Virus record (IMG/VR): IMGVR_UViG_3300030060_002291
Span: 1-47,495 of that record
DNA length: 47,495 nucleotides
Strand: one strand, 5' to 3'
DNA from: a virus
The position numbers were made by a program, and so were the translations under genes. The notes under the pieces are model-generated. The model had not been told where the DNA came from. It was given only the letters and a program-made list of their open reading frames with translations, and did not search any database. Each line of letters opens with the position of its first letter. The first letter of the stretch is position 1. Shown in pieces: positions 1 through 47,495 of the stretch.

Positions 1-98
1 AAAAGTAATGATACAAACAGATTAGTATTAGATGATGATACAATGTCAACAGCAAATGCAGTATCGCTAACTGCTATAAATAATCTTTTTTTATGTGC
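1..98. repeat. Terminal direct repeat, left copy
   Basis: Identical to 47397-47494; base 99 (t) differs from the final base 47495 (c). It is coding sequence in one continuous frame, so this is the overlap of a circularly closed assembly. Confidence 0.95.
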
Positions 99-1212
99 TG
101 ATGAATCAAACAATGGAACTGGAACTGTTCGTTTCGTAAAAGGTACTGATAATGATTTAGATAGTGGAACAGCAGTAGAACTAGCAAGGTTTGATAATGA
201 CGGTAATTTAAGTTTTAGAGAAGCAAGTACTACTCAAACAAGATATATTCATATGCCAAGAGGTGGTGGTATTACTTTTTATGGAGATAAAAGTGTGCAT
301 CACGGAATTTTCTCAAGAGATGACAGCAATAACGCTGCAGATGACTTATTAATTTCATCTTATGGTGCAGTTTATATTGATTTAGATTCAAATAATAACA
401 ATACAAGTAATGCAAGTTTTGAAATTGGCAGACATAATGCAAGTGGTAGTCCTTTCTTTGTAGTAGACGGAGAAGACGGAGAAGTAACTCTTGCAAGTTT
501 TCTTCTTGACGGTAATAGTATTTCTGGTATTGATGATTCTGGCGAATTTACTAATGATGATAATCACATTATGACTTCTGCTGCAGTAGAAGATAAAATT
601 TTAGGTTATGGATATACAACTAACACAGGAGATATTACAGCAGTTGTAGCTGGTACAAATTTAACTGGTGGCTCAAATTCTGGTAGTGCTACTTTAAATA
701 TGGCTACTTTTTCTGCTAATATTGCTTGGAATGATGGTGTAAATATAACAGTAGCTGGAGAATCAAGTTTTGATGTATCTGGTAGTGGCGTATTTCAAAT
801 ATGGGATTCTGGAGCTGGAGCGCCATTTATTATGTGTGATGTAGGACAACAAGTGGAAATTGGTAGTGCTGGAACAAGAGGATTAAAAGTACACGGAACA
901 TTGAACGCAACAGCAGATGTAGTTGCTTATACTTCATCTGATAAAAGATTAAAAAATAATTTAAAACCTATTAAAAACTCTTTAGATAAAGTTTCTAAAC
1001 TATCTGGTTATGAATTTGATTGGAACGATAAACAAGAAACATATCAAGGACACGATGTAGGTATTGTAGCGCAAGAAGTAGAAGAAGTAATGCCAGAAAT
1101 AGTTACTACAAGAGATAATGGATATAAAGCAGTCAAGTATGAAAAGTTAGTACCATTATTAATTGAATCTATTAAAGAACTAAAGGCAGAAATAGAGGAG
1201 TTAAAAAAATGA
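1..1212 (+). CDS. Tail fibre/spike protein, C-terminal part, with S74 intramolecular chaperone (continues from 44811)
   Basis: This is the C-terminal third of the fibre gene that begins at 44811; the frame is already open at base 1. A methionine at 43 is internal and not the start. The body is rich in Ser, Thr, Asn and Gly, as in trimeric beta-structured fibres. The last ~92 residues form a peptidase S74 chaperone domain beginning TSSDKRLKNN. Family knowledge: the Ser starts self-cleavage with a Lys five residues on; here these are Ser1175 and Lys1180 of the joined protein (Ser codon at 937). The chaperone trimerises the fibre and then cuts itself off. The final residues form a heptad-like helix (ESIKELKAEIEELKK). 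The stop overlaps the next gene by 4 bases (ATGA). Confidence 0.9.
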   Translation, partial: KSNDTNRLVLDDDTMSTANAVSLTAINNLFLCADESNNGTGTVRFVKGTDNDLDSGTAVELARFDNDGNLSFREASTTQTRYIHMPRGGGITFYGDKSVHHGIFSRDDSNNAADDLLISSYGAVYIDLDSNNNNTSNASFEIGRHNASGSPFFVVDGEDGEVTLASFLLDGNSISGIDDSGEFTNDDNHIMTSAAVEDKILGYGYTTNTGDITAVVAGTNLTGGSNSGSATLNMATFSANIAWNDGVNITVAGESSFDVSGSGVFQIWDSGAGAPFIMCDVGQQVEIGSAGTRGLKVHGTLNATADVVAYTSSDKRLKNNLKPIKNSLDKVSKLSGYEFDWNDKQETYQGHDVGIVAQEVEEVMPEIVTTRDNGYKAVKYEKLVPLLIESIKELKAEIEELKK

Positions 1213-2327
1213 CTTTAACTTCTTCTGGGCAAATAAGCATTAATGATATTAATGGAGAATTTGGTAGAAGTGGCAATACTGCTAATAGCTCGTTAGAAGA
1301 TTTATCTGACGGAACCGTTGCAACTATTAATACTGTTAATGCAAGTGGAGATAGACCAGACGGTTCTGCTCCTCATGCTATGACTGAGTTTTATAGTTAT
1401 GACCACGATGCAGCAGCAGCAAATGCTTCGTTTGGTACTTGGAGTGATACAACAATTAGATTTATAGGATTAAGTCCAGGTGGTAATATTGCTAATCACG
1501 CTAATACCACTAATGCTTTAACTGATGCAAGTGGAGCTATGAGTGTTACAAGCTCTACTACATCTGGAGTTCCTAAAGGTAGTCCTAGAGTAGCATTAGG
1601 TACAAGTGATCCTGGTGTAAATAGTAGCAATACTGTATTTGATAGTAAGATGAAAACACTTAACGGTAATCAACACAGCAGTATAACTTTTAGTGGTAGT
1701 GTAACTTGCCACGCTAGGTTTTGTTTTTTACCACATTCTAATGTTACTGAAAGTGCTATGAGGGATATAACATTTACAAATAACAATACTTCTAATACTA
1801 CAATGACTTTACAAACAAGTGTTACAAATTTTGGTGGGTTTTGTGTACACGAAGCAGTACCAGTGAATTGTAAAGATTATTATAAACATATTAGTGAATT
1901 AGAGGTTGGAGATATGATTATGTCTTACAATTTCGAAACTAGTTCTATAGAAGAAGTGGAAATATTAAAAATAGAAAAACCAAAACATAACGATTTAGTT
2001 GTTTACTATTTTGAAGATATGGAAGATATAACATACTCGCATGGAAATACATCTACATTAAATAGAGGACTTTCAATTACCAAAGACCATCCTATTTATA
2101 AATTAGATGGAACTATGGTATGTGTTGATCCAATTAAAGCAAAAGAATTATATGGATTAGATGCTGAAGAAATAAAAAAAGGCGATGAAATTAGATTTAT
2201 GGATACAACAAGAAAAGTAGATTTATACTTATTAAGTCCAGATGAAACAGAAACTTATACTATATTAACAAAAAATAATAACTTTTACGCAGGTGGCGTA
2301 TTAGTACATTCAGAAATAGGGGAATAA
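1209..2327 (+). CDS. Tail-tip-like protein with C-terminal Hint (intein/hedgehog-type) domain
   Basis: 372 residues. The N-terminus (ISINDINGEFG, later a TEFYSYD element) resembles a short motif common in phage tail-end proteins; residues ~70-210 are Ser/Thr/Asn/Gly-rich. From Cys212 (GGFCVHEAV) to Ser368 lies a Hint fold: block A with LEVGDMIMSYN, block B ITKDHPIY (T291, H294) and a terminal block ending NNFYAGGVLVHS (H367, S368). Family knowledge: Hint domains rearrange the peptide bond before the first Cys, giving splicing or cleavage. Here the usual final Asn is Ser and only EIGE follows, so there is no C-extein. Full splicing is unlikely; N-terminal cleavage or ester formation is the inferred activity. 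It overlaps the fibre gene by 4 bases, which suggests a role in the same tail structure. Confidence 0.8.
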   Translation: MTLTSSGQISINDINGEFGRSGNTANSSLEDLSDGTVATINTVNASGDRPDGSAPHAMTEFYSYDHDAAAANASFGTWSDTTIRFIGLSPGGNIANHANTTNALTDASGAMSVTSSTTSGVPKGSPRVALGTSDPGVNSSNTVFDSKMKTLNGNQHSSITFSGSVTCHARFCFLPHSNVTESAMRDITFTNNNTSNTTMTLQTSVTNFGGFCVHEAVPVNCKDYYKHISELEVGDMIMSYNFETSSIEEVEILKIEKPKHNDLVVYYFEDMEDITYSHGNTSTLNRGLSITKDHPIYKLDGTMVCVDPIKAKELYGLDAEEIKKGDEIRFMDTTRKVDLYLLSPDETETYTILTKNNNFYAGGVLVHSEIGE

Positions 2328-2328
2328 A

Positions 2329-2625
2329 ATGGAAGTAGGCAAAGACACTAAATTTACATTATCCTTAGAAACTGGGATTAGTATCCTAGTTACTGTAGGT
2401 ATGATTATTGGTATGTGGTATTCCTTACAAGCAGAAATAGAACTTGCTAAAGAACTGCCAGAACCTGAAGTTTCACGTATGGAATATGATTTGAAAGATC
2501 AAATGATTCGTGATTCAATATTAAACACGGAAGAAAAAGTAGACAAACTTGAAGAAAAGGTAGACTCGGTTAAAGATGATACAAGAATGATTCAAGAAAC
2601 TTTACTTGATATGAATAAAAACTAA
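2329..2625 (+). CDS. Small membrane protein with one transmembrane helix and coiled coil (holin/spanin candidate)
   Basis: 98 residues. A hydrophobic helix at about 17-32 (ISILVTVGMIIGMWYSL) is followed by a charged helix with heptad character (residues ~62-95, EEKVDKLEEKVDSVKDD). This is the layout of many small phage membrane proteins of the lysis region. A single hydrophobic segment plus coiled coil would fit a pinholin-like or i-spanin-like protein, but I see no diagnostic motif. The start follows the previous stop by one base, so translation is probably coupled. The lysozyme gene lies 7 kb away, so position does not prove a lysis role. Confidence 0.6.
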   Translation: MEVGKDTKFTLSLETGISILVTVGMIIGMWYSLQAEIELAKELPEPEVSRMEYDLKDQMIRDSILNTEEKVDKLEEKVDSVKDDTRMIQETLLDMNKN

Positions 2626-2637
2626 TGGGGTTTAAAA

Positions 2638-3021
2638 ATGAATTATTATTATGGTATGGCATGGTTGCTTGGATTATTACTATGGCAATCACCCTTATAC
2701 TCGCAGTCAGTTAACTTAGATAGTTTTGCAGAAGTACAAGCATTAAATGTACAACAATGTGCAGTAGTGCAAGTAAACGCAGGTTGGAACTATCAAAACA
2801 GGGTAGAAGTAGAAAAATTAGCTAAACTTTGTTATGTAGCTGAAATTGATTTAAGCAATAAAGCAATAGGTGCTGTTATTCAAAAAGAATGGAATATTAA
2901 AGTAGTACCTACTATTATTATTTTAAAAGAAGGCGTAGAAGTTATGAGATATGAGCCAGGTATAAGCATGAGATTTAATCAGCAAGAAGTATTTGATAAG
3001 ATTAAAAAAGAGATTAAATGA
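2638..3021 (+). CDS. Exported thioredoxin-fold protein lacking the CXXC active site
   Basis: 127 residues. The N-terminus looks like a signal peptide or anchor: hydrophobic MAWLLGLLLWQSPLYSQS at 7-24. The rest fits a thioredoxin fold: a beta strand (AVVQVNAGW), the redox-site position, a helix, a second strand (CYVAEIDLS), then KVVPTIIILKEGVEV with the cis-proline (P91) expected before strand 4. Where thioredoxins have WCGPC, this protein has WNYQN (W50 to N54), so both catalytic cysteines are Asn. Known family logic says it cannot do thiol-disulfide exchange. A chaperone, scaffold or binding role outside the cytoplasm is inferred. It sits in the tail/lysis block, 12 bases after a membrane-protein gene. 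Confidence 0.75.
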   Translation: MNYYYGMAWLLGLLLWQSPLYSQSVNLDSFAEVQALNVQQCAVVQVNAGWNYQNRVEVEKLAKLCYVAEIDLSNKAIGAVIQKEWNIKVVPTIIILKEGVEVMRYEPGISMRFNQQEVFDKIKKEIK

Positions 3022-3158
3022 GAAGAAAAACATTTGGATCATTCCAGAAAAGAGTAGTTAGAAAGAAAAAAACTAGACAAGGAATGGGTAATAATACTAA
3101 ATTTGGTAATAAAAATAGTAAAAAATATTACAAAAAACGCAGTAGAGGACAAGGATAA
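3018..3158 (+). CDS. Tiny strongly basic protein (46 aa)
   Basis: Begins MRRKTFGSFQKRVV and ends KKRSRGQG; nearly half the residues are Lys or Arg, and there is no hydrophobic core. The ATG overlaps the previous stop (ATGA) and its TAA overlaps the next ATG (TAATG), so it sits in a tightly coupled chain. Not a family I can name. Composition suggests nucleic-acid or capsid-DNA contact; that is inference. It is first in a run of five small lysine-rich proteins up to 4976. Confidence 0.7.
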   Translation: MRRKTFGSFQKRVVRKKKTRQGMGNNTKFGNKNSKKYYKKRSRGQG

Positions 3159-3439
3159 TGGCTGTAAAAAAAGATTCTAGATTAAAAAGAGCTGGTGTTT
3201 CTGGTTACAACAAACCTAAAAGAACACCTGGTCATAAAACCAAATCACATATTGTAGTTGCAAAATCGGGAGATAAAATTAAAACTATAAGATTTGGACA
3301 GCAGGGCGTTAGCACAGCAGGTAAAAAGAAAGATGCTAAATCTAAAGCTAGACGCAAAAGTTTTAAAGCAAGACACGCTAAGAATATAGCTAAAGGCAAA
3401 ATGTCTGCAGCATATTGGGCTAATAAAGTGAAATGGTAA
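3158..3439 (+). CDS. Small basic conserved phage protein (93 aa)
   Basis: Lys/Arg-rich throughout. It carries a SHIVVAKSGDKIKTIRFGQQ segment that should form a beta hairpin, then a helical basic part and the end RHAKNIAKGKMSAAYWANK. I recognise this as a type that recurs in marine podovirus and cyanophage genomes, usually without a function. The AYWANKVKW end and the regular charge pattern argue for a folded nucleic-acid-binding protein rather than a random ORF. It shares one base with its neighbour upstream. Function unknown. Confidence 0.8.
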   Translation: MAVKKDSRLKRAGVSGYNKPKRTPGHKTKSHIVVAKSGDKIKTIRFGQQGVSTAGKKKDAKSKARRKSFKARHAKNIAKGKMSAAYWANKVKW

Positions 3440-3451
3440 AGGAGATTAGAT

Positions 3452-3544
3452 ATGCCATACGGTAAAGGTACATACGGAAGTAAGGTAGGTAGACCACCTA
3501 AGAAGAAAAAGAAAAAATCTAAGAAAAAAGGGAAAAAGAAATAA
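3452..3544 (+). CDS. Micro-protein with polylysine tail (30 aa)
   Basis: Starts MPYGKGTYGSKVGRPPKKKK, then continues almost wholly as Lys to the stop. An AGGAG lies 7 bases before the ATG, and the TAA shares a base with the next ATG. Proteins opening MPYGKGTYG and followed by a GRPPKK stretch occur in many phages, to my knowledge. The GRPP segment next to lysines is similar to an AT-hook (core GRP), which binds the minor groove of AT-rich DNA. That would suit a genome of this composition, but the link is inference. Confidence 0.7.
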   Translation: MPYGKGTYGSKVGRPPKKKKKKSKKKGKKK

Positions 3545-3669
3545 TGGCTAAGACAGTAAGTTGGATGTGGGGAGGCAAACGCTATAAAGGTACTTTAATT
3601 AGAGAAACTAAAACTCATAAGTTCGCAAGAACTCATAATGGTAAAATTAAGAAAATTAAAAAGAAGTAA
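3544..3669 (+). CDS. Tiny basic protein (41 aa)
   Basis: MAKTVSWMWGGKRYKGTLI followed by a basic strand-like region ending IKKIKKK. The alternating pattern (WMWGGKRYKGTLIRET) suggests a small beta sheet. It starts within the previous stop codon. Unknown family, probably acting with its basic neighbours. After it come 28 bases with a GGAG site for the next gene. Confidence 0.65.
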   Translation: MAKTVSWMWGGKRYKGTLIRETKTHKFARTHNGKIKKIKKK

Positions 3670-3697
3670 TTAATAACCAATAGGAGAACCACTAACA

Positions 3698-3901
3698 ATG
3701 GCTAAAGAAAAAAAAGAACAAGTGAATCTTAAACAAGATGCTGATATCAAAATGAATACTTTGGTTGAACAGCACAATGAACTTGTGAAGGATATACAAG
3801 AAGCTAACGGTAGATTAGCTGAGTTAAAACAAATGATTATTGAGCATCAAGGATATATAAAAGGCCTTGAAGCTTGTGATGAAAACTGTGAAAAGGAGTA
3901 A
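3698..3901 (+). CDS. Small coiled-coil protein (67 aa)
   Basis: Almost entirely helical and charged, with heptad-like leucines in NELVKDIQEANGRLAELKQM. It ends with an acidic cysteine pair (CDENCEKE). AGGAG precedes the ATG. It could oligomerise through the coil and bind metal or form a disulfide through the two Cys. No known family recognised. Confidence 0.7.
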   Translation: MAKEKKEQVNLKQDADIKMNTLVEQHNELVKDIQEANGRLAELKQMIIEHQGYIKGLEACDENCEKE

Positions 3902-3904
3902 CAA

Positions 3905-4063
3905 ATGGGACCAATATTAGGTAAAGTTCTTACAAGTTTAGGAACAGAAAAACTTATTAAAGCGATCATAATGCATTTAGGAGATTGGCTAGTACTTAAA
4001 TCTTCTAATAAATTAGACGATAAGCTTTGGGCTGAAGTTAAAAAAGCATTAGATAAAAAATAG
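3905..4063 (+). CDS. Small amphipathic helical protein (52 aa)
   Basis: MGPILGKVLTSLGTEKLIKA followed by IIMHLGDWLVLKSSNKLDD and a helical end. GGAG lies upstream, across the end of the previous gene. Hydrophobic and basic residues alternate in a way that suggests two amphipathic helices. A membrane-active or virion role is possible; function unknown. Its stop runs into the AGGAGG site of the next gene. Confidence 0.65.
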   Translation: MGPILGKVLTSLGTEKLIKAIIMHLGDWLVLKSSNKLDDKLWAEVKKALDKK

Positions 4064-4072
4064 GAGGTTTCA

Positions 4073-4840
4073 TTGAAACTAAAAAAACGTGGTATTGTAA
4101 TACCAGACCAGCATTATCCATTAGAAGATAGAGCTGCAATAGAGTGCGTTAAGAAAGCAATATTGAAAATAAAACCTAAGGTGTTTGTAAACTTAGGTGA
4201 TGTAGGGGAATGGGAGTCTGTATCAGCTTGGAGATATAAAGATAAGAAGTTACCACCTTTGGAGTTTCAACTTCCTTTAGTGCAAGAAGATATTAGATTA
4301 GTAAATCAAGGATTAGACGAGTGGGATGAAATACTTAAAAAAGTTGGATGTAAAGAAAAGTATTTATTACAAGGTAACCACGATATCTGGTTGGATAATT
4401 TTGCTAATAAATATCCTTATCTTAATGATTACACATTTTTTAAAGCGTGTAAAATAAAAGAAAGAGGATATAAATACACAGAATACAATTTGCCAATCCA
4501 AGTAGGCAAGTTGGTATTTTTCCATGGTGCGTTTGCTACTACGTATCATGCGAAAAAACATTTAGAAACATACGGTGAAAACGTAATGTATGGACATACA
4601 CACGATTTACAGCGTCATACACTTACCAAGTTAAATGGTAATATCGCTGCTTGGTCGTTAGGATGTTTAAAAGATATGTCACACGAAAGTAACCAATGGT
4701 TAAAAGGTAGACTACATAATTGGGCACACGCATTTGCTGTGGTTGATTGGTTTACCAATGGAGATTTTAAAGTAGAGATTGTAGAAATTGTAGACGGTAA
4801 AACAACATTATGGGGGGATATTATAGATGGAAACAAGTAA
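4073..4840 (+). CDS. Calcineurin-like metallophosphoesterase
   Basis: 255 residues, TTG start 5 bases after a perfect GGAGG. All metallophosphoesterase motifs are present in order: D12-Q-H14, GD43 (LGDVGE), GNHD (101-104), H151 (FFHGAF) and GHTH (174-177). These residues bind two divalent metals and hydrolyse phosphate mono- or diesters. The substrate cannot be told from sequence. It may act on DNA ends, nucleotides or cyclic di-/oligonucleotide signals; the last would be counter-defence and is inference. It is embedded among virion genes and co-directional with them, so it could be made late or even be packaged. Confidence 0.9.
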   Translation: MKLKKRGIVIPDQHYPLEDRAAIECVKKAILKIKPKVFVNLGDVGEWESVSAWRYKDKKLPPLEFQLPLVQEDIRLVNQGLDEWDEILKKVGCKEKYLLQGNHDIWLDNFANKYPYLNDYTFFKACKIKERGYKYTEYNLPIQVGKLVFFHGAFATTYHAKKHLETYGENVMYGHTHDLQRHTLTKLNGNIAAWSLGCLKDMSHESNQWLKGRLHNWAHAFAVVDWFTNGDFKVEIVEIVDGKTTLWGDIIDGNK

Positions 4841-4976
4841 TTCACCTGGTGGTGTTGTACAAGGAACTTCTACTAACAGCAATAGAAGGAAGTACAATTT
4901 TACAGCTAAAAAAAAGAAAAAGAAAAAAATGAAAACTATGATGGATGTATTAAGAAATGCCAAAAAAAATAATTAA
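4827..4976 (+). CDS. Tiny protein with lysine run (49 aa)
   Basis: Starts METSNSPGGVVQGTS; the middle has seven consecutive Lys; the end is MMDVLRNAKKNN. A GGGGGGA stretch precedes the ATG. It overlaps the phosphoesterase by 14 bases and the next large gene by 20 bases, so it is threaded between them. The RBS and dense overlap support it, but no family is known. Part of the lysine-rich set. Confidence 0.55.
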   Translation: METSNSPGGVVQGTSTNSNRRKYNFTAKKKKKKKMKTMMDVLRNAKKNN

Positions 4977-7464
4977 CATAAATAATTTTAGTGGAGGATT
5001 AGATACTTTAGCATCACTTCGTGATTTAAAACCTAATCAGTTTACTATATTAGACGGTTTAGATAACGAGGTGTTTGGTAAGCTAGAAACTATTGGTAAG
5101 TTAGATCCTGTTACTGTTTCTGGATTACCTACAAGTAACTCTATTCATAATGGTAATGGATTATTACATTTTAATACTGATGTAAAAATAAATGATGCTA
5201 GTGTTGTTGCTACAGAATATTTAGCATATCACGATGTAAATAATAGAAGTGTTAAATTTATAGAATTAGGAGATAGTTCTAATACCAATAGAGATACAAT
5301 ACAAGGTAGTGCAACTGTTTCTACTGGAGGTAATTCTTTTACTGGCAATATAGATATGTCTGTTGTTGATGGAGATTTAAGAATTTACGGTGATCATACA
5401 GACAATACAAATGCTGCTAATCAATCTACTCCAAAAATTGTTCAACACATTAAATATACTAGAAATTTAGCTGAGTCTACTGTTACTACATTACAAACTA
5501 CAAAAGATTCTTTTGCTGTAAATGATTTGTTTATAGCACCTGTAAATATTAATGGAAGCGGTATATATGATAACACTTTAATTAAAAAAGGATCTACTGG
5601 TAGTCCTAGTGCTGGTAATAATTCTGAAGTGTTTATGTTGTCTGACAGCTTATATCAAGTAAGCAATGCACCTCCTTATTATAACACTTCTGTAACATAT
5701 GCAAATTATAGCAAAGTTAATCTTGCTGCTACATTACAAAGTCATTCTTTAAATACTGCTTCAAGTAAAGTTGGAGGTATGGTTTGTATAGCATATTTTA
5801 ATGGATCTGCTACATCAGTATCTCAAGATGCAGAAAGTAGTATTGTAGTATACAAAAGCACAGCAGCTAAAGTTTATGGATTATGGGCTTCATTAATTTA
5901 CGATGATAAACAAGAATCTGGACCAACATATATTGGAGATGTTTATCAACCTACATTAACTGAAAATAAAAAAAGACAATTACATTTAGCGTTTGCTGGT
6001 AGACCTACAGACAAAGATAGAGTTACTGGATTTAAAATATATTGGGGATTAATTGATTCTTACAATATTGATAGTAACGGTAAAGTAATTGGGGATGTAG
6101 GACAACGTTATTTATTAGCAGAAGTAAATTATGAAAAAGGCGTAAGATTAAATGGGCAAAGTGGTTTTTCTAAATTTGCAGTAGAAAGCATTGGTAGTAG
6201 TGCTAGAAACGAATATTTATTCCCTCCTAATGGTTTTAGTACTAATCATTTAGTAGGTGCTACATTAAGCGATTTAAGTATAGAAGAACCATTATTAACA
6301 GAAAAACACACTGCTATTGGCAGAATTAACACTGGTGGTAAAACATCTACCATAGTAAATAGAAAACTTTATGTAGGCAATGTTCAGTATTATGATAACA
6401 ATAATACATTGCAAACAAAGAATGATCGTTTAATAAAATCAAATACAAATGATTTTGATTTTTTTGATGCAGATAATTTTATAGATGTAGAAGTAAATGA
6501 TGGAGAAGATATAACTGTATTAGAAAGTTTAGGTGGTAGAATATTACAATACAAACAAAATACATTATTTGTTATTAATGTTAGTAGGGATATAGAATTT
6601 CTTGAAGGAACATATGAACAACGTGGTTGTTTAAAACCTAGTCATTTAGTTAAAGCTCAAGGATTTGTTGCTTGGATAAATAAATTTGGTATTTTTATGT
6701 ATGATAATAGACAAATGATTAATTTAATACAGGCAAAAGAAACAGGACAAAATAAATTAAATTGGGATACTTTATATAATGATAGTATGCAATTATCTTA
6801 TATACCATTTAAAGAACAATTAATTGTATTTAATAAAGGAGCTAATACAGAAGGTAAAGGTAGTGTATATTTGTATGATTTAAAATCGGGCTCATTTACT
6901 AAAGAAACTAACTCAGGTGTATCTGCACTTACCTATGATGTTTTTGGCACCACTAACACTACAAATTTCGTGTCTAACAATGATGGTAGTATTATGGCTG
7001 TTAATTTAGATGGTAGCAATAATTATACATTGCAAAAATGGTCAGCTGGTAATCAATTTAAAAAGTACAAAGCAAATACTATATTAATGAAAACAAAAGA
7101 ATTTACATTTGGTACTCCTAGCGTACCTAAAAATTTAAATCATATATATATTGCTGCGCAAGAAGGTGATAATATTAAAGTTATGGTTACACCTATTACA
7201 GACGGTGGTAACAATGGAGTTGCTGTAAATCCTAACACAACTGCAGATACAAACGAATTGCCTACTTCTAGTGATATGTCTTACAAAAAAATTGTAGTAA
7301 ACGCACCTGAGTTGAAAACTACGGCAAGTCAAAGAGTATATGGATATAGTGTATCGTTAGTAGTTGTAGATGATAGCAACAGTAGCGACACTCTTGATGA
7401 TGTACAAAAAGAATTTCAATTACATGATATACAATTAGTTTATAGAGAGATGTTACCAAAATGA
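4957..7464 (+). CDS. Large tail/stopper structural protein
   Basis: 835 residues. It opens MPKKIININNFSGGLDTL, an opening I associate with podovirus tail tube/nozzle-type proteins that read 'F.GG....'. The body is beta-rich with repeating strands (YLAYHDVNNRSVKFIELG, FVAWINKFGIFMYDNR), compatible with a beta-propeller nozzle fold. The C-terminus (KEFQLHDIQLVYREMLPK) is also typical of such proteins. It probably lies on the tail axis next to the 7461 protein, with which it overlaps by 4 bases. No enzymatic motif. The exact name (nozzle or stabilisation protein) is inference. Confidence 0.65.
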   Translation: MPKKIININNFSGGLDTLASLRDLKPNQFTILDGLDNEVFGKLETIGKLDPVTVSGLPTSNSIHNGNGLLHFNTDVKINDASVVATEYLAYHDVNNRSVKFIELGDSSNTNRDTIQGSATVSTGGNSFTGNIDMSVVDGDLRIYGDHTDNTNAANQSTPKIVQHIKYTRNLAESTVTTLQTTKDSFAVNDLFIAPVNINGSGIYDNTLIKKGSTGSPSAGNNSEVFMLSDSLYQVSNAPPYYNTSVTYANYSKVNLAATLQSHSLNTASSKVGGMVCIAYFNGSATSVSQDAESSIVVYKSTAAKVYGLWASLIYDDKQESGPTYIGDVYQPTLTENKKRQLHLAFAGRPTDKDRVTGFKIYWGLIDSYNIDSNGKVIGDVGQRYLLAEVNYEKGVRLNGQSGFSKFAVESIGSSARNEYLFPPNGFSTNHLVGATLSDLSIEEPLLTEKHTAIGRINTGGKTSTIVNRKLYVGNVQYYDNNNTLQTKNDRLIKSNTNDFDFFDADNFIDVEVNDGEDITVLESLGGRILQYKQNTLFVINVSRDIEFLEGTYEQRGCLKPSHLVKAQGFVAWINKFGIFMYDNRQMINLIQAKETGQNKLNWDTLYNDSMQLSYIPFKEQLIVFNKGANTEGKGSVYLYDLKSGSFTKETNSGVSALTYDVFGTTNTTNFVSNNDGSIMAVNLDGSNNYTLQKWSAGNQFKKYKANTILMKTKEFTFGTPSVPKNLNHIYIAAQEGDNIKVMVTPITDGGNNGVAVNPNTTADTNELPTSSDMSYKKIVVNAPELKTTASQRVYGYSVSLVVVDDSNSSDTLDDVQKEFQLHDIQLVYREMLPK

Positions 7465-9182
7465 GAACAACTACATTAGCATCTAGATCAGGACAGTTTT
7501 ATAAAACTTTTGGAACAATTATGAGAAGAGCTCCATTAAGTAATGAAGGCAATATAGGTGATTCTGTTAAAGTTTTGTTAGGTCAAAAGCTTTATGAGTA
7601 TGTAAAAACTGATAAAGGTTGGGTTAGAAATATATTTGAAAAAGATTCTTTGGGAACTGCAACAGATGAAACAACAGAACCAACAAGTACTAATGTACCT
7701 CTATATCAAAACTTTATAGCTGTTTATTCACAAACTGGTTCAGGTCCACAAGTTGCTTTATCTTGGACTTGGGATAGTAGCACTGGAGTAACAGATCAAA
7801 AATTAAAACGTTCTTTAAAACCACCATTTGGTACATTTGATACAGCTAAAATATGGAATGGTTCTGCTTTTGTTGCAGATACTGGAAGTATTGTTTCTTT
7901 TGCAAATAATACTACAACAAGTTTTACAGATACAACTGTAGAAAATTCTGCTAACGTAGAACCTAATACTTATTTATATACAATTGAAGCATCTTACGGA
8001 GGATCTACTGTAGGACCAGAAAGTGCACAAACAACAACTGGTTCTGTATTTGTAGGTACTTCTTATAAACAACGTATCGAATATACAGAAAATGGTACAG
8101 GAGCATATAGTGGTATATCTGATGGAGATATTGTTTCTGGTGGTTGGACTGATGGCAATTTAGTTGCTTGTGCTGCACTTACTAATGTTGGATCTATGTT
8201 AGATACGACTGGAGGCAATGTTGCTTTTAATGTTATATCTCAAGAACAATTTCAAATTTATGGAGATTTTACATCGTTAGAATTTGGTGCAGGAGAAAGA
8301 ATATATTCTAATGCTAATTTAAGTACTGCATTTAACACTGGTACTTATTATTATAGAGAAGGATTAGGATTATTTGGTTCTGAACCTAAAATATATAAAA
8401 GCGATAGCAATGGAGATATTACATTTTTTAGAGGATCGTTTCCAAATGCTGTTACATCAATTGCATTAAATGGAAGCGTAGGTACAACTACTATACCTTT
8501 ACGTATTACAGCAAATACGCAAGTAACAAATAATTTTGTATTATATAAAAGACCATATGGAGGATCGTGGGATTCAGGAACTAGTGTTACACCTAGTGCC
8601 AAAGGTTATGCTGCAAATACTGCTGTAAATACAGATATTACAGTAACTGGTTTAGCACAATCGCAACGTTATGATTTTAAAGTAGTAGCACAAGGATTAA
8701 CAGATAGCGCAGAAGTAGAAGTAACTAATGCTAATTTAACTACTTCTGGTACTCCAAGCCCTACTGTAAATGCTAGTCCTACTAGTGTACAACACGCTCC
8801 ATCAAATAGTGCAGGATATTATTATTCTGATGTAGTTACTGTAACAGTAACAAATGGTACTGGTAGTATATTTATACAAGGAGTACCTGCTAGTAATACA
8901 TTTCACGTTCCTCAATATAGAGTAGCAAGTAGTGCTAGTGATAAAATTACAAGTGGCGGTAGTTGGACTACTGCAAGTACATATCCTTCAGATCAAACCT
9001 CTACTATAACACCAAGTAGTGGAACTGTGTATGTGCAATTTAGAAGTCAATTAAGTTATAAAGCAGCAACAGATCAATATAGAGATGGTGTTGCAACATT
9101 TAATTTTAGAGAAACAACAAGTTCTGGTACCGATACTGATTCTACGGCAGCAGGAATTAGATGGCAAGTATTTCAACCATAA
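7461..9182 (+). CDS. Tail protein with Ig/fibronectin-like repeats
   Basis: 573 residues. The N-terminal ~65 residues (RSGQFYKTFGTIMRRAPLSN) form a compact domain that may dock to the tail tube. The rest is Ser/Thr/Gly/Asn-rich beta structure, with an FN3-like segment ending TVTGLAQSQRYDFKVVAQG. Such domains usually decorate phage tails and bind cell-surface sugars. Start ATGA overlaps the previous stop. No catalytic residues seen. Confidence 0.6.
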   Translation: MRTTTLASRSGQFYKTFGTIMRRAPLSNEGNIGDSVKVLLGQKLYEYVKTDKGWVRNIFEKDSLGTATDETTEPTSTNVPLYQNFIAVYSQTGSGPQVALSWTWDSSTGVTDQKLKRSLKPPFGTFDTAKIWNGSAFVADTGSIVSFANNTTTSFTDTTVENSANVEPNTYLYTIEASYGGSTVGPESAQTTTGSVFVGTSYKQRIEYTENGTGAYSGISDGDIVSGGWTDGNLVACAALTNVGSMLDTTGGNVAFNVISQEQFQIYGDFTSLEFGAGERIYSNANLSTAFNTGTYYYREGLGLFGSEPKIYKSDSNGDITFFRGSFPNAVTSIALNGSVGTTTIPLRITANTQVTNNFVLYKRPYGGSWDSGTSVTPSAKGYAANTAVNTDITVTGLAQSQRYDFKVVAQGLTDSAEVEVTNANLTTSGTPSPTVNASPTSVQHAPSNSAGYYYSDVVTVTVTNGTGSIFIQGVPASNTFHVPQYRVASSASDKITSGGSWTTASTYPSDQTSTITPSSGTVYVQFRSQLSYKAATDQYRDGVATFNFRETTSSGTDTDSTAAGIRWQVFQP

Positions 9183-9191
9183 GGAGAAATT

Positions 9192-9890
9192 ATGAATATA
9201 GGTTCAAAGTTAAGCACATATACAGCACAAGCTGGAGCTGATGTTGCTGTAGATAAAGCAAAAAAAGATGAAGAGTATAGAGATAGTCTTTTAGGAAGAG
9301 TTATGTATTTTGGTACAGCAGCTATGTCTGGAGCGCAAGTAGGTTTTCAATTAGGCAAAACATTAGAGCCTGTTGCTGCTAATTTTCAAGCACGAAGAGG
9401 TGCTAGAGATATATATAATAAAAATAAAGAAATAGCGCCAGGTGTTACCCCTCAAGGTAACTATGATAATTTTAGAGATTTTTACAAAAGCGTATTTAAA
9501 GAACCAGCTAGAGAAGCAATGAAAGATGTTGGTCCGATGGAAACAATTAAAGATGAATCTGGTAATGTTATTATAGAAGGCAAAGATAGAACAAGTAGAA
9601 GAATGATGGATAAAGCTAGGGTTAAAGCATTTTATTTAAACTCAGTTACAAACTATCAAAATACTACAACTCAAGACGGAGAAATGAAATTTCAACAAAC
9701 TACTCCAGTAAGAAATATAGCAGATCTTTATCCATCACAGCGTATTGCTAATTTTGGAACAAATGTTATACAAGGAATTACTGGACTGCAAACAATGGAA
9801 GTTAACAATGAACAAGAACAATCAAGCTTGTTGGATTATTCTACAAATATGGCGTTTGATAGACAAGATATGGAGGACCCAAATGTCTAA
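9192..9890 (+). CDS. Probable internal virion/ejection protein (232 aa)
   Basis: GGAG lies 7 bases before the ATG. Begins MNIGSKLSTYTAQAGADVAV. A small-residue segment at about 37-58 (YFGTAAMSGAQVGFQLGKTL) could insert in a membrane; the rest is helical and charged, with no beta-rich fibre composition. It starts the gene set (9192-22917) that holds a lysozyme and very large proteins, the usual make-up of a podovirus ejection complex. Homology not recognised. Its 3' end overlaps the lysozyme start by 8 bases. Confidence 0.5.
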   Translation: MNIGSKLSTYTAQAGADVAVDKAKKDEEYRDSLLGRVMYFGTAAMSGAQVGFQLGKTLEPVAANFQARRGARDIYNKNKEIAPGVTPQGNYDNFRDFYKSVFKEPAREAMKDVGPMETIKDESGNVIIEGKDRTSRRMMDKARVKAFYLNSVTNYQNTTTQDGEMKFQQTTPVRNIADLYPSQRIANFGTNVIQGITGLQTMEVNNEQEQSSLLDYSTNMAFDRQDMEDPNV

Positions 9891-10368
9891 GTTTGAAGAA
9901 AAATTATATGAACATATGAAGTTACGTGAAGGTTATAAAAACGAAGTATATTTAGATACATTAGATAAACCTACTTGCGGTATTGGTCATTTATTAACTG
10001 CATCAGAACGTGAAGATTATCCTGTAGGTACTGAAGTAGATGATTATAAAATTAAAGAATGGTATATGGAAGATATTACCATTGCGTTAGAAGCAGGAAA
10101 AAAACAAGCTAGAATATTATCTACAGACGATGATGATATTGTTATAGCATTAACATCTGTTAATTATCAATTGGGTAGAAGTTGGACTAAAAAGTTTCCT
10201 ACTGCTTGGAAATGTTTATGTCATAGGGAGTATGATCGTGCTATAGATGAAATAATGTATGCAGATAAAAAAACAGATAGACATTCACGTTGGTATAAAC
10301 AAACACCAGTACGTGTAGAAGATTTTGTAAAAGCAATTAATAAATTGAAGGAGATACACAATGGCTAA
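9883..10368 (+). CDS. T4-type lysozyme (GH24 muramidase)
   Basis: 161 residues. I chose the ATG at 9883 because GGAGG lies just before it; an open frame reaches up to 9745 but only shadows the preceding gene. The catalytic triad of T4 lysozyme is kept with exact spacing: E16 (LREGYK), D25 (VYLDTLD), T31 (KPTCGIGH); T4 has E11, D20, T26. The enzyme cuts beta-1,4 bonds between MurNAc and GlcNAc. There is no signal peptide. Position inside the ejection-protein block suggests either a virion-borne wall-drilling enzyme or the ordinary endolysin. No second lysozyme is seen in the window, so it may do both. Confidence 0.9.
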   Translation: MSKFEEKLYEHMKLREGYKNEVYLDTLDKPTCGIGHLLTASEREDYPVGTEVDDYKIKEWYMEDITIALEAGKKQARILSTDDDDIVIALTSVNYQLGRSWTKKFPTAWKCLCHREYDRAIDEIMYADKKTDRHSRWYKQTPVRVEDFVKAINKLKEIHNG

Positions 10369-10756
10369 AAAATATAATAATATTTTAGAATGGGCTAAAG
10401 ACAATGAAATTAAATTGACTTCTAAAGATAAAAATGCTATTGTTAAATCAGGGGGTATAACTTCTTTGAAAGATGCTACACCAGCTAATTATTATCAGAT
10501 GGGTGTTGAACCAACAAATAAAAATTATAAAGATATGTATAGAGAAATTAAACAACTAGGAGATGAAATGGCTAAAAAAAATATAGTTAGTCCAGATAGG
10601 CAACAACCGCCTATGGCTAAAAATATGGAACTAAATATGGAAGATGAAATAACTATGGGTAAACGTGAAGCAAACGCTGCCTATGCACCATATTTTAACG
10701 AATACAATTGGTTAAAAGCTATATCACCTAACTTAGTAGTAAAGATAAAGGAGTAG
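10361..10756 (+). CDS. Unknown virion-block protein (131 aa)
   Basis: Begins MAKKYNNILEWAKDNEIKL; GGAG site 7 bases upstream, inside the lysozyme end. N-terminal ~60 residues look like a small helical domain (ILEWAKDN, KNAIVKSGGITSLKDA), followed by a charged linker and a short C-terminal hydrophobic end (WLKAISPNLVVKIKE). Function unknown; co-transcribed with ejection-type genes. Confidence 0.55.
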   Translation: MAKKYNNILEWAKDNEIKLTSKDKNAIVKSGGITSLKDATPANYYQMGVEPTNKNYKDMYREIKQLGDEMAKKNIVSPDRQQPPMAKNMELNMEDEITMGKREANAAYAPYFNEYNWLKAISPNLVVKIKE

Positions 10757-10758
10757 TT

Positions 10759-11247
10759 ATGCCATTAGCATTTATAGGAGCAGTATTAGGAGCAGCAGCA
10801 ACTACAGCTGCCGCAGATAAAGCAAGACAAGAAGGCACAGCACAAAGAGGAAGGTTACGTCAAGTATTTGGAGATGTACAACAAAATGCTTTAGGTTTAT
10901 TGCCAGAAGTTCAAAACAACGAAATACGTAGATTAGAACAACAAGCAGGAAGATTTGATTTGATGACAGATCAACGAGTATCAAGATTTGATGCTGCCGA
11001 AAACAATATAGGTAGAACAGGATTTTCTAATGTAGGTTCTGACATTATAGATCCAACTGATGCATTTACTGGATTAGATTTAGCTTTCCAGGCATCTAAT
11101 CAAAAAATATCAGAACAAAAACAATTAGAAACAGATTCAATACAAAGAACATTCTTAGACGCTGCTAAGTCAGCTGCACAAGGTGGAGCAGTATTGTCTA
11201 CAGATTTTGCACAAGCAGTACAAAATAAATATGGAGGAGTAGGGTAA
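10759..11247 (+). CDS. Internal virion protein-like (162 aa), hydrophobic N-terminus
   Basis: Begins MPLAFIGAVLGAAATTAAAD, an Ala/Gly membrane-active helix, then long polar helices (RGRLRQVFGDVQQNALGLL, NNEIRRLEQQAG). This layout (short small-residue hydrophobic helix plus helical body) is what ejection proteins of the T7 gp14 class look like, although I see no sequence match. Overlaps the next gene by one base (TAATGG). Confidence 0.55.
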   Translation: MPLAFIGAVLGAAATTAAADKARQEGTAQRGRLRQVFGDVQQNALGLLPEVQNNEIRRLEQQAGRFDLMTDQRVSRFDAAENNIGRTGFSNVGSDIIDPTDAFTGLDLAFQASNQKISEQKQLETDSIQRTFLDAAKSAAQGGAVLSTDFAQAVQNKYGGVG

Positions 11248-12695
11248 TGGCTAGTTATGAAACTGAATTTTTGCAAGCATTAAATATGGCTTCACAAAGC
11301 GCTTCTGGATTATTAAAAGCAATACGTGAACCAGACTATGAAGAAAAGCTTGCTATGGAAACAGAAAAAAGAAAAGAGCTGCAGCGTTCTCAAGCAGAAA
11401 TTAATTTAGAGTTTTTAGGTGAACAACAAGACTTTGCAGCTGATGAGTCACTAAAAAGTAGAGAGCAAGAAACAAAAATTGTAGATATGACTCAAGAAGC
11501 AGCTTTAAAACGTTTAAATATTAGTACTGATTCTGCTGAAAAAATGCAAGATGCTAGAATAGAATCTACAGAAGGAATGCAAATAAAACAAATTGCAGCT
11601 ACTAAAGCATTAGAAGATAGTCGACAAGAATTTCAATTTGCAACTCAAGATATACAAAATAATTTTACATTAAATAGAGATAAAAATTTGCACGGATATG
11701 CAATAGATCAAATGAACATAGGTCATGCTCTTAATGTTAATATGGCTAATGTAAATCATAGAAATAAATTAGATCAAATGGAACAGGCAAATATTTTAAG
11801 CAAAGACATGAAAAAGTTTATTACATTAGAAATTCCTAGATATGAAAGAATGTCAGCAGAAGAACAGCAAGAATGGTTAAATGAAAAAGTAAAACATTAT
11901 AAAAATGGAAATGGCACTGGTGCTTTTACAATGAAAACAAGAGCTGAAGTATATATGTTGGCACAAAATAAATTAGGACAAGCACAAGCAGAAGATAATT
12001 TTCAATGGATGAAGGGTAATGGTTTTTCTAATTGGGTAGCTAGTGGTACTAATGGATTTATTACTTTTGGTGGTACTGGTATGCAAATGAAACAAACAAT
12101 ACAAGGCGAAAAATACCAAGAAAGAGCTTTTGATTTTAATATGAATTTACAAAACGAAGCATTTAATAATTCCTTAGGTCAACAACTTATGCAAAATGAA
12201 ATGTTTGGTGGAATTCCTGACAAGGACAAAACTAGTATATTAAATTCTGCGCAAGGACAATCTGCTATGTATGGCAATATGGATTTAGATAATCCTGTTA
12301 CTATGAAAGCTATTAATACTAAATTAAGTTTTGATACTGATAATGCTATAGCAAGATTAAATCAATCGTATGATAGTATGCAATTTCCAGATCAACCTAG
12401 TACTTTATTTAGAGGTAGTAAAGCACATAGCAAATTTTTAACAGAAGGAGCTAATGTGTTTAATGATTTATCTGCAAACTTGTTAGTACGTTCTCAAGCT
12501 TTAGCTGATATAGGTATTAACAATGCTAGCAAATCTTTTAAAAAGGAATTAAGGCAGGATATATTGCAGGGTATTAAACGAGCTGAACGTTTAAAAAGTT
12601 CTGCTAAAAAAGTTAAAGATGCAGATAAAGGATTAATTGAAAGCATTGAAAATAAACAAGCTATACTACAATCATACTACGATCAAATAAAATAA
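11247..12695 (+). CDS. Probable internal virion protein, helical (482 aa)
   Basis: Nearly all alpha-helical and Gln/Glu/Lys-rich, with coiled-coil potential at about 30-160 (EKRKELQRSQAEINLEFLGE). No transmembrane segment. Its position between a small hydrophobic protein and a giant protein matches gp14-gp15-gp16 order in T7-like ejection complexes; this is positional inference only. The TAA is followed by one base and then the next ATG. Confidence 0.5.
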   Translation: MASYETEFLQALNMASQSASGLLKAIREPDYEEKLAMETEKRKELQRSQAEINLEFLGEQQDFAADESLKSREQETKIVDMTQEAALKRLNISTDSAEKMQDARIESTEGMQIKQIAATKALEDSRQEFQFATQDIQNNFTLNRDKNLHGYAIDQMNIGHALNVNMANVNHRNKLDQMEQANILSKDMKKFITLEIPRYERMSAEEQQEWLNEKVKHYKNGNGTGAFTMKTRAEVYMLAQNKLGQAQAEDNFQWMKGNGFSNWVASGTNGFITFGGTGMQMKQTIQGEKYQERAFDFNMNLQNEAFNNSLGQQLMQNEMFGGIPDKDKTSILNSAQGQSAMYGNMDLDNPVTMKAINTKLSFDTDNAIARLNQSYDSMQFPDQPSTLFRGSKAHSKFLTEGANVFNDLSANLLVRSQALADIGINNASKSFKKELRQDILQGIKRAERLKSSAKKVKDADKGLIESIENKQAILQSYYDQIK

Positions 12696-12696
12696 T

Positions 12697-15600
12697 ATGG
12701 GATTAGACAGAAGAATACAGCTACTAGAAAGCGCTTTAAATTCTGGTAATTTAGACCAAGATCAGTATTTATTGGGTTTAAAAAAGTTTTACGATAGAAT
12801 TCCTAAGACGTTTGACGCCCGTAGTTTGCGTCATATGGAATCAAAACTAGTTGATGCAGGCTTACCCCTTACTGATGGAAGACAAGGCCAATCTGACGGT
12901 CTTTTAGCACAAGTTACATCTGGACTATTAGAGGGTTTTACTACCTTTGGATTTGCAGACGAACCTGATACTTCTACTGAAAAGATAGCAAATTCATTAT
13001 CTCATTTAGTTGGATTAGCACCTGGTGTTGTTATGCAAGCTATGAGTGGTGGTGCTTCTGCTACTGCTTTAGTTGCTAGAGGTTTAAGAAGACAAGCAAA
13101 GTCTAGAGGTATAACGCAATTTGATACTGTAGCAAATAGGCTAGATGATGTAGGTAAATCATTACAATATTCTAATAATAAAGTTGCTCGTGGATTTACA
13201 AAACTTACAGAAAAATTACCAGGTGGTAAAGCGTTTAGATCCCCTATGCCTGTAGGTGTAGATACTGTAACAGGAGAAAAATTATATGGTTTACAATCTT
13301 TACCTGGTATTGCTGCTAGTTTTGTACAAAAACAAAGTACAAACTTTTTAAAAGATAACAATATACAAGCTGCTAGTTTTATACATAAAAATGTATTTAA
13401 AAATAGATTTATGAGTGCAGAAACTCGTGACAATATTGTAAATCAATCTGTCCATTTAGGATTATTATTAGGTGCATCTGCTAGAGAGCAAGGTGTAGCA
13501 GGTATGGGTCAAGCAGCTGTATCTGGCGCTATTGCTGGTGGTATTTTTGGAGGTATTGGTGAATATGCAAACATAGGTAGAATGTTGTCTAGTAGCAATG
13601 TTGGTGTTAGAACTGCTGGAGAAAAAATTGTAAGAGGATTTGCTAAAGCATTAAAAGAACAACCTAATCGTAGAGATCAATTTGAAACAATTAACTTTCT
13701 TATGAAAGGTACTGCTGGTGCAGCGTATGGTACTACTACTGCTAAGTTACACAATATGCCTTTAGAAGATCAAATATATGAAACGTTAATGGCTGTGTTC
13801 TTTTCTGTTAATAGTAGAGCATCTTTTGAGAATAGAGCTACTAGAGATATATTTAATTCAGAAAAAATAATACCAAGAGATTTAAAAATGAAAGAAGCAC
13901 GTAAGTGGCTAACTCAACAACCTTGGTATCAAAATGAATCTTCTGCATATAAAACATATTGGAGCAGGTATTTAAAAGATATACAGCGTCAACAAATGGA
14001 TTATGTAACACAAAACTATTATGACATTGTTGCTATACTTGCACCGCAATACAAAGCATTAAAAGAACAAGGTTTAATTACTCCTGAAATGGAAGCTAAA
14101 GCTAAAACTGATTCTAAAACAAGACAAGATTTATTAGAAAAATTATATGAAGCAGCAGAACGTACAGAAAAAAGTTATGAAGATTTATATAATAAAGATC
14201 AAGTAGAACAAGAAGTAGCTAAAAAAGAATTTGAGTTTTCTTCTATTGAAATGGATAAAGAGGTTAGATATATAGAACAAGATACTTCTTTAGCTAGTGA
14301 ATACTTACCTAAGCAACGTTCATTGAAAGGTATTTTTATAGACATAAAACGTAAAGGTACTCCAAAAGCAAAAGATTTAGATGTACAAGAATTACATCAA
14401 TTATTTAAAAAGAAAGCTATTGATAACAATTTTGTTCCTGATTTATTTATTAAACAAATAGAAAAAGATTATAGTATTAAAGTTACTCCCGAACAAACAA
14501 GAGATTTGCAACAAGCAATACATAAATATAAACATTTAGATAAATTTAAAATATCTAGAATTTATATAGTTCCTGAAGTAACTGAAAAAAGATTAAAAGA
14601 ACGTAAGAACACAGAACCTGTATTTGAGAAAGAAGCGCCAGAAGTAGATATATATAACAAACCTATTGGCGGTAAAAAGTCTGGTACTAAAGAAGATCAA
14701 GGTAGTCGTATTAATAAAATATATGCTAATAAAAATGAACAAATACATTTAGATATAGACTATTTAACTACTGTTATATCTTCTAGATATTTTGATGCTA
14801 CATCTGGTAAATATAAACCTGGTTCTGAAATAGGTAATGTATCTCCATTAGGTATTGATATATTTGCTTTTCCTAGTAAAAAATCTAAAGACCCTGTAAA
14901 TGCATCTAGATTTATGACTGATAAACAACTTGAACAAATACAAGAAGGTTTAAGTAAAGATGGTTTATATATACACGCAGCAGTTAGCGATACTGGTAGA
15001 TTGCAAGTAAGAGCATATCCTTGGTCTACAAAAAAGAATACTACTAACTATTTAAACGATAAAGATTTAAAAAAAATAGACAGAGCTATACGTAAAGGTG
15101 ATTATTTTGAAGAAAAAATACCAACTGATCCTAAGAAATATAAAGAGAATGTTGCTTTTGTAATTTGGAGAATGAAAGAATTAAATTTATTAGATGAAGT
15201 AAGTAAATATAAATATAGCAATACAGGAGGATTTGAAGTTTCTACAAAAGGAAATTTTCTTGGAAAACAATTTAGTGCTTTAAATGCTAGGTTGAAAGAT
15301 GGTAGAACTATTGAAGAAGCTTATCAACAAGCTAAAGGAACAGGAAAAGGAAAACCAGCTAAAGACCCTAATTTTGATTACTATGGAACTTATAAAAGCT
15401 TGTGGAAACAATGGGCAAAAGAAAATCCTGGAAAAATAAAAGAACTTAAAGATTTTTTAGATAAAAATAATATCACAACATTAACCGATAGATTTGCAAC
15501 TACAGAAAATAGACAAGATAGAGCAATAGTTGAAATACTGAACGAACAAACAACCTTTAATAAAGAATATACAGTAGATAATATTATAGAAAAGTTACCT

Positions 15601-18600
15601 CAATATTTAAACTCAGAACCTTATACTGATGTTACTAAAATGCAAAAATATACAAAACATATGACAGGTGTAGAAGTTCCTATTGATAAAGAATTTATTA
15701 AAGATGAATACATTCATGTAGTAGCATCAGATCTTGATGGTAGTATTAAAGGCCTTGGTAAAGCTATGGAAAAATTTAATTCAGGAACAGACGGTGGTAG
15801 TTTATTAAGAGCTGCAAAGTTTGATAGACTTGCAGAAGCATACGGATTAGATCCTGAAACTGGTGTTATTAAAACAATACACTTACATAGACCTGGCAAG
15901 TTTGAAGACGGAACTAACCGTGGCACTGTTATTATTAAAACTGCTACATTTAGAATGCCACCTGATATGGAAAAAAGTATAGATTTATATGAAAAACAAA
16001 ACAATGAAAAAAATCCTATTGATTATATTCATTATGATACATCAGTTAAAGAGTACAGTGGAAAAAAAAGACCTGTATTTGAACCAAATACTATGAGTGT
16101 CAATATAACCTTGAAGTCTACATGGAAATCAAAATTAGAAGACAATTATATTAATTTAGATGTATATGAGAATTTTAACAAATTAGAAAAATTAAAATTA
16201 TTACGACAAGTTACTTCTAATTTAAATACCATAGACTTTGACCCTAGCACTTCAGAAGGTGCTTTATTTTGGAAAGAATGGGCTACCATTATTAACAAGT
16301 CAGCAAGAGGAGATAAAGATGCTAACTTGCAGGTAGAAACAGCTTTTAAAAATAATCAACCTATACCAGATAAGATAGACATAGACTCTATAGATATACG
16401 TTTTATTGGAGATGTGTTTTATAATAGTCCTGATAGTATTACAGCTAGAAGTTTATTACGTAAATTATTTAATAATGATAGAAATGCTGAACGTGATAGA
16501 AAAATAGAACAATCATTTAATGACTATGGCATTGAAACATATAACAAACAATTAATTGAAGATTATTTAATTAGTACAAATTTTGAACCTGGTTCATATA
16601 TGCGACCAGGTGTATTAGATTTTATTAACGAATCTATTTCTACTTATATGTTTAAAAGACTTACTAGACCAATCGTAGAAGAATCGTTTAGTTCTAAATT
16701 GGGTTTATATGATGCGCTTATTAGAAACAAAAAACAAACATACAGTAAAGCATCAAAAGGTTTAGCAAACAATGAGTTTATGTTGTATGAAGGTGCTAGA
16801 GAAATTCCTATTACAGACCCTCTTACTAACAAGAAAACAACATTAGGAAAATTCTGGGATAAGTTTGAAAAAGAATATGCAAAAGATCAATCTTCTGAAA
16901 CATTTAAAAAACTAGACGAGGCACGCAAAAATATTATGTATATACGTTCACCTATGGTAAGTAACAGTGGTGTCCGTATAGGTACCTTTGTGGGTTTTTT
17001 AAAGGGTAGGAAAGGACTATCACTAGTATCAAATGAGTTAAATGACTTTTATATGAATGGTGCTGATAAAGATATTGACTCAGCACATGTATTTTGGAGT
17101 ATGCCTAAGGATGTAACTAAAGCATATAATAAAACATCTATACAACGTGGACTAGAACGTGATGGCGAAATGATTGGATTAGACGATCCTGTTATTGCTA
17201 AAGAGTTAGCTAATGCAAAATTTCCAGAAGCACAAACACGTGGTCAGCAATTAGCTGATATGATAAGTGTTAATTCTAAAATTAAAAATGGTATCTTTAG
17301 TGCTATAGGTAAAGATAGTGTTGGATATATTACCAATCAGTTTCAGATAGCTAAATTAGAAATGGACCTTATAAGCCAACGTGGATTGTTAAAAGATAAA
17401 CAACTTTGGCAAGATTTAAATATAGATCAAAACGTTGTACAAAGTACCTTTATTGATGCTAATAAACTATTAGATGTAGATTTACCTTCTGGTACTACAC
17501 AAAGAGTAAGAAAAAAATATAAAGAAAGTTTATTAGATAAAGAAGAAAGATTAGTGTTGCGTGATATGTATAAGTTAGTATTTAGTAAGGTACGTAAAGG
17601 TGAAGAACCATTGGATGCTGAAGTAGTATCTCAAGAATATTTAACAATGACTGAGGGTACTACGGGTTATATGAGATTAATAGCACAAGAATTATCTGGA
17701 TTAAAAATGGAAATAAATCCTTATAACGTTATAGACAAAGAAGCTGTAATACCTATGTTAAAAGATTTATCTGCAGTTATGAAAGACCACCCTTTGTTTA
17801 AACGTGCTAATTTAAGAAAATTTGATGAATGGTTTATGGAAGGCATAGATGCAAAAGAGTTTGACACTATTAATAACTATCCTCCATTTTTGTGGAACAA
17901 AGTTAGTGGTATTGTAGACTTGTCTAGTGCTTTAAAGAAAGCACAAACGTTTAAAGATCACGCTGTAAAGAATTTAGATATGGACCCGCAGCAAGTTGAT
18001 AAGTTTATTGTAGATGTTATTGAAACAACATTTGAGCAGCGTAATAAAATATATCAAGCGTTTGATAGAAACAGACAGTGGTATAAAAAACAAAACACTA
18101 GAAGCTATGGTGATCAAATATTATTTACAAAAGAATCATTAAAAGAACAGTTGGAAGTACTATCTAATGCTAGAAAAAATATTGGTAAACCTTTAAATCC
18201 ATTAACTAAACGTTTAGTAGAAGATTTGTTTGATGTATTTTATATAGCTAATCCTGTGTTAGATTTAAACTTTACTGGATTTAGAGGTCAAAAAAGATTT
18301 CAATTTTTAGAAAATGTTAACGCTGCAATAGATGCGTTAGTAAAAGATAAAGCAGAATTTGAAAAGTTAAATAAAGGTTCTGAAGAATTTCCTAATCAAT
18401 CTAAATTAGAAGATTTGTATGAACAAAGAGGTGCACTACAAAGAGAGTTTGTAGGATCGTTGCCAGATTTAGAACAAACTTGGTCTATAAAAGCTCGTAA
18501 TAAACAGTATATGGCTAGAGAAAGATACAATACATTGCTAGAAGTATCTAAAGAAAAACAAGAAAGAATAGAAAAATTTAAAAAAGATTTTGATTATGAT

Positions 18601-21600
18601 AATATTATGGACTATATAATGGAAGATATTACGCCTCCATCTAGTTCTATGGCTTCAGAACCAGTTGTTATAGATCCTGCTAAACCAGCAGTTAATAAAA
18701 CAAAACAAATGATTCCTGATTTTATTCCTATAGATATTTTAACTGATCCTAAAGCGTTAAATGCTTTAATTATTAGGTCAGAAAAAATTGCTAAAAATCA
18801 GACGCCTTTTATAAAAGAATATATTGCTAGACTTGGAGATGTTGTACAGTATCAAATAGCTAATGGTAATCCTGACATACTTTATAATATGTCCAGTCTT
18901 TACTCTTTATTTTTTCAAAGAGCAGACAGAACAATTGATTTAATACAAGATGTATCTGGATTAAGATTAAAATATTTTGTTAATCATATGGAAAATGTAT
19001 ACGGTCCTTCTGATGCTTATAATCAAATAAAAAGAAATAAACAAATGATTAATCAGGCAGAAAAAGAATTATACGTAGATATAAGCCAAGAAGTTCCTTT
19101 AAAAACATTTGTGCAATATGCTAAAGAAAATAATGTCTTTACAAAAATGTTAAAAGATAAAGAGTTGTTTAGAAAAACAAACAATGAATATCGTAAATAT
19201 GTATTAGAGTGGGCAGACAAAAACGAAGGATCATTAACAAAGTTAGCAGATAATACAATAGGAAAACTATTTAAAGACGCAGATGCTGTTGTATATGGAT
19301 ATAATAAAAAGAGTGAAACTATTATACCTTATAAAAATCAAGGTGCTTTAGAAAAAGATATGAAGAAGAATCCTTTGATAGAACAAATTAATCATAATAC
19401 TTTATCTAAAGTTGTTACAGATAAAATAAACTTTATGTTTCCTTTAGATGCTAATATGCGTAGTCCTGAATGGTTTGACCAAATTACAGGAATATTTCAA
19501 AGATTAGATAAATTAATTGCACCGTACGAAAAAAGATTTCAGTTAGATAGAGGTATAAAATTTAATCCAAAGACTAAACAATTAGATGAATATGGTATTT
19601 TAGTACCTACCTCTACTTTAAAAACTATTACAGAAACTATTTATACAAATCATAGTATTGCTAATCAGTTAAAAGATTTTAATTCAACTATGATTGGGTT
19701 TTATAAAAAAACATTAAACATAAAACAAAAAGGTTATAAAGATAATCAAGATGTTTTATGGGAAGTAGCTGTATTACGTCACGTATTAGGACAAGAAGGA
19801 CTTGGTCCTAAAAAGAAAAATACTTTAATGGAAGAACGATTGCAGCTACAAAAAGATTTAGATTCTGCTGAGTTAAAGTTAAAACAAATAACTAAAGATT
19901 TATATTACACAGACAAAAAAGGCAATCAACAGTTTGTTAGTCCTTCTAAGTATGTTGATATTATTAAAGATCAGGTAATACAACCTGTTATGGATTTTGC
20001 TTTAAAAACTGTAATTGAAAGTAATTATAAAAACATTGAACAAGTATTCAAAGATACTGTTTATAAAAAAGAATATAAACCAGCTAAGACATTTTTACCT
20101 AACAGTCCTTTCTTTTACCAACAAAGATTAGCTGAAATGTTTTATAATAAGAATGGATTAATTAGTCCTGCTAGATTAATTGCATATGATAAAGCTATTA
20201 GGTTAAAACAAGATACAGTTTCTGGTGCTGAAATATTACGTAATCATTTTCATTTAGATGATATACAATTTATTAAATATAGTTTAAATGTTAGAGAGCA
20301 TATTAATAATAAATATTCTAATTATTTAAATAAAGCAGGTGAAATAAATTGGAGTCTTGTTGATAAAACATTAATAGAGGGCAGTCGTAAACGTACTGTA
20401 GGAGATCAGATACGTTCTGAAATACAATCTATTATGAAGAAAATGGATGCAAGACAAATAGAAGTTGGTAAGTTTAAACACCAGAATGAGTCTTCACAGT
20501 TTTGGCCTTATATGGGTTCTTTCCTAGTTAAAGAAAATTATCAAAAAATTATTAATGAATATCTACCTCAAGAAAAACAACGTATTATGGAAAAATCTGT
20601 AGATCAATTGTTAAATAAAAATGATGCACAAGAAGTTGCAAATAAACAATTATCATTAGAAGATGCTAGAATGTTAGAGTATATAAGATTAGAAAATAGT
20701 ATTAAAGAAGTAAATACCTATGAAAATCCTTTCTTAGATAAAGATGCGATAGATATGTTAAATCAAGTATCTACTAGAAAAGATCGTGTAATATATCCTG
20801 GACAAGGTATGTCTACACACGCACGTTCAAGACTTGAAAGAGCATTACCATTTTTTAGAACTGATGGTAATGTTCCTTTAGATTATATGAACAGTATAAC
20901 TAGAGGTCTTACGCAAAACATTTCTGCGTTATATAGTAGAATATACTTAGAAACTTTTTTAAGACAAGGTAGACAAAACGAACAAATGACCGATGTTATA
21001 GATCAATGGCATAGTACTTTATTAGATTTTACCAAAGGTTATATGGGTCATCCATCTACAAGAGATATTGAAGCACACGGTTTTGGTAAAAAAGATTATG
21101 AGTTATTAAAAGAGTGGAAAGAAGCTGACTATGCACAATCTTGGAAATATGGTAAACTAAATAATGTTCAAAAGAAATTATTGTTTGATATGGAACAAGC
21201 AGCAATACCTTCTATGAATGAACAACGTAGTAAACGTAAAGAATTATTTGCTGACCAAATTAAAAAACGTGGTAAAGAAATAAAAAATATGACCAAGGAA
21301 AAACGTGATGAATTTATTGTAGAAAAAATTACACCAAAAATTAAAAAAGATTTTACTGTTTGGATGGCTGAAAGCACACAAAAAAATCTTGATGCATTAA
21401 TTGTTCCTGGGAATATTGATAAATTAAAAATTAGATACACACCTAGACAATGGTTTAGTGATGAATCCGTAGGTAATTTTTTATTACGTATAGAAGAAAA
21501 TGCTAATAAAGTATATGGTAAAGCTACTAAGACTTTATTAGGTAAAGAAAAACAAATGTTCCAAAGCTTGCCTGAAGATCCAGCAGCAAGACATAAAGCT

Positions 21601-22917
21601 ATGGTTGATATGGCAACACACGTTAGCGATCTTGAAGGTAAGTTTGAAGTATGGAGTTTGTTATTCCACCCTAAGGCAGCTATTACCAATACGTATGGTG
21701 GTTATCAAAACATTATTACCGATACTGGTTTTGAACATTTCTATAATGCTTTTAGAGAAAAGTATTTAGTAGAAAAAATATTTGCTGGTAAAACATTTAG
21801 AGTGTACGATCCTAAGACTAAAACATTCCAAGACATTGAATTGAATAGTATGAGTCGTATACATAGAATGATTGATAGTTTAGGTTTACTTGAAGGTAAC
21901 TTGTTACAAGAATTAACATATTTAACAGCTAAAGAACCTGCTAATGTTAAATTGTTTATGAGAGATTTAGTTAGAAGAGTTACTCAATACACTAAACGTA
22001 ATAAACTTTATGGTAATGATAAGGAAGTAAATGAAAAAATTGATAATTATGTTAAAGAAACTATTACAGAATTAGCAGAAAAGCATAATGTAAGTAGTTC
22101 AGCTATGGAAATTGGTAGTGTGTTTATGTCATCTACAGAAAAACATTTAAGACGTAAAGCGTTTTTAGCACACTATTTGAAAGCAAGAGAAATATATTCA
22201 GACTCTAAAGGTAATATAAAAGTTACTGATGAATTTTTAGTGAATAGTGCCAAGAAAGGCGTAGAAGGTTCCCAGTTTATTTATCACGCTACATACAGAC
22301 CAAACTTTAGTAACACTGCATTTGGTCGTGTTATGACACGTTTTCAACCATATATGTGGAATAGTATTAGACGTAGAAAACAGATCTTCGAAGACATGAT
22401 GGCAGTAGAAGGGCATCCTAACTTTGAAGTTACTAAACGTTTTGAAAGGCAGATAGCTAATGACACTATGACTATGGCACTTGCGTCATTGTTTGCGTAT
22501 AGTATATTTGAATATGCTTTATCTCCACCTATGAATATAATGAAAGATACAGCTGAGTTTTTATTCGGTGATGAGAAAACAAGAGAGCGTGCATTCTTTA
22601 ATCAGTATCCTATACAAGCATTAGCACCAGCACAAATAATAACACCGCCTGCAGCAAGGTTTATATTACCACATGTCAATGCATTAATTGATGGTAGTTA
22701 TGAAGCATTCTGGCAGTATTCAGCGTGGACTTATTTACCTGGTGGTAGATTGATAAGAGATATACACAAGACTGTGAATAGACCTGACTATCAACCATTA
22801 GGTGAAGCTATTATAGAACGTACAAGTGGTATTCCTATCAGATCACATAAGTGGTATAGACAACGATTAGAACGTGAACAACGTAATCGTGAAACTATGT
22901 TAGAAAACTTAGAGTAA
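12697..22917 (+). CDS. Giant virion protein, 3406 aa (polyvalent/ejection type)
   Basis: One uninterrupted frame of 10.2 kb, over a fifth of the genome. Small-residue hydrophobic stretches occur near residues 100-130 (LVGLAPGVVMQAMSGG) and 254-290 (GAIAGGIFGGIGEY); the middle ~2600 residues are polar, helical, Lys/Glu-rich. The C-terminal ~400 residues (TRFQPYMWNSIRRRKQ, ASLFAYSIFEYAL) resemble the end domain of giant 'large polyvalent proteins' in podoviruses and crAss-like phages. Expected role: carried in the capsid and ejected into the host with DNA. I found no RNA polymerase, protease, methylase or transglycosylase signature by eye. The translation signal is weak: the ATG lies one base after the previous stop. 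A terminator hairpin follows at 22934. Confidence 0.75.
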   Translation: MGLDRRIQLLESALNSGNLDQDQYLLGLKKFYDRIPKTFDARSLRHMESKLVDAGLPLTDGRQGQSDGLLAQVTSGLLEGFTTFGFADEPDTSTEKIANSLSHLVGLAPGVVMQAMSGGASATALVARGLRRQAKSRGITQFDTVANRLDDVGKSLQYSNNKVARGFTKLTEKLPGGKAFRSPMPVGVDTVTGEKLYGLQSLPGIAASFVQKQSTNFLKDNNIQAASFIHKNVFKNRFMSAETRDNIVNQSVHLGLLLGASAREQGVAGMGQAAVSGAIAGGIFGGIGEYANIGRMLSSSNVGVRTAGEKIVRGFAKALKEQPNRRDQFETINFLMKGTAGAAYGTTTAKLHNMPLEDQIYETLMAVFFSVNSRASFENRATRDIFNSEKIIPRDLKMKEARKWLTQQPWYQNESSAYKTYWSRYLKDIQRQQMDYVTQNYYDIVAILAPQYKALKEQGLITPEMEAKAKTDSKTRQDLLEKLYEAAERTEKSYEDLYNKDQVEQEVAKKEFEFSSIEMDKEVRYIEQDTSLASEYLPKQRSLKGIFIDIKRKGTPKAKDLDVQELHQLFKKKAIDNNFVPDLFIKQIEKDYSIKVTPEQTRDLQQAIHKYKHLDKFKISRIYIVPEVTEKRLKERKNTEPVFEKEAPEVDIYNKPIGGKKSGTKEDQGSRINKIYANKNEQIHLDIDYLTTVISSRYFDATSGKYKPGSEIGNVSPLGIDIFAFPSKKSKDPVNASRFMTDKQLEQIQEGLSKDGLYIHAAVSDTGRLQVRAYPWSTKKNTTNYLNDKDLKKIDRAIRKGDYFEEKIPTDPKKYKENVAFVIWRMKELNLLDEVSKYKYSNTGGFEVSTKGNFLGKQFSALNARLKDGRTIEEAYQQAKGTGKGKPAKDPNFDYYGTYKSLWKQWAKENPGKIKELKDFLDKNNITTLTDRFATTENRQDRAIVEILNEQTTFNKEYTVDNIIEKLPQYLNSEPYTDVTKMQKYTKHMTGVEVPIDKEFIKDEYIHVVASDLDGSIKGLGKAMEKFNSGTDGGSLLRAAKFDRLAEAYGLDPETGVIKTIHLHRPGKFEDGTNRGTVIIKTATFRMPPDMEKSIDLYEKQNNEKNPIDYIHYDTSVKEYSGKKRPVFEPNTMSVNITLKSTWKSKLEDNYINLDVYENFNKLEKLKLLRQVTSNLNTIDFDPSTSEGALFWKEWATIINKSARGDKDANLQVETAFKNNQPIPDKIDIDSIDIRFIGDVFYNSPDSITARSLLRKLFNNDRNAERDRKIEQSFNDYGIETYNKQLIEDYLISTNFEPGSYMRPGVLDFINESISTYMFKRLTRPIVEESFSSKLGLYDALIRNKKQTYSKASKGLANNEFMLYEGAREIPITDPLTNKKTTLGKFWDKFEKEYAKDQSSETFKKLDEARKNIMYIRSPMVSNSGVRIGTFVGFLKGRKGLSLVSNELNDFYMNGADKDIDSAHVFWSMPKDVTKAYNKTSIQRGLERDGEMIGLDDPVIAKELANAKFPEAQTRGQQLADMISVNSKIKNGIFSAIGKDSVGYITNQFQIAKLEMDLISQRGLLKDKQLWQDLNIDQNVVQSTFIDANKLLDVDLPSGTTQRVRKKYKESLLDKEERLVLRDMYKLVFSKVRKGEEPLDAEVVSQEYLTMTEGTTGYMRLIAQELSGLKMEINPYNVIDKEAVIPMLKDLSAVMKDHPLFKRANLRKFDEWFMEGIDAKEFDTINNYPPFLWNKVSGIVDLSSALKKAQTFKDHAVKNLDMDPQQVDKFIVDVIETTFEQRNKIYQAFDRNRQWYKKQNTRSYGDQILFTKESLKEQLEVLSNARKNIGKPLNPLTKRLVEDLFDVFYIANPVLDLNFTGFRGQKRFQFLENVNAAIDALVKDKAEFEKLNKGSEEFPNQSKLEDLYEQRGALQREFVGSLPDLEQTWSIKARNKQYMARERYNTLLEVSKEKQERIEKFKKDFDYDNIMDYIMEDITPPSSSMASEPVVIDPAKPAVNKTKQMIPDFIPIDILTDPKALNALIIRSEKIAKNQTPFIKEYIARLGDVVQYQIANGNPDILYNMSSLYSLFFQRADRTIDLIQDVSGLRLKYFVNHMENVYGPSDAYNQIKRNKQMINQAEKELYVDISQEVPLKTFVQYAKENNVFTKMLKDKELFRKTNNEYRKYVLEWADKNEGSLTKLADNTIGKLFKDADAVVYGYNKKSETIIPYKNQGALEKDMKKNPLIEQINHNTLSKVVTDKINFMFPLDANMRSPEWFDQITGIFQRLDKLIAPYEKRFQLDRGIKFNPKTKQLDEYGILVPTSTLKTITETIYTNHSIANQLKDFNSTMIGFYKKTLNIKQKGYKDNQDVLWEVAVLRHVLGQEGLGPKKKNTLMEERLQLQKDLDSAELKLKQITKDLYYTDKKGNQQFVSPSKYVDIIKDQVIQPVMDFALKTVIESNYKNIEQVFKDTVYKKEYKPAKTFLPNSPFFYQQRLAEMFYNKNGLISPARLIAYDKAIRLKQDTVSGAEILRNHFHLDDIQFIKYSLNVREHINNKYSNYLNKAGEINWSLVDKTLIEGSRKRTVGDQIRSEIQSIMKKMDARQIEVGKFKHQNESSQFWPYMGSFLVKENYQKIINEYLPQEKQRIMEKSVDQLLNKNDAQEVANKQLSLEDARMLEYIRLENSIKEVNTYENPFLDKDAIDMLNQVSTRKDRVIYPGQGMSTHARSRLERALPFFRTDGNVPLDYMNSITRGLTQNISALYSRIYLETFLRQGRQNEQMTDVIDQWHSTLLDFTKGYMGHPSTRDIEAHGFGKKDYELLKEWKEADYAQSWKYGKLNNVQKKLLFDMEQAAIPSMNEQRSKRKELFADQIKKRGKEIKNMTKEKRDEFIVEKITPKIKKDFTVWMAESTQKNLDALIVPGNIDKLKIRYTPRQWFSDESVGNFLLRIEENANKVYGKATKTLLGKEKQMFQSLPEDPAARHKAMVDMATHVSDLEGKFEVWSLLFHPKAAITNTYGGYQNIITDTGFEHFYNAFREKYLVEKIFAGKTFRVYDPKTKTFQDIELNSMSRIHRMIDSLGLLEGNLLQELTYLTAKEPANVKLFMRDLVRRVTQYTKRNKLYGNDKEVNEKIDNYVKETITELAEKHNVSSSAMEIGSVFMSSTEKHLRRKAFLAHYLKAREIYSDSKGNIKVTDEFLVNSAKKGVEGSQFIYHATYRPNFSNTAFGRVMTRFQPYMWNSIRRRKQIFEDMMAVEGHPNFEVTKRFERQIANDTMTMALASLFAYSIFEYALSPPMNIMKDTAEFLFGDEKTRERAFFNQYPIQALAPAQIITPPAARFILPHVNALIDGSYEAFWQYSAWTYLPGGRLIRDIHKTVNRPDYQPLGEAIIERTSGIPIRSHKWYRQRLEREQRNRETMLENLE

Positions 22918-23052
22918 GTTATCTATTCTACTCAATAAAATTTTCGTCTTATCTTTTTTTGCAGACAAAAATTTTATTTGTTTTTTTAAAAGATTATTAA
23001 TTTCTTTTAATTCATTTTTTATCATTATTAATTCTTTTTTCTGTAACTCCAT
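22909..23052 (-). CDS. Small helical protein (47 aa), last gene of the leftward block
   Basis: MELQKKELIMIKNELKEINN then LLKKQIKFLSAKKDK and an end SRIDNLL: one long charged helix with heptad leucine/isoleucine spacing. AAGGAG lies 6 bases before the ATG, the best evidence that it is real. It is convergent with the giant gene and overlaps its last 9 bases. Its coding sequence also contains the terminator hairpin that serves the + strand. It follows directly after the two large RNA folds at 23066-23371. Confidence 0.6.
   Translation of the reverse strand: MELQKKELIMIKNELKEINNLLKKQIKFLSAKKDKTKILLSRIDNLL
22934..22987 (+). terminator. Rho-independent-type terminator after the giant gene
   Basis: Arms 22934-22944 (AATAAAATTTT) and 22968-22978 (AAAATTTTATT) pair over 11 bp; after one mismatch four more pairs extend the stem (GTCT/AGAC). 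It is followed by TGTTTTTTT. The T-run lies only on the rightward side, so it ends + strand transcription. AT-rich stem, hence moderate strength. Confidence 0.65.
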
Positions 23053-23065
23053 ATTTACTCCTTAG

Positions 23066-23248
23066 ATATTGCAGTACGAATAATTAGGCTTCGCCTCACT
23101 CGTAACATTTGTCGAGTGGTAGGGTACCACGCTCACTCTATCGCTTTCTATGTATAATCATCTATCCTTCGTGTATGTTTTTCTATTCCATACTGTCCTA
23201 TAGCCTTTACTTAATAACGCTTAACGAGGACTATCTATACTGCAATAT
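23066..23248 (-). ncRNA. Candidate structured RNA, element B (183 nt)
   Basis: The ends pair perfectly over 11 bp (ATATTGCAGTA at 23066-23076 with TACTGCAATAT at 23238-23248). Inside are nested local stems: AGGC/GCCT at 23086-23096; CACTCG/CGAGTG at 23097-23118, competing with GTGGTA/TACCAC at 23116-23130; GTATG/CATAC at 23174-23195; and GTCCT/AGGAC at 23197-23231. I see no credible reading frame on either strand. It precedes the 23052 gene on the leftward transcript and may be a leader, a processing unit or an independent RNA. Strand is inferred from neighbours. It matches no RNA family I can recognise. Confidence 0.45.
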
Positions 23249-23260
23249 ATTTTATTTATG

Positions 23261-23371
23261 ATTGCGGCCTAGGTAATAATCTCTATTACACCAAATACGA
23301 AACTACACGGACTAATGTATAGTTTGTTTTAGTAGCCAACCAAGGTGTCTTTTCGAAACCTAGGCCACAAT
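23261..23371 (-). ncRNA. Candidate structured RNA, element A (111 nt)
   Basis: Closed by a 14-bp helix: 23261-23274 (ATTGCGGCCTAGGT) with 23358-23371 (ACCTAGGCCACAAT). The single imperfect pair, 23265/23367, is C-A on the + strand but G-U in leftward RNA. Inside, ACACC/GGTGT (23288-23292 with 23344-23348) encloses a bulged hairpin, AAACTACA at 23300-23307 with TGTATAGTTT at 23316-23325. The motif TTGGTTGGCTAC (leftward sense, 23343-23332) lies within it and recurs at 32212-32201. Starts 6 bases after the stop of the 23377 gene. No coding frame. Confidence 0.5.
23332..23343 (-). repeat. Shared 12-base motif, copy 1
   Basis: Reads TTGGTTGGCTAC leftward; identical to 32201-32212. Both copies lie in structured intergenic RNA. 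Here it is predicted to be in a loop-side region of element A; in the other copy most of it forms one arm of the closing helix. Confidence 0.5.
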
Positions 23372-23376
23372 ATTAT

Positions 23377-23553
23377 TTAATCAGCGCAACTATCACAATT
23401 TTGTGGTCCTTGAACATCACTTATATTTACATCATCGTGATCTAATTTATCTTCAGTTTTTCTCAAAACTTCATTATTACTCTTTTCTTGTTCAAGGATA
23501 ATTTTCTGTGCTATAGATATAATTGCATCTATTTCATTCTTGCTCAAAGTCAT
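23377..23553 (-). CDS. Small acidic protein (58 aa) with CXXC end
   Basis: MTLSKNEIDAIISIAQKIIL, then an acidic stretch (EDKLDHDDVNISDVQ) and the end CDSCAD. AGGAG stands 7 bases before the ATG, and the frame overlaps the resolvase-like gene by 20 bases, as is common in this block. The helical N-terminus plus C-terminal CxxC could bind a metal or a partner. Unknown family. Confidence 0.6.
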   Translation of the reverse strand: MTLSKNEIDAIISIAQKIILEQEKSNNEVLRKTEDKLDHDDVNISDVQGPQNCDSCAD

Positions 23554-23881
23554 CTATATTCTCCTTTTCTATTTGAAGCAATCTTAAGAATCTCTTTAAT
23601 GGTATTATAGCAAGAGCTTCTTTTCTATCCATACGTGTAACAACAGCATCGACATCATCGCCATGATAGTCTGGATACAACCATTGTGCAACTTTCTTTC
23701 TTCGTTTTGCCTGTATTGTTGTATGTTCAACTATTACGTCAACAACTTCTGATTTACCTAACGATCTACCATCGGAAGCATAGGCCCGCTTCGCAGACAG
23801 GCCTATCTTCTTCGCATCGTTTACAATCTCTCTTTCGAGATTATTGCCACGTATTTTATTCTTATGCGTCACTTGCAGCAA
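23534..23881 (-). CDS. Hjc-like Holliday-junction resolvase / PD-(D/E)XK nuclease
   Basis: 115 residues; TTG start at 23881, or GTG at 23872 (no clear SD for either). The pattern follows archaeal-type Hjc: basic RG (R11-G12) followed by LEREIV (E16/E18), then D48 (EVVDVIV) and Q57-A-K59 (TIQAKRRKK). The usual E-x-K is Q-x-K, an accepted variant in this superfamily. Such enzymes cleave four-way DNA junctions symmetrically. A phage that recombines or packages from branched concatemers needs one; the annealing protein and SSB are in the same block. It could alternatively be a different PD-(D/E)XK nuclease. Confidence 0.7.
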   Translation of the reverse strand: MLQVTHKNKIRGNNLEREIVNDAKKIGLSAKRAYASDGRSLGKSEVVDVIVEHTTIQAKRRKKVAQWLYPDYHGDDVDAVVTRMDRKEALAIIPLKRFLRLLQIEKENIDDFEQE

Positions 23882-24128
23882 GATTTGTATTCATCTCAAT
23901 GATGTTAAAATCTTCCTTGTATTTTTCGACAGCTTCTGGAGATTCATCCCAGGATCTAAATCCTGTACTCATCTCTAATGGGCCAACTCGAAAATTAAAC
24001 CACAAGTGATTACCGAAGTTACTATCCATTTTGCTACTAAGTCTAAAGAACTTCAATAGTCTTAGTTCTGCTTTCTGGATATTATTTTTGTCAGTATACT
24101 TCGTTGTTATGAAATGTTTCAGTTTCAT
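23862..24128 (-). CDS. Unknown small protein (88 aa)
   Basis: MKLKHFITTKYTDKNNIQKA, then RLLKFFRLSSKMDSNF, then LWFNFRVGPLEMS and an acidic helical end. GGGAG lies 5 bases before the ATG. It overlaps the primase-helicase end by 38 bases and the resolvase start by 20. Mixed alpha/beta composition; no motif recognised. Its position between two DNA-metabolism genes suggests a replication accessory role. Confidence 0.65.
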   Translation of the reverse strand: MKLKHFITTKYTDKNNIQKAELRLLKFFRLSSKMDSNFGNHLWFNFRVGPLEMSTGFRSWDESPEAVEKYKEDFNIIEMNTNLAASDA

Positions 24129-25932
24129 TATTTCTCCCTATTAGGTTGAATTGCATTGTATTAGTATCAAACGTTGCAGACATTTCGAAACTACCTTCAT
24201 CACGTGATTTTACTGATTGTACTACACGCAATGAATCATCTCTATTACCTTTAATAAGTATTACCTTATCGGCTTTCTGTACTACGTTGCTTGAACCTTT
24301 CAACGAATGCAAGTTAATTACATTATTAGATGCAGACGTTTTGTTTAAGTGATGTATTGCAACTATAATTACATTTGTCTTTTGTGCTATTTGCTTTAAA
24401 GCTCCTATAATTACATTTTGCTTTTCTATTTCACCTTTAACAAAATCTACCTGTATCTCGTCAGTAGTATCGACTACTAAGACCTTAGGTTGGTACTCAG
24501 CTACTACTTTCTTTATTGCATCTATTCTTGGTGCTATTGTCATTACTTGCACATGATCTAGCTTATCCTCTAAAGTAAAGTCTGGATTATTAGTATATTG
24601 TTCCATAATCCATTGTTTATCTTTACCAACAGCTATTTGTGCAAATCGTCTAAATATTAATTGCTCATTCATCTCAAGAGATAAAAACAATGTGTGCTGC
24701 TTTGCCTTGACAATAATGTCTTGTATGAAAGCAGTTTTACCTAAACCAGTATCACCAGAAAATACTACAAGTTCTCCTGGTGCAAAGCTATAAGGTTGAC
24801 ACCCATATATTTTATCTAGCTTGATAGAGTTTTGTGTCAATGTATTTGTAAGATAATCTCTTAATGACAACTCTAGTTCATTAATATTCTTAATGTCTAG
24901 TTTGTAGTCTTTACGTTTATAGTAAATACATTTAGAGTCACAATATTCTGCCATGATGTGATCATCACAACCATATTGATAATTACCTTCATATACATTA
25001 GTTACAGTTCTGGTTACTTCGTCTTGTGACATTTCACCACTACTCCAAGTAAGCATACCATTTAGTGCGACAATGAATGGAATACCAGCACGTTTATATG
25101 TACTAGACATACGCATCATCTTGTTGTTTCTTGCTCCGATATGTGGACCTTCATTAAATATATGTTGCATACACGATACTACTGAACTGACTTCTGAACT
25201 GTTTCTTGTTAAGTCATTCTTAGTAGCTATCGTTTGCGATGCAATAATCATAGATTGTAAATAAGGCTCTACCTTTGGTTCTTTAAATAAAGTTTCAAAA
25301 AAGTTATCTGAATCTTCATTTACCCAATCAAGATAGTTTTCCTTGCTCGATGCATATTTCTCAAGTTTATTCCAAGATAATTCACCTAGTTGTGCCAATG
25401 GTATCCATATTTTATGCAAATGTGTTTTAGGATTTAAAGACCATTTAGTTCTTATTATCCTAGTTTTATCATAGATTGAATCAGCAAAATCAAAGTGTTT
25501 GTTCATAGTAAGTCGTAACTTATCGTGAACAGTGCTACTTTGTTGCAATCCAAACACATTTTTCATTTCTATATGAAAGCCAGTACCACTAAACCATAGG
25601 TTTATGTCTTCTTCCATTACACCCTTATCAAACATTTCTGATAAACACGCTTCTATATATCCAAGCATTTGCTCTTTTGGTATTTCACCTTTATCAACAT
25701 CTAAGATAATATAGTCAATTGCACAAGGACCAGAATAGTTCTTTACAGTTCCTGTGTCTTGTACGTGTTTATCGAATGTTTCATTAAACACAAAGTAAGA
25801 ACGATACATCTCGTTCTTCCAAGAGTTTTCTAATACCAGCTTTTGGTATTTAGAATTAGATACTACATTATTTCTATACTGAATTCCTCCAGTAACTACT
25901 TCTACGAAGCATTGATTTTCTGTATTCTCCAT
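24091..25932 (-). CDS. AEP-type primase fused to RecA-fold (DnaB-like) helicase
   Basis: 613 residues. The N-terminal domain is an archaeo-eukaryotic primase/PrimPol: motif I D78-V-D80 (YIILDVDKG), motif II SGTGFH (115-120) and motif III D151/D155 followed by RIIRTKWSLNPKT (158-170). A linker reads GARNNKMMRM, then has clustered Cys (C322, C331, C335) that may hold zinc or an Fe-S cluster. The C-terminal ATPase has Walker A GDTGLGKT (393-400), a LSLEM element and Walker B VLVVDTTD, like the DnaB/T7 gp4 helicase core. It should lay primers and unwind DNA at phage forks. This is not the DnaG-type fusion of T7. Host polymerase must extend, as no phage polymerase is seen. Confidence 0.9.
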   Translation of the reverse strand: MENTENQCFVEVVTGGIQYRNNVVSNSKYQKLVLENSWKNEMYRSYFVFNETFDKHVQDTGTVKNYSGPCAIDYIILDVDKGEIPKEQMLGYIEACLSEMFDKGVMEEDINLWFSGTGFHIEMKNVFGLQQSSTVHDKLRLTMNKHFDFADSIYDKTRIIRTKWSLNPKTHLHKIWIPLAQLGELSWNKLEKYASSKENYLDWVNEDSDNFFETLFKEPKVEPYLQSMIIASQTIATKNDLTRNSSEVSSVVSCMQHIFNEGPHIGARNNKMMRMSSTYKRAGIPFIVALNGMLTWSSGEMSQDEVTRTVTNVYEGNYQYGCDDHIMAEYCDSKCIYYKRKDYKLDIKNINELELSLRDYLTNTLTQNSIKLDKIYGCQPYSFAPGELVVFSGDTGLGKTAFIQDIIVKAKQHTLFLSLEMNEQLIFRRFAQIAVGKDKQWIMEQYTNNPDFTLEDKLDHVQVMTIAPRIDAIKKVVAEYQPKVLVVDTTDEIQVDFVKGEIEKQNVIIGALKQIAQKTNVIIVAIHHLNKTSASNNVINLHSLKGSSNVVQKADKVILIKGNRDDSLRVVQSVKSRDEGSFEMSATFDTNTMQFNLIGRNNETETFHNNEVY

Positions 25933-26165
25933 CCCTTACTCTTATTGTTATTGTGTTTAACTTCTTCTAATCTCATATCAAGAGTTTCTAGTAAACCATC
26001 ATTACTTCTGATATCTCTAAATGCTCTTGAATATGTACTAGCTGTATGTGTTTTATCGTATTTTAGATTACCATAAATAGGTACATCTCTCTCAAAGTCA
26101 AACGAATAAAACGTTTCACCAGCTTTTGATTGTAACCAATTTAAGACTATTGTTTTAGCAGTCAT
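25902..26165 (-). CDS. Small protein with possible winged-helix fold (87 aa)
   Basis: MTAKTIVLNWLQSKAGETFY, then a helix-turn-helix-like part (HTASTYSRAFRDIRSND) and basic end KSKGWRIQKINAS. The spacing hints at a winged helix (helix, wing GWRIQK), i.e. DNA binding, but this is weak. It overlaps the primase-helicase start by 31 bases and begins at the SSB stop (TAATG). Possible helicase loader or origin protein by position; inference. Confidence 0.6.
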   Translation of the reverse strand: MTAKTIVLNWLQSKAGETFYSFDFERDVPIYGNLKYDKTHTASTYSRAFRDIRSNDGLLETLDMRLEEVKHNNNKSKGWRIQKINAS

Positions 26166-26680
26166 TAAAATGGCAAGTCATCAGGATCTACAGGGTCAGG
26201 CGCACTTTGAGCAGCATCTTCTTTTCTGTAGTTCTTAGGATAACCTTTAGCTAATTGATCTTCAAACTCTTTACCTAGTTCTGTATCAGAACCAACTTTA
26301 CCAAGCTTAGACCATATAGCTCTTTTATACTTACCAGTGCATGGGTAGCTCAAAGAAAGCACTTCTGCATTAGCAAGATCTTCTAAGTTAATATCGCCAG
26401 TGTCAGACACATTTAAGTCTTTACCAGCTGCCAAGAATAATGAGTTTACTAAATCTGGGTATGCCAGTTCAGTAACAACATCATTCATGTCTTTAACATA
26501 GTTTTGGTTAATAAATGTAGTATATTTATAACCACGTTCACAATCTTCTAATTCTAACTTTACAGTTGTATCATTGTATTGTGATTCTATTTGTTCTGCT
26601 CCAACAATGTAACACTTATTAATAAAGTATTTACGGCTGCCGTTGCTAGAACTTTTTATTTTAGTACCAGTTATAGCCAT
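26165..26680 (-). CDS. ssb: Single-stranded DNA-binding protein
   Basis: 171 residues. AGGAGG precedes the ATG at good spacing. Strand-rich N-terminal domain with KYFINKCYIVGAEQI and TTVKLELEDCERGYKYTTF fits an OB fold; the C-terminus is a flexible Ala/Pro/Asp stretch ending DPVDPDDLPF. That acidic tip matches the SSB tail (DDIPF in E. coli) that recruits replication and repair proteins. It coats ssDNA at forks and recombination intermediates. The OB body is divergent, so the call leans on the tail and on context next to the primase-helicase. Confidence 0.8.
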   Translation of the reverse strand: MAITGTKIKSSSNGSRKYFINKCYIVGAEQIESQYNDTTVKLELEDCERGYKYTTFINQNYVKDMNDVVTELAYPDLVNSLFLAAGKDLNVSDTGDINLEDLANAEVLSLSYPCTGKYKRAIWSKLGKVGSDTELGKEFEDQLAKGYPKNYRKEDAAQSAPDPVDPDDLPF

Positions 26681-26946
26681 TATTCCTCCTTTTCATCGGT
26701 TGCTAAACTACTTGTTTTTTCTTGTACAGCGTCATTAGTTGCATCAACTTCATTCATTAATGCTTCATTAACTACTTCTAGAACAAGATCAACATCTGGA
26801 TATTCATAGTTGTAACGTTCTTCGTCTTCTGCGAATGGAACATTAACTAATAGGAATGTACCATAATTATTTCTAATCCATTGGTACTCTCCTGGTTGTA
26901 CACCTGATACTCGGTGTTCTTGAGGCATTGGTCTTTTATCAGCCAT
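26680..26946 (-). CDS. Unknown acidic protein (88 aa)
   Basis: MADKRPMPQEHRVSGVQPGE, then YQWIRNNYGTFLLVNVPF and a long Glu/Asp-rich helical tail to KEE. GGAGG lies 6 bases before ATG. The short folded N-part looks like a beta hairpin. Sits between SSB and the annealing protein and shares one base with the SSB gene; its acidic tail could be a DNA mimic or protein-contact arm. No family recognised. Confidence 0.65.
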   Translation of the reverse strand: MADKRPMPQEHRVSGVQPGEYQWIRNNYGTFLLVNVPFAEDEERYNYEYPDVDLVLEVVNEALMNEVDATNDAVQEKTSSLATDEKEE

Positions 26947-27508
26947 TTGCTACCTCCTTCTCTAACAGTTGGTTAAAGAATGTTTCAGCTCTAGCTACTT
27001 TGACTTTAGTGTCATAATAACCGTTGCTGCGTTTCTTTTTGAATGCTAACAAATCTTCTTTTGTCATCAGTTCTTTTTCAAAACATTGTTTTGATAACGA
27101 ATCTAACGTTTCCAAAGATTTGATAGTCGGATTAACGACTTTTTGTTTAGCTTGAGCGTTCTCAACTTCCTCACGAGAAGCGATTGAATGATCAACGCCA
27201 AAACCTGCAAATGCAAGGGCCCTACCCACTGCACTCGTTTCGCCATTTTCCAAAGCACTCGTCTTATTAACAAACCCAGTATTATCTCTTTCAGCCGCAT
27301 ATCCTGTGTAATATACTTCTGGTTCTGATAACGGGTCTGGCGTGAATATCGCTTTGATGATATACTCATTACATGTTTCTCCTGTTGCTGTGTCTTTAAT
27401 TGGTTGTACGTTTACTAATTCAGTACGTATTTGACACTTAGGAAACTCATCGTGAGCATTCACTACACGATCTTTGACTAACGCATAGTCTTTTACATTA
27501 AAGGCCAT
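26939..27508 (-). CDS. ERF-like single-strand annealing protein (putative)
   Basis: 189 residues. The segment SALENGETSAVGRALAFAGF (about residues 84-103) is the signature I know from ERF-like and related phage recombination proteins (ENAETSAIGRAL). N-terminal part is mixed alpha/beta (IRTELVNVQPIKD, EYIIKAIFTPD); C-terminal part is charged helix. Family role: anneals complementary ssDNA, enabling recombination-dependent repair or concatemer formation. SSB two genes down and a resolvase further along support this. No exonuclease partner is visible. A stem-loop stands ~24 bases before its start. Confidence 0.65.
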   Translation of the reverse strand: MAFNVKDYALVKDRVVNAHDEFPKCQIRTELVNVQPIKDTATGETCNEYIIKAIFTPDPLSEPEVYYTGYAAERDNTGFVNKTSALENGETSAVGRALAFAGFGVDHSIASREEVENAQAKQKVVNPTIKSLETLDSLSKQCFEKELMTKEDLLAFKKKRSNGYYDTKVKVARAETFFNQLLEKEVANG

Positions 27509-27531
27509 TTATTTCTCCTTGTTTTAAGTTG

Positions 27532-27574
27532 GCTTGGACAACCAATCTAGTATTAATAAATTGATTATCCAAGC
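27532..27574 (-). promoter_or_regulatory. 15-bp stem-loop upstream of the annealing-protein gene
   Basis: Arms 27532-27546 (GCTTGGACAACCAAT) and 27560-27574 (ATTGATTATCCAAGC), loop 13 bases. Two imperfect pairs (27539/27567 and 27542/27564) are C-A on the + strand but G-U in leftward RNA, so the helix is complete only in the transcript. No T-run follows, so it is not a normal terminator. RNase III-type processing site, mRNA stabiliser or attenuator are possible. The 3' arm in RNA contains ATTGGTTGTCC, close to the motif shared at 23.3 and 32.2 kb. Confidence 0.7.
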
Positions 27575-27585
27575 GTTATTTACTG

Positions 27586-27915
27586 TTAATCTAATAAAAC
27601 CATGTACGCTTTTGCATTGTTTGCTCTAAACCAATCCAAACCTTTGCGTACATCTTTTTGCAGTTCTGGACTCGTCATATAATTAGGCATATATTGACTA
27701 CCCATTATTACCGAATACACTGCTTCTTCTACTGGTGATAGTTTATAAGATTCACCACTAAAAGGATTTACTACAGTCAACCACTCATCCAATTGACCGT
27801 ATTCATTGTCTACAATAGACGTGTCTGATAACTCGTATGGAAACTTAGTATACTTCCTCTTGGTAGTAATTTCTTTTCCATTACGTGCTATATATGTTAT
27901 ATGATTTTTCTTCAT
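27586..27915 (-). CDS. Conserved small phage protein (109 aa), unknown
   Basis: I chose the ATG at 27915 (MKKNHITYIARNGKEI), preceded by a perfect AGGAGG; 12 upstream codons are open but lie inside the previous gene. Reads NPFSGESYKLSPVEEAVYSV and ends KGLDWFRANNAKAYMVLLD, an ending I recognise from hypothetical proteins in many marine phages. Function unknown. It starts two bases after the previous stop. Confidence 0.7.
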   Translation of the reverse strand: MKKNHITYIARNGKEITTKRKYTKFPYELSDTSIVDNEYGQLDEWLTVVNPFSGESYKLSPVEEAVYSVIMGSQYMPNYMTSPELQKDVRKGLDWFRANNAKAYMVLLD

Positions 27916-27916
27916 A

Positions 27917-28171
27917 TTACACCTCCTCAACGTTGACAGGTAATACTCCACCTGTTATATTACATGTTTCTGCTTCTTTGTATATGTAATGCAATGCTCC
28001 AGGTCCATTACCTTCGTCATCTTGTCCTACAAAGAAAACATTATTTTCGGTTTCGAATATTAATCCACTACCACAATCTCTATCATCTGGATCCCATTCT
28101 TGCCATCTTACATCAAGTATTTTTTGTCCTTTTAAAAGCTCTTCAGCTTTTTTATGCCACCACATACTCAT
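27917..28171 (-). CDS. Unknown acidic protein (84 aa)
   Basis: MSMWWHKKAEELLKGQKILD, then VRWQEWDPDDRDCGSGLIF and a strand-rich end (NNVFFVGQDDEGNGPGALHY). Two Trp-rich segments and a beta-like core suggest a small folded domain. Start overlaps the previous stop as ATGA, and GGAG lies upstream. No family known to me. Confidence 0.65.
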   Translation of the reverse strand: MSMWWHKKAEELLKGQKILDVRWQEWDPDDRDCGSGLIFETENNVFFVGQDDEGNGPGALHYIYKEAETCNITGGVLPVNVEEV

Positions 28172-28308
28172 TCTTGTATTCTCCTTATTATGTATTTACA
28201 ACATTCGTATGCAAAACATATCATAAAGATAAACACCCAAAACTCTACTGATGTAAAGCAATGTATGTATACAATGTCATGATCTACATCATACCACAAA
28301 CTATTCAT
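28168..28308 (-). CDS. Small membrane protein (46 aa)
   Basis: MNSLWYDVDHDIVYIHCFTS followed by a hydrophobic helix FWVFIFMICFAYECC and a basic end KYIIRRIQE: one transmembrane segment with a positive cytoplasmic tail. GGAGG stands ahead of the ATG. Overlaps both neighbours (8 and 4 bases). Early-expressed one-helix proteins in phages often hit host membrane processes or exclusion; that is only analogy. Confidence 0.6.
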   Translation of the reverse strand: MNSLWYDVDHDIVYIHCFTSVEFWVFIFMICFAYECCKYIIRRIQE

Positions 28309-28549
28309 TTGTACCCTCCTCAATTTTATGAAATTGATATACCCATTGGTTTTTATGTTTTAAGCTGCTGTTATTATCTGTAAATAACCACCATGCTCTA
28401 CCATACTGTTTAGCAAAAGCTTCACGTTCTGCTATACCTTTTTTTGACCAAGGATCTACAAATTTCATTTTCTTCATACGATCTTGTATGGTTTCTATTT
28501 TATTTAAGCCTTTACGTTTACGCCAGGCTTCTTCTCTACTCAAGCTCAT
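28301..28549 (-). CDS. Unknown basic protein (82 aa)
   Basis: Start chosen at 28549 (MSLSREEAWRKRKG) because GGAG lies 6 bases before it; five upstream codons are also open. Basic, helical N-half, then WSKKGIAEREAFAKQYGRAW and WWLFTDNNSSLKHKNQWVY. Aromatic-rich end may form a beta hairpin. TAATG overlap with the upstream gene. No match recalled. Confidence 0.6.
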   Translation of the reverse strand: MSLSREEAWRKRKGLNKIETIQDRMKKMKFVDPWSKKGIAEREAFAKQYGRAWWLFTDNNSSLKHKNQWVYQFHKIEEGTNE

Positions 28550-28794
28550 TAATATCTCCAACAATCATCACAAAGAGCATCGCCTTTTTTATGTTGACTC
28601 CAAAATATTTGGTCTTTTTTACTCATATAATCCCACCAATTTAAATCATCTGAATATTCTATAACTCCACATTCATCGCAAGTATTTAAATCGGTATTAT
28701 CTAAAATATATGCTACTACTTCAGATATATATTTCGGATTATCACTTCTAGATTTCATTCCTACCATTTCCTTTTGGTGATATTCATCTATCAT
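28549..28794 (-). CDS. Small zinc-ribbon-like protein (81 aa)
   Basis: Two CxxC knuckles: NTCDECGVIEYS in the middle and ALCDDCWRY at the end, about 30 residues apart, which makes a four-cysteine zinc site. MIDEYHQKEMVGMKSRSDNP at the start and KYISEVVAYILDN before the first knuckle. Could bind nucleic acid or a host enzyme (some small phage zinc proteins hit RNA polymerase); no direct evidence. Confidence 0.65.
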   Translation of the reverse strand: MIDEYHQKEMVGMKSRSDNPKYISEVVAYILDNTDLNTCDECGVIEYSDDLNWWDYMSKKDQIFWSQHKKGDALCDDCWRY

Positions 28795-28939
28795 TATTAA
28801 CTCTCTTTCCTAAACTATTATTATATTCCATAAGTTTATCGACCATTTTTTTGTACTTATTAGTTCGAAATATAAAATTGTTTTTGTTTAAATGACCTTC
28901 GTGTTTAATTGAAAACGTTTTATCTATTATTTTTGTCAC
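28784..28939 (-). CDS. Small basic protein (51 aa), GTG start
   Basis: Begins MTKIIDKTFSIKHEGHLNKN, with NFIFRTNKYKKMVDKLME following. GTG start with AAGGAG 6 bases upstream. Overlaps upstream gene by 20 bases and downstream by 11. Lys/Asn-rich with one likely helix. Function unknown. Confidence 0.55.
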   Translation of the reverse strand: MTKIIDKTFSIKHEGHLNKNNFIFRTNKYKKMVDKLMEYNNSLGKRVNNDR

Positions 28940-29060
28940 GTTTTCTCCTTAAACTACTTATTTGGTTATAATACATAAATTCAAAACCTAAGTCTGACAA
29001 TTTGTCAATCAGTTTTTGTATTTTTTCTTGTATATCTAACGCTTTTTCAGACGCACTCAT
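28920..29060 (-). CDS. Small helical protein (46 aa)
   Basis: MSASEKALDIQEKIQKLIDK with a strong heptad pattern, then LSDLGFEFMYYNQISS and a basic end RRKRDKNNR. Its start overlaps the preceding stop by 14 bases; no good SD, so it probably relies on coupling. Function unknown. Confidence 0.5.
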   Translation of the reverse strand: MSASEKALDIQEKIQKLIDKLSDLGFEFMYYNQISSLRRKRDKNNR

Positions 29061-29310
29061 TGAGATCACCCCATTTATCGTATAGATCGTCAAAGTTGCT
29101 TAACATTTGTTGCCAAGTATCTTTATCAATACTAACACTTGATGATTCTCTTGCCATAGGACTTAGCATATTATATTGTCCGTCTTGCCTAACTTCCAAC
29201 AATGCTATCCATTCGTCTTTATATATTTTGTTAACTGGATCTTTGTCAGTTCCATTTCCAACAAATGCATATTCATCTTTTTCTAAGGTTATTACTTGTA
29301 CATTTCCCAT
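29047..29310 (-). CDS. Unknown acidic protein (87 aa)
   Basis: MGNVQVITLEKDEYAFVGNG then DEWIALLEVRQDGQYNML and a C-terminal helix TWQQMLSNFDDLYDKWGDL. AGGAG 7 bases before ATG. A short beta sheet plus one helix; no family recognised. First gene after the structured spacer 29311-29490, whose folds would form its 5' leader. Confidence 0.65.
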   Translation of the reverse strand: MGNVQVITLEKDEYAFVGNGTDKDPVNKIYKDEWIALLEVRQDGQYNMLSPMARESSSVSIDKDTWQQMLSNFDDLYDKWGDLNECV

Positions 29311-29336
29311 TTTTTTCTCCTAATTGTTAATATGTT

Positions 29337-29386
29337 CAGAACTGAGGTAGCTGTACACGTGCTCATCTTTGGCTACCTCTATTCTG
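29337..29386 (-). promoter_or_regulatory. Stem-loop I in the 29.3-29.5 kb leader
   Basis: GAGGTAGC (29344-29351) pairs with GCTACCTC (29372-29379), and after a 2x2 internal loop CAGAA (29337-29341) pairs with TTCTG (29382-29386). Lies 27 bases ahead of the 29310 start in leftward RNA. Both strands pair equally well, so sense is assumed from the operon. Confidence 0.6.
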
Positions 29387-29390
29387 ATTT

Positions 29391-29441
29391 AAGTCACTGG
29401 GCATCTACTGGTGCTCTACCATGTATCATCCTATGTGACTT
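29391..29441 (-). promoter_or_regulatory. Stem-loop II in the same leader
   Basis: AAGTCAC (29391-29397) pairs with GTGACTT (29435-29441), 7 bp, loop ~37 bases with weak internal pairing. On the + strand it is followed by TTT, so a rightward terminator role cannot be excluded. A small third hairpin, CAGGA/TCCTG at 29458-29470, follows it upstream in leftward RNA. The whole 180-base gap has no convincing ORF. Confidence 0.5.
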
Positions 29442-29490
29442 TTTGCTACGCAATCATCAGGATATTCCTGTTATCGGACCACCTGACAAA

Positions 29491-29832
29491 TTACTTACTT
29501 AACTTTCCAACTTTACGCATCCAAGTTGGTGGTGCCATATGTTTCAACCAGTCTTGCATTGTAGGTATAAAACCACAATCTTCTAAGACATGTTGTTCTG
29601 CAACATATCGCACTGGTATTTGTTTCGGTTTATCTCTATGTGTTATGGTAATATATTTACCAAATGTATCGATACACCAACCAATACCTTCTGAATGATG
29701 TCGCATTGCTCTATGTGTAACAAAAGCATAACCACGTTTACTATCGTCAAACCAATGATGGATTGGTAGATAATCATCTACCGTTCCACCATACTTTTTG
29801 ACACTGCTTTTGCTATGCATTAAAGGGTCCAT
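29491..29832 (-). CDS. Unknown protein (113 aa)
   Basis: MDPLMHSKSSVKKYGGTVDD, then IHHWFDDSKRGYAFVTHRAM and HHSEGIGWCIDTFGKY. Rich in His and aromatic residues; strand-rich core (KYITITHRDKPKQIPVRYV) and a basic end. The repeated His residues may bind metal, but spacing fits no known site. Starts in the previous stop (TAATG). Confidence 0.65.
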   Translation of the reverse strand: MDPLMHSKSSVKKYGGTVDDYLPIHHWFDDSKRGYAFVTHRAMRHHSEGIGWCIDTFGKYITITHRDKPKQIPVRYVAEQHVLEDCGFIPTMQDWLKHMAPPTWMRKVGKLSK

Positions 29833-30869
29833 TATAAACCCTTACTATCAAGATAATCTAAAATACTTATTATCTTATTTCTATCTGCTTTTCTTGTGAA
29901 ATCAAGAGTAGAACCAGCATAAGTATTTATTTTCAACTCATCTTGAATGAATTTGCGTAATGCCTTTTGATCTGTTGCTTTAAACGTTGAATCGCTTTCT
30001 GTCGTTTCTACTTCAGTAATATTGCGATTCTGTTCTACTGCTACATCAATTTCATATTTAGTAGAATCTTCATCATTCGGTCTAAGTTTATAATGAACAG
30101 TATTTTGACTACCTTCATTAATTTCCCAACCACCGTCAAGCTGTGAATAACAATGACTTTCCAACCTAGACCAAGTATTAACACTAATATCAGGAAACGC
30201 TATAGTTACTGGATGATTAATACTTGTTGAACTTGTTTCTCCTGCATACGTATTTACATATGGTAATGAATACACACCATTTGTATGCATATCACTATTT
30301 GCATTGCGATATAATTCAACTTTATTGTCATTTGTATTTACACTATGTATTTTCCATTTACCATTATGAAATAACTCGTTAAAAACTGGAAGTTGTTTAC
30401 CAATATAGTCACAAAAACTATTAGGATCAGTTACACTTGTATCCAAAAACACTTGTTCTGCTTTTGATTTAGTATCATATTTACAATGATAACTATATTC
30501 ATAACCATATGCTTCAGTGTTGTAACCTTTTGCTAATGTTATTGTTAAACATTCAACGTTTATTTCAATTTCAGTATCGTCTTTATCATAAAAACGAACT
30601 TCTTCGATACCACCATCGTCACCACAACCATTAACATCAAATTCAATTACACGAATATCTGTATTATTGTAAATTTGATGTAATGAATCTGCGATTGTCA
30701 GGTTTCTACTTGCTTTTTGCAACCTATCACCTATACAACTAATTGCCCACCAATCAAAACCATCAATTGGTTTACCGTTATTTCCTGATTTACCAAATGC
30801 TTTTGATGATGCATCTGATGTATTAATTACTAAGTTATCTATTAATGTACTCATTCCTCTATAACTCAT
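29832..30869 (-). CDS. Large unknown early protein (345 aa)
   Basis: Largest unknown of the leftward block. MSYRGMSTLIDNLVINTSDA; a Gly-rich acidic segment FDVNGCGDDGGIEEVRFYD near residue 80; then FKATDQKALRKFIQDELKIN near the C-terminus. GGAGG precedes the start, which overlaps the previous gene by 11 bases. Soluble, mixed alpha/beta, with many Asp/Asn/Ser. The segment with DDGGIEE and the trailing beta strands suggests a repeated beta domain found in some phage hypothetical proteins, but I cannot name it. Confidence 0.65.
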   Translation of the reverse strand: MSYRGMSTLIDNLVINTSDASSKAFGKSGNNGKPIDGFDWWAISCIGDRLQKASRNLTIADSLHQIYNNTDIRVIEFDVNGCGDDGGIEEVRFYDKDDTEIEINVECLTITLAKGYNTEAYGYEYSYHCKYDTKSKAEQVFLDTSVTDPNSFCDYIGKQLPVFNELFHNGKWKIHSVNTNDNKVELYRNANSDMHTNGVYSLPYVNTYAGETSSTSINHPVTIAFPDISVNTWSRLESHCYSQLDGGWEINEGSQNTVHYKLRPNDEDSTKYEIDVAVEQNRNITEVETTESDSTFKATDQKALRKFIQDELKINTYAGSTLDFTRKADRNKIISILDYLDSKGL

Positions 30870-31089
30870 CTGCTTCCTCCATTTTTTCTATGTCGTTACG
30901 CTTTTGGATATATGAATTATCCCAAGCAACTGCAACATAGTATGTTATTAAGTTTCTTATTTCATACGGTTCTTTATTGCTTCCCAGTATGTAATCAACG
31001 AATTTGTCCAAAGTTTGCATTTCCTTTTCATGCTCTTTGGCCCTATTTTCGAAAATGTCATAATGCATTTTCTCTTCAACCTTAGCCAT
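30859..31089 (-). CDS. Small helical protein (76 aa)
   Basis: MAKVEEKMHYDIFENRAKEH, then EMQTLDKFVDYILGSN and NLITYYVAVAWDNSYIQKR. GGGAG lies 5 bases before the ATG. It overlaps the MazG-like gene by 133 bases in another frame, the longest same-strand overlap in the window. Helical throughout. Function unknown; it might act with, or be fused by frameshift to, the upstream product. Confidence 0.6.
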   Translation of the reverse strand: MAKVEEKMHYDIFENRAKEHEKEMQTLDKFVDYILGSNKEPYEIRNLITYYVAVAWDNSYIQKRNDIEKMEEADEL

Positions 31090-31274
31090 TTCGACTCCCT
31101 TCTTTTGATTTCGATTATCTTTGCTGCTAAATAAACAGCCATATCTAATGCTTCCTCTAAAGCATCTTGCAAATGATCACGTGTGTCATCAAATGGTACT
31201 TCTGCACCGTGTTCTTTTGCACCCTGTGTCAGTCGTTTTTCAATCAACTGCACAATTTTTTGATTATTGTTCAT
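30957..31274 (-). CDS. MazG/dNTP pyrophosphohydrolase-like small protein
   Basis: 105 residues. Start at 31274 (MNNNQKIVQLIEK) chosen because GGAGG lies 8 bases before it. The N-terminal ~65 residues (QGAKEHGAEVPFDDTRDHLQ, ALEEALDMAVYLAAKIIEIK) look like the EE-x-x-D helix pair of all-alpha NTP pyrophosphatases, here with E, E and D for Mg2+. These enzymes hydrolyse (d)NTPs or (p)ppGpp. The last ~44 residues are basic, unlike the family, and run out of frame across the next gene, so the true domain may stop near residue 62. Confidence 0.45.
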   Translation of the reverse strand: MNNNQKIVQLIEKRLTQGAKEHGAEVPFDDTRDHLQDALEEALDMAVYLAAKIIEIKRRESKWLRLKRKCIMTFSKIGPKSMKRKCKLWTNSLITYWEAIKNRMK

Positions 31275-31301
31275 AGTTTTTTCCTCCAACTATTGTTTAA
31301 G

Positions 31302-31338
31302 TGATAAGCGTGACTATAATCCCAAGCCACGCTTATCA
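31302..31338 (-). promoter_or_regulatory. Perfect 11-bp stem-loop before the MazG-like gene
   Basis: TGATAAGCGTG (31302-31312) pairs with CACGCTTATCA (31328-31338), loop 15 bases. It ends 28 bases before the 31274 start. No U-tract. The rest of this gap, 31339-31402, holds an AGGAGG followed by ATG AGA TAA, a two-codon frame, and no gene I can support. Confidence 0.65.
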
Positions 31339-31402
31339 GATGCATAATTATCTCATTGTTTCCTCCTATTTTATTCTCACTTCATTGAGAACAGAAGTAC
31401 AA

Positions 31403-31669
31403 TTATCTATGCATCTCGTTGTCATAGAAGGAAGGTTCTATGAAATTTTCGCTACTATCAACGGTATTTCCTACATTATCAATAGTATCAACCTTCCATC
31501 TACCATGTTGATTTGCTTTCTTTGTAAAATGTGCTTTCAAGTGACTTAGTTCTCTACGTGTTTCTTCACAACAAGCATCATATAAATTCATTTCTCTTGT
31601 TGTTACGTCAGTATCAGCAACTGTTTCTCTACAATGTTTGCATACCATTCTTAACATATTATGCCTCAT
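31403..31669 (-). CDS. Small cysteine-containing protein (88 aa)
   Basis: MRHNMLRMVCKHCRETVADT gives a CxxC knuckle; a second CC pair follows (YDACCEETRRELSHLKAHF). Four Cys could hold zinc, like a rubredoxin-type knuckle pair, with a helical middle. The ATG overlaps the previous stop region (11 bases shared). Function unknown. Confidence 0.6.
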   Translation of the reverse strand: MRHNMLRMVCKHCRETVADTDVTTREMNLYDACCEETRRELSHLKAHFTKKANQHGRWKVDTIDNVGNTVDSSENFIEPSFYDNEMHR

Positions 31670-31877
31670 TGTCTTTCACAACGTTATAATATATTGCCCA
31701 CATATGTTTTAACGTCATCTTTTTTTGAACCATTTGCAACCGCTCATCAAAGTCGTTTGATTCCCTTAACTTGCTCAAATCTACCTTGTATTTGGCCAGG
31801 AACCACGTTTTAAACTTTGATGAGTGCTGCAACTTTGTATAGTAACAATGTGCTTTTGAACTAAAAAGTTCTCGCAC
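31659..31877 (-). CDS. Small helical protein (72 aa), GTG start
   Basis: MRELFSSKAHCYYTKLQHSS and FKTWFLAKYKVDLSKLRESN, then two more helices (QMVQKKMTLKHMWAIYYNV). GTG start overlaps the previous TAG (TAGTG) with GAGGA just upstream. Basic and aromatic-rich. Unknown; a nucleic-acid contact role is possible. Confidence 0.6.
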   Translation of the reverse strand: MRELFSSKAHCYYTKLQHSSKFKTWFLAKYKVDLSKLRESNDFDERLQMVQKKMTLKHMWAIYYNVVKDNEA

Positions 31878-32077
31878 TACAAATCCTCAACAGATATTTT
31901 TATTCTACGATTCTTTGCTTGGACATTCACAAAGGTTATTTGCATATCGTAGTATTCTGATATTGTTTGATTGTTTTCCTTGCTACTCATAAGTTCTACG
32001 TCATCTTGTATGACTTCATCATCATAATCGATTTTGTCATCAAATTTGACTGTGAACTCGTCATTATTTTTCGTCAT
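31877..32077 (-). CDS. Small acidic protein (66 aa)
   Basis: MTKNNDEFTVKFDDKIDYDD, EVIQDDVELMSSKENNQ, then a strand-rich end (YDMQITFVNVQAKNRRIKIS). Strong negative charge in the N-half might mimic DNA. Overlaps the membrane micro-gene upstream by 14 bases. No family known. Confidence 0.6.
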   Translation of the reverse strand: MTKNNDEFTVKFDDKIDYDDEVIQDDVELMSSKENNQTISEYYDMQITFVNVQAKNRRIKISVEDL

Positions 32078-32153
32078 CAGTTGCTCGTTTCATTTCAGCG
32101 AACCATACTGATACTAGGCAAATAATAAGACCTATAAATAGTATCGTTTTCAT
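32064..32153 (-). CDS. One-helix membrane micro-protein (29 aa)
   Basis: MKTILFIGLIICLVSVWFAE followed by MKRATDDEK. A single transmembrane helix with a short charged tail. GGAGGG lies 7 bases before the ATG, a strong signal for so small a frame. It is the first frame after the structured gap 32154-32410, so that RNA would be its leader. Role unknown; small early membrane proteins can act in superinfection exclusion or host take-over. Confidence 0.6.
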   Translation of the reverse strand: MKTILFIGLIICLVSVWFAEMKRATDDEK

Positions 32154-32200
32154 GACACCCTCCTTCATCGGTTGTTGTATACGATCACACGGTTTTTATT

Positions 32201-32212
32201 GTAGCCAACCAA
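32201..32212 (-). repeat. Shared 12-base motif, copy 2
   Basis: TTGGTTGGCTAC in leftward sense; identical to 23332-23343. Nine of its bases (32204-32212) belong to the 3' arm of the helix 32204-32277. Confidence 0.5.
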
Positions 32213-32277
32213 CGAATCACGAGATCTAAGGGATATGATACCTAACTGATATGAGGTATTGTGACACGTTGATTGGC
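32204..32277 (-). ncRNA. Candidate structured RNA leader, 74 nt
   Basis: Closing helix: GCCAACCAACG (32204-32214) with CGTTGATTGGC (32267-32277), 11 pairs; the one imperfect pair (32209/32272) is G-U only in leftward RNA. Then TCAC/GTGA (32217-32220 with 32261-32264) and a hairpin ATACCT/AGGTAT (32238-32243 with 32254-32259). It stands ~50 bases ahead of the micro-protein start. The remaining gap up to 32410 has one more hairpin at 32304-32330 and no supported gene. May be a riboregulator, processing site or small RNA; resembles no riboswitch I know. Confidence 0.5.
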
Positions 32278-32294
32278 AGTTTTAATCTACTACG

Positions 32295-32306
32295 CATTAA
32301 TGGTAC
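32295..32306. repeat. Third copy of a CATTAATGGTA word
   Basis: CATTAATGGTAC here also forms the ends of the long inverted repeat at 32897-32971 (GTACCATTAATG and CATTAATGGTAG). Recurrence about 600 bases apart suggests a protein-binding word of the control region. Confidence 0.4.
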
Positions 32307-32330
32307 TTACAAGCGCTTTTTTGTAAGGTA
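32304..32330 (-). promoter_or_regulatory. Bulged hairpin in the 32.2-32.4 kb gap
   Basis: TACTTACAA (32304-32312) pairs with TTGTAAGGTA (32321-32330) with a single bulged base; loop GCGCTTTT. Just downstream of the first leftward gene in transcript order. Confidence 0.5.
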
Positions 32331-32410
32331 TTATGTAAATGTACTCGAAGTAGACATTGCTGCCTACTCCGAATACAAGGTTGGAACGAACTATGAAATG
32401 TGCGGACACA

Positions 32411-32824
32411 TTACATTTCGTCACGCTCAATCTTAGCACCCTTCGGTGAAAAGAACACAGTATGAGAACGCACATTGGTTGATGGGTTCACATAACACTG
32501 TTGCTCCTTGCCACTAATTGTTAGGGTGTCAGAAGCGTTCCAGCCCCTAAGATTTGCGAAGTTCACGAATGCCTCGTACTGCTCACTGTCGCATAGCAAA
32601 GTTTCGTCTGCTACGAACGCAACACGTATGGATGTGTAAGGCGTGGCATTTGTGCCATTCGCATTAATCTTATCAAGATGCTTAGATAAGGCATCGGAAT
32701 CAGTTAGTTTCGATAAGGCGGCATTTGCCACTGGTGATGCTTCACGCAGGGATGCTCCTTTATACCAATAACTGATGCCGATGACATCTGACATCTTGAT
32801 TTGTGGTTCGTTTTGTTTACTCAT
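32411..32824 (-). CDS. First gene of the leftward block, unknown (137 aa)
   Basis: Start chosen at 32824 (MSKQNEPQIKMSDVIG): AAGGAGGG lies 8 bases before it, while 13 further codons upstream are merely open. Contains KGASLREASPVANAALSKLT and a strand-rich C-half (SIRVAFVADETLLCDSEQY, HTVFFSPKGAKIERDEM). Base composition is visibly less AT-rich than its neighbours, suggesting a different origin or selection on this leading early gene. Being promoter-proximal, it would be the first product after infection and could act on the host. No family recognised. Confidence 0.65.
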   Translation of the reverse strand: MSKQNEPQIKMSDVIGISYWYKGASLREASPVANAALSKLTDSDALSKHLDKINANGTNATPYTSIRVAFVADETLLCDSEQYEAFVNFANLRGWNASDTLTISGKEQQCYVNPSTNVRSHTVFFSPKGAKIERDEM

Positions 32825-32896
32825 TATTATACCCTCCTTCGGGATTATTTGGTTGTGGGGCACTCACTCGGTAACCCCTAAAAAGGTGCAGCTACG

Positions 32897-32971
32897 TACC
32901 ATTAATGATTGGAATTAAACTTGCCGATAAATGTCAACCAAACTGTAAGATTAATTCCAACATTAATGGTA
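32897..32971. repeat. Long inverted repeat in the divergent spacer (origin/control region candidate)
   Basis: Arm 1 spans 32897-32918 and starts TACCATTAATG; arm 2 spans 32951-32971 and ends CATTAATGGTA. They pair over 21 bp with one bulged base (A at 32908), loop 32 bases. The spacer 32825-33058 separates the leftward early genes from the rightward late genes, so promoters for both, and possibly an origin, must lie here. The loop holds TTGACA on the leftward strand (32935-32940) but no matching -10 at normal spacing. Confidence 0.7.
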
Positions 32972-32978
32972 GGTAGGT

Positions 32979-32990
32979 GGTATATATACC
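32979..32990. promoter_or_regulatory. 12-bp perfect palindrome
   Basis: GGTATATATACC, preceded by AGGTAGGT. A dimeric-regulator site or a TATA-like melting element. 69 bases ahead of the first rightward gene. Confidence 0.45.
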
Positions 32991-33058
32991 TCGTACATAC
33001 AATCTAGTCCTATTTTTTAAAGTATTGTAAGTAGAAATTAAACGCAGTAAGTTATATT

Positions 33059-33277
33059 ATGGAAAAGTTAGGAAAACTACTTGAGTTCATAAAAGAAAAC
33101 AGAATGTTAGAACGTTATAACAAACGAACTGGAGAATGGGAACAAGTAGAAATAGATCTATCTGATCCTGAGATTTTAGAAACGTTAATGGTAATGTCAG
33201 CTGAGATGACAATAGAGATTAAACGAAACAAGATGCGTTTCGGTTTAGATAAATTGAAACCTGAGGAAAAGAATTAA
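33059..33277 (+). CDS. First rightward gene, small charged protein (72 aa)
   Basis: MEKLGKLLEFIKENRMLERY, then NKRTGEWEQVEIDLSDPEIL and a Met-rich helix. Short beta strand between two helices. The start has no strong SD (GTAAG 9 bases before), so it may begin a leader-poor transcript. Located where phages place small terminase or regulatory genes, but no motif supports either. Confidence 0.6.
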   Translation: MEKLGKLLEFIKENRMLERYNKRTGEWEQVEIDLSDPEILETLMVMSAEMTIEIKRNKMRFGLDKLKPEEKN

Positions 33278-33359
33278 TTGTAAGGTATTAACGTTAATAT
33301 TAAGGTTAATAGAATACATTAATTATTAGGATAATTAATTACGTTAAGGAGAAACGTTA
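33278..33359. repeat. AT-rich gap with three ACGTTAA words
   Basis: ACGTTAA occurs at 33291-33297, 33341-33347 and 33354-33360, with AGGTTAA at 33303-33309 between. Nearly pure A/T otherwise. The last copy overlaps the next start codon region, and AAGGAG at 33346-33351 is its SD. Could bind a regulator or be an easily melted site; low certainty. Confidence 0.35.
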
Positions 33360-33581
33360 ATGGCCATAAAAAAGAAAAGCAAACCAACCTTAAAAGAAGT
33401 GATGGGAACTGTTGGAATGTTAATGATGCGTATTAACAAGCTTGAAGCAGATATTGCTAACAACGCAAGGGTGGTAGATGAATATATCCAGTTTAAGGAT
33501 GATAAAGACGATTATATAAAATTTTTAAAAGAAAAATTAGAAATAGATGATAAAGATAACAAAGAAACTGAAAAAGAATAA
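33360..33581 (+). CDS. Small coiled-coil protein (73 aa)
   Basis: MAIKKKSKPTLKEVMGTVGM, then LMMRINKLEADIANNARVVD and an acidic Lys/Asp/Glu end. AAGGAG lies 8 bases before the ATG. Basic N-tip, coiled middle, acidic tail. It overlaps the putative small terminase by 35 bases and may be its partner. Unknown family. Confidence 0.65.
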   Translation: MAIKKKSKPTLKEVMGTVGMLMMRINKLEADIANNARVVDEYIQFKDDKDDYIKFLKEKLEIDDKDNKETEKE

Positions 33582-34332
33582 CTTTGTAGCAAAAGACTAT
33601 TCTGTATGGTCAGAAGAAGAAGGAAAGGATCTAACCTACAAACATTGGCAGAAATGCGAAGAAGGAGAGCTAGGTATAAGCGATGACGGTTTTATTGCTG
33701 AGTGTATTTATAAAAAAAAGTATAAACGAGGTACGGAGATGACATTTCCTTATGGAAGACAATGGTTAGGTCATAATAGGTACTTAGAATTTAAACCGCA
33801 TTATAAATCTGGAAACTTTAATACAGTATCTACAAAGCCATATTCTGAGATAGAAGCTAATTCTAAACGAGCAGAACTTGCTGTAGATGCTTATTTAGCG
33901 TACAAGATTGCAGGAGAATCGCCAGATCTCGATGCTATTGGCAAGTTGTATAGGCCTGACCAAAAAGAACCGCATATAGCGGCAAAACGATTATTGAAGT
34001 CAAAGGAAACAAAACAAATGATAAAAGAGAAACTACAAGAGATTTTAACTGATAAGGGTGTAGATGAGGGATATGTGTTAGATGTAATGAAAGATGCTAT
34101 TATTGTAGCAAAGATGAAAGAAGATAGCGGAAGTATGATTAGAGCTGCTAAAGAGCTTTCTATCTTTTTAGATATGGCACCAAACAAATCATCACAAACA
34201 GAAACTATAGAAATGGATATTAGTCATCAAATAGCTAATCAGTACGAAACTCAAACAAAAAAACTTAAAGCAACACAAAAGAAAGAGCTACCAAGTGGAG
34301 AAACGAATAGTACTGAAGGGAAAGGAAAATAA
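33547..34332 (+). CDS. Putative terminase small subunit
   Basis: 261 residues. Residues ~145-215 (HIAAKRLLKSKETKQMIKEK, TDKGVDEGYVLDVMKDAII, GSMIRAAKELSIFLDM) follow the helix pattern of phage small terminases of the 'phage terminase small subunit' helical type. The N-terminal ~95 residues are a Trp/Tyr-rich addition. The small subunit recognises phage DNA and starts packaging by the large subunit encoded 72 bases downstream. The start has no good SD and lies inside the previous gene, so the N-terminus is uncertain. Confidence 0.6.
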   Translation: MIKITKKLKKNNFVAKDYSVWSEEEGKDLTYKHWQKCEEGELGISDDGFIAECIYKKKYKRGTEMTFPYGRQWLGHNRYLEFKPHYKSGNFNTVSTKPYSEIEANSKRAELAVDAYLAYKIAGESPDLDAIGKLYRPDQKEPHIAAKRLLKSKETKQMIKEKLQEILTDKGVDEGYVLDVMKDAIIVAKMKEDSGSMIRAAKELSIFLDMAPNKSSQTETIEMDISHQIANQYETQTKKLKATQKKELPSGETNSTEGKGK

Positions 34333-34403
34333 CTTACTTGTATTTTTAGCTACGCTTGTCCAGGTAGCAAAAGATATGCAGTTGGATATTACTATAATTA
34401 TCG

Positions 34404-35891
34404 ATGAGTGATAAGCAAGACATACTATTAAAGATGCAACAGGATATGTTATTGTTCGGCCGAATGGTTATGCCGAATATGTTTAGTGCAGAATCTCCTC
34501 CGTTTCATTACGATCTAACTCGAACGTTACTTAGTGAGGACAAACAAATTAATGTTATTGCTCCACGTGGACACGCTAAGTCTTCGGTCGTTGCTGGTAT
34601 TTATCCTTTGTTTCATTTAATGTTTGACAAGGGTATAAAAGTAATTGTACTTGTATCTCGTACACAATCACACGCTACAAAATTATTAGGAACTATAAAA
34701 GATGTCTTGGATTATTCTCAAGAATTTCGTTATTTCTTTGGGTACTGGGGAATGCAATCAGCACGTAAATGGACAAACACGGAGATAGAATTAAAAGATG
34801 GTAGCGTTATTATTTGTAAAGGTACTGGTCAACAGATACGTGGTATTAAACACGGAAACCAACGACCTACTCTTTTAATACTAGATGATCCAGAAGATGA
34901 AAATAATACCAAAACAGCAGAAGCTATGGAATATAATTTACGTTGGTTGTTGCAATCTGGTGTTCCATCCTTGGACCCGTTATCTGGTAGAATATGTGTT
35001 ATTGGTACTCCGCAGCACGAAAGGTGTATGGTAGAAACATTGAAAGATATGAAAGGTTGGAAAACCTTAGAGTATAGACCTGACTTAGAAAAAGGCGTTT
35101 CGTTGTGGGAAGAAGTATGGCCAGTAGAAAAATTAAAAGAAAAGAAAGAAGAATTAGATAGTATTAACAGATTGTCTGTATTCTATCGTGAGTATTTATG
35201 TCAAATTGTAGGAGATGAAGACAACCTATTTAGACAGGAGTATATACAAAGCTACGATGGTTACATTGAAAAAGACGAAGCAGGATTCTCAACTCTCATC
35301 CTGACGAACCTAAATGGTGAGGAAGTAGAAGAGAGGAGAGCTGTAAATATTTTTACAGGAGTCGATCCTGCGTCTAGTACACGAAAGACTGCAGACTATT
35401 CTGTGATATTTAATATTGCTGTAGATGAAGAAGGTAATAGATTTTGTTTGCCTTATTACAGAAAGAGAGCAACTCCATTAGAAGTAGCAGATGCTATTAT
35501 TCATAATTTTAAAATATATCGCAGTACAAAGACAAGGATTGAATCTGTTGGTTATCAGGAAATGTTACGTCAGTATATAAAAGAACAGGCAGAACAAATA
35601 GGTATGTTTATACCTGGTCTTGAAATAAAAGAAAACCCTAGAACTAGTAAGTCATATAGATTAGAAAGTTTACAACCGTTGTTTGCTAGCAATAAAGTTT
35701 ACATACAATCCTCAATGCAAGCTTTTGTAGATGAACTGTTACTATATCCCCGTGGTAAGCACGATGACTTGCTAGATGGGTTCTTTTATGCTAACAAAAA
35801 TTGCTATAAACCTTTGCACGAAAGTAGCGTAAAATCTTCAGAAGATGACTATTTCTTAGGAAATACCACTAAAAACTGGAAAACTATTTAA
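34404..35891 (+). CDS. terL: Terminase large subunit
   Basis: 495 residues. Walker A variant APRGHAKSS (53-61), Walker B LLILDD (157-162) with E165 as the likely catalytic Glu, a coupling segment VIGTPQH, and an RNase H-like nuclease with D321 (GVDPAS), and H453-D454-D455 (KHDDLLDG). The motor pumps DNA into the procapsid and its nuclease cuts concatemers. The RGHAKSS form of Walker A is usual in podovirus-type terminases. No SD at the ATG, but a start further down would lose conserved N-terminal sequence. Confidence 0.95.
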   Translation: MSDKQDILLKMQQDMLLFGRMVMPNMFSAESPPFHYDLTRTLLSEDKQINVIAPRGHAKSSVVAGIYPLFHLMFDKGIKVIVLVSRTQSHATKLLGTIKDVLDYSQEFRYFFGYWGMQSARKWTNTEIELKDGSVIICKGTGQQIRGIKHGNQRPTLLILDDPEDENNTKTAEAMEYNLRWLLQSGVPSLDPLSGRICVIGTPQHERCMVETLKDMKGWKTLEYRPDLEKGVSLWEEVWPVEKLKEKKEELDSINRLSVFYREYLCQIVGDEDNLFRQEYIQSYDGYIEKDEAGFSTLILTNLNGEEVEERRAVNIFTGVDPASSTRKTADYSVIFNIAVDEEGNRFCLPYYRKRATPLEVADAIIHNFKIYRSTKTRIESVGYQEMLRQYIKEQAEQIGMFIPGLEIKENPRTSKSYRLESLQPLFASNKVYIQSSMQAFVDELLLYPRGKHDDLLDGFFYANKNCYKPLHESSVKSSEDDYFLGNTTKNWKTI

Positions 35892-35897
35892 TAGTTC

Positions 35898-35925
35898 TTG
35901 ACTTTTATCAAAAAATTCTTATAAG
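35898..35925 (+). promoter_or_regulatory. Sigma70-like promoter ahead of portal
   Basis: TTGACT (35898-35903), 16-base spacer, TATAAG (35920-35925): one mismatch each from consensus. It lies in the gap after terL and would drive the 35941 micro-gene, portal and head genes. Confidence 0.6.
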
Positions 35926-35940
35926 TTAATAGAGAGAGTT

Positions 35941-36072
35941 ATGCGTATAGATATTAATAAGTATCGTTTAGACTTAATAAAAGTTTTAGACAAGGTAACA
36001 AATGTTAGTATACCAAAGGGATATGAGGTAGTAAATGCCAGAACAAATAAAGAAAAGAACCAAAAGTTCTAG
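35941..36072 (+). CDS. Small protein (43 aa) overlapping portal start
   Basis: MRIDINKYRLDLIKVLDKVT, then NVSIPKGYEVVNARTN. GAGAGAG lies just upstream. It overlaps the portal gene by 38 bases in another frame. Helix plus short strand; unknown. It might serve only to couple translation into portal. If not real, this stretch is merely leader. Confidence 0.5.
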   Translation: MRIDINKYRLDLIKVLDKVTNVSIPKGYEVVNARTNKEKNQKF

Positions 36073-38386
36073 AAACGATGTATCAGATAAATTGTCTGAT
36101 GTGTTCGGATTTGAAAAAGGTGAAATCACTGAAGGGGGAGAACTACTACCTGAAGTTCAAGAATCTTTAGAACTACTAACTGAATATGATAACTCTCGTG
36201 AAACTTGGGCTGTTAAGTTTCAAGAATCTTTAGAATTTAGAGCAGGTGCTCAATGGACTAATGAAGAACGTCAAGTTCTAGAAAATAGAGGACAAGCACC
36301 TATTGTTGTAAATAGAATACATCCAATTGTGGAAACCGCAAAATCTCTTTTAACGTATAACTCTCCACAATTTAGATCTACAGCTAGAGAAGATTCTGAT
36401 AGAGATACAGCAAAAGTTTTTTCTGATTTATTTTCTTGGGTATGGACACAGTCATCTGGAGATGAAGAATTAAAAAAAGTTATTGATGACTATTATGTTG
36501 GTGGTATGGGAGTATTAAATGTTTACCAAGATCCTGACGCAGACATGGGTAAAGGTGAGGTTTATATAAAAGGCGTAAATCCTTTAGATGTGTACATAGA
36601 TCCAAACTCAAAAGACGTCTATGCTCGTGATGCTGCTAACATATTAGTTGTAAAATACATTACAGACGAACAAGCTATGCAACAATATCCTGAGTTTGGT
36701 GATATTATTTTAGATTCAGATAGTGCAATAGATAACGATGAAGATTATCCAGAAACTAACTTAGCAGCTACTGAAGGTCAAATATTTAATACAGATGAAA
36801 CTACTACTTATCATAATAAGAGAAAATATATTGAGCGTTATTCTAAAGAAATGCATACTTATTATAATGTTTATGAAAAATTTTCAAGAAAAGAATTATT
36901 GTTAAATGAGCAAGAGTATAAAGAATATTTAATAAATCAATATGTAAAGCTTTCAAAAATTACTGGAGAAGAAGTAATTGTTTTTGACGAAGTTGCTATG
37001 GATGAACTTCTTTTAGTTTTACAAAGCATTGGTCAAGTATTTCATTTTACATTGCCAGAACCTGAGTTTGATCAAATGGGAAATATGATTCCACAAGAAC
37101 CTCAAAAGGTTGCTGGACCTGAAGATGAAGATGGTATACCAGGAAGCACCACTTCTATTATTCCTATTACAGCAGAAGAATTAATTGGATTAGAACAAAT
37201 AGAAGTTATGAAAATAGAAAAGTGTTGCGTTAAACAATGCGTTACTGTTGGAAATAATTTACTATACACAAGAATACTACCAATAGAAGATTATCCTATT
37301 ATTCCATTAATGAATATACATCACAGAAATCCATATCCTGAATCTGATGTAAGACTATACAGACCATTACAAGAATATATAAATAAAATTCGTTCATTAA
37401 TTATTGCACACGCAAGTACAAGTACTAATGTAAAACTACTTATTCCTCGTGGTTCAGCAGATCTTCGACAAATCGAAGAAGAGTGGAGTAAAGCAGGTAC
37501 CAGTGTTATTGAGTTTGATGCTGAACTAGGTGCGCCTATAGTTGCTGGTCCTGTACCACTTCCTAACGAATTATATAAAAATGAAGCAGATGCTAAATAT
37601 GATTTAGAGTATGGGTTTGGTATTTTTGAATTAATGCAAGGTAGCGGAAGACAAGCACCTTCTACTTATAGAGGAACATTAGTTGTAGATGAATTTGGAC
37701 AACGTAGAATTAAATCACGTAGAGATGATGTAGAGAATTTTTTAAATCAAGTTGGTAAAGTAGCAATACCTTTAATGCAACAATTATACACGGAAGAAAA
37801 AGTAGTTAGATTAGTTCAACCTAATGGAACTGAAAAAGAAGAACGATTTAATTTTTTCAAAGAAACTGACACGGGAGATGTTAAAATGTTTCACGATGTA
37901 GCTATTGGTAGATACGATATTAAAGTTGTATCTGGTTCTACATTGCCAACAAATAGAATGGCATTATTAAATACTTATATGCAAATGTTCCAAATGGGAT
38001 TAATAGACCAAGCAGAAGTATTGAAGAAGTCAGAAATTATAGATATAGATGGAGTCTTAGAACGTTCAGGTCAAATGAAACAAATGGCACAACAATTACA
38101 AATGACTCAAGAAGAATTGAAGAAGGTCAAAGGAGATCTTCAAACCGCTATGCGTGAAGAGCTTCATGCGAAAAAACGTTTAGAGGTAGAAAAATTTAGT
38201 GGCGATTTAGATAAAATATCTAATCGTGCTGAAGCGGCAACCGAGATGTATAAATCTAGGTTAGCAGATAGTGAAAAAAATCTAATGAACTCAGTTCAGC
38301 AGGTGTCGAAAGAAATGCAAAACGAGGAGCCACAAGAGGAATCTAGGTCGGCAGCCGTTGAAGCACTTGAAGAAATTGAGAGTTAG
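36035..38386 (+). CDS. Portal protein
   Basis: 783 residues, directly after terL. Conserved portal features: ENRGQAPIVVNRIHPIVETA near residue 90, DPLDVYIDPNS-like NPLDVYIDPNSKDVYARD, and a late DEFGQRRIKSRRDDVENFLN helix. Length and layout resemble P22-type portals of podoviruses. The last ~110 residues are a charged coiled coil (ELKKVKGDLQTAMREELHAK) that may form the barrel or bind internal proteins. Forms the dodecameric DNA gate and binds terminase and adaptor. Start at 36035 follows GAGG at 36024-36027. Confidence 0.9.
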   Translation: MPEQIKKRTKSSRNDVSDKLSDVFGFEKGEITEGGELLPEVQESLELLTEYDNSRETWAVKFQESLEFRAGAQWTNEERQVLENRGQAPIVVNRIHPIVETAKSLLTYNSPQFRSTAREDSDRDTAKVFSDLFSWVWTQSSGDEELKKVIDDYYVGGMGVLNVYQDPDADMGKGEVYIKGVNPLDVYIDPNSKDVYARDAANILVVKYITDEQAMQQYPEFGDIILDSDSAIDNDEDYPETNLAATEGQIFNTDETTTYHNKRKYIERYSKEMHTYYNVYEKFSRKELLLNEQEYKEYLINQYVKLSKITGEEVIVFDEVAMDELLLVLQSIGQVFHFTLPEPEFDQMGNMIPQEPQKVAGPEDEDGIPGSTTSIIPITAEELIGLEQIEVMKIEKCCVKQCVTVGNNLLYTRILPIEDYPIIPLMNIHHRNPYPESDVRLYRPLQEYINKIRSLIIAHASTSTNVKLLIPRGSADLRQIEEEWSKAGTSVIEFDAELGAPIVAGPVPLPNELYKNEADAKYDLEYGFGIFELMQGSGRQAPSTYRGTLVVDEFGQRRIKSRRDDVENFLNQVGKVAIPLMQQLYTEEKVVRLVQPNGTEKEERFNFFKETDTGDVKMFHDVAIGRYDIKVVSGSTLPTNRMALLNTYMQMFQMGLIDQAEVLKKSEIIDIDGVLERSGQMKQMAQQLQMTQEELKKVKGDLQTAMREELHAKKRLEVEKFSGDLDKISNRAEAATEMYKSRLADSEKNLMNSVQQVSKEMQNEEPQEESRSAAVEALEEIES

Positions 38387-38401
38387 AAAGGAGAAAATAC
38401 T

Positions 38402-39274
38402 ATGAATGAACAAGAGATAACAAATACAGAACAATTAGAGAATCAGGATACTGCTCCTGCTTCTACTAGTGACGATGACATTTTTAACGAAATATTTGGT
38501 GAACAAGAGATTGGCAAGTATGTCGCTCAACAATCAAATCCCGTTGAAGGTGAACCATCTGAAGTACCTGTAGATGTGAATCCTAAGGAAGATCCTAATC
38601 AATTTCAGTATTGGCAAAGTCAAGCTGATAAAAAAGATGCTGAGTTACAGGAGTTAAAAGGTAGGTTAGATAAAATTGAAATTCAATCTCAACCTGCACA
38701 AACGCAACCTGTAGAATCAGCACCTGTTGCAACACAGGAAACAGTTAAACCTGTTAAACCTGTAAAGCCTTCAGATTTTGATGCTTCCGAGGCACTAACC
38801 GATCCTAATAGCAAGTCTGCAAAATTTGTTGCAGCAAGGGATACGTATTTAGACGATATGACTGAATACTATGAAAAGCAGGAAACACAACGTAATATGG
38901 CAGTTCAACAACAATTAAATGCACAGAAGAAAGCTTCTTCTGAAGCAAAACTTGTTAATGATTTGCAAACAAATTACGGATATACTCCTGCAGAAGCTCA
39001 AGACTTTATTGTTAAAATGAGCGCACCAGAGTCATTGTCCTTAGACAATTTAGTAAAACTACATAGAGGTTTTGAACAGGAACAAATTCCTGCAGTACAA
39101 CCATCTACAGCAGATTTACAATTAGAGGTGCTAAAACAACGTAAAGAAAAAATGAGCATTCCTAAACCTATTACGACTCAACCAAGTGTCAACGTGCAGT
39201 CATCTAAAAAGATAGAAGATCAAATGATGGATTCTATGATTGGTAATTACAAGAAAAAGAATCCTTTTTTATAA
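38402..39274 (+). CDS. Scaffolding-type protein
   Basis: 290 residues, AAGGAG upstream. N-half is acidic and Gln/Pro-rich (disordered), with a VKPVKPVKPSDF linker; C-half is helical and ends basic (SMIGNYKKKNPFL). Position between portal and major capsid, composition and size all fit a scaffold that guides shell assembly and leaves or is cleaved. No protease partner is seen. No sequence family claimed. Confidence 0.8.
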   Translation: MNEQEITNTEQLENQDTAPASTSDDDIFNEIFGEQEIGKYVAQQSNPVEGEPSEVPVDVNPKEDPNQFQYWQSQADKKDAELQELKGRLDKIEIQSQPAQTQPVESAPVATQETVKPVKPVKPSDFDASEALTDPNSKSAKFVAARDTYLDDMTEYYEKQETQRNMAVQQQLNAQKKASSEAKLVNDLQTNYGYTPAEAQDFIVKMSAPESLSLDNLVKLHRGFEQEQIPAVQPSTADLQLEVLKQRKEKMSIPKPITTQPSVNVQSSKKIEDQMMDSMIGNYKKKNPFL

Positions 39275-39291
39275 AATAAGGGAGAAGCAAG

Positions 39292-40743
39292 ATGGCTAAT
39301 CAATATAGTATCACACCTGGTGTGACTTTAGACGGTTCTAATGGAAGCGCTTCTTCGATTAATGATTCAAGAAGAATCTTTAATTTCGGAGAAAGAGTAG
39401 CTGAATTAGCACCACAATCATCACCTTTTCTTACCTACTTATCTAAGGTTGGCAAAAAAGCAACTGACGATCCTGTGTTTAAGTTCTTAGAACAAAGACA
39501 TCAGTATCAAAGACGTAATTTTGAAGTTGCCGTAGCAAAAGATGTAACTAATTACAATTCAGGAAACTGGGCTGTAACAGATCTTAGGCTAGACGCTGCA
39601 TATGATCAGTTTGGTAGAGAAGTTGATACAAACGTAAGACCTGAATTTTTAATTGTAGGTCAAATAATCGCTTTAGAAGGTGAATGGGATGAAGATGGAT
39701 CTGATGGTTCTGATAAACCAGTTATTGCATATTACAGGGTGACAGCTGTAGATAATGCAAACAGTGCATATTCTGCAATTTCAGCAACATTCTTAAAAGC
39801 GATTTTAAAACCAACTCACAGTGCTAACGGTGCAGCAGCTGCAACAAAGGGATTAATATCTCCTGGAGCAGATGACCACCTAAGACTAGACGCTGATATG
39901 AAAGGACAAGTAATTGGTTCTGCATACGCTGAAGGTCACGATGGTGACACCTTAGAAGGATGGAGAGATGAGTTTTATTCAAGAGAGGGTTATACTCAAA
40001 TCTTTAAAACTCTAGTTCCATTATTCTCAGGTACAGCACTAGCAACACGTTATCGTGGGGTATCAAACGAATATATGAGAGTTTACCAAGAAAAACTTAT
40101 GGAACATAAGATGGATCTTGAGCACGCTTTCTTATTCGGTATGGGAACAGATGATTCAACTACATCTGGACCATTACGTAGAACATGGGGTATCTTACCA
40201 TACACAGAAGCATACGGAAAAGTTAAAACTTTTTCATATGGTTCAGCAACCTACGATCACTTCGTAGATGCTATGGAAGATGTATTTTCACCAGAATCTG
40301 GAAACAGTGGTGAAAAACTTGTTCTATGTTCAAGAGCAGTTATGTCCTTCTTTAACAAGTTAGGAGCTAACTCATTCTTGGGCAATATGATGGCACAATC
40401 AGTAGACAGTCAAAGAGTATACGCTGGTGGTTCTGGTTTTGATATTCAAAACATTAAGAACGAATTTGGTGTTAACGTAACTAGAATTTCTACATTATAT
40501 GGAAATTTAAACTTAGTTATGGAACCACTATTTAGAAATCAGCACGCTAACACTGCGATTATGATTGACCTAAATAACGTTGCTTATAGACCATTAGAAG
40601 GTAATGGAGTATCAAGAGATACACAAATTATCACTAATGTTCAAGGCGATGGGGTTGACGGAAGAAAAGACATGATTCTTACAGAAGCAGGTCTTGAAAT
40701 TTCACTTCCAGAAACACACACTGTGTTACAGTTTGTAGCATAA
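39292..40743 (+). CDS. Major capsid protein
   Basis: 483 residues. Opens MANQYSITPGVTLDGSNGSA and continues NFGERVAELAPQSSPFLTYL, a start typical of HK97-fold capsid proteins of the SU10/podovirus type. The middle has the EYMRVYQEKLMEHKMDLEHA helix (spine region) followed by AFLFGMGTDDS, and near the end MIDLNNVAYRPLEGNG. GGGAG before the ATG. Followed by a strong hairpin at 40751, as expected for a highly expressed gene. Confidence 0.9.
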   Translation: MANQYSITPGVTLDGSNGSASSINDSRRIFNFGERVAELAPQSSPFLTYLSKVGKKATDDPVFKFLEQRHQYQRRNFEVAVAKDVTNYNSGNWAVTDLRLDAAYDQFGREVDTNVRPEFLIVGQIIALEGEWDEDGSDGSDKPVIAYYRVTAVDNANSAYSAISATFLKAILKPTHSANGAAAATKGLISPGADDHLRLDADMKGQVIGSAYAEGHDGDTLEGWRDEFYSREGYTQIFKTLVPLFSGTALATRYRGVSNEYMRVYQEKLMEHKMDLEHAFLFGMGTDDSTTSGPLRRTWGILPYTEAYGKVKTFSYGSATYDHFVDAMEDVFSPESGNSGEKLVLCSRAVMSFFNKLGANSFLGNMMAQSVDSQRVYAGGSGFDIQNIKNEFGVNVTRISTLYGNLNLVMEPLFRNQHANTAIMIDLNNVAYRPLEGNGVSRDTQIITNVQGDGVDGRKDMILTEAGLEISLPETHTVLQFVA

Positions 40744-40750
40744 TAATAAC

Positions 40751-40774
40751 GAGGGGGATGAAATATTCCCCCTC
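40751..40774 (+). terminator. Hairpin after the capsid gene (attenuator/partial terminator)
   Basis: GAGGGGGA (40751-40758) pairs with TCCCCCTC (40767-40774), loop of 8. A very GC-rich stem in this AT-rich genome, followed only by ATTT, so it may reduce rather than stop transcription, or protect the mRNA end. Confidence 0.55.
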
Positions 40775-40791
40775 ATTTAACGGAGATAGAT

Positions 40792-41142
40792 ATGAATTTT
40801 AAATTTGATGGACAAAAAGTAAAAGCAAATATGGAAAAAAAATTAGGCTATGCACAAGCTCAAAAAACTAAATTTGTAGAAAAAGCTAAAGCTTTTGATG
40901 TAAAAGCTGCGGCTCAAAAAGGTGTAGATATAGCTACAGCAGGAAGTCAAACAGCAAAAGATATGTTTAATAAATCTGCTACTGGGCAAAAAATTAATGC
41001 ACATGGAAAAGGTTTAGTAGGCGGTGCTAAAAAAGCATTTAAAACAGGAGCTAGTTTAGCTAAAAAGAATCCTTATATTGCTGGAGCAGCAGCGGGGGTT
41101 GCAGCAGTAACTTTAATTAAAAACAGAAAGAAGAATGCATAA
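40792..41142 (+). CDS. Small basic Ala-rich protein with hydrophobic tail (116 aa)
   Basis: MNFKFDGQKVKANMEKKLGY, repeated Ala/Lys helices, and an end NPYIAGAAAGVAAVTLIKNR that is one small-residue membrane-like helix with a basic cap. CGGAG before the ATG. Minor virion or decoration protein likely by position; it could alternatively be membrane-inserted. Unknown family. Overlaps the next start by one base. Confidence 0.6.
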   Translation: MNFKFDGQKVKANMEKKLGYAQAQKTKFVEKAKAFDVKAAAQKGVDIATAGSQTAKDMFNKSATGQKINAHGKGLVGGAKKAFKTGASLAKKNPYIAGAAAGVAAVTLIKNRKKNA

Positions 41143-41336
41143 TGGGTGTAGCAACAAGAGCAGCACAGCAGCTTAAAGCTTTAAGAAAAATGACTAAACC
41201 TAACTTGAATGATTTACAAAATTATTCTACTATTTTAGAAGCAAGTAAAAAAGCAGGTACAAGACAAAGACTATACAATGAAACTGGTATGCATAGTGCG
41301 TGGGATGTACTTAAAAGAAGAAGAGGAGCTAAGTAG
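41142..41336 (+). CDS. Small basic protein (64 aa)
   Basis: MGVATRAAQQLKALRKMTKP, then LNDLQNYSTILEASKKAGTR and basic end KRRRGAK. Helical. Its last bases run to the next start (2-base gap). Virion-associated by position; function unknown. Confidence 0.6.
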   Translation: MGVATRAAQQLKALRKMTKPNLNDLQNYSTILEASKKAGTRQRLYNETGMHSAWDVLKRRRGAK

Positions 41337-41338
41337 TA

Positions 41339-42646
41339 ATGAGTTTTCAAACTGATATAGAAGCAATTACTGGTAGTCTTAGTGGTTTAACTACAGAAGC
41401 TACACAAGCATTAAAAGACGGTACAAAACAAGTTGTAAAACTTTTAATGAAAAATAATGCTATGAAGTCTAGATTAACTCAAGATACTACTTTAAATAAT
41501 TCTCCTACAACTATGGATACAACAAATACTGTATTAATAGAAAGTGTTACTAGAAATGATGGAACACGTTCTAGAAAAGCATCTGTTATTGATGAAGCTG
41601 ATGCTGATGATTATCAAGATATTAATAGTATTTATTATACTAGCAAGTTAGATCCTGTTTATTATATTTCTAACGATACATTAAATGTCATACCTACACC
41701 AGCTAGCGGACAAAGTGCATTAGTAAAACATATAACACCAGCTACTAATCAAACATTAGGTGCTAGTGCTATTGATAATTTACCTAGTGAGTTAAATAGA
41801 GGTGTTGTTGTATATGCTGCTATTGAAATATTAAGAAAACAATTAAACGCTAAAAATACTTCATTAGTTAATTTAAATAATAATTTAGGTTCTATAAGTG
41901 TACCTACTGGTTCTGGTTTATTAACAGATGTAACTTATAGTGCACCAGGAAATCAAGATGTAGGAACAGCTTCTAGTGGTGGAGTTAGTAATAGCACAGG
42001 TGTACAAGCTGGTAATGATATAGATTTAGGAAGTCCTCCTGCTTACAACAAAAGCAGTTCTGGATTAGATCACGATACTGGAAGTATAGCTGTAAATGAT
42101 TTTATAGATACAGAAGACGTAGAATTAGCACAAATAGCATTGTCAAAAGAGTCACAAAAATTACAAGACTATCAAGCTGGAATTGCTGACGAATTAAATG
42201 AATTTAACGGACAAGCAAATAATTATAGAGTTGAAATACAAACTAAATTAGATAGAGCTCAAAGAAATATACAGGCATCAATAAATGATGCAAGAAATGA
42301 TTTAGCTGCTGCACAAGCTACTGCGCAATTAGCAACAAATGTTTCAATACGTAATCAAGCAGAAAAATCACAACGTTTTATACAAAACGCAATAAATTCT
42401 ATGCAAGCAATTATGGCTGATAATCAATCTAAATTATCTAAGTATACTTTAGATTTAAATAAATACCAGGCGCAAGTTGCTGAATCAGTTCAAAAATATC
42501 AATTAGCTTTTCAAGAAATAACGCAAGATTATAACTGGTTAGCACAGCAATATCAAATTGCTAGAAATGATTTTATAGATTTTTTATCACCATATATAAT
42601 GTTAGGAGGTAGCGGTGAAGTTGCAACAGATGATAGATCAAATTAA
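41339..42646 (+). CDS. Head-tail/tail structural protein with long coiled coil (435 aa)
   Basis: The first ~230 residues are mixed, with a DPVYYISNDTLNVIPTPASG segment and Ser/Gly linkers; residues ~240-420 are an almost unbroken coil (QIALSKESQKLQDYQAG, YNWLAQQYQIARNDFIDFLS). The DTLNVIPTP-type segment is common in proteins near the head-tail joint of marine podoviruses. Role likely structural. Its end overlaps the next gene by 32 bases. Confidence 0.6.
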   Translation: MSFQTDIEAITGSLSGLTTEATQALKDGTKQVVKLLMKNNAMKSRLTQDTTLNNSPTTMDTTNTVLIESVTRNDGTRSRKASVIDEADADDYQDINSIYYTSKLDPVYYISNDTLNVIPTPASGQSALVKHITPATNQTLGASAIDNLPSELNRGVVVYAAIEILRKQLNAKNTSLVNLNNNLGSISVPTGSGLLTDVTYSAPGNQDVGTASSGGVSNSTGVQAGNDIDLGSPPAYNKSSSGLDHDTGSIAVNDFIDTEDVELAQIALSKESQKLQDYQAGIADELNEFNGQANNYRVEIQTKLDRAQRNIQASINDARNDLAAAQATAQLATNVSIRNQAEKSQRFIQNAINSMQAIMADNQSKLSKYTLDLNKYQAQVAESVQKYQLAFQEITQDYNWLAQQYQIARNDFIDFLSPYIMLGGSGEVATDDRSN

Positions 42647-42893
42647 AAAACATCATCCTGAGTTAGGTACTAATGAAATAATTCATTTATTAAACCAAGC
42701 ATCAGATGAGTTTTGTTCTAGAACACTTATATTAGATGAAGCTACACAGTTTACAACTACAGCTAATCAACGTTATTATGGTTTAAAAGATTCTATTTTA
42801 GAAATTAAATCTGTAGATCTTCAAGATGAAGATGGTAACCATGTTACTATTAAAAGATTAATGGGTAGACCTCAATATAGGGATTTAGTATAA
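42615..42893 (+). CDS. Head-tail adaptor-like protein, N-part (92 aa), GTG start
   Basis: GTG at 42615 with AGGAGG 5 bases ahead. MKLQQMIDQIKKHHPELGTN, RTLILDEATQFTTTANQRYY, GLKDSILEIKSVDLQDEDG: the helical start and 'YYGLPDDIIEIKSVD'-type strand are what I know from head-tail adaptor proteins. Together with the next gene it looks like one ~220-residue adaptor split in two; the junction is a TAATG overlap. Confidence 0.6.
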   Translation: MKLQQMIDQIKKHHPELGTNEIIHLLNQASDEFCSRTLILDEATQFTTTANQRYYGLKDSILEIKSVDLQDEDGNHVTIKRLMGRPQYRDLV

Positions 42894-43297
42894 TGGCACA
42901 TAACACAGAAAATATAATTTCAAAACACAAAGTATATTGGATTGAAAGAGATTCAATTGGATTAGCTGAGTACGATTCTACTAAAACAGAAAAAGATCAG
43001 TTTACTAGTTTAACTAGCGCATTAACTGTTACTTTATTTTACTATAAGAAAGCAGATCATTTTAATACATTAGATTCTAATAGTAGTTCAATGGCAGAAC
43101 AAAGTGAAATACCTTTGCAATTTCATCAATATTTAGTTGATCGTGCTATACAGTTAGGTTATGAAACAAAACCTGATATGATACAAATGGCTCCGTACTT
43201 TGAAAAAAAGTTTGAAAAAGGAATTAAAGAAGGAAAAATGTTTGCAAATCGTGGAAGAATTAGTGGAATTAGACACGTAAAACAATCGAGTTTTTAA
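42893..43297 (+). CDS. Head-tail adaptor-like protein, C-part (134 aa)
   Basis: KVYWIERDSIGLAEYDST, TLFYYKKADHFNTLDSNSS, then QSEIPLQFHQYLVDRAIQLG and a long helix KKFEKGIKEGKMFANRG. The YYKKADHF, SEIPLQFHQ and C-terminal helix pattern continues the adaptor architecture of the preceding gene. As separate chains they would have to assemble as a heteromer. Shares one base with the upstream stop. Confidence 0.6.
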   Translation: MAHNTENIISKHKVYWIERDSIGLAEYDSTKTEKDQFTSLTSALTVTLFYYKKADHFNTLDSNSSSMAEQSEIPLQFHQYLVDRAIQLGYETKPDMIQMAPYFEKKFEKGIKEGKMFANRGRISGIRHVKQSSF

Positions 43298-43298
43298 T

Positions 43299-43532
43299 AT
43301 GGCTAATACTTGGAAAAAAGGAAATTTTGGTTTAATTAATTTAACTGAGTTAAATGCAAGTTTTGATGATTTGTTCCAAACTTTTTCTGATAATTTAGAT
43401 GGAAACTATACAGAAGTAGCAATTCCTGTTGATGAAACATTTAGTGATGTATCGATAACATCAGATGCATCTTTTAACGATGTTTCTAAACCAAGCGTTC
43501 CTACTTACAACGATCAGGGGGTAAATTCGTAA
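43299..43532 (+). CDS. Small structural-block protein (77 aa)
   Basis: MANTWKKGNFGLINLTELNA, then SFDDLFQTFSDNLDGNYTEV and a Ser/Asp/Val-rich extended end. It has the fibre-like composition of its neighbours; probably a tail-fibre adaptor. Shares one base with the next ATG. Unknown family. Confidence 0.6.
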   Translation: MANTWKKGNFGLINLTELNASFDDLFQTFSDNLDGNYTEVAIPVDETFSDVSITSDASFNDVSKPSVPTYNDQGVNS

Positions 43533-43789
43533 TGGGTGGAAGTTTAACAAAACCAAATAAAATAAAAGATATATATACTAAGTTAGTATTTTTTGATGAT
43601 AATAAATTTAAAATAGACAATGGTAGCGCAGATGTAATAATTACAGATGCTGATAATTTTGGAGAAGATACAGTATCTGAATTAACTGATACAAATATTA
43701 CATCGCCACAAAATGCTGCATTGTTAAAATATGATTCATCTAGTCAAAAATGGATAGATGATACTGAAATAGATTGCGGTGGATTTTAA
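43532..43789 (+). CDS. Small tail-fibre-type protein (85 aa)
   Basis: MGGSLTKPNKIKDIYTKLVF, FFDDNKFKIDNGSADVII, and an end NAALLKYDSSSQKWIDDTEI that is the beta repeat seen in phage fibre proteins ('DNDILVYDS..KWV'). Probably a fibre-attachment or short tail protein, made with the two fibre genes downstream. Confidence 0.6.
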   Translation: MGGSLTKPNKIKDIYTKLVFFDDNKFKIDNGSADVIITDADNFGEDTVSELTDTNITSPQNAALLKYDSSSQKWIDDTEIDCGGF

Positions 43790-43801
43790 GGGAGATAAAA
43801 A

Positions 43802-44797
43802 ATGGCAAATACGTTAAAAATAAAAAGAAATACGTGGAACAATAGCAGCACTCCTAGTGGATTAGCTTATGGTGAATTAGCTTGGGATAATGCGGGGGAA
43901 ACTCTATATATTGGAAAACAAACTGATGGCGGTGGAACAATAGCTTCTACTAAAATTAGTACAGTAGCAACAACAAGTGTAAAAGGATTAGCAAGTTTTA
44001 GTAGTGGTAATTTTGCTGTAAGTAATGGAGCAGTTACTATTAAAGACGATGGTGTAGATTCAGACCAAATAGCTGACAATGCTATCGTTGCAGCATTAGT
44101 AGCTAATAATTCTGTAGCGTTAGGAACAAAAACTACAGGAAATTATGTATCAACTATCACAGGTGGTACTGGTATAGATAGTAATGGTGCTACATCTGGA
44201 GAGGGAGTTGCTCATTCATTAACATTAGATTTAAATGAATTAGGAACTGAAACAACTATAGCACAAGCTGATTTTATTGCTATGGTAGATGCAACAGATA
44301 GTGGTTCACAAAAAATTACTTTTAGTAATTTAGAAGACCAAATATTTGGTAATGTATCTGGAGATATTGCTATAGCAGCAGGAGGTACAGCTTCTATTGC
44401 TGCAGGTTCTATTGTTACAGCAGATATTGGCGATGATCAAGTTACTGGAGATAAATTAGCAAATGATATTACTATTGCTAATGATTTAGTTGTATCTGGA
44501 GATTTAACAGTACAAGGTGATACAACTACTATTAACACAGCTACATTGGCAGTAGAAGATAAAGATATTGTAATAGCTAGTGGTGCTGGTAGTTCTTCAG
44601 CAGCTAATAATGCTGGTATTATTGTAGGTAGTGATGTAGCTAGTATTAAGTATGTTCACTCAGGTACAAAATGGGCATTAAATAAAAATACAGATATTAC
44701 TGGTACTTTAGCAGTATCAAGTACATCTACATTTACTGGAGCTATTACAGCTTCTGGAGGTTTTACAAACAGTACGTTTGATGGCGGAACATTTTAA
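43802..44797 (+). CDS. Tail fibre protein 1 (331 aa)
   Basis: Opens MANTLKIKRNTWNNSSTPSG and continues LAYGELAWDNAGETLYIGKQ, a 'IKR..P..L..GELA.....LYIG' N-terminus that also opens the gene at 44811. Then repetitive Ser/Thr/Ala/Gly/Asp beta structure and a DLVVSGDLTVQGDTTTINTA element typical of long phage fibres. It has no S74 chaperone of its own and ends FTNSTFDGGTF. GGGAG precedes the ATG. Likely forms part of the same fibre as the next gene. Confidence 0.8.
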   Translation: MANTLKIKRNTWNNSSTPSGLAYGELAWDNAGETLYIGKQTDGGGTIASTKISTVATTSVKGLASFSSGNFAVSNGAVTIKDDGVDSDQIADNAIVAALVANNSVALGTKTTGNYVSTITGGTGIDSNGATSGEGVAHSLTLDLNELGTETTIAQADFIAMVDATDSGSQKITFSNLEDQIFGNVSGDIAIAAGGTASIAAGSIVTADIGDDQVTGDKLANDITIANDLVVSGDLTVQGDTTTINTATLAVEDKDIVIASGAGSSSAANNAGIIVGSDVASIKYVHSGTKWALNKNTDITGTLAVSSTSTFTGAITASGGFTNSTFDGGTF

Positions 44798-44810
44798 TTA
44801 GGAGTAATCA

Positions 44811-47495
44811 ATGTCTAATAAGATATTAATAAAAAGAGGTAGTGGTGCACCTACTACAAGTGATTTAGACAATTACGAAATTGCCTATGATACAGGTGCT
44901 AATAAATTATATATTCGTGATGGTAGCGATATTATTCCCTTTGCAGCTATTGTAGACGAAGATAATTTTTCATCAGACGATGCTAATAGAGTACCATCGC
45001 AACAATCTGTAAAAGCATATATAGCTAGTGAATTAGCAGCTGCAGGTGCAGGAGATATAACAGCAGTAGTAGCTGGAACAGGATTATCTGGAGGAGCAAA
45101 TAGTGGTTCTGCTACTTTAAACATAGATTCAACGGTAGCTACACTTACTGGATCACAAACACTTACTAACAAAACTATAGCAAGTCCTACTTTTACTGGA
45201 GATATATCATTTAATGATGTTTCAACTCCAAAACTTACTATAACAGATACAACAAATACTGTAAGTGCTGAACTTCGTGCTACTGATACAACTGGTACTG
45301 TTGGAACTGTAACAGACCATAATTTTAATATTATCAGAAATGGAACTGGAAAATTAACATTTTATAATAATTATACAATGCACAATAATGGTGGTAATGA
45401 TTTAGATTTTAGAGCAAAAGACGATAGTGGTACTGAAATATTCAGAATAGATGCTGGAACATCTAAGATACATATTAATTCAACTCTATTGTTAGATAGT
45501 GTAAATATTAGTGCAATTCAAACAGGAAGTGAATCCTTTGCAGACAATGATACTTCTTTAATGACTTCTGCTGCAATACAAGATAAAATTACTTCTTATG
45601 GTTATATAACCTCAGATACAAATACTTTTAGAACAGTAACTGCAGGTGGTAATACTTTAGGTGCTTCAGAAACATTAGCTTTTACTGCAGGTTCAAATGT
45701 AACTATAACTGAATCTGGCGGTGCTGTTACAATAGCATCAACAGACACTAACACTCAACTAACTTTAAAAGACGAAGACAATATGGCTTCTAATAGTGCA
45801 ACAGCGGCAGCATCACAACAAAGTATTAAAGCGTATGTAGACGCAGAAGTAGCTGGTATTGTTGATTCAGCTCCAGCAGCTTTAAATACATTAAACGAAT
45901 TAGCAGCAGCTTTAGGAGATGATGACAACTTTAACAATAATGTATCAAGTGCATTAGGAAATAGATTAAGAGTAGATACAGCTTCACAAGGATTAAATGG
46001 CACACAACAAGCCAATGCAATCACTAACTTAGGTATTACTGCTACCAAAGCAGAATTAAATTATGTAGATGGAGTAACTTCCAATATTCAAACACAATTA
46101 AATGCAAAAATTGAAGCGACTTTAACTACTGAGCAAGTACAAGACATTGCTGGTGGTATGTTTTCAAGCAATACAGAAACTGGTATTGCTGCTTCCTATG
46201 TAGACGGAGATGGAACTATTGATTTAACGGTAGATTATTTACCAGCAACAGATGATAGAGATGTAAAACCAAATGCAATAACTACTTCTGGTGTAAAACA
46301 AGTAAGAGCATACTTCACTACATTAGAGGGTTTAACTGGTAGTTCTGGAAGTGATTATCAAGATTTATTAGTATTAGATACTTACTCAGACGGTAGTGGT
46401 GGAGATATGAACGCTTTAGCATTTGACAAAAGCACTCAAAATATTTATCACTATTTAGCAGATCAAAGTGATTCAACTTGGGGAACTGCAAAAAGAATAG
46501 CTTATATAGAAAATGGATCTAACAATAGAGTGATGACTGCATCAAGTTCTTCTACAGTAAATGGAGAGAGCAGTCTTACTTTTGACGGAACAAATTTAGC
46601 AATAGCGTCTACTGGTAAACTTTACTTTGGTGGTGGTAGCCATACTTATATACAAGAAGATACCAATGATAGATTAAGATTCTTTTGTGGTGGTGCTGAG
46701 TTTATTCGATTTACTGAAGATACTTCAAATACATTAAATTTTTATCAACCAATGAATTTTCAAGGGCAAACAGTAACTAATGCTGGGGAAATATCAGCAA
46801 CATCTTTAGATATATCTGGAGATATAGATGTAGACGGTACTGCAAATTTAGATGCAGTAGACATTGACGGCACTATTAATGCTTCTGGCGTAGCAACATT
46901 TACTAATAGAATTACTTCAACTGCGACTGGTGGATTTACTATAGGTAATTATGCTGGATATGATAGAATACAAAATAGTTCTAACTCGTTTAGCTTTTTA
47001 ACTGACGGAAATGGTTATGCTAATATGACATTTGGAACAGTAACTGCTGGTACTTGGAACGGAAGTGTTATTGCAAGTGCATATTTAGATTCAGATACTG
47101 CACATTTATCTGGCTCTCAGTCATTTACTGGCACTAAAACATTTACAGCAAGAACTACTTTTGATGATAGTGGAGCTGACGGTGTTTTATTCAAAGCATC
47201 AGACAATGCTAGTAATTCTTCAAGAGCATTTTTTGACGGAACTTCTACTTCTTGTATATTCCAAGAGGGTAATGATTTAAGTTTTAGAAGTGGAGCTACT
47301 ACTGGTAGTTCAAGTGGTACTGAAAGATTTTTTATTAATTCAAGTGGTCCACAAGTTCCAACTGGCTCACAACTTTATGTAGATGATATACACGGAAAAA
47401 GTAATGATACAAACAGATTAGTATTAGATGATGATACAATGTCAACAGCAAATGCAGTATCGCTAACTGCTATAAATAATCTTTTTTTATGTGCC
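44811..47495 (+). CDS. Tail fibre/spike protein 2, N-terminal part (continues at base 1)
   Basis: AGGAG 5 bases before the ATG. Opens MSNKILIKRGSGAPTTSDLD and continues NYEIAYDTGANKLYIRDG, the same docking start as fibre 1. The frame stays open to the window's edge and continues at base 1, giving 1265 residues in all. It is Ser/Thr/Gly/Asn-rich and modular: a 'TSLMTSAAIQDKITSYGY' unit near 45556 recurs as 'HIMTSAAVEDKILGYGY' near 567, and GDITAVVAGT occurs at 45052 and again near 631. Such duplication is usual in fibres that evolve by recombination. The C-terminal S74 domain lies at 930-1209. Confidence 0.9.
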   Translation, partial: MSNKILIKRGSGAPTTSDLDNYEIAYDTGANKLYIRDGSDIIPFAAIVDEDNFSSDDANRVPSQQSVKAYIASELAAAGAGDITAVVAGTGLSGGANSGSATLNIDSTVATLTGSQTLTNKTIASPTFTGDISFNDVSTPKLTITDTTNTVSAELRATDTTGTVGTVTDHNFNIIRNGTGKLTFYNNYTMHNNGGNDLDFRAKDDSGTEIFRIDAGTSKIHINSTLLLDSVNISAIQTGSESFADNDTSLMTSAAIQDKITSYGYITSDTNTFRTVTAGGNTLGASETLAFTAGSNVTITESGGAVTIASTDTNTQLTLKDEDNMASNSATAAASQQSIKAYVDAEVAGIVDSAPAALNTLNELAAALGDDDNFNNNVSSALGNRLRVDTASQGLNGTQQANAITNLGITATKAELNYVDGVTSNIQTQLNAKIEATLTTEQVQDIAGGMFSSNTETGIAASYVDGDGTIDLTVDYLPATDDRDVKPNAITTSGVKQVRAYFTTLEGLTGSSGSDYQDLLVLDTYSDGSGGDMNALAFDKSTQNIYHYLADQSDSTWGTAKRIAYIENGSNNRVMTASSSSTVNGESSLTFDGTNLAIASTGKLYFGGGSHTYIQEDTNDRLRFFCGGAEFIRFTEDTSNTLNFYQPMNFQGQTVTNAGEISATSLDISGDIDVDGTANLDAVDIDGTINASGVATFTNRITSTATGGFTIGNYAGYDRIQNSSNSFSFLTDGNGYANMTFGTVTAGTWNGSVIASAYLDSDTAHLSGSQSFTGTKTFTARTTFDDSGADGVLFKASDNASNSSRAFFDGTSTSCIFQEGNDLSFRSGATTGSSSGTERFFINSSGPQVPTGSQLYVDDIHGKSNDTNRLVLDDDTMSTANAVSLTAINNLFLCA
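47397..47494. repeat. Terminal direct repeat, right copy
   Basis: Identical to bases 1-98. Unique genome length is therefore 47,396 bases if the overlap is an assembly artefact of a circular or permuted molecule. Confidence 0.95.

Follow-up and report, generated by a model that had tools for sequence, protein, structure and literature searches.

The locus studied here raises the question of what two large closed folds represent in a gap that contains no open reading frame. The window, by which we mean the whole stretch of DNA analysed (47,495 bases, linear; IMG/VR virus record IMGVR_UViG_3300030060_002291), encodes a P22-like portal, an SU10-like major capsid protein, a terminase large subunit (PHROG 38) and tail-fibre proteins, and its phage is classed from sequence as an uncultured podovirus-like phage of a marine clade. 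No relative of its helicase with more than 60% identity was found among 50,697 cultured phage records, and a nucleotide search of cultured phages with the window copy as the query gave no match. The surroundings of the gap are as follows:

24091-25932, leftward block: primase-helicase ORF.
23534..23881, minus strand: nuclease-like ORF of 115 aa, PD-(D/E)XK and Hjc-like by eye, the syntenic marker of the locus.
23377..23553, minus strand: 58-aa ORF directly upstream of RNA1, kept in close relatives (tblastn).
23053-23376: non-coding gap between ORFs 23377-23553(-) and 22909-23052(-), holding RNA1 and RNA2 on the leftward strand.
22909..23052, minus strand: 47-aa ORF with a good Shine-Dalgarno sequence, directly after RNA2; in relatives, unrelated genes or nothing stand in its place.

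The nuclease-like ORF was 67-94% identical across relatives, its match to Pfam PDDEXK_5 (E of 0.063) lying below the cut-off. Convergent with the leftward block, a single ORF of 3406 aa, a predicted protein, occupies 12697-22917; its C terminus is conserved beside RNA1 throughout the clade, and by tblastn it adjoins RNA1 in nearly all loci (with a query from the C terminus, pattern search gave 0 loci and tblastn succeeded). Within the 47-aa ORF, at 22932-22976, an inverted repeat (AATAAAATTTTTGTCT/AGACGAAAATTTTATT) is accompanied by a T-run on the rightward strand and has the appearance of a terminator for the rightward block; its stem covaries in relatives.

The first-pass annotation had reported two closed folds in the leftward strand of the gap, and both closing helices were indeed found there. 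The elements of RNA1 and RNA2 are the following, L-numbers designating the loci of relatives:

23261..23371, minus strand: RNA1 (type A), a closed structured RNA with a 14-bp closing helix; folding z of -4.8 when taken alone.
23358..23371, minus strand: 5' arm of the RNA1 closing helix, P1, pairing with 23261-23274 (14 pairs).
23261..23274, minus strand: 3' arm of P1, holding a pair that is G-U only in the leftward RNA.
23324..23343, minus strand: invariant RNA1 core UUGGUUGGCUACUAAAACAA, of which UUGGUUGGC is common to types A and B (alignments of both).
23300..23325, minus strand: type-A hairpin, its loop containing UUAGUC at 23310-23315.
23066..23248, minus strand: RNA2, an optional second structured RNA with homologues in L011/L012, L013, L091, L121, L126 and L190.
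23237..23248, minus strand: 5' arm of the RNA2 closing helix, pairing with 23066-23077.
23066..23077, minus strand: 3' arm of the RNA2 closing helix, pairing with 23237-23248.
23200..23211, minus strand: conserved RNA2 block AGUAAAGGCUAU, present in the window, L012, L013, L091, L121 and L126; L190 has AGUAAAGGAUAU, with one change.
23145..23166, minus strand: invariant RNA2 block GAUAGAUGAUUAUACAUAGAAA, identical in every RNA2 copy and absent elsewhere in the loci collected.

The odd pair of P1 was also confirmed, with U in the 5' arm and G in the 3' arm, the other strand having a C/A mismatch at this position. The arms of RNA2 form 11 pairs (23238-23248 with 23066-23076) plus a twelfth, U-G pair (23237/23077). 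When the whole gap was folded, z was about -3.2 to -4.0 for the leftward strand and -3.4 to -3.8 for its complement. RNA2 taken alone reached a z of only -1.1; folding energy by itself gives it no support, and the case for it is therefore built on its relatives. No promoter or terminator belonging to RNA1 or RNA2 themselves was established in the window, where sites complementary to the UUGGUUGGC loop were at chance level (3 sites). The UUAGUC loop of the type-A hairpin could pair with the ACUAA of the core as a pseudoknot, both being invariant.

Relatives were gathered by helicase searches of 2.9 million viral contigs (L002-L025), and an alignment-based search added L073-L131. In nearly all of them an RNA1-like element is found in the stretch that separates the nuclease-like gene from the convergent giant gene. 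Many of the collected loci are near-duplicates; within this clade of uncultured marine podoviruses, RNA1 fills the homologous position in at least 68 distinct loci, with one copy per genome and a length of about 75-175 nt. Of the 68 distinct sequences, 51 are of type B and 17 of type A, the type of the window. With a covariance model built on type B, 45 loci scored E<0.01; 26 of these were seeds, and L096, L101 and L130, overlooked by the motif search, were among the loci recovered. The model gave no match to the window copy, and the other type-A copies reached E values of 0.9-8, none significant. Both types have in common the locus, the closing helix and the GCAAAUAC...UUGGUUGGC core, which places them in a joint family, the window copy having GACACC where GCAAAUAC is expected. 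The relation between the two types is based on their shared place, their shared core, the RNA1 of L125, which is an intermediate form, and a swap in L023 (see below). When 84,980 genomes of bacteria and archaea were searched by pattern, 49 hits appeared, close to our own chance estimate (∼45), and by eye these had neither the closing helix nor the hairpins. No source of RNA1 other than the clade of uncultured marine podoviruses is therefore known.

P1 varies widely in sequence among lineages, yet it is always paired. Thus, its 39 distinct outer-9-bp helices were 100% paired, compared with 55% when partners were shuffled, with up to four Watson-Crick types per position. Because P1 had been found by complementarity, shuffled flanks were used as a control; the best-stem score across relatives averaged 29.7, against 19.3 ± 2.8 (largest, 33) for the shuffled flanks. 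The helices contained 29 G-U and 5 A-C combinations, both treated alike during selection, and this excess of G-U argues that RNA1 acts as a leftward RNA. Type A consists of P1, a looser AAAUAC/GUAUUU pairing, the invariant UUGGUUGGCUACUAAAACAA and the hairpin with the UUAGUC loop, of which 10 distinct stems were all paired (57% in shuffles), with three to four Watson-Crick types at most positions. For its part, type B carries a hairpin, P2, whose loop hardly varies (UAAAAGG or UGAAGG) and whose stem was 100% paired, with double changes in four of its five pairs; a separate stem count gave 16 distinct stems, 96% paired versus 57%. P3 was only 65% paired on the MAFFT alignment because its two hairpin forms are out of register there, and in register the value rose to 95% versus 64%. 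The P4 element of type B is GCAAAUAC...UUGGUUGGC...GUAU. Taken jointly, P2, P3 and P4 yielded 37 double-change cells, compared with 10.9 in shuffles, and none of the 500 shuffles reached 37; all these shuffle tests ignore phylogeny. A pseudoknot between the P2 loop and J3/4 is suggested by UACAAG/CUUGUA in L074, L099 and L126 and by AUUAG/CUAAU in L097, the shuffle test over all sequences being not significant (10.8 versus 10.5). An open frame ran from end to end of RNA1 in 5 of 67 copies on the RNA strand and in 13 of 67 on the other, and no frame was conserved.

RNA2, about 180-250 nt long, always follows RNA1 where it is present, and takes the place of the short spacer that otherwise separates RNA1 from the start codon. 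The insertion is evident in the close pair formed by L013, with RNA2, and L014, without it. The closing helix measures 12 bp in the window, 16 bp in L091 and 14 bp in L121, and its sequence differs among the three lineages, being swapped for ATTGATATTGTAATGT/GCATTACAATATTAAT in L091 and for ATTAATTGTGGTAT/GTACCACAATTAAT in L121. Similarly, an inner hairpin covaries (GTATG/CATAC in the window versus GTGCG/CGCAC in L012), the inner fold being seen in few lineages. The RNA2 block was not found in bacterial genomes, and hits to it in L240, L071 and L072 were rejected, as the sequence there looks protein-coding. The initial proposal had left a choice between two structured non-coding RNAs and one bipartite RNA. 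The compensatory changes in relatives, together with the lack of a conserved reading frame, agree with the former; the latter did not hold, given that most relatives have RNA1 without RNA2.

Exchange between lineages was followed on a helicase tree of 70 tips. Type A required 2 changes on this tree, compared with 13.7 with random labels, the second change being L023. This locus belongs to a type-B lineage and carries a type-A RNA1 that is 92% identical to that of L014, the helicases of both being only 56% identical; its sisters L123 and L124 (92-93% helicase identity and a similar downstream gene) have type B. Types A and B are therefore exchanged alternatives at one locus. RNA2 was patchy, its 6 holder tips needing 6 changes (shuffled mean, 5.8). 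The window and L013 copies of RNA2 are 98.9% identical, with 78% identity for the helicase and 85% for the nuclease-like gene, which may reflect either a recent transfer or an unusual constraint.

No match to Rfam 15 was obtained at the gathering threshold in the window or in 10 relatives, and relaxing E to 5-10 brought up nothing but weak matches that fell well short of the threshold, e.g., to eukaryotic snoRNA and miRNA families; the earlier statement that no known family is involved thus stands against all 4227 Rfam 15 families, even at permissive thresholds. ARAGORN detected 0 tRNA or tmRNA genes in the window, the GOLLD and ROOL models of Rfam gave no match, and a full-text literature search found no description of either RNA. 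Two resemblances were considered and dropped: one of type B to cobalamin riboswitches (GGAAGC...GUGGUGAAAAUCCAC), which had no Rfam match even at E 5 and whose first part forms a separate closed hairpin, and one of P2/P3 to the D- and T-arm-like hairpins of a tRNA elbow, the P3 loop lacking a T-loop consensus.

Among known systems, GOLLD and ROOL are phage and prophage non-coding RNAs of unknown function, GOLLD often exceeding 800 nt and both often lying near tRNA islands (PMC12286853). RNA1 and RNA2 resemble them as conserved, elaborate phage-encoded folds, some of them marine, found by comparative genomics and without a known protein partner (PMC12286853), but they are much shorter than the usual GOLLD and the window holds no tRNA. 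Racr RNA anti-CRISPRs (PMC10651486) are likewise small phage RNAs for which action in trans is thought, and the allele exchange would be in keeping with such an anti-defence role; however, Racrs mimic CRISPR repeats (PMC10651486), whereas RNA1 and RNA2 are large multi-helix folds. Candidate structured RNAs from marine metagenomes (PMC2864571) came from the same kind of discovery in partly marine and phage sequence, but neither RNA matches any family of Rfam 15. Both families thus appear to be new, phage-encoded structured RNAs being already known as a broad kind.

We propose, at a probability of about 0.5, that RNA1 and RNA2 are two separate phage structured non-coding RNAs, acting in trans and cut from the leftward replication-operon transcript. 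Their structures and conservation are demonstrated by comparison of relatives, at the level of sequence; the mechanism that follows is inferred. Both would be made within that transcript, which host nucleases would trim to the closing helices, releasing stable RNAs. These would then, with about even odds, act in trans, and the invariant UUGGUUGGC loop of RNA1 and the invariant blocks of RNA2 would be the sites at which a partner, of the host or of the phage, binds. The comparison itself shows RNA2 to be an optional module that sits between RNA1 and the following Shine-Dalgarno sequence. That alleles and modules pass between distant phages suggests a partner differing among hosts, for instance host machinery or a defence system, and not the control of one neighbouring gene. 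A more tentative version, with a minority share of our belief, is that of a modular locus in which whole RNAs are inserted, lost or swapped between phages like anti-defence cassettes and act in trans on variable host targets; its members would be RNA1 of types A and B, RNA2, the additional folds of L129 (see below) and perhaps the modules at 29311-29490.

The most probable alternative for RNA1 and RNA2 is a cis-acting, riboswitch-like leader, in which a ligand, a protein or temperature would alter the closing helix and hence access to the Shine-Dalgarno sequence. In agreement with it, a Shine-Dalgarno sequence and a start codon follow 11-20 nt after RNA1 in about 40 loci, and where RNA2 is present it is the RNA2 closing helix that lies near the Shine-Dalgarno sequence. 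However, this sequence is outside the helix, RNA1 is retained even where RNA2 stands between it and the gene, and no riboswitch family matches. In addition, the following genes are of about nine unrelated kinds at the least, from the 47-aa coiled coil to a CxxC mini-protein and a GroES-like chaperonin, with no consistent gene or pathway, and in about a quarter of the loci RNA1 is intact without any following gene. In L129, moreover, RNA1 is placed upstream of the helicase gene and shares a gap of 480 bases with two other closed folds (z of -7.2), and in L022 and L024 the closing helix leads directly into a U-run, as at the end of a transcript. The varied or missing downstream gene, the L129 placement and the U-runs favour free RNAs cut from the operon over a one-gene leader; RNA1 is unlikely to be a dedicated leader or riboswitch, and we regard the cis-acting reading as possible but doubtful.

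A U-run after the helix was also observed in L110, and, with those of L022 and L024, it would suit elements that shield the leftward mRNA at its 3' end against exonucleases and against the rightward transcript that converges on it, with no partner. The usual place of RNA1 at the end of the leftward block and the extra perfect hairpins just upstream of it in L092-L118 point the same way. Still, the invariant unpaired and loop sequences (UUGGUUGGC, UAAAAGG and the RNA2 blocks) exceed what a stabiliser needs, and the L129 copy is upstream of the helicase gene, so that this explanation is unlikely. A position at the end of the leftward block, as first described, is therefore usual but not obligatory, the 47-aa gene following in the window itself. 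An element acting as DNA (cruciform, replication origin or recombination site) would fit the adjoining replication and nuclease-like genes and the recombination of modules at this place, but it is very improbable, since the excess of G-U over A-C in the closing helix is not expected of a DNA hairpin and only one orientation relative to the operon was found. Least probable is a packaging RNA like the phi29 pRNA, which is also a phage RNA with paired ends and internal hairpins; RNA1 is small, closed, phage-encoded and present in single copy, but its fold differs by eye, it is encoded within the replication operon, the terminase large subunit of the window is an ordinary one and no phi29-like genes were seen, and neither Rfam nor its covariance model gave a match.

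GOLLD and ROOL are a long-standing puzzle, to which RNA1 and RNA2 add two small, compact families with strong comparative support. RNA1 is nearly fixed in the marine podovirus clade, and its natural allele swaps hint at what may be selected. Both RNAs are short enough to be synthesised and probed and to serve as bait for binding partners, and models for searches of marine metatranscriptomes can be built from the alignment. Should the RNAs be directed at host defences, the locus would correspond, at the RNA level, to the islands of anti-defence genes.

Several further features were observed around RNA1 and elsewhere in the window. The GroES-like chaperonin that follows RNA1 in many type-B phages is represented by L086:8758-9015 (Pfam Cpn10, E of 1.4e-15). 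The L129 stretch 3860-4340 holds three tandem closed folds, RNA1 included; it comes after a fold whose closing helix of 21-22 bp leads to a U-run. In L092-L118, many of which have no following gene, the perfect hairpin (9-14 bp) ends 2-8 nt upstream of RNA1 and has a different sequence in each lineage; a conserved AGCCACCGAAAAAA stands after RNA1 in these loci, replaced by ACACCAAGG in L116, L117 and L121, and each of the two could pair with part of the UUGGUUGGC loop.

Within the leftward operon of the window, 29311-29490 (minus strand) is a second non-coding structured stretch, with a z of about -5 on both strands and no Rfam family. It includes a module of ∼50 nt (GUCACAUAGGAUGAUACAUGGNAGAGCNCCAGUAGAUGCCCAGUGAC) with covarying ends, 89-98% identical in L014, L087, L116 and L123, and the modules neighbouring it swap between phages. 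A 14-bp hairpin (TGATAAGCGTGGCT/AGTCACGCTTATCA; z of about -4) lies in a leftward gap at 31290-31402, and a long imperfect hairpin, also with a z of about -4, is located between two divergent operons at 32864-33058.
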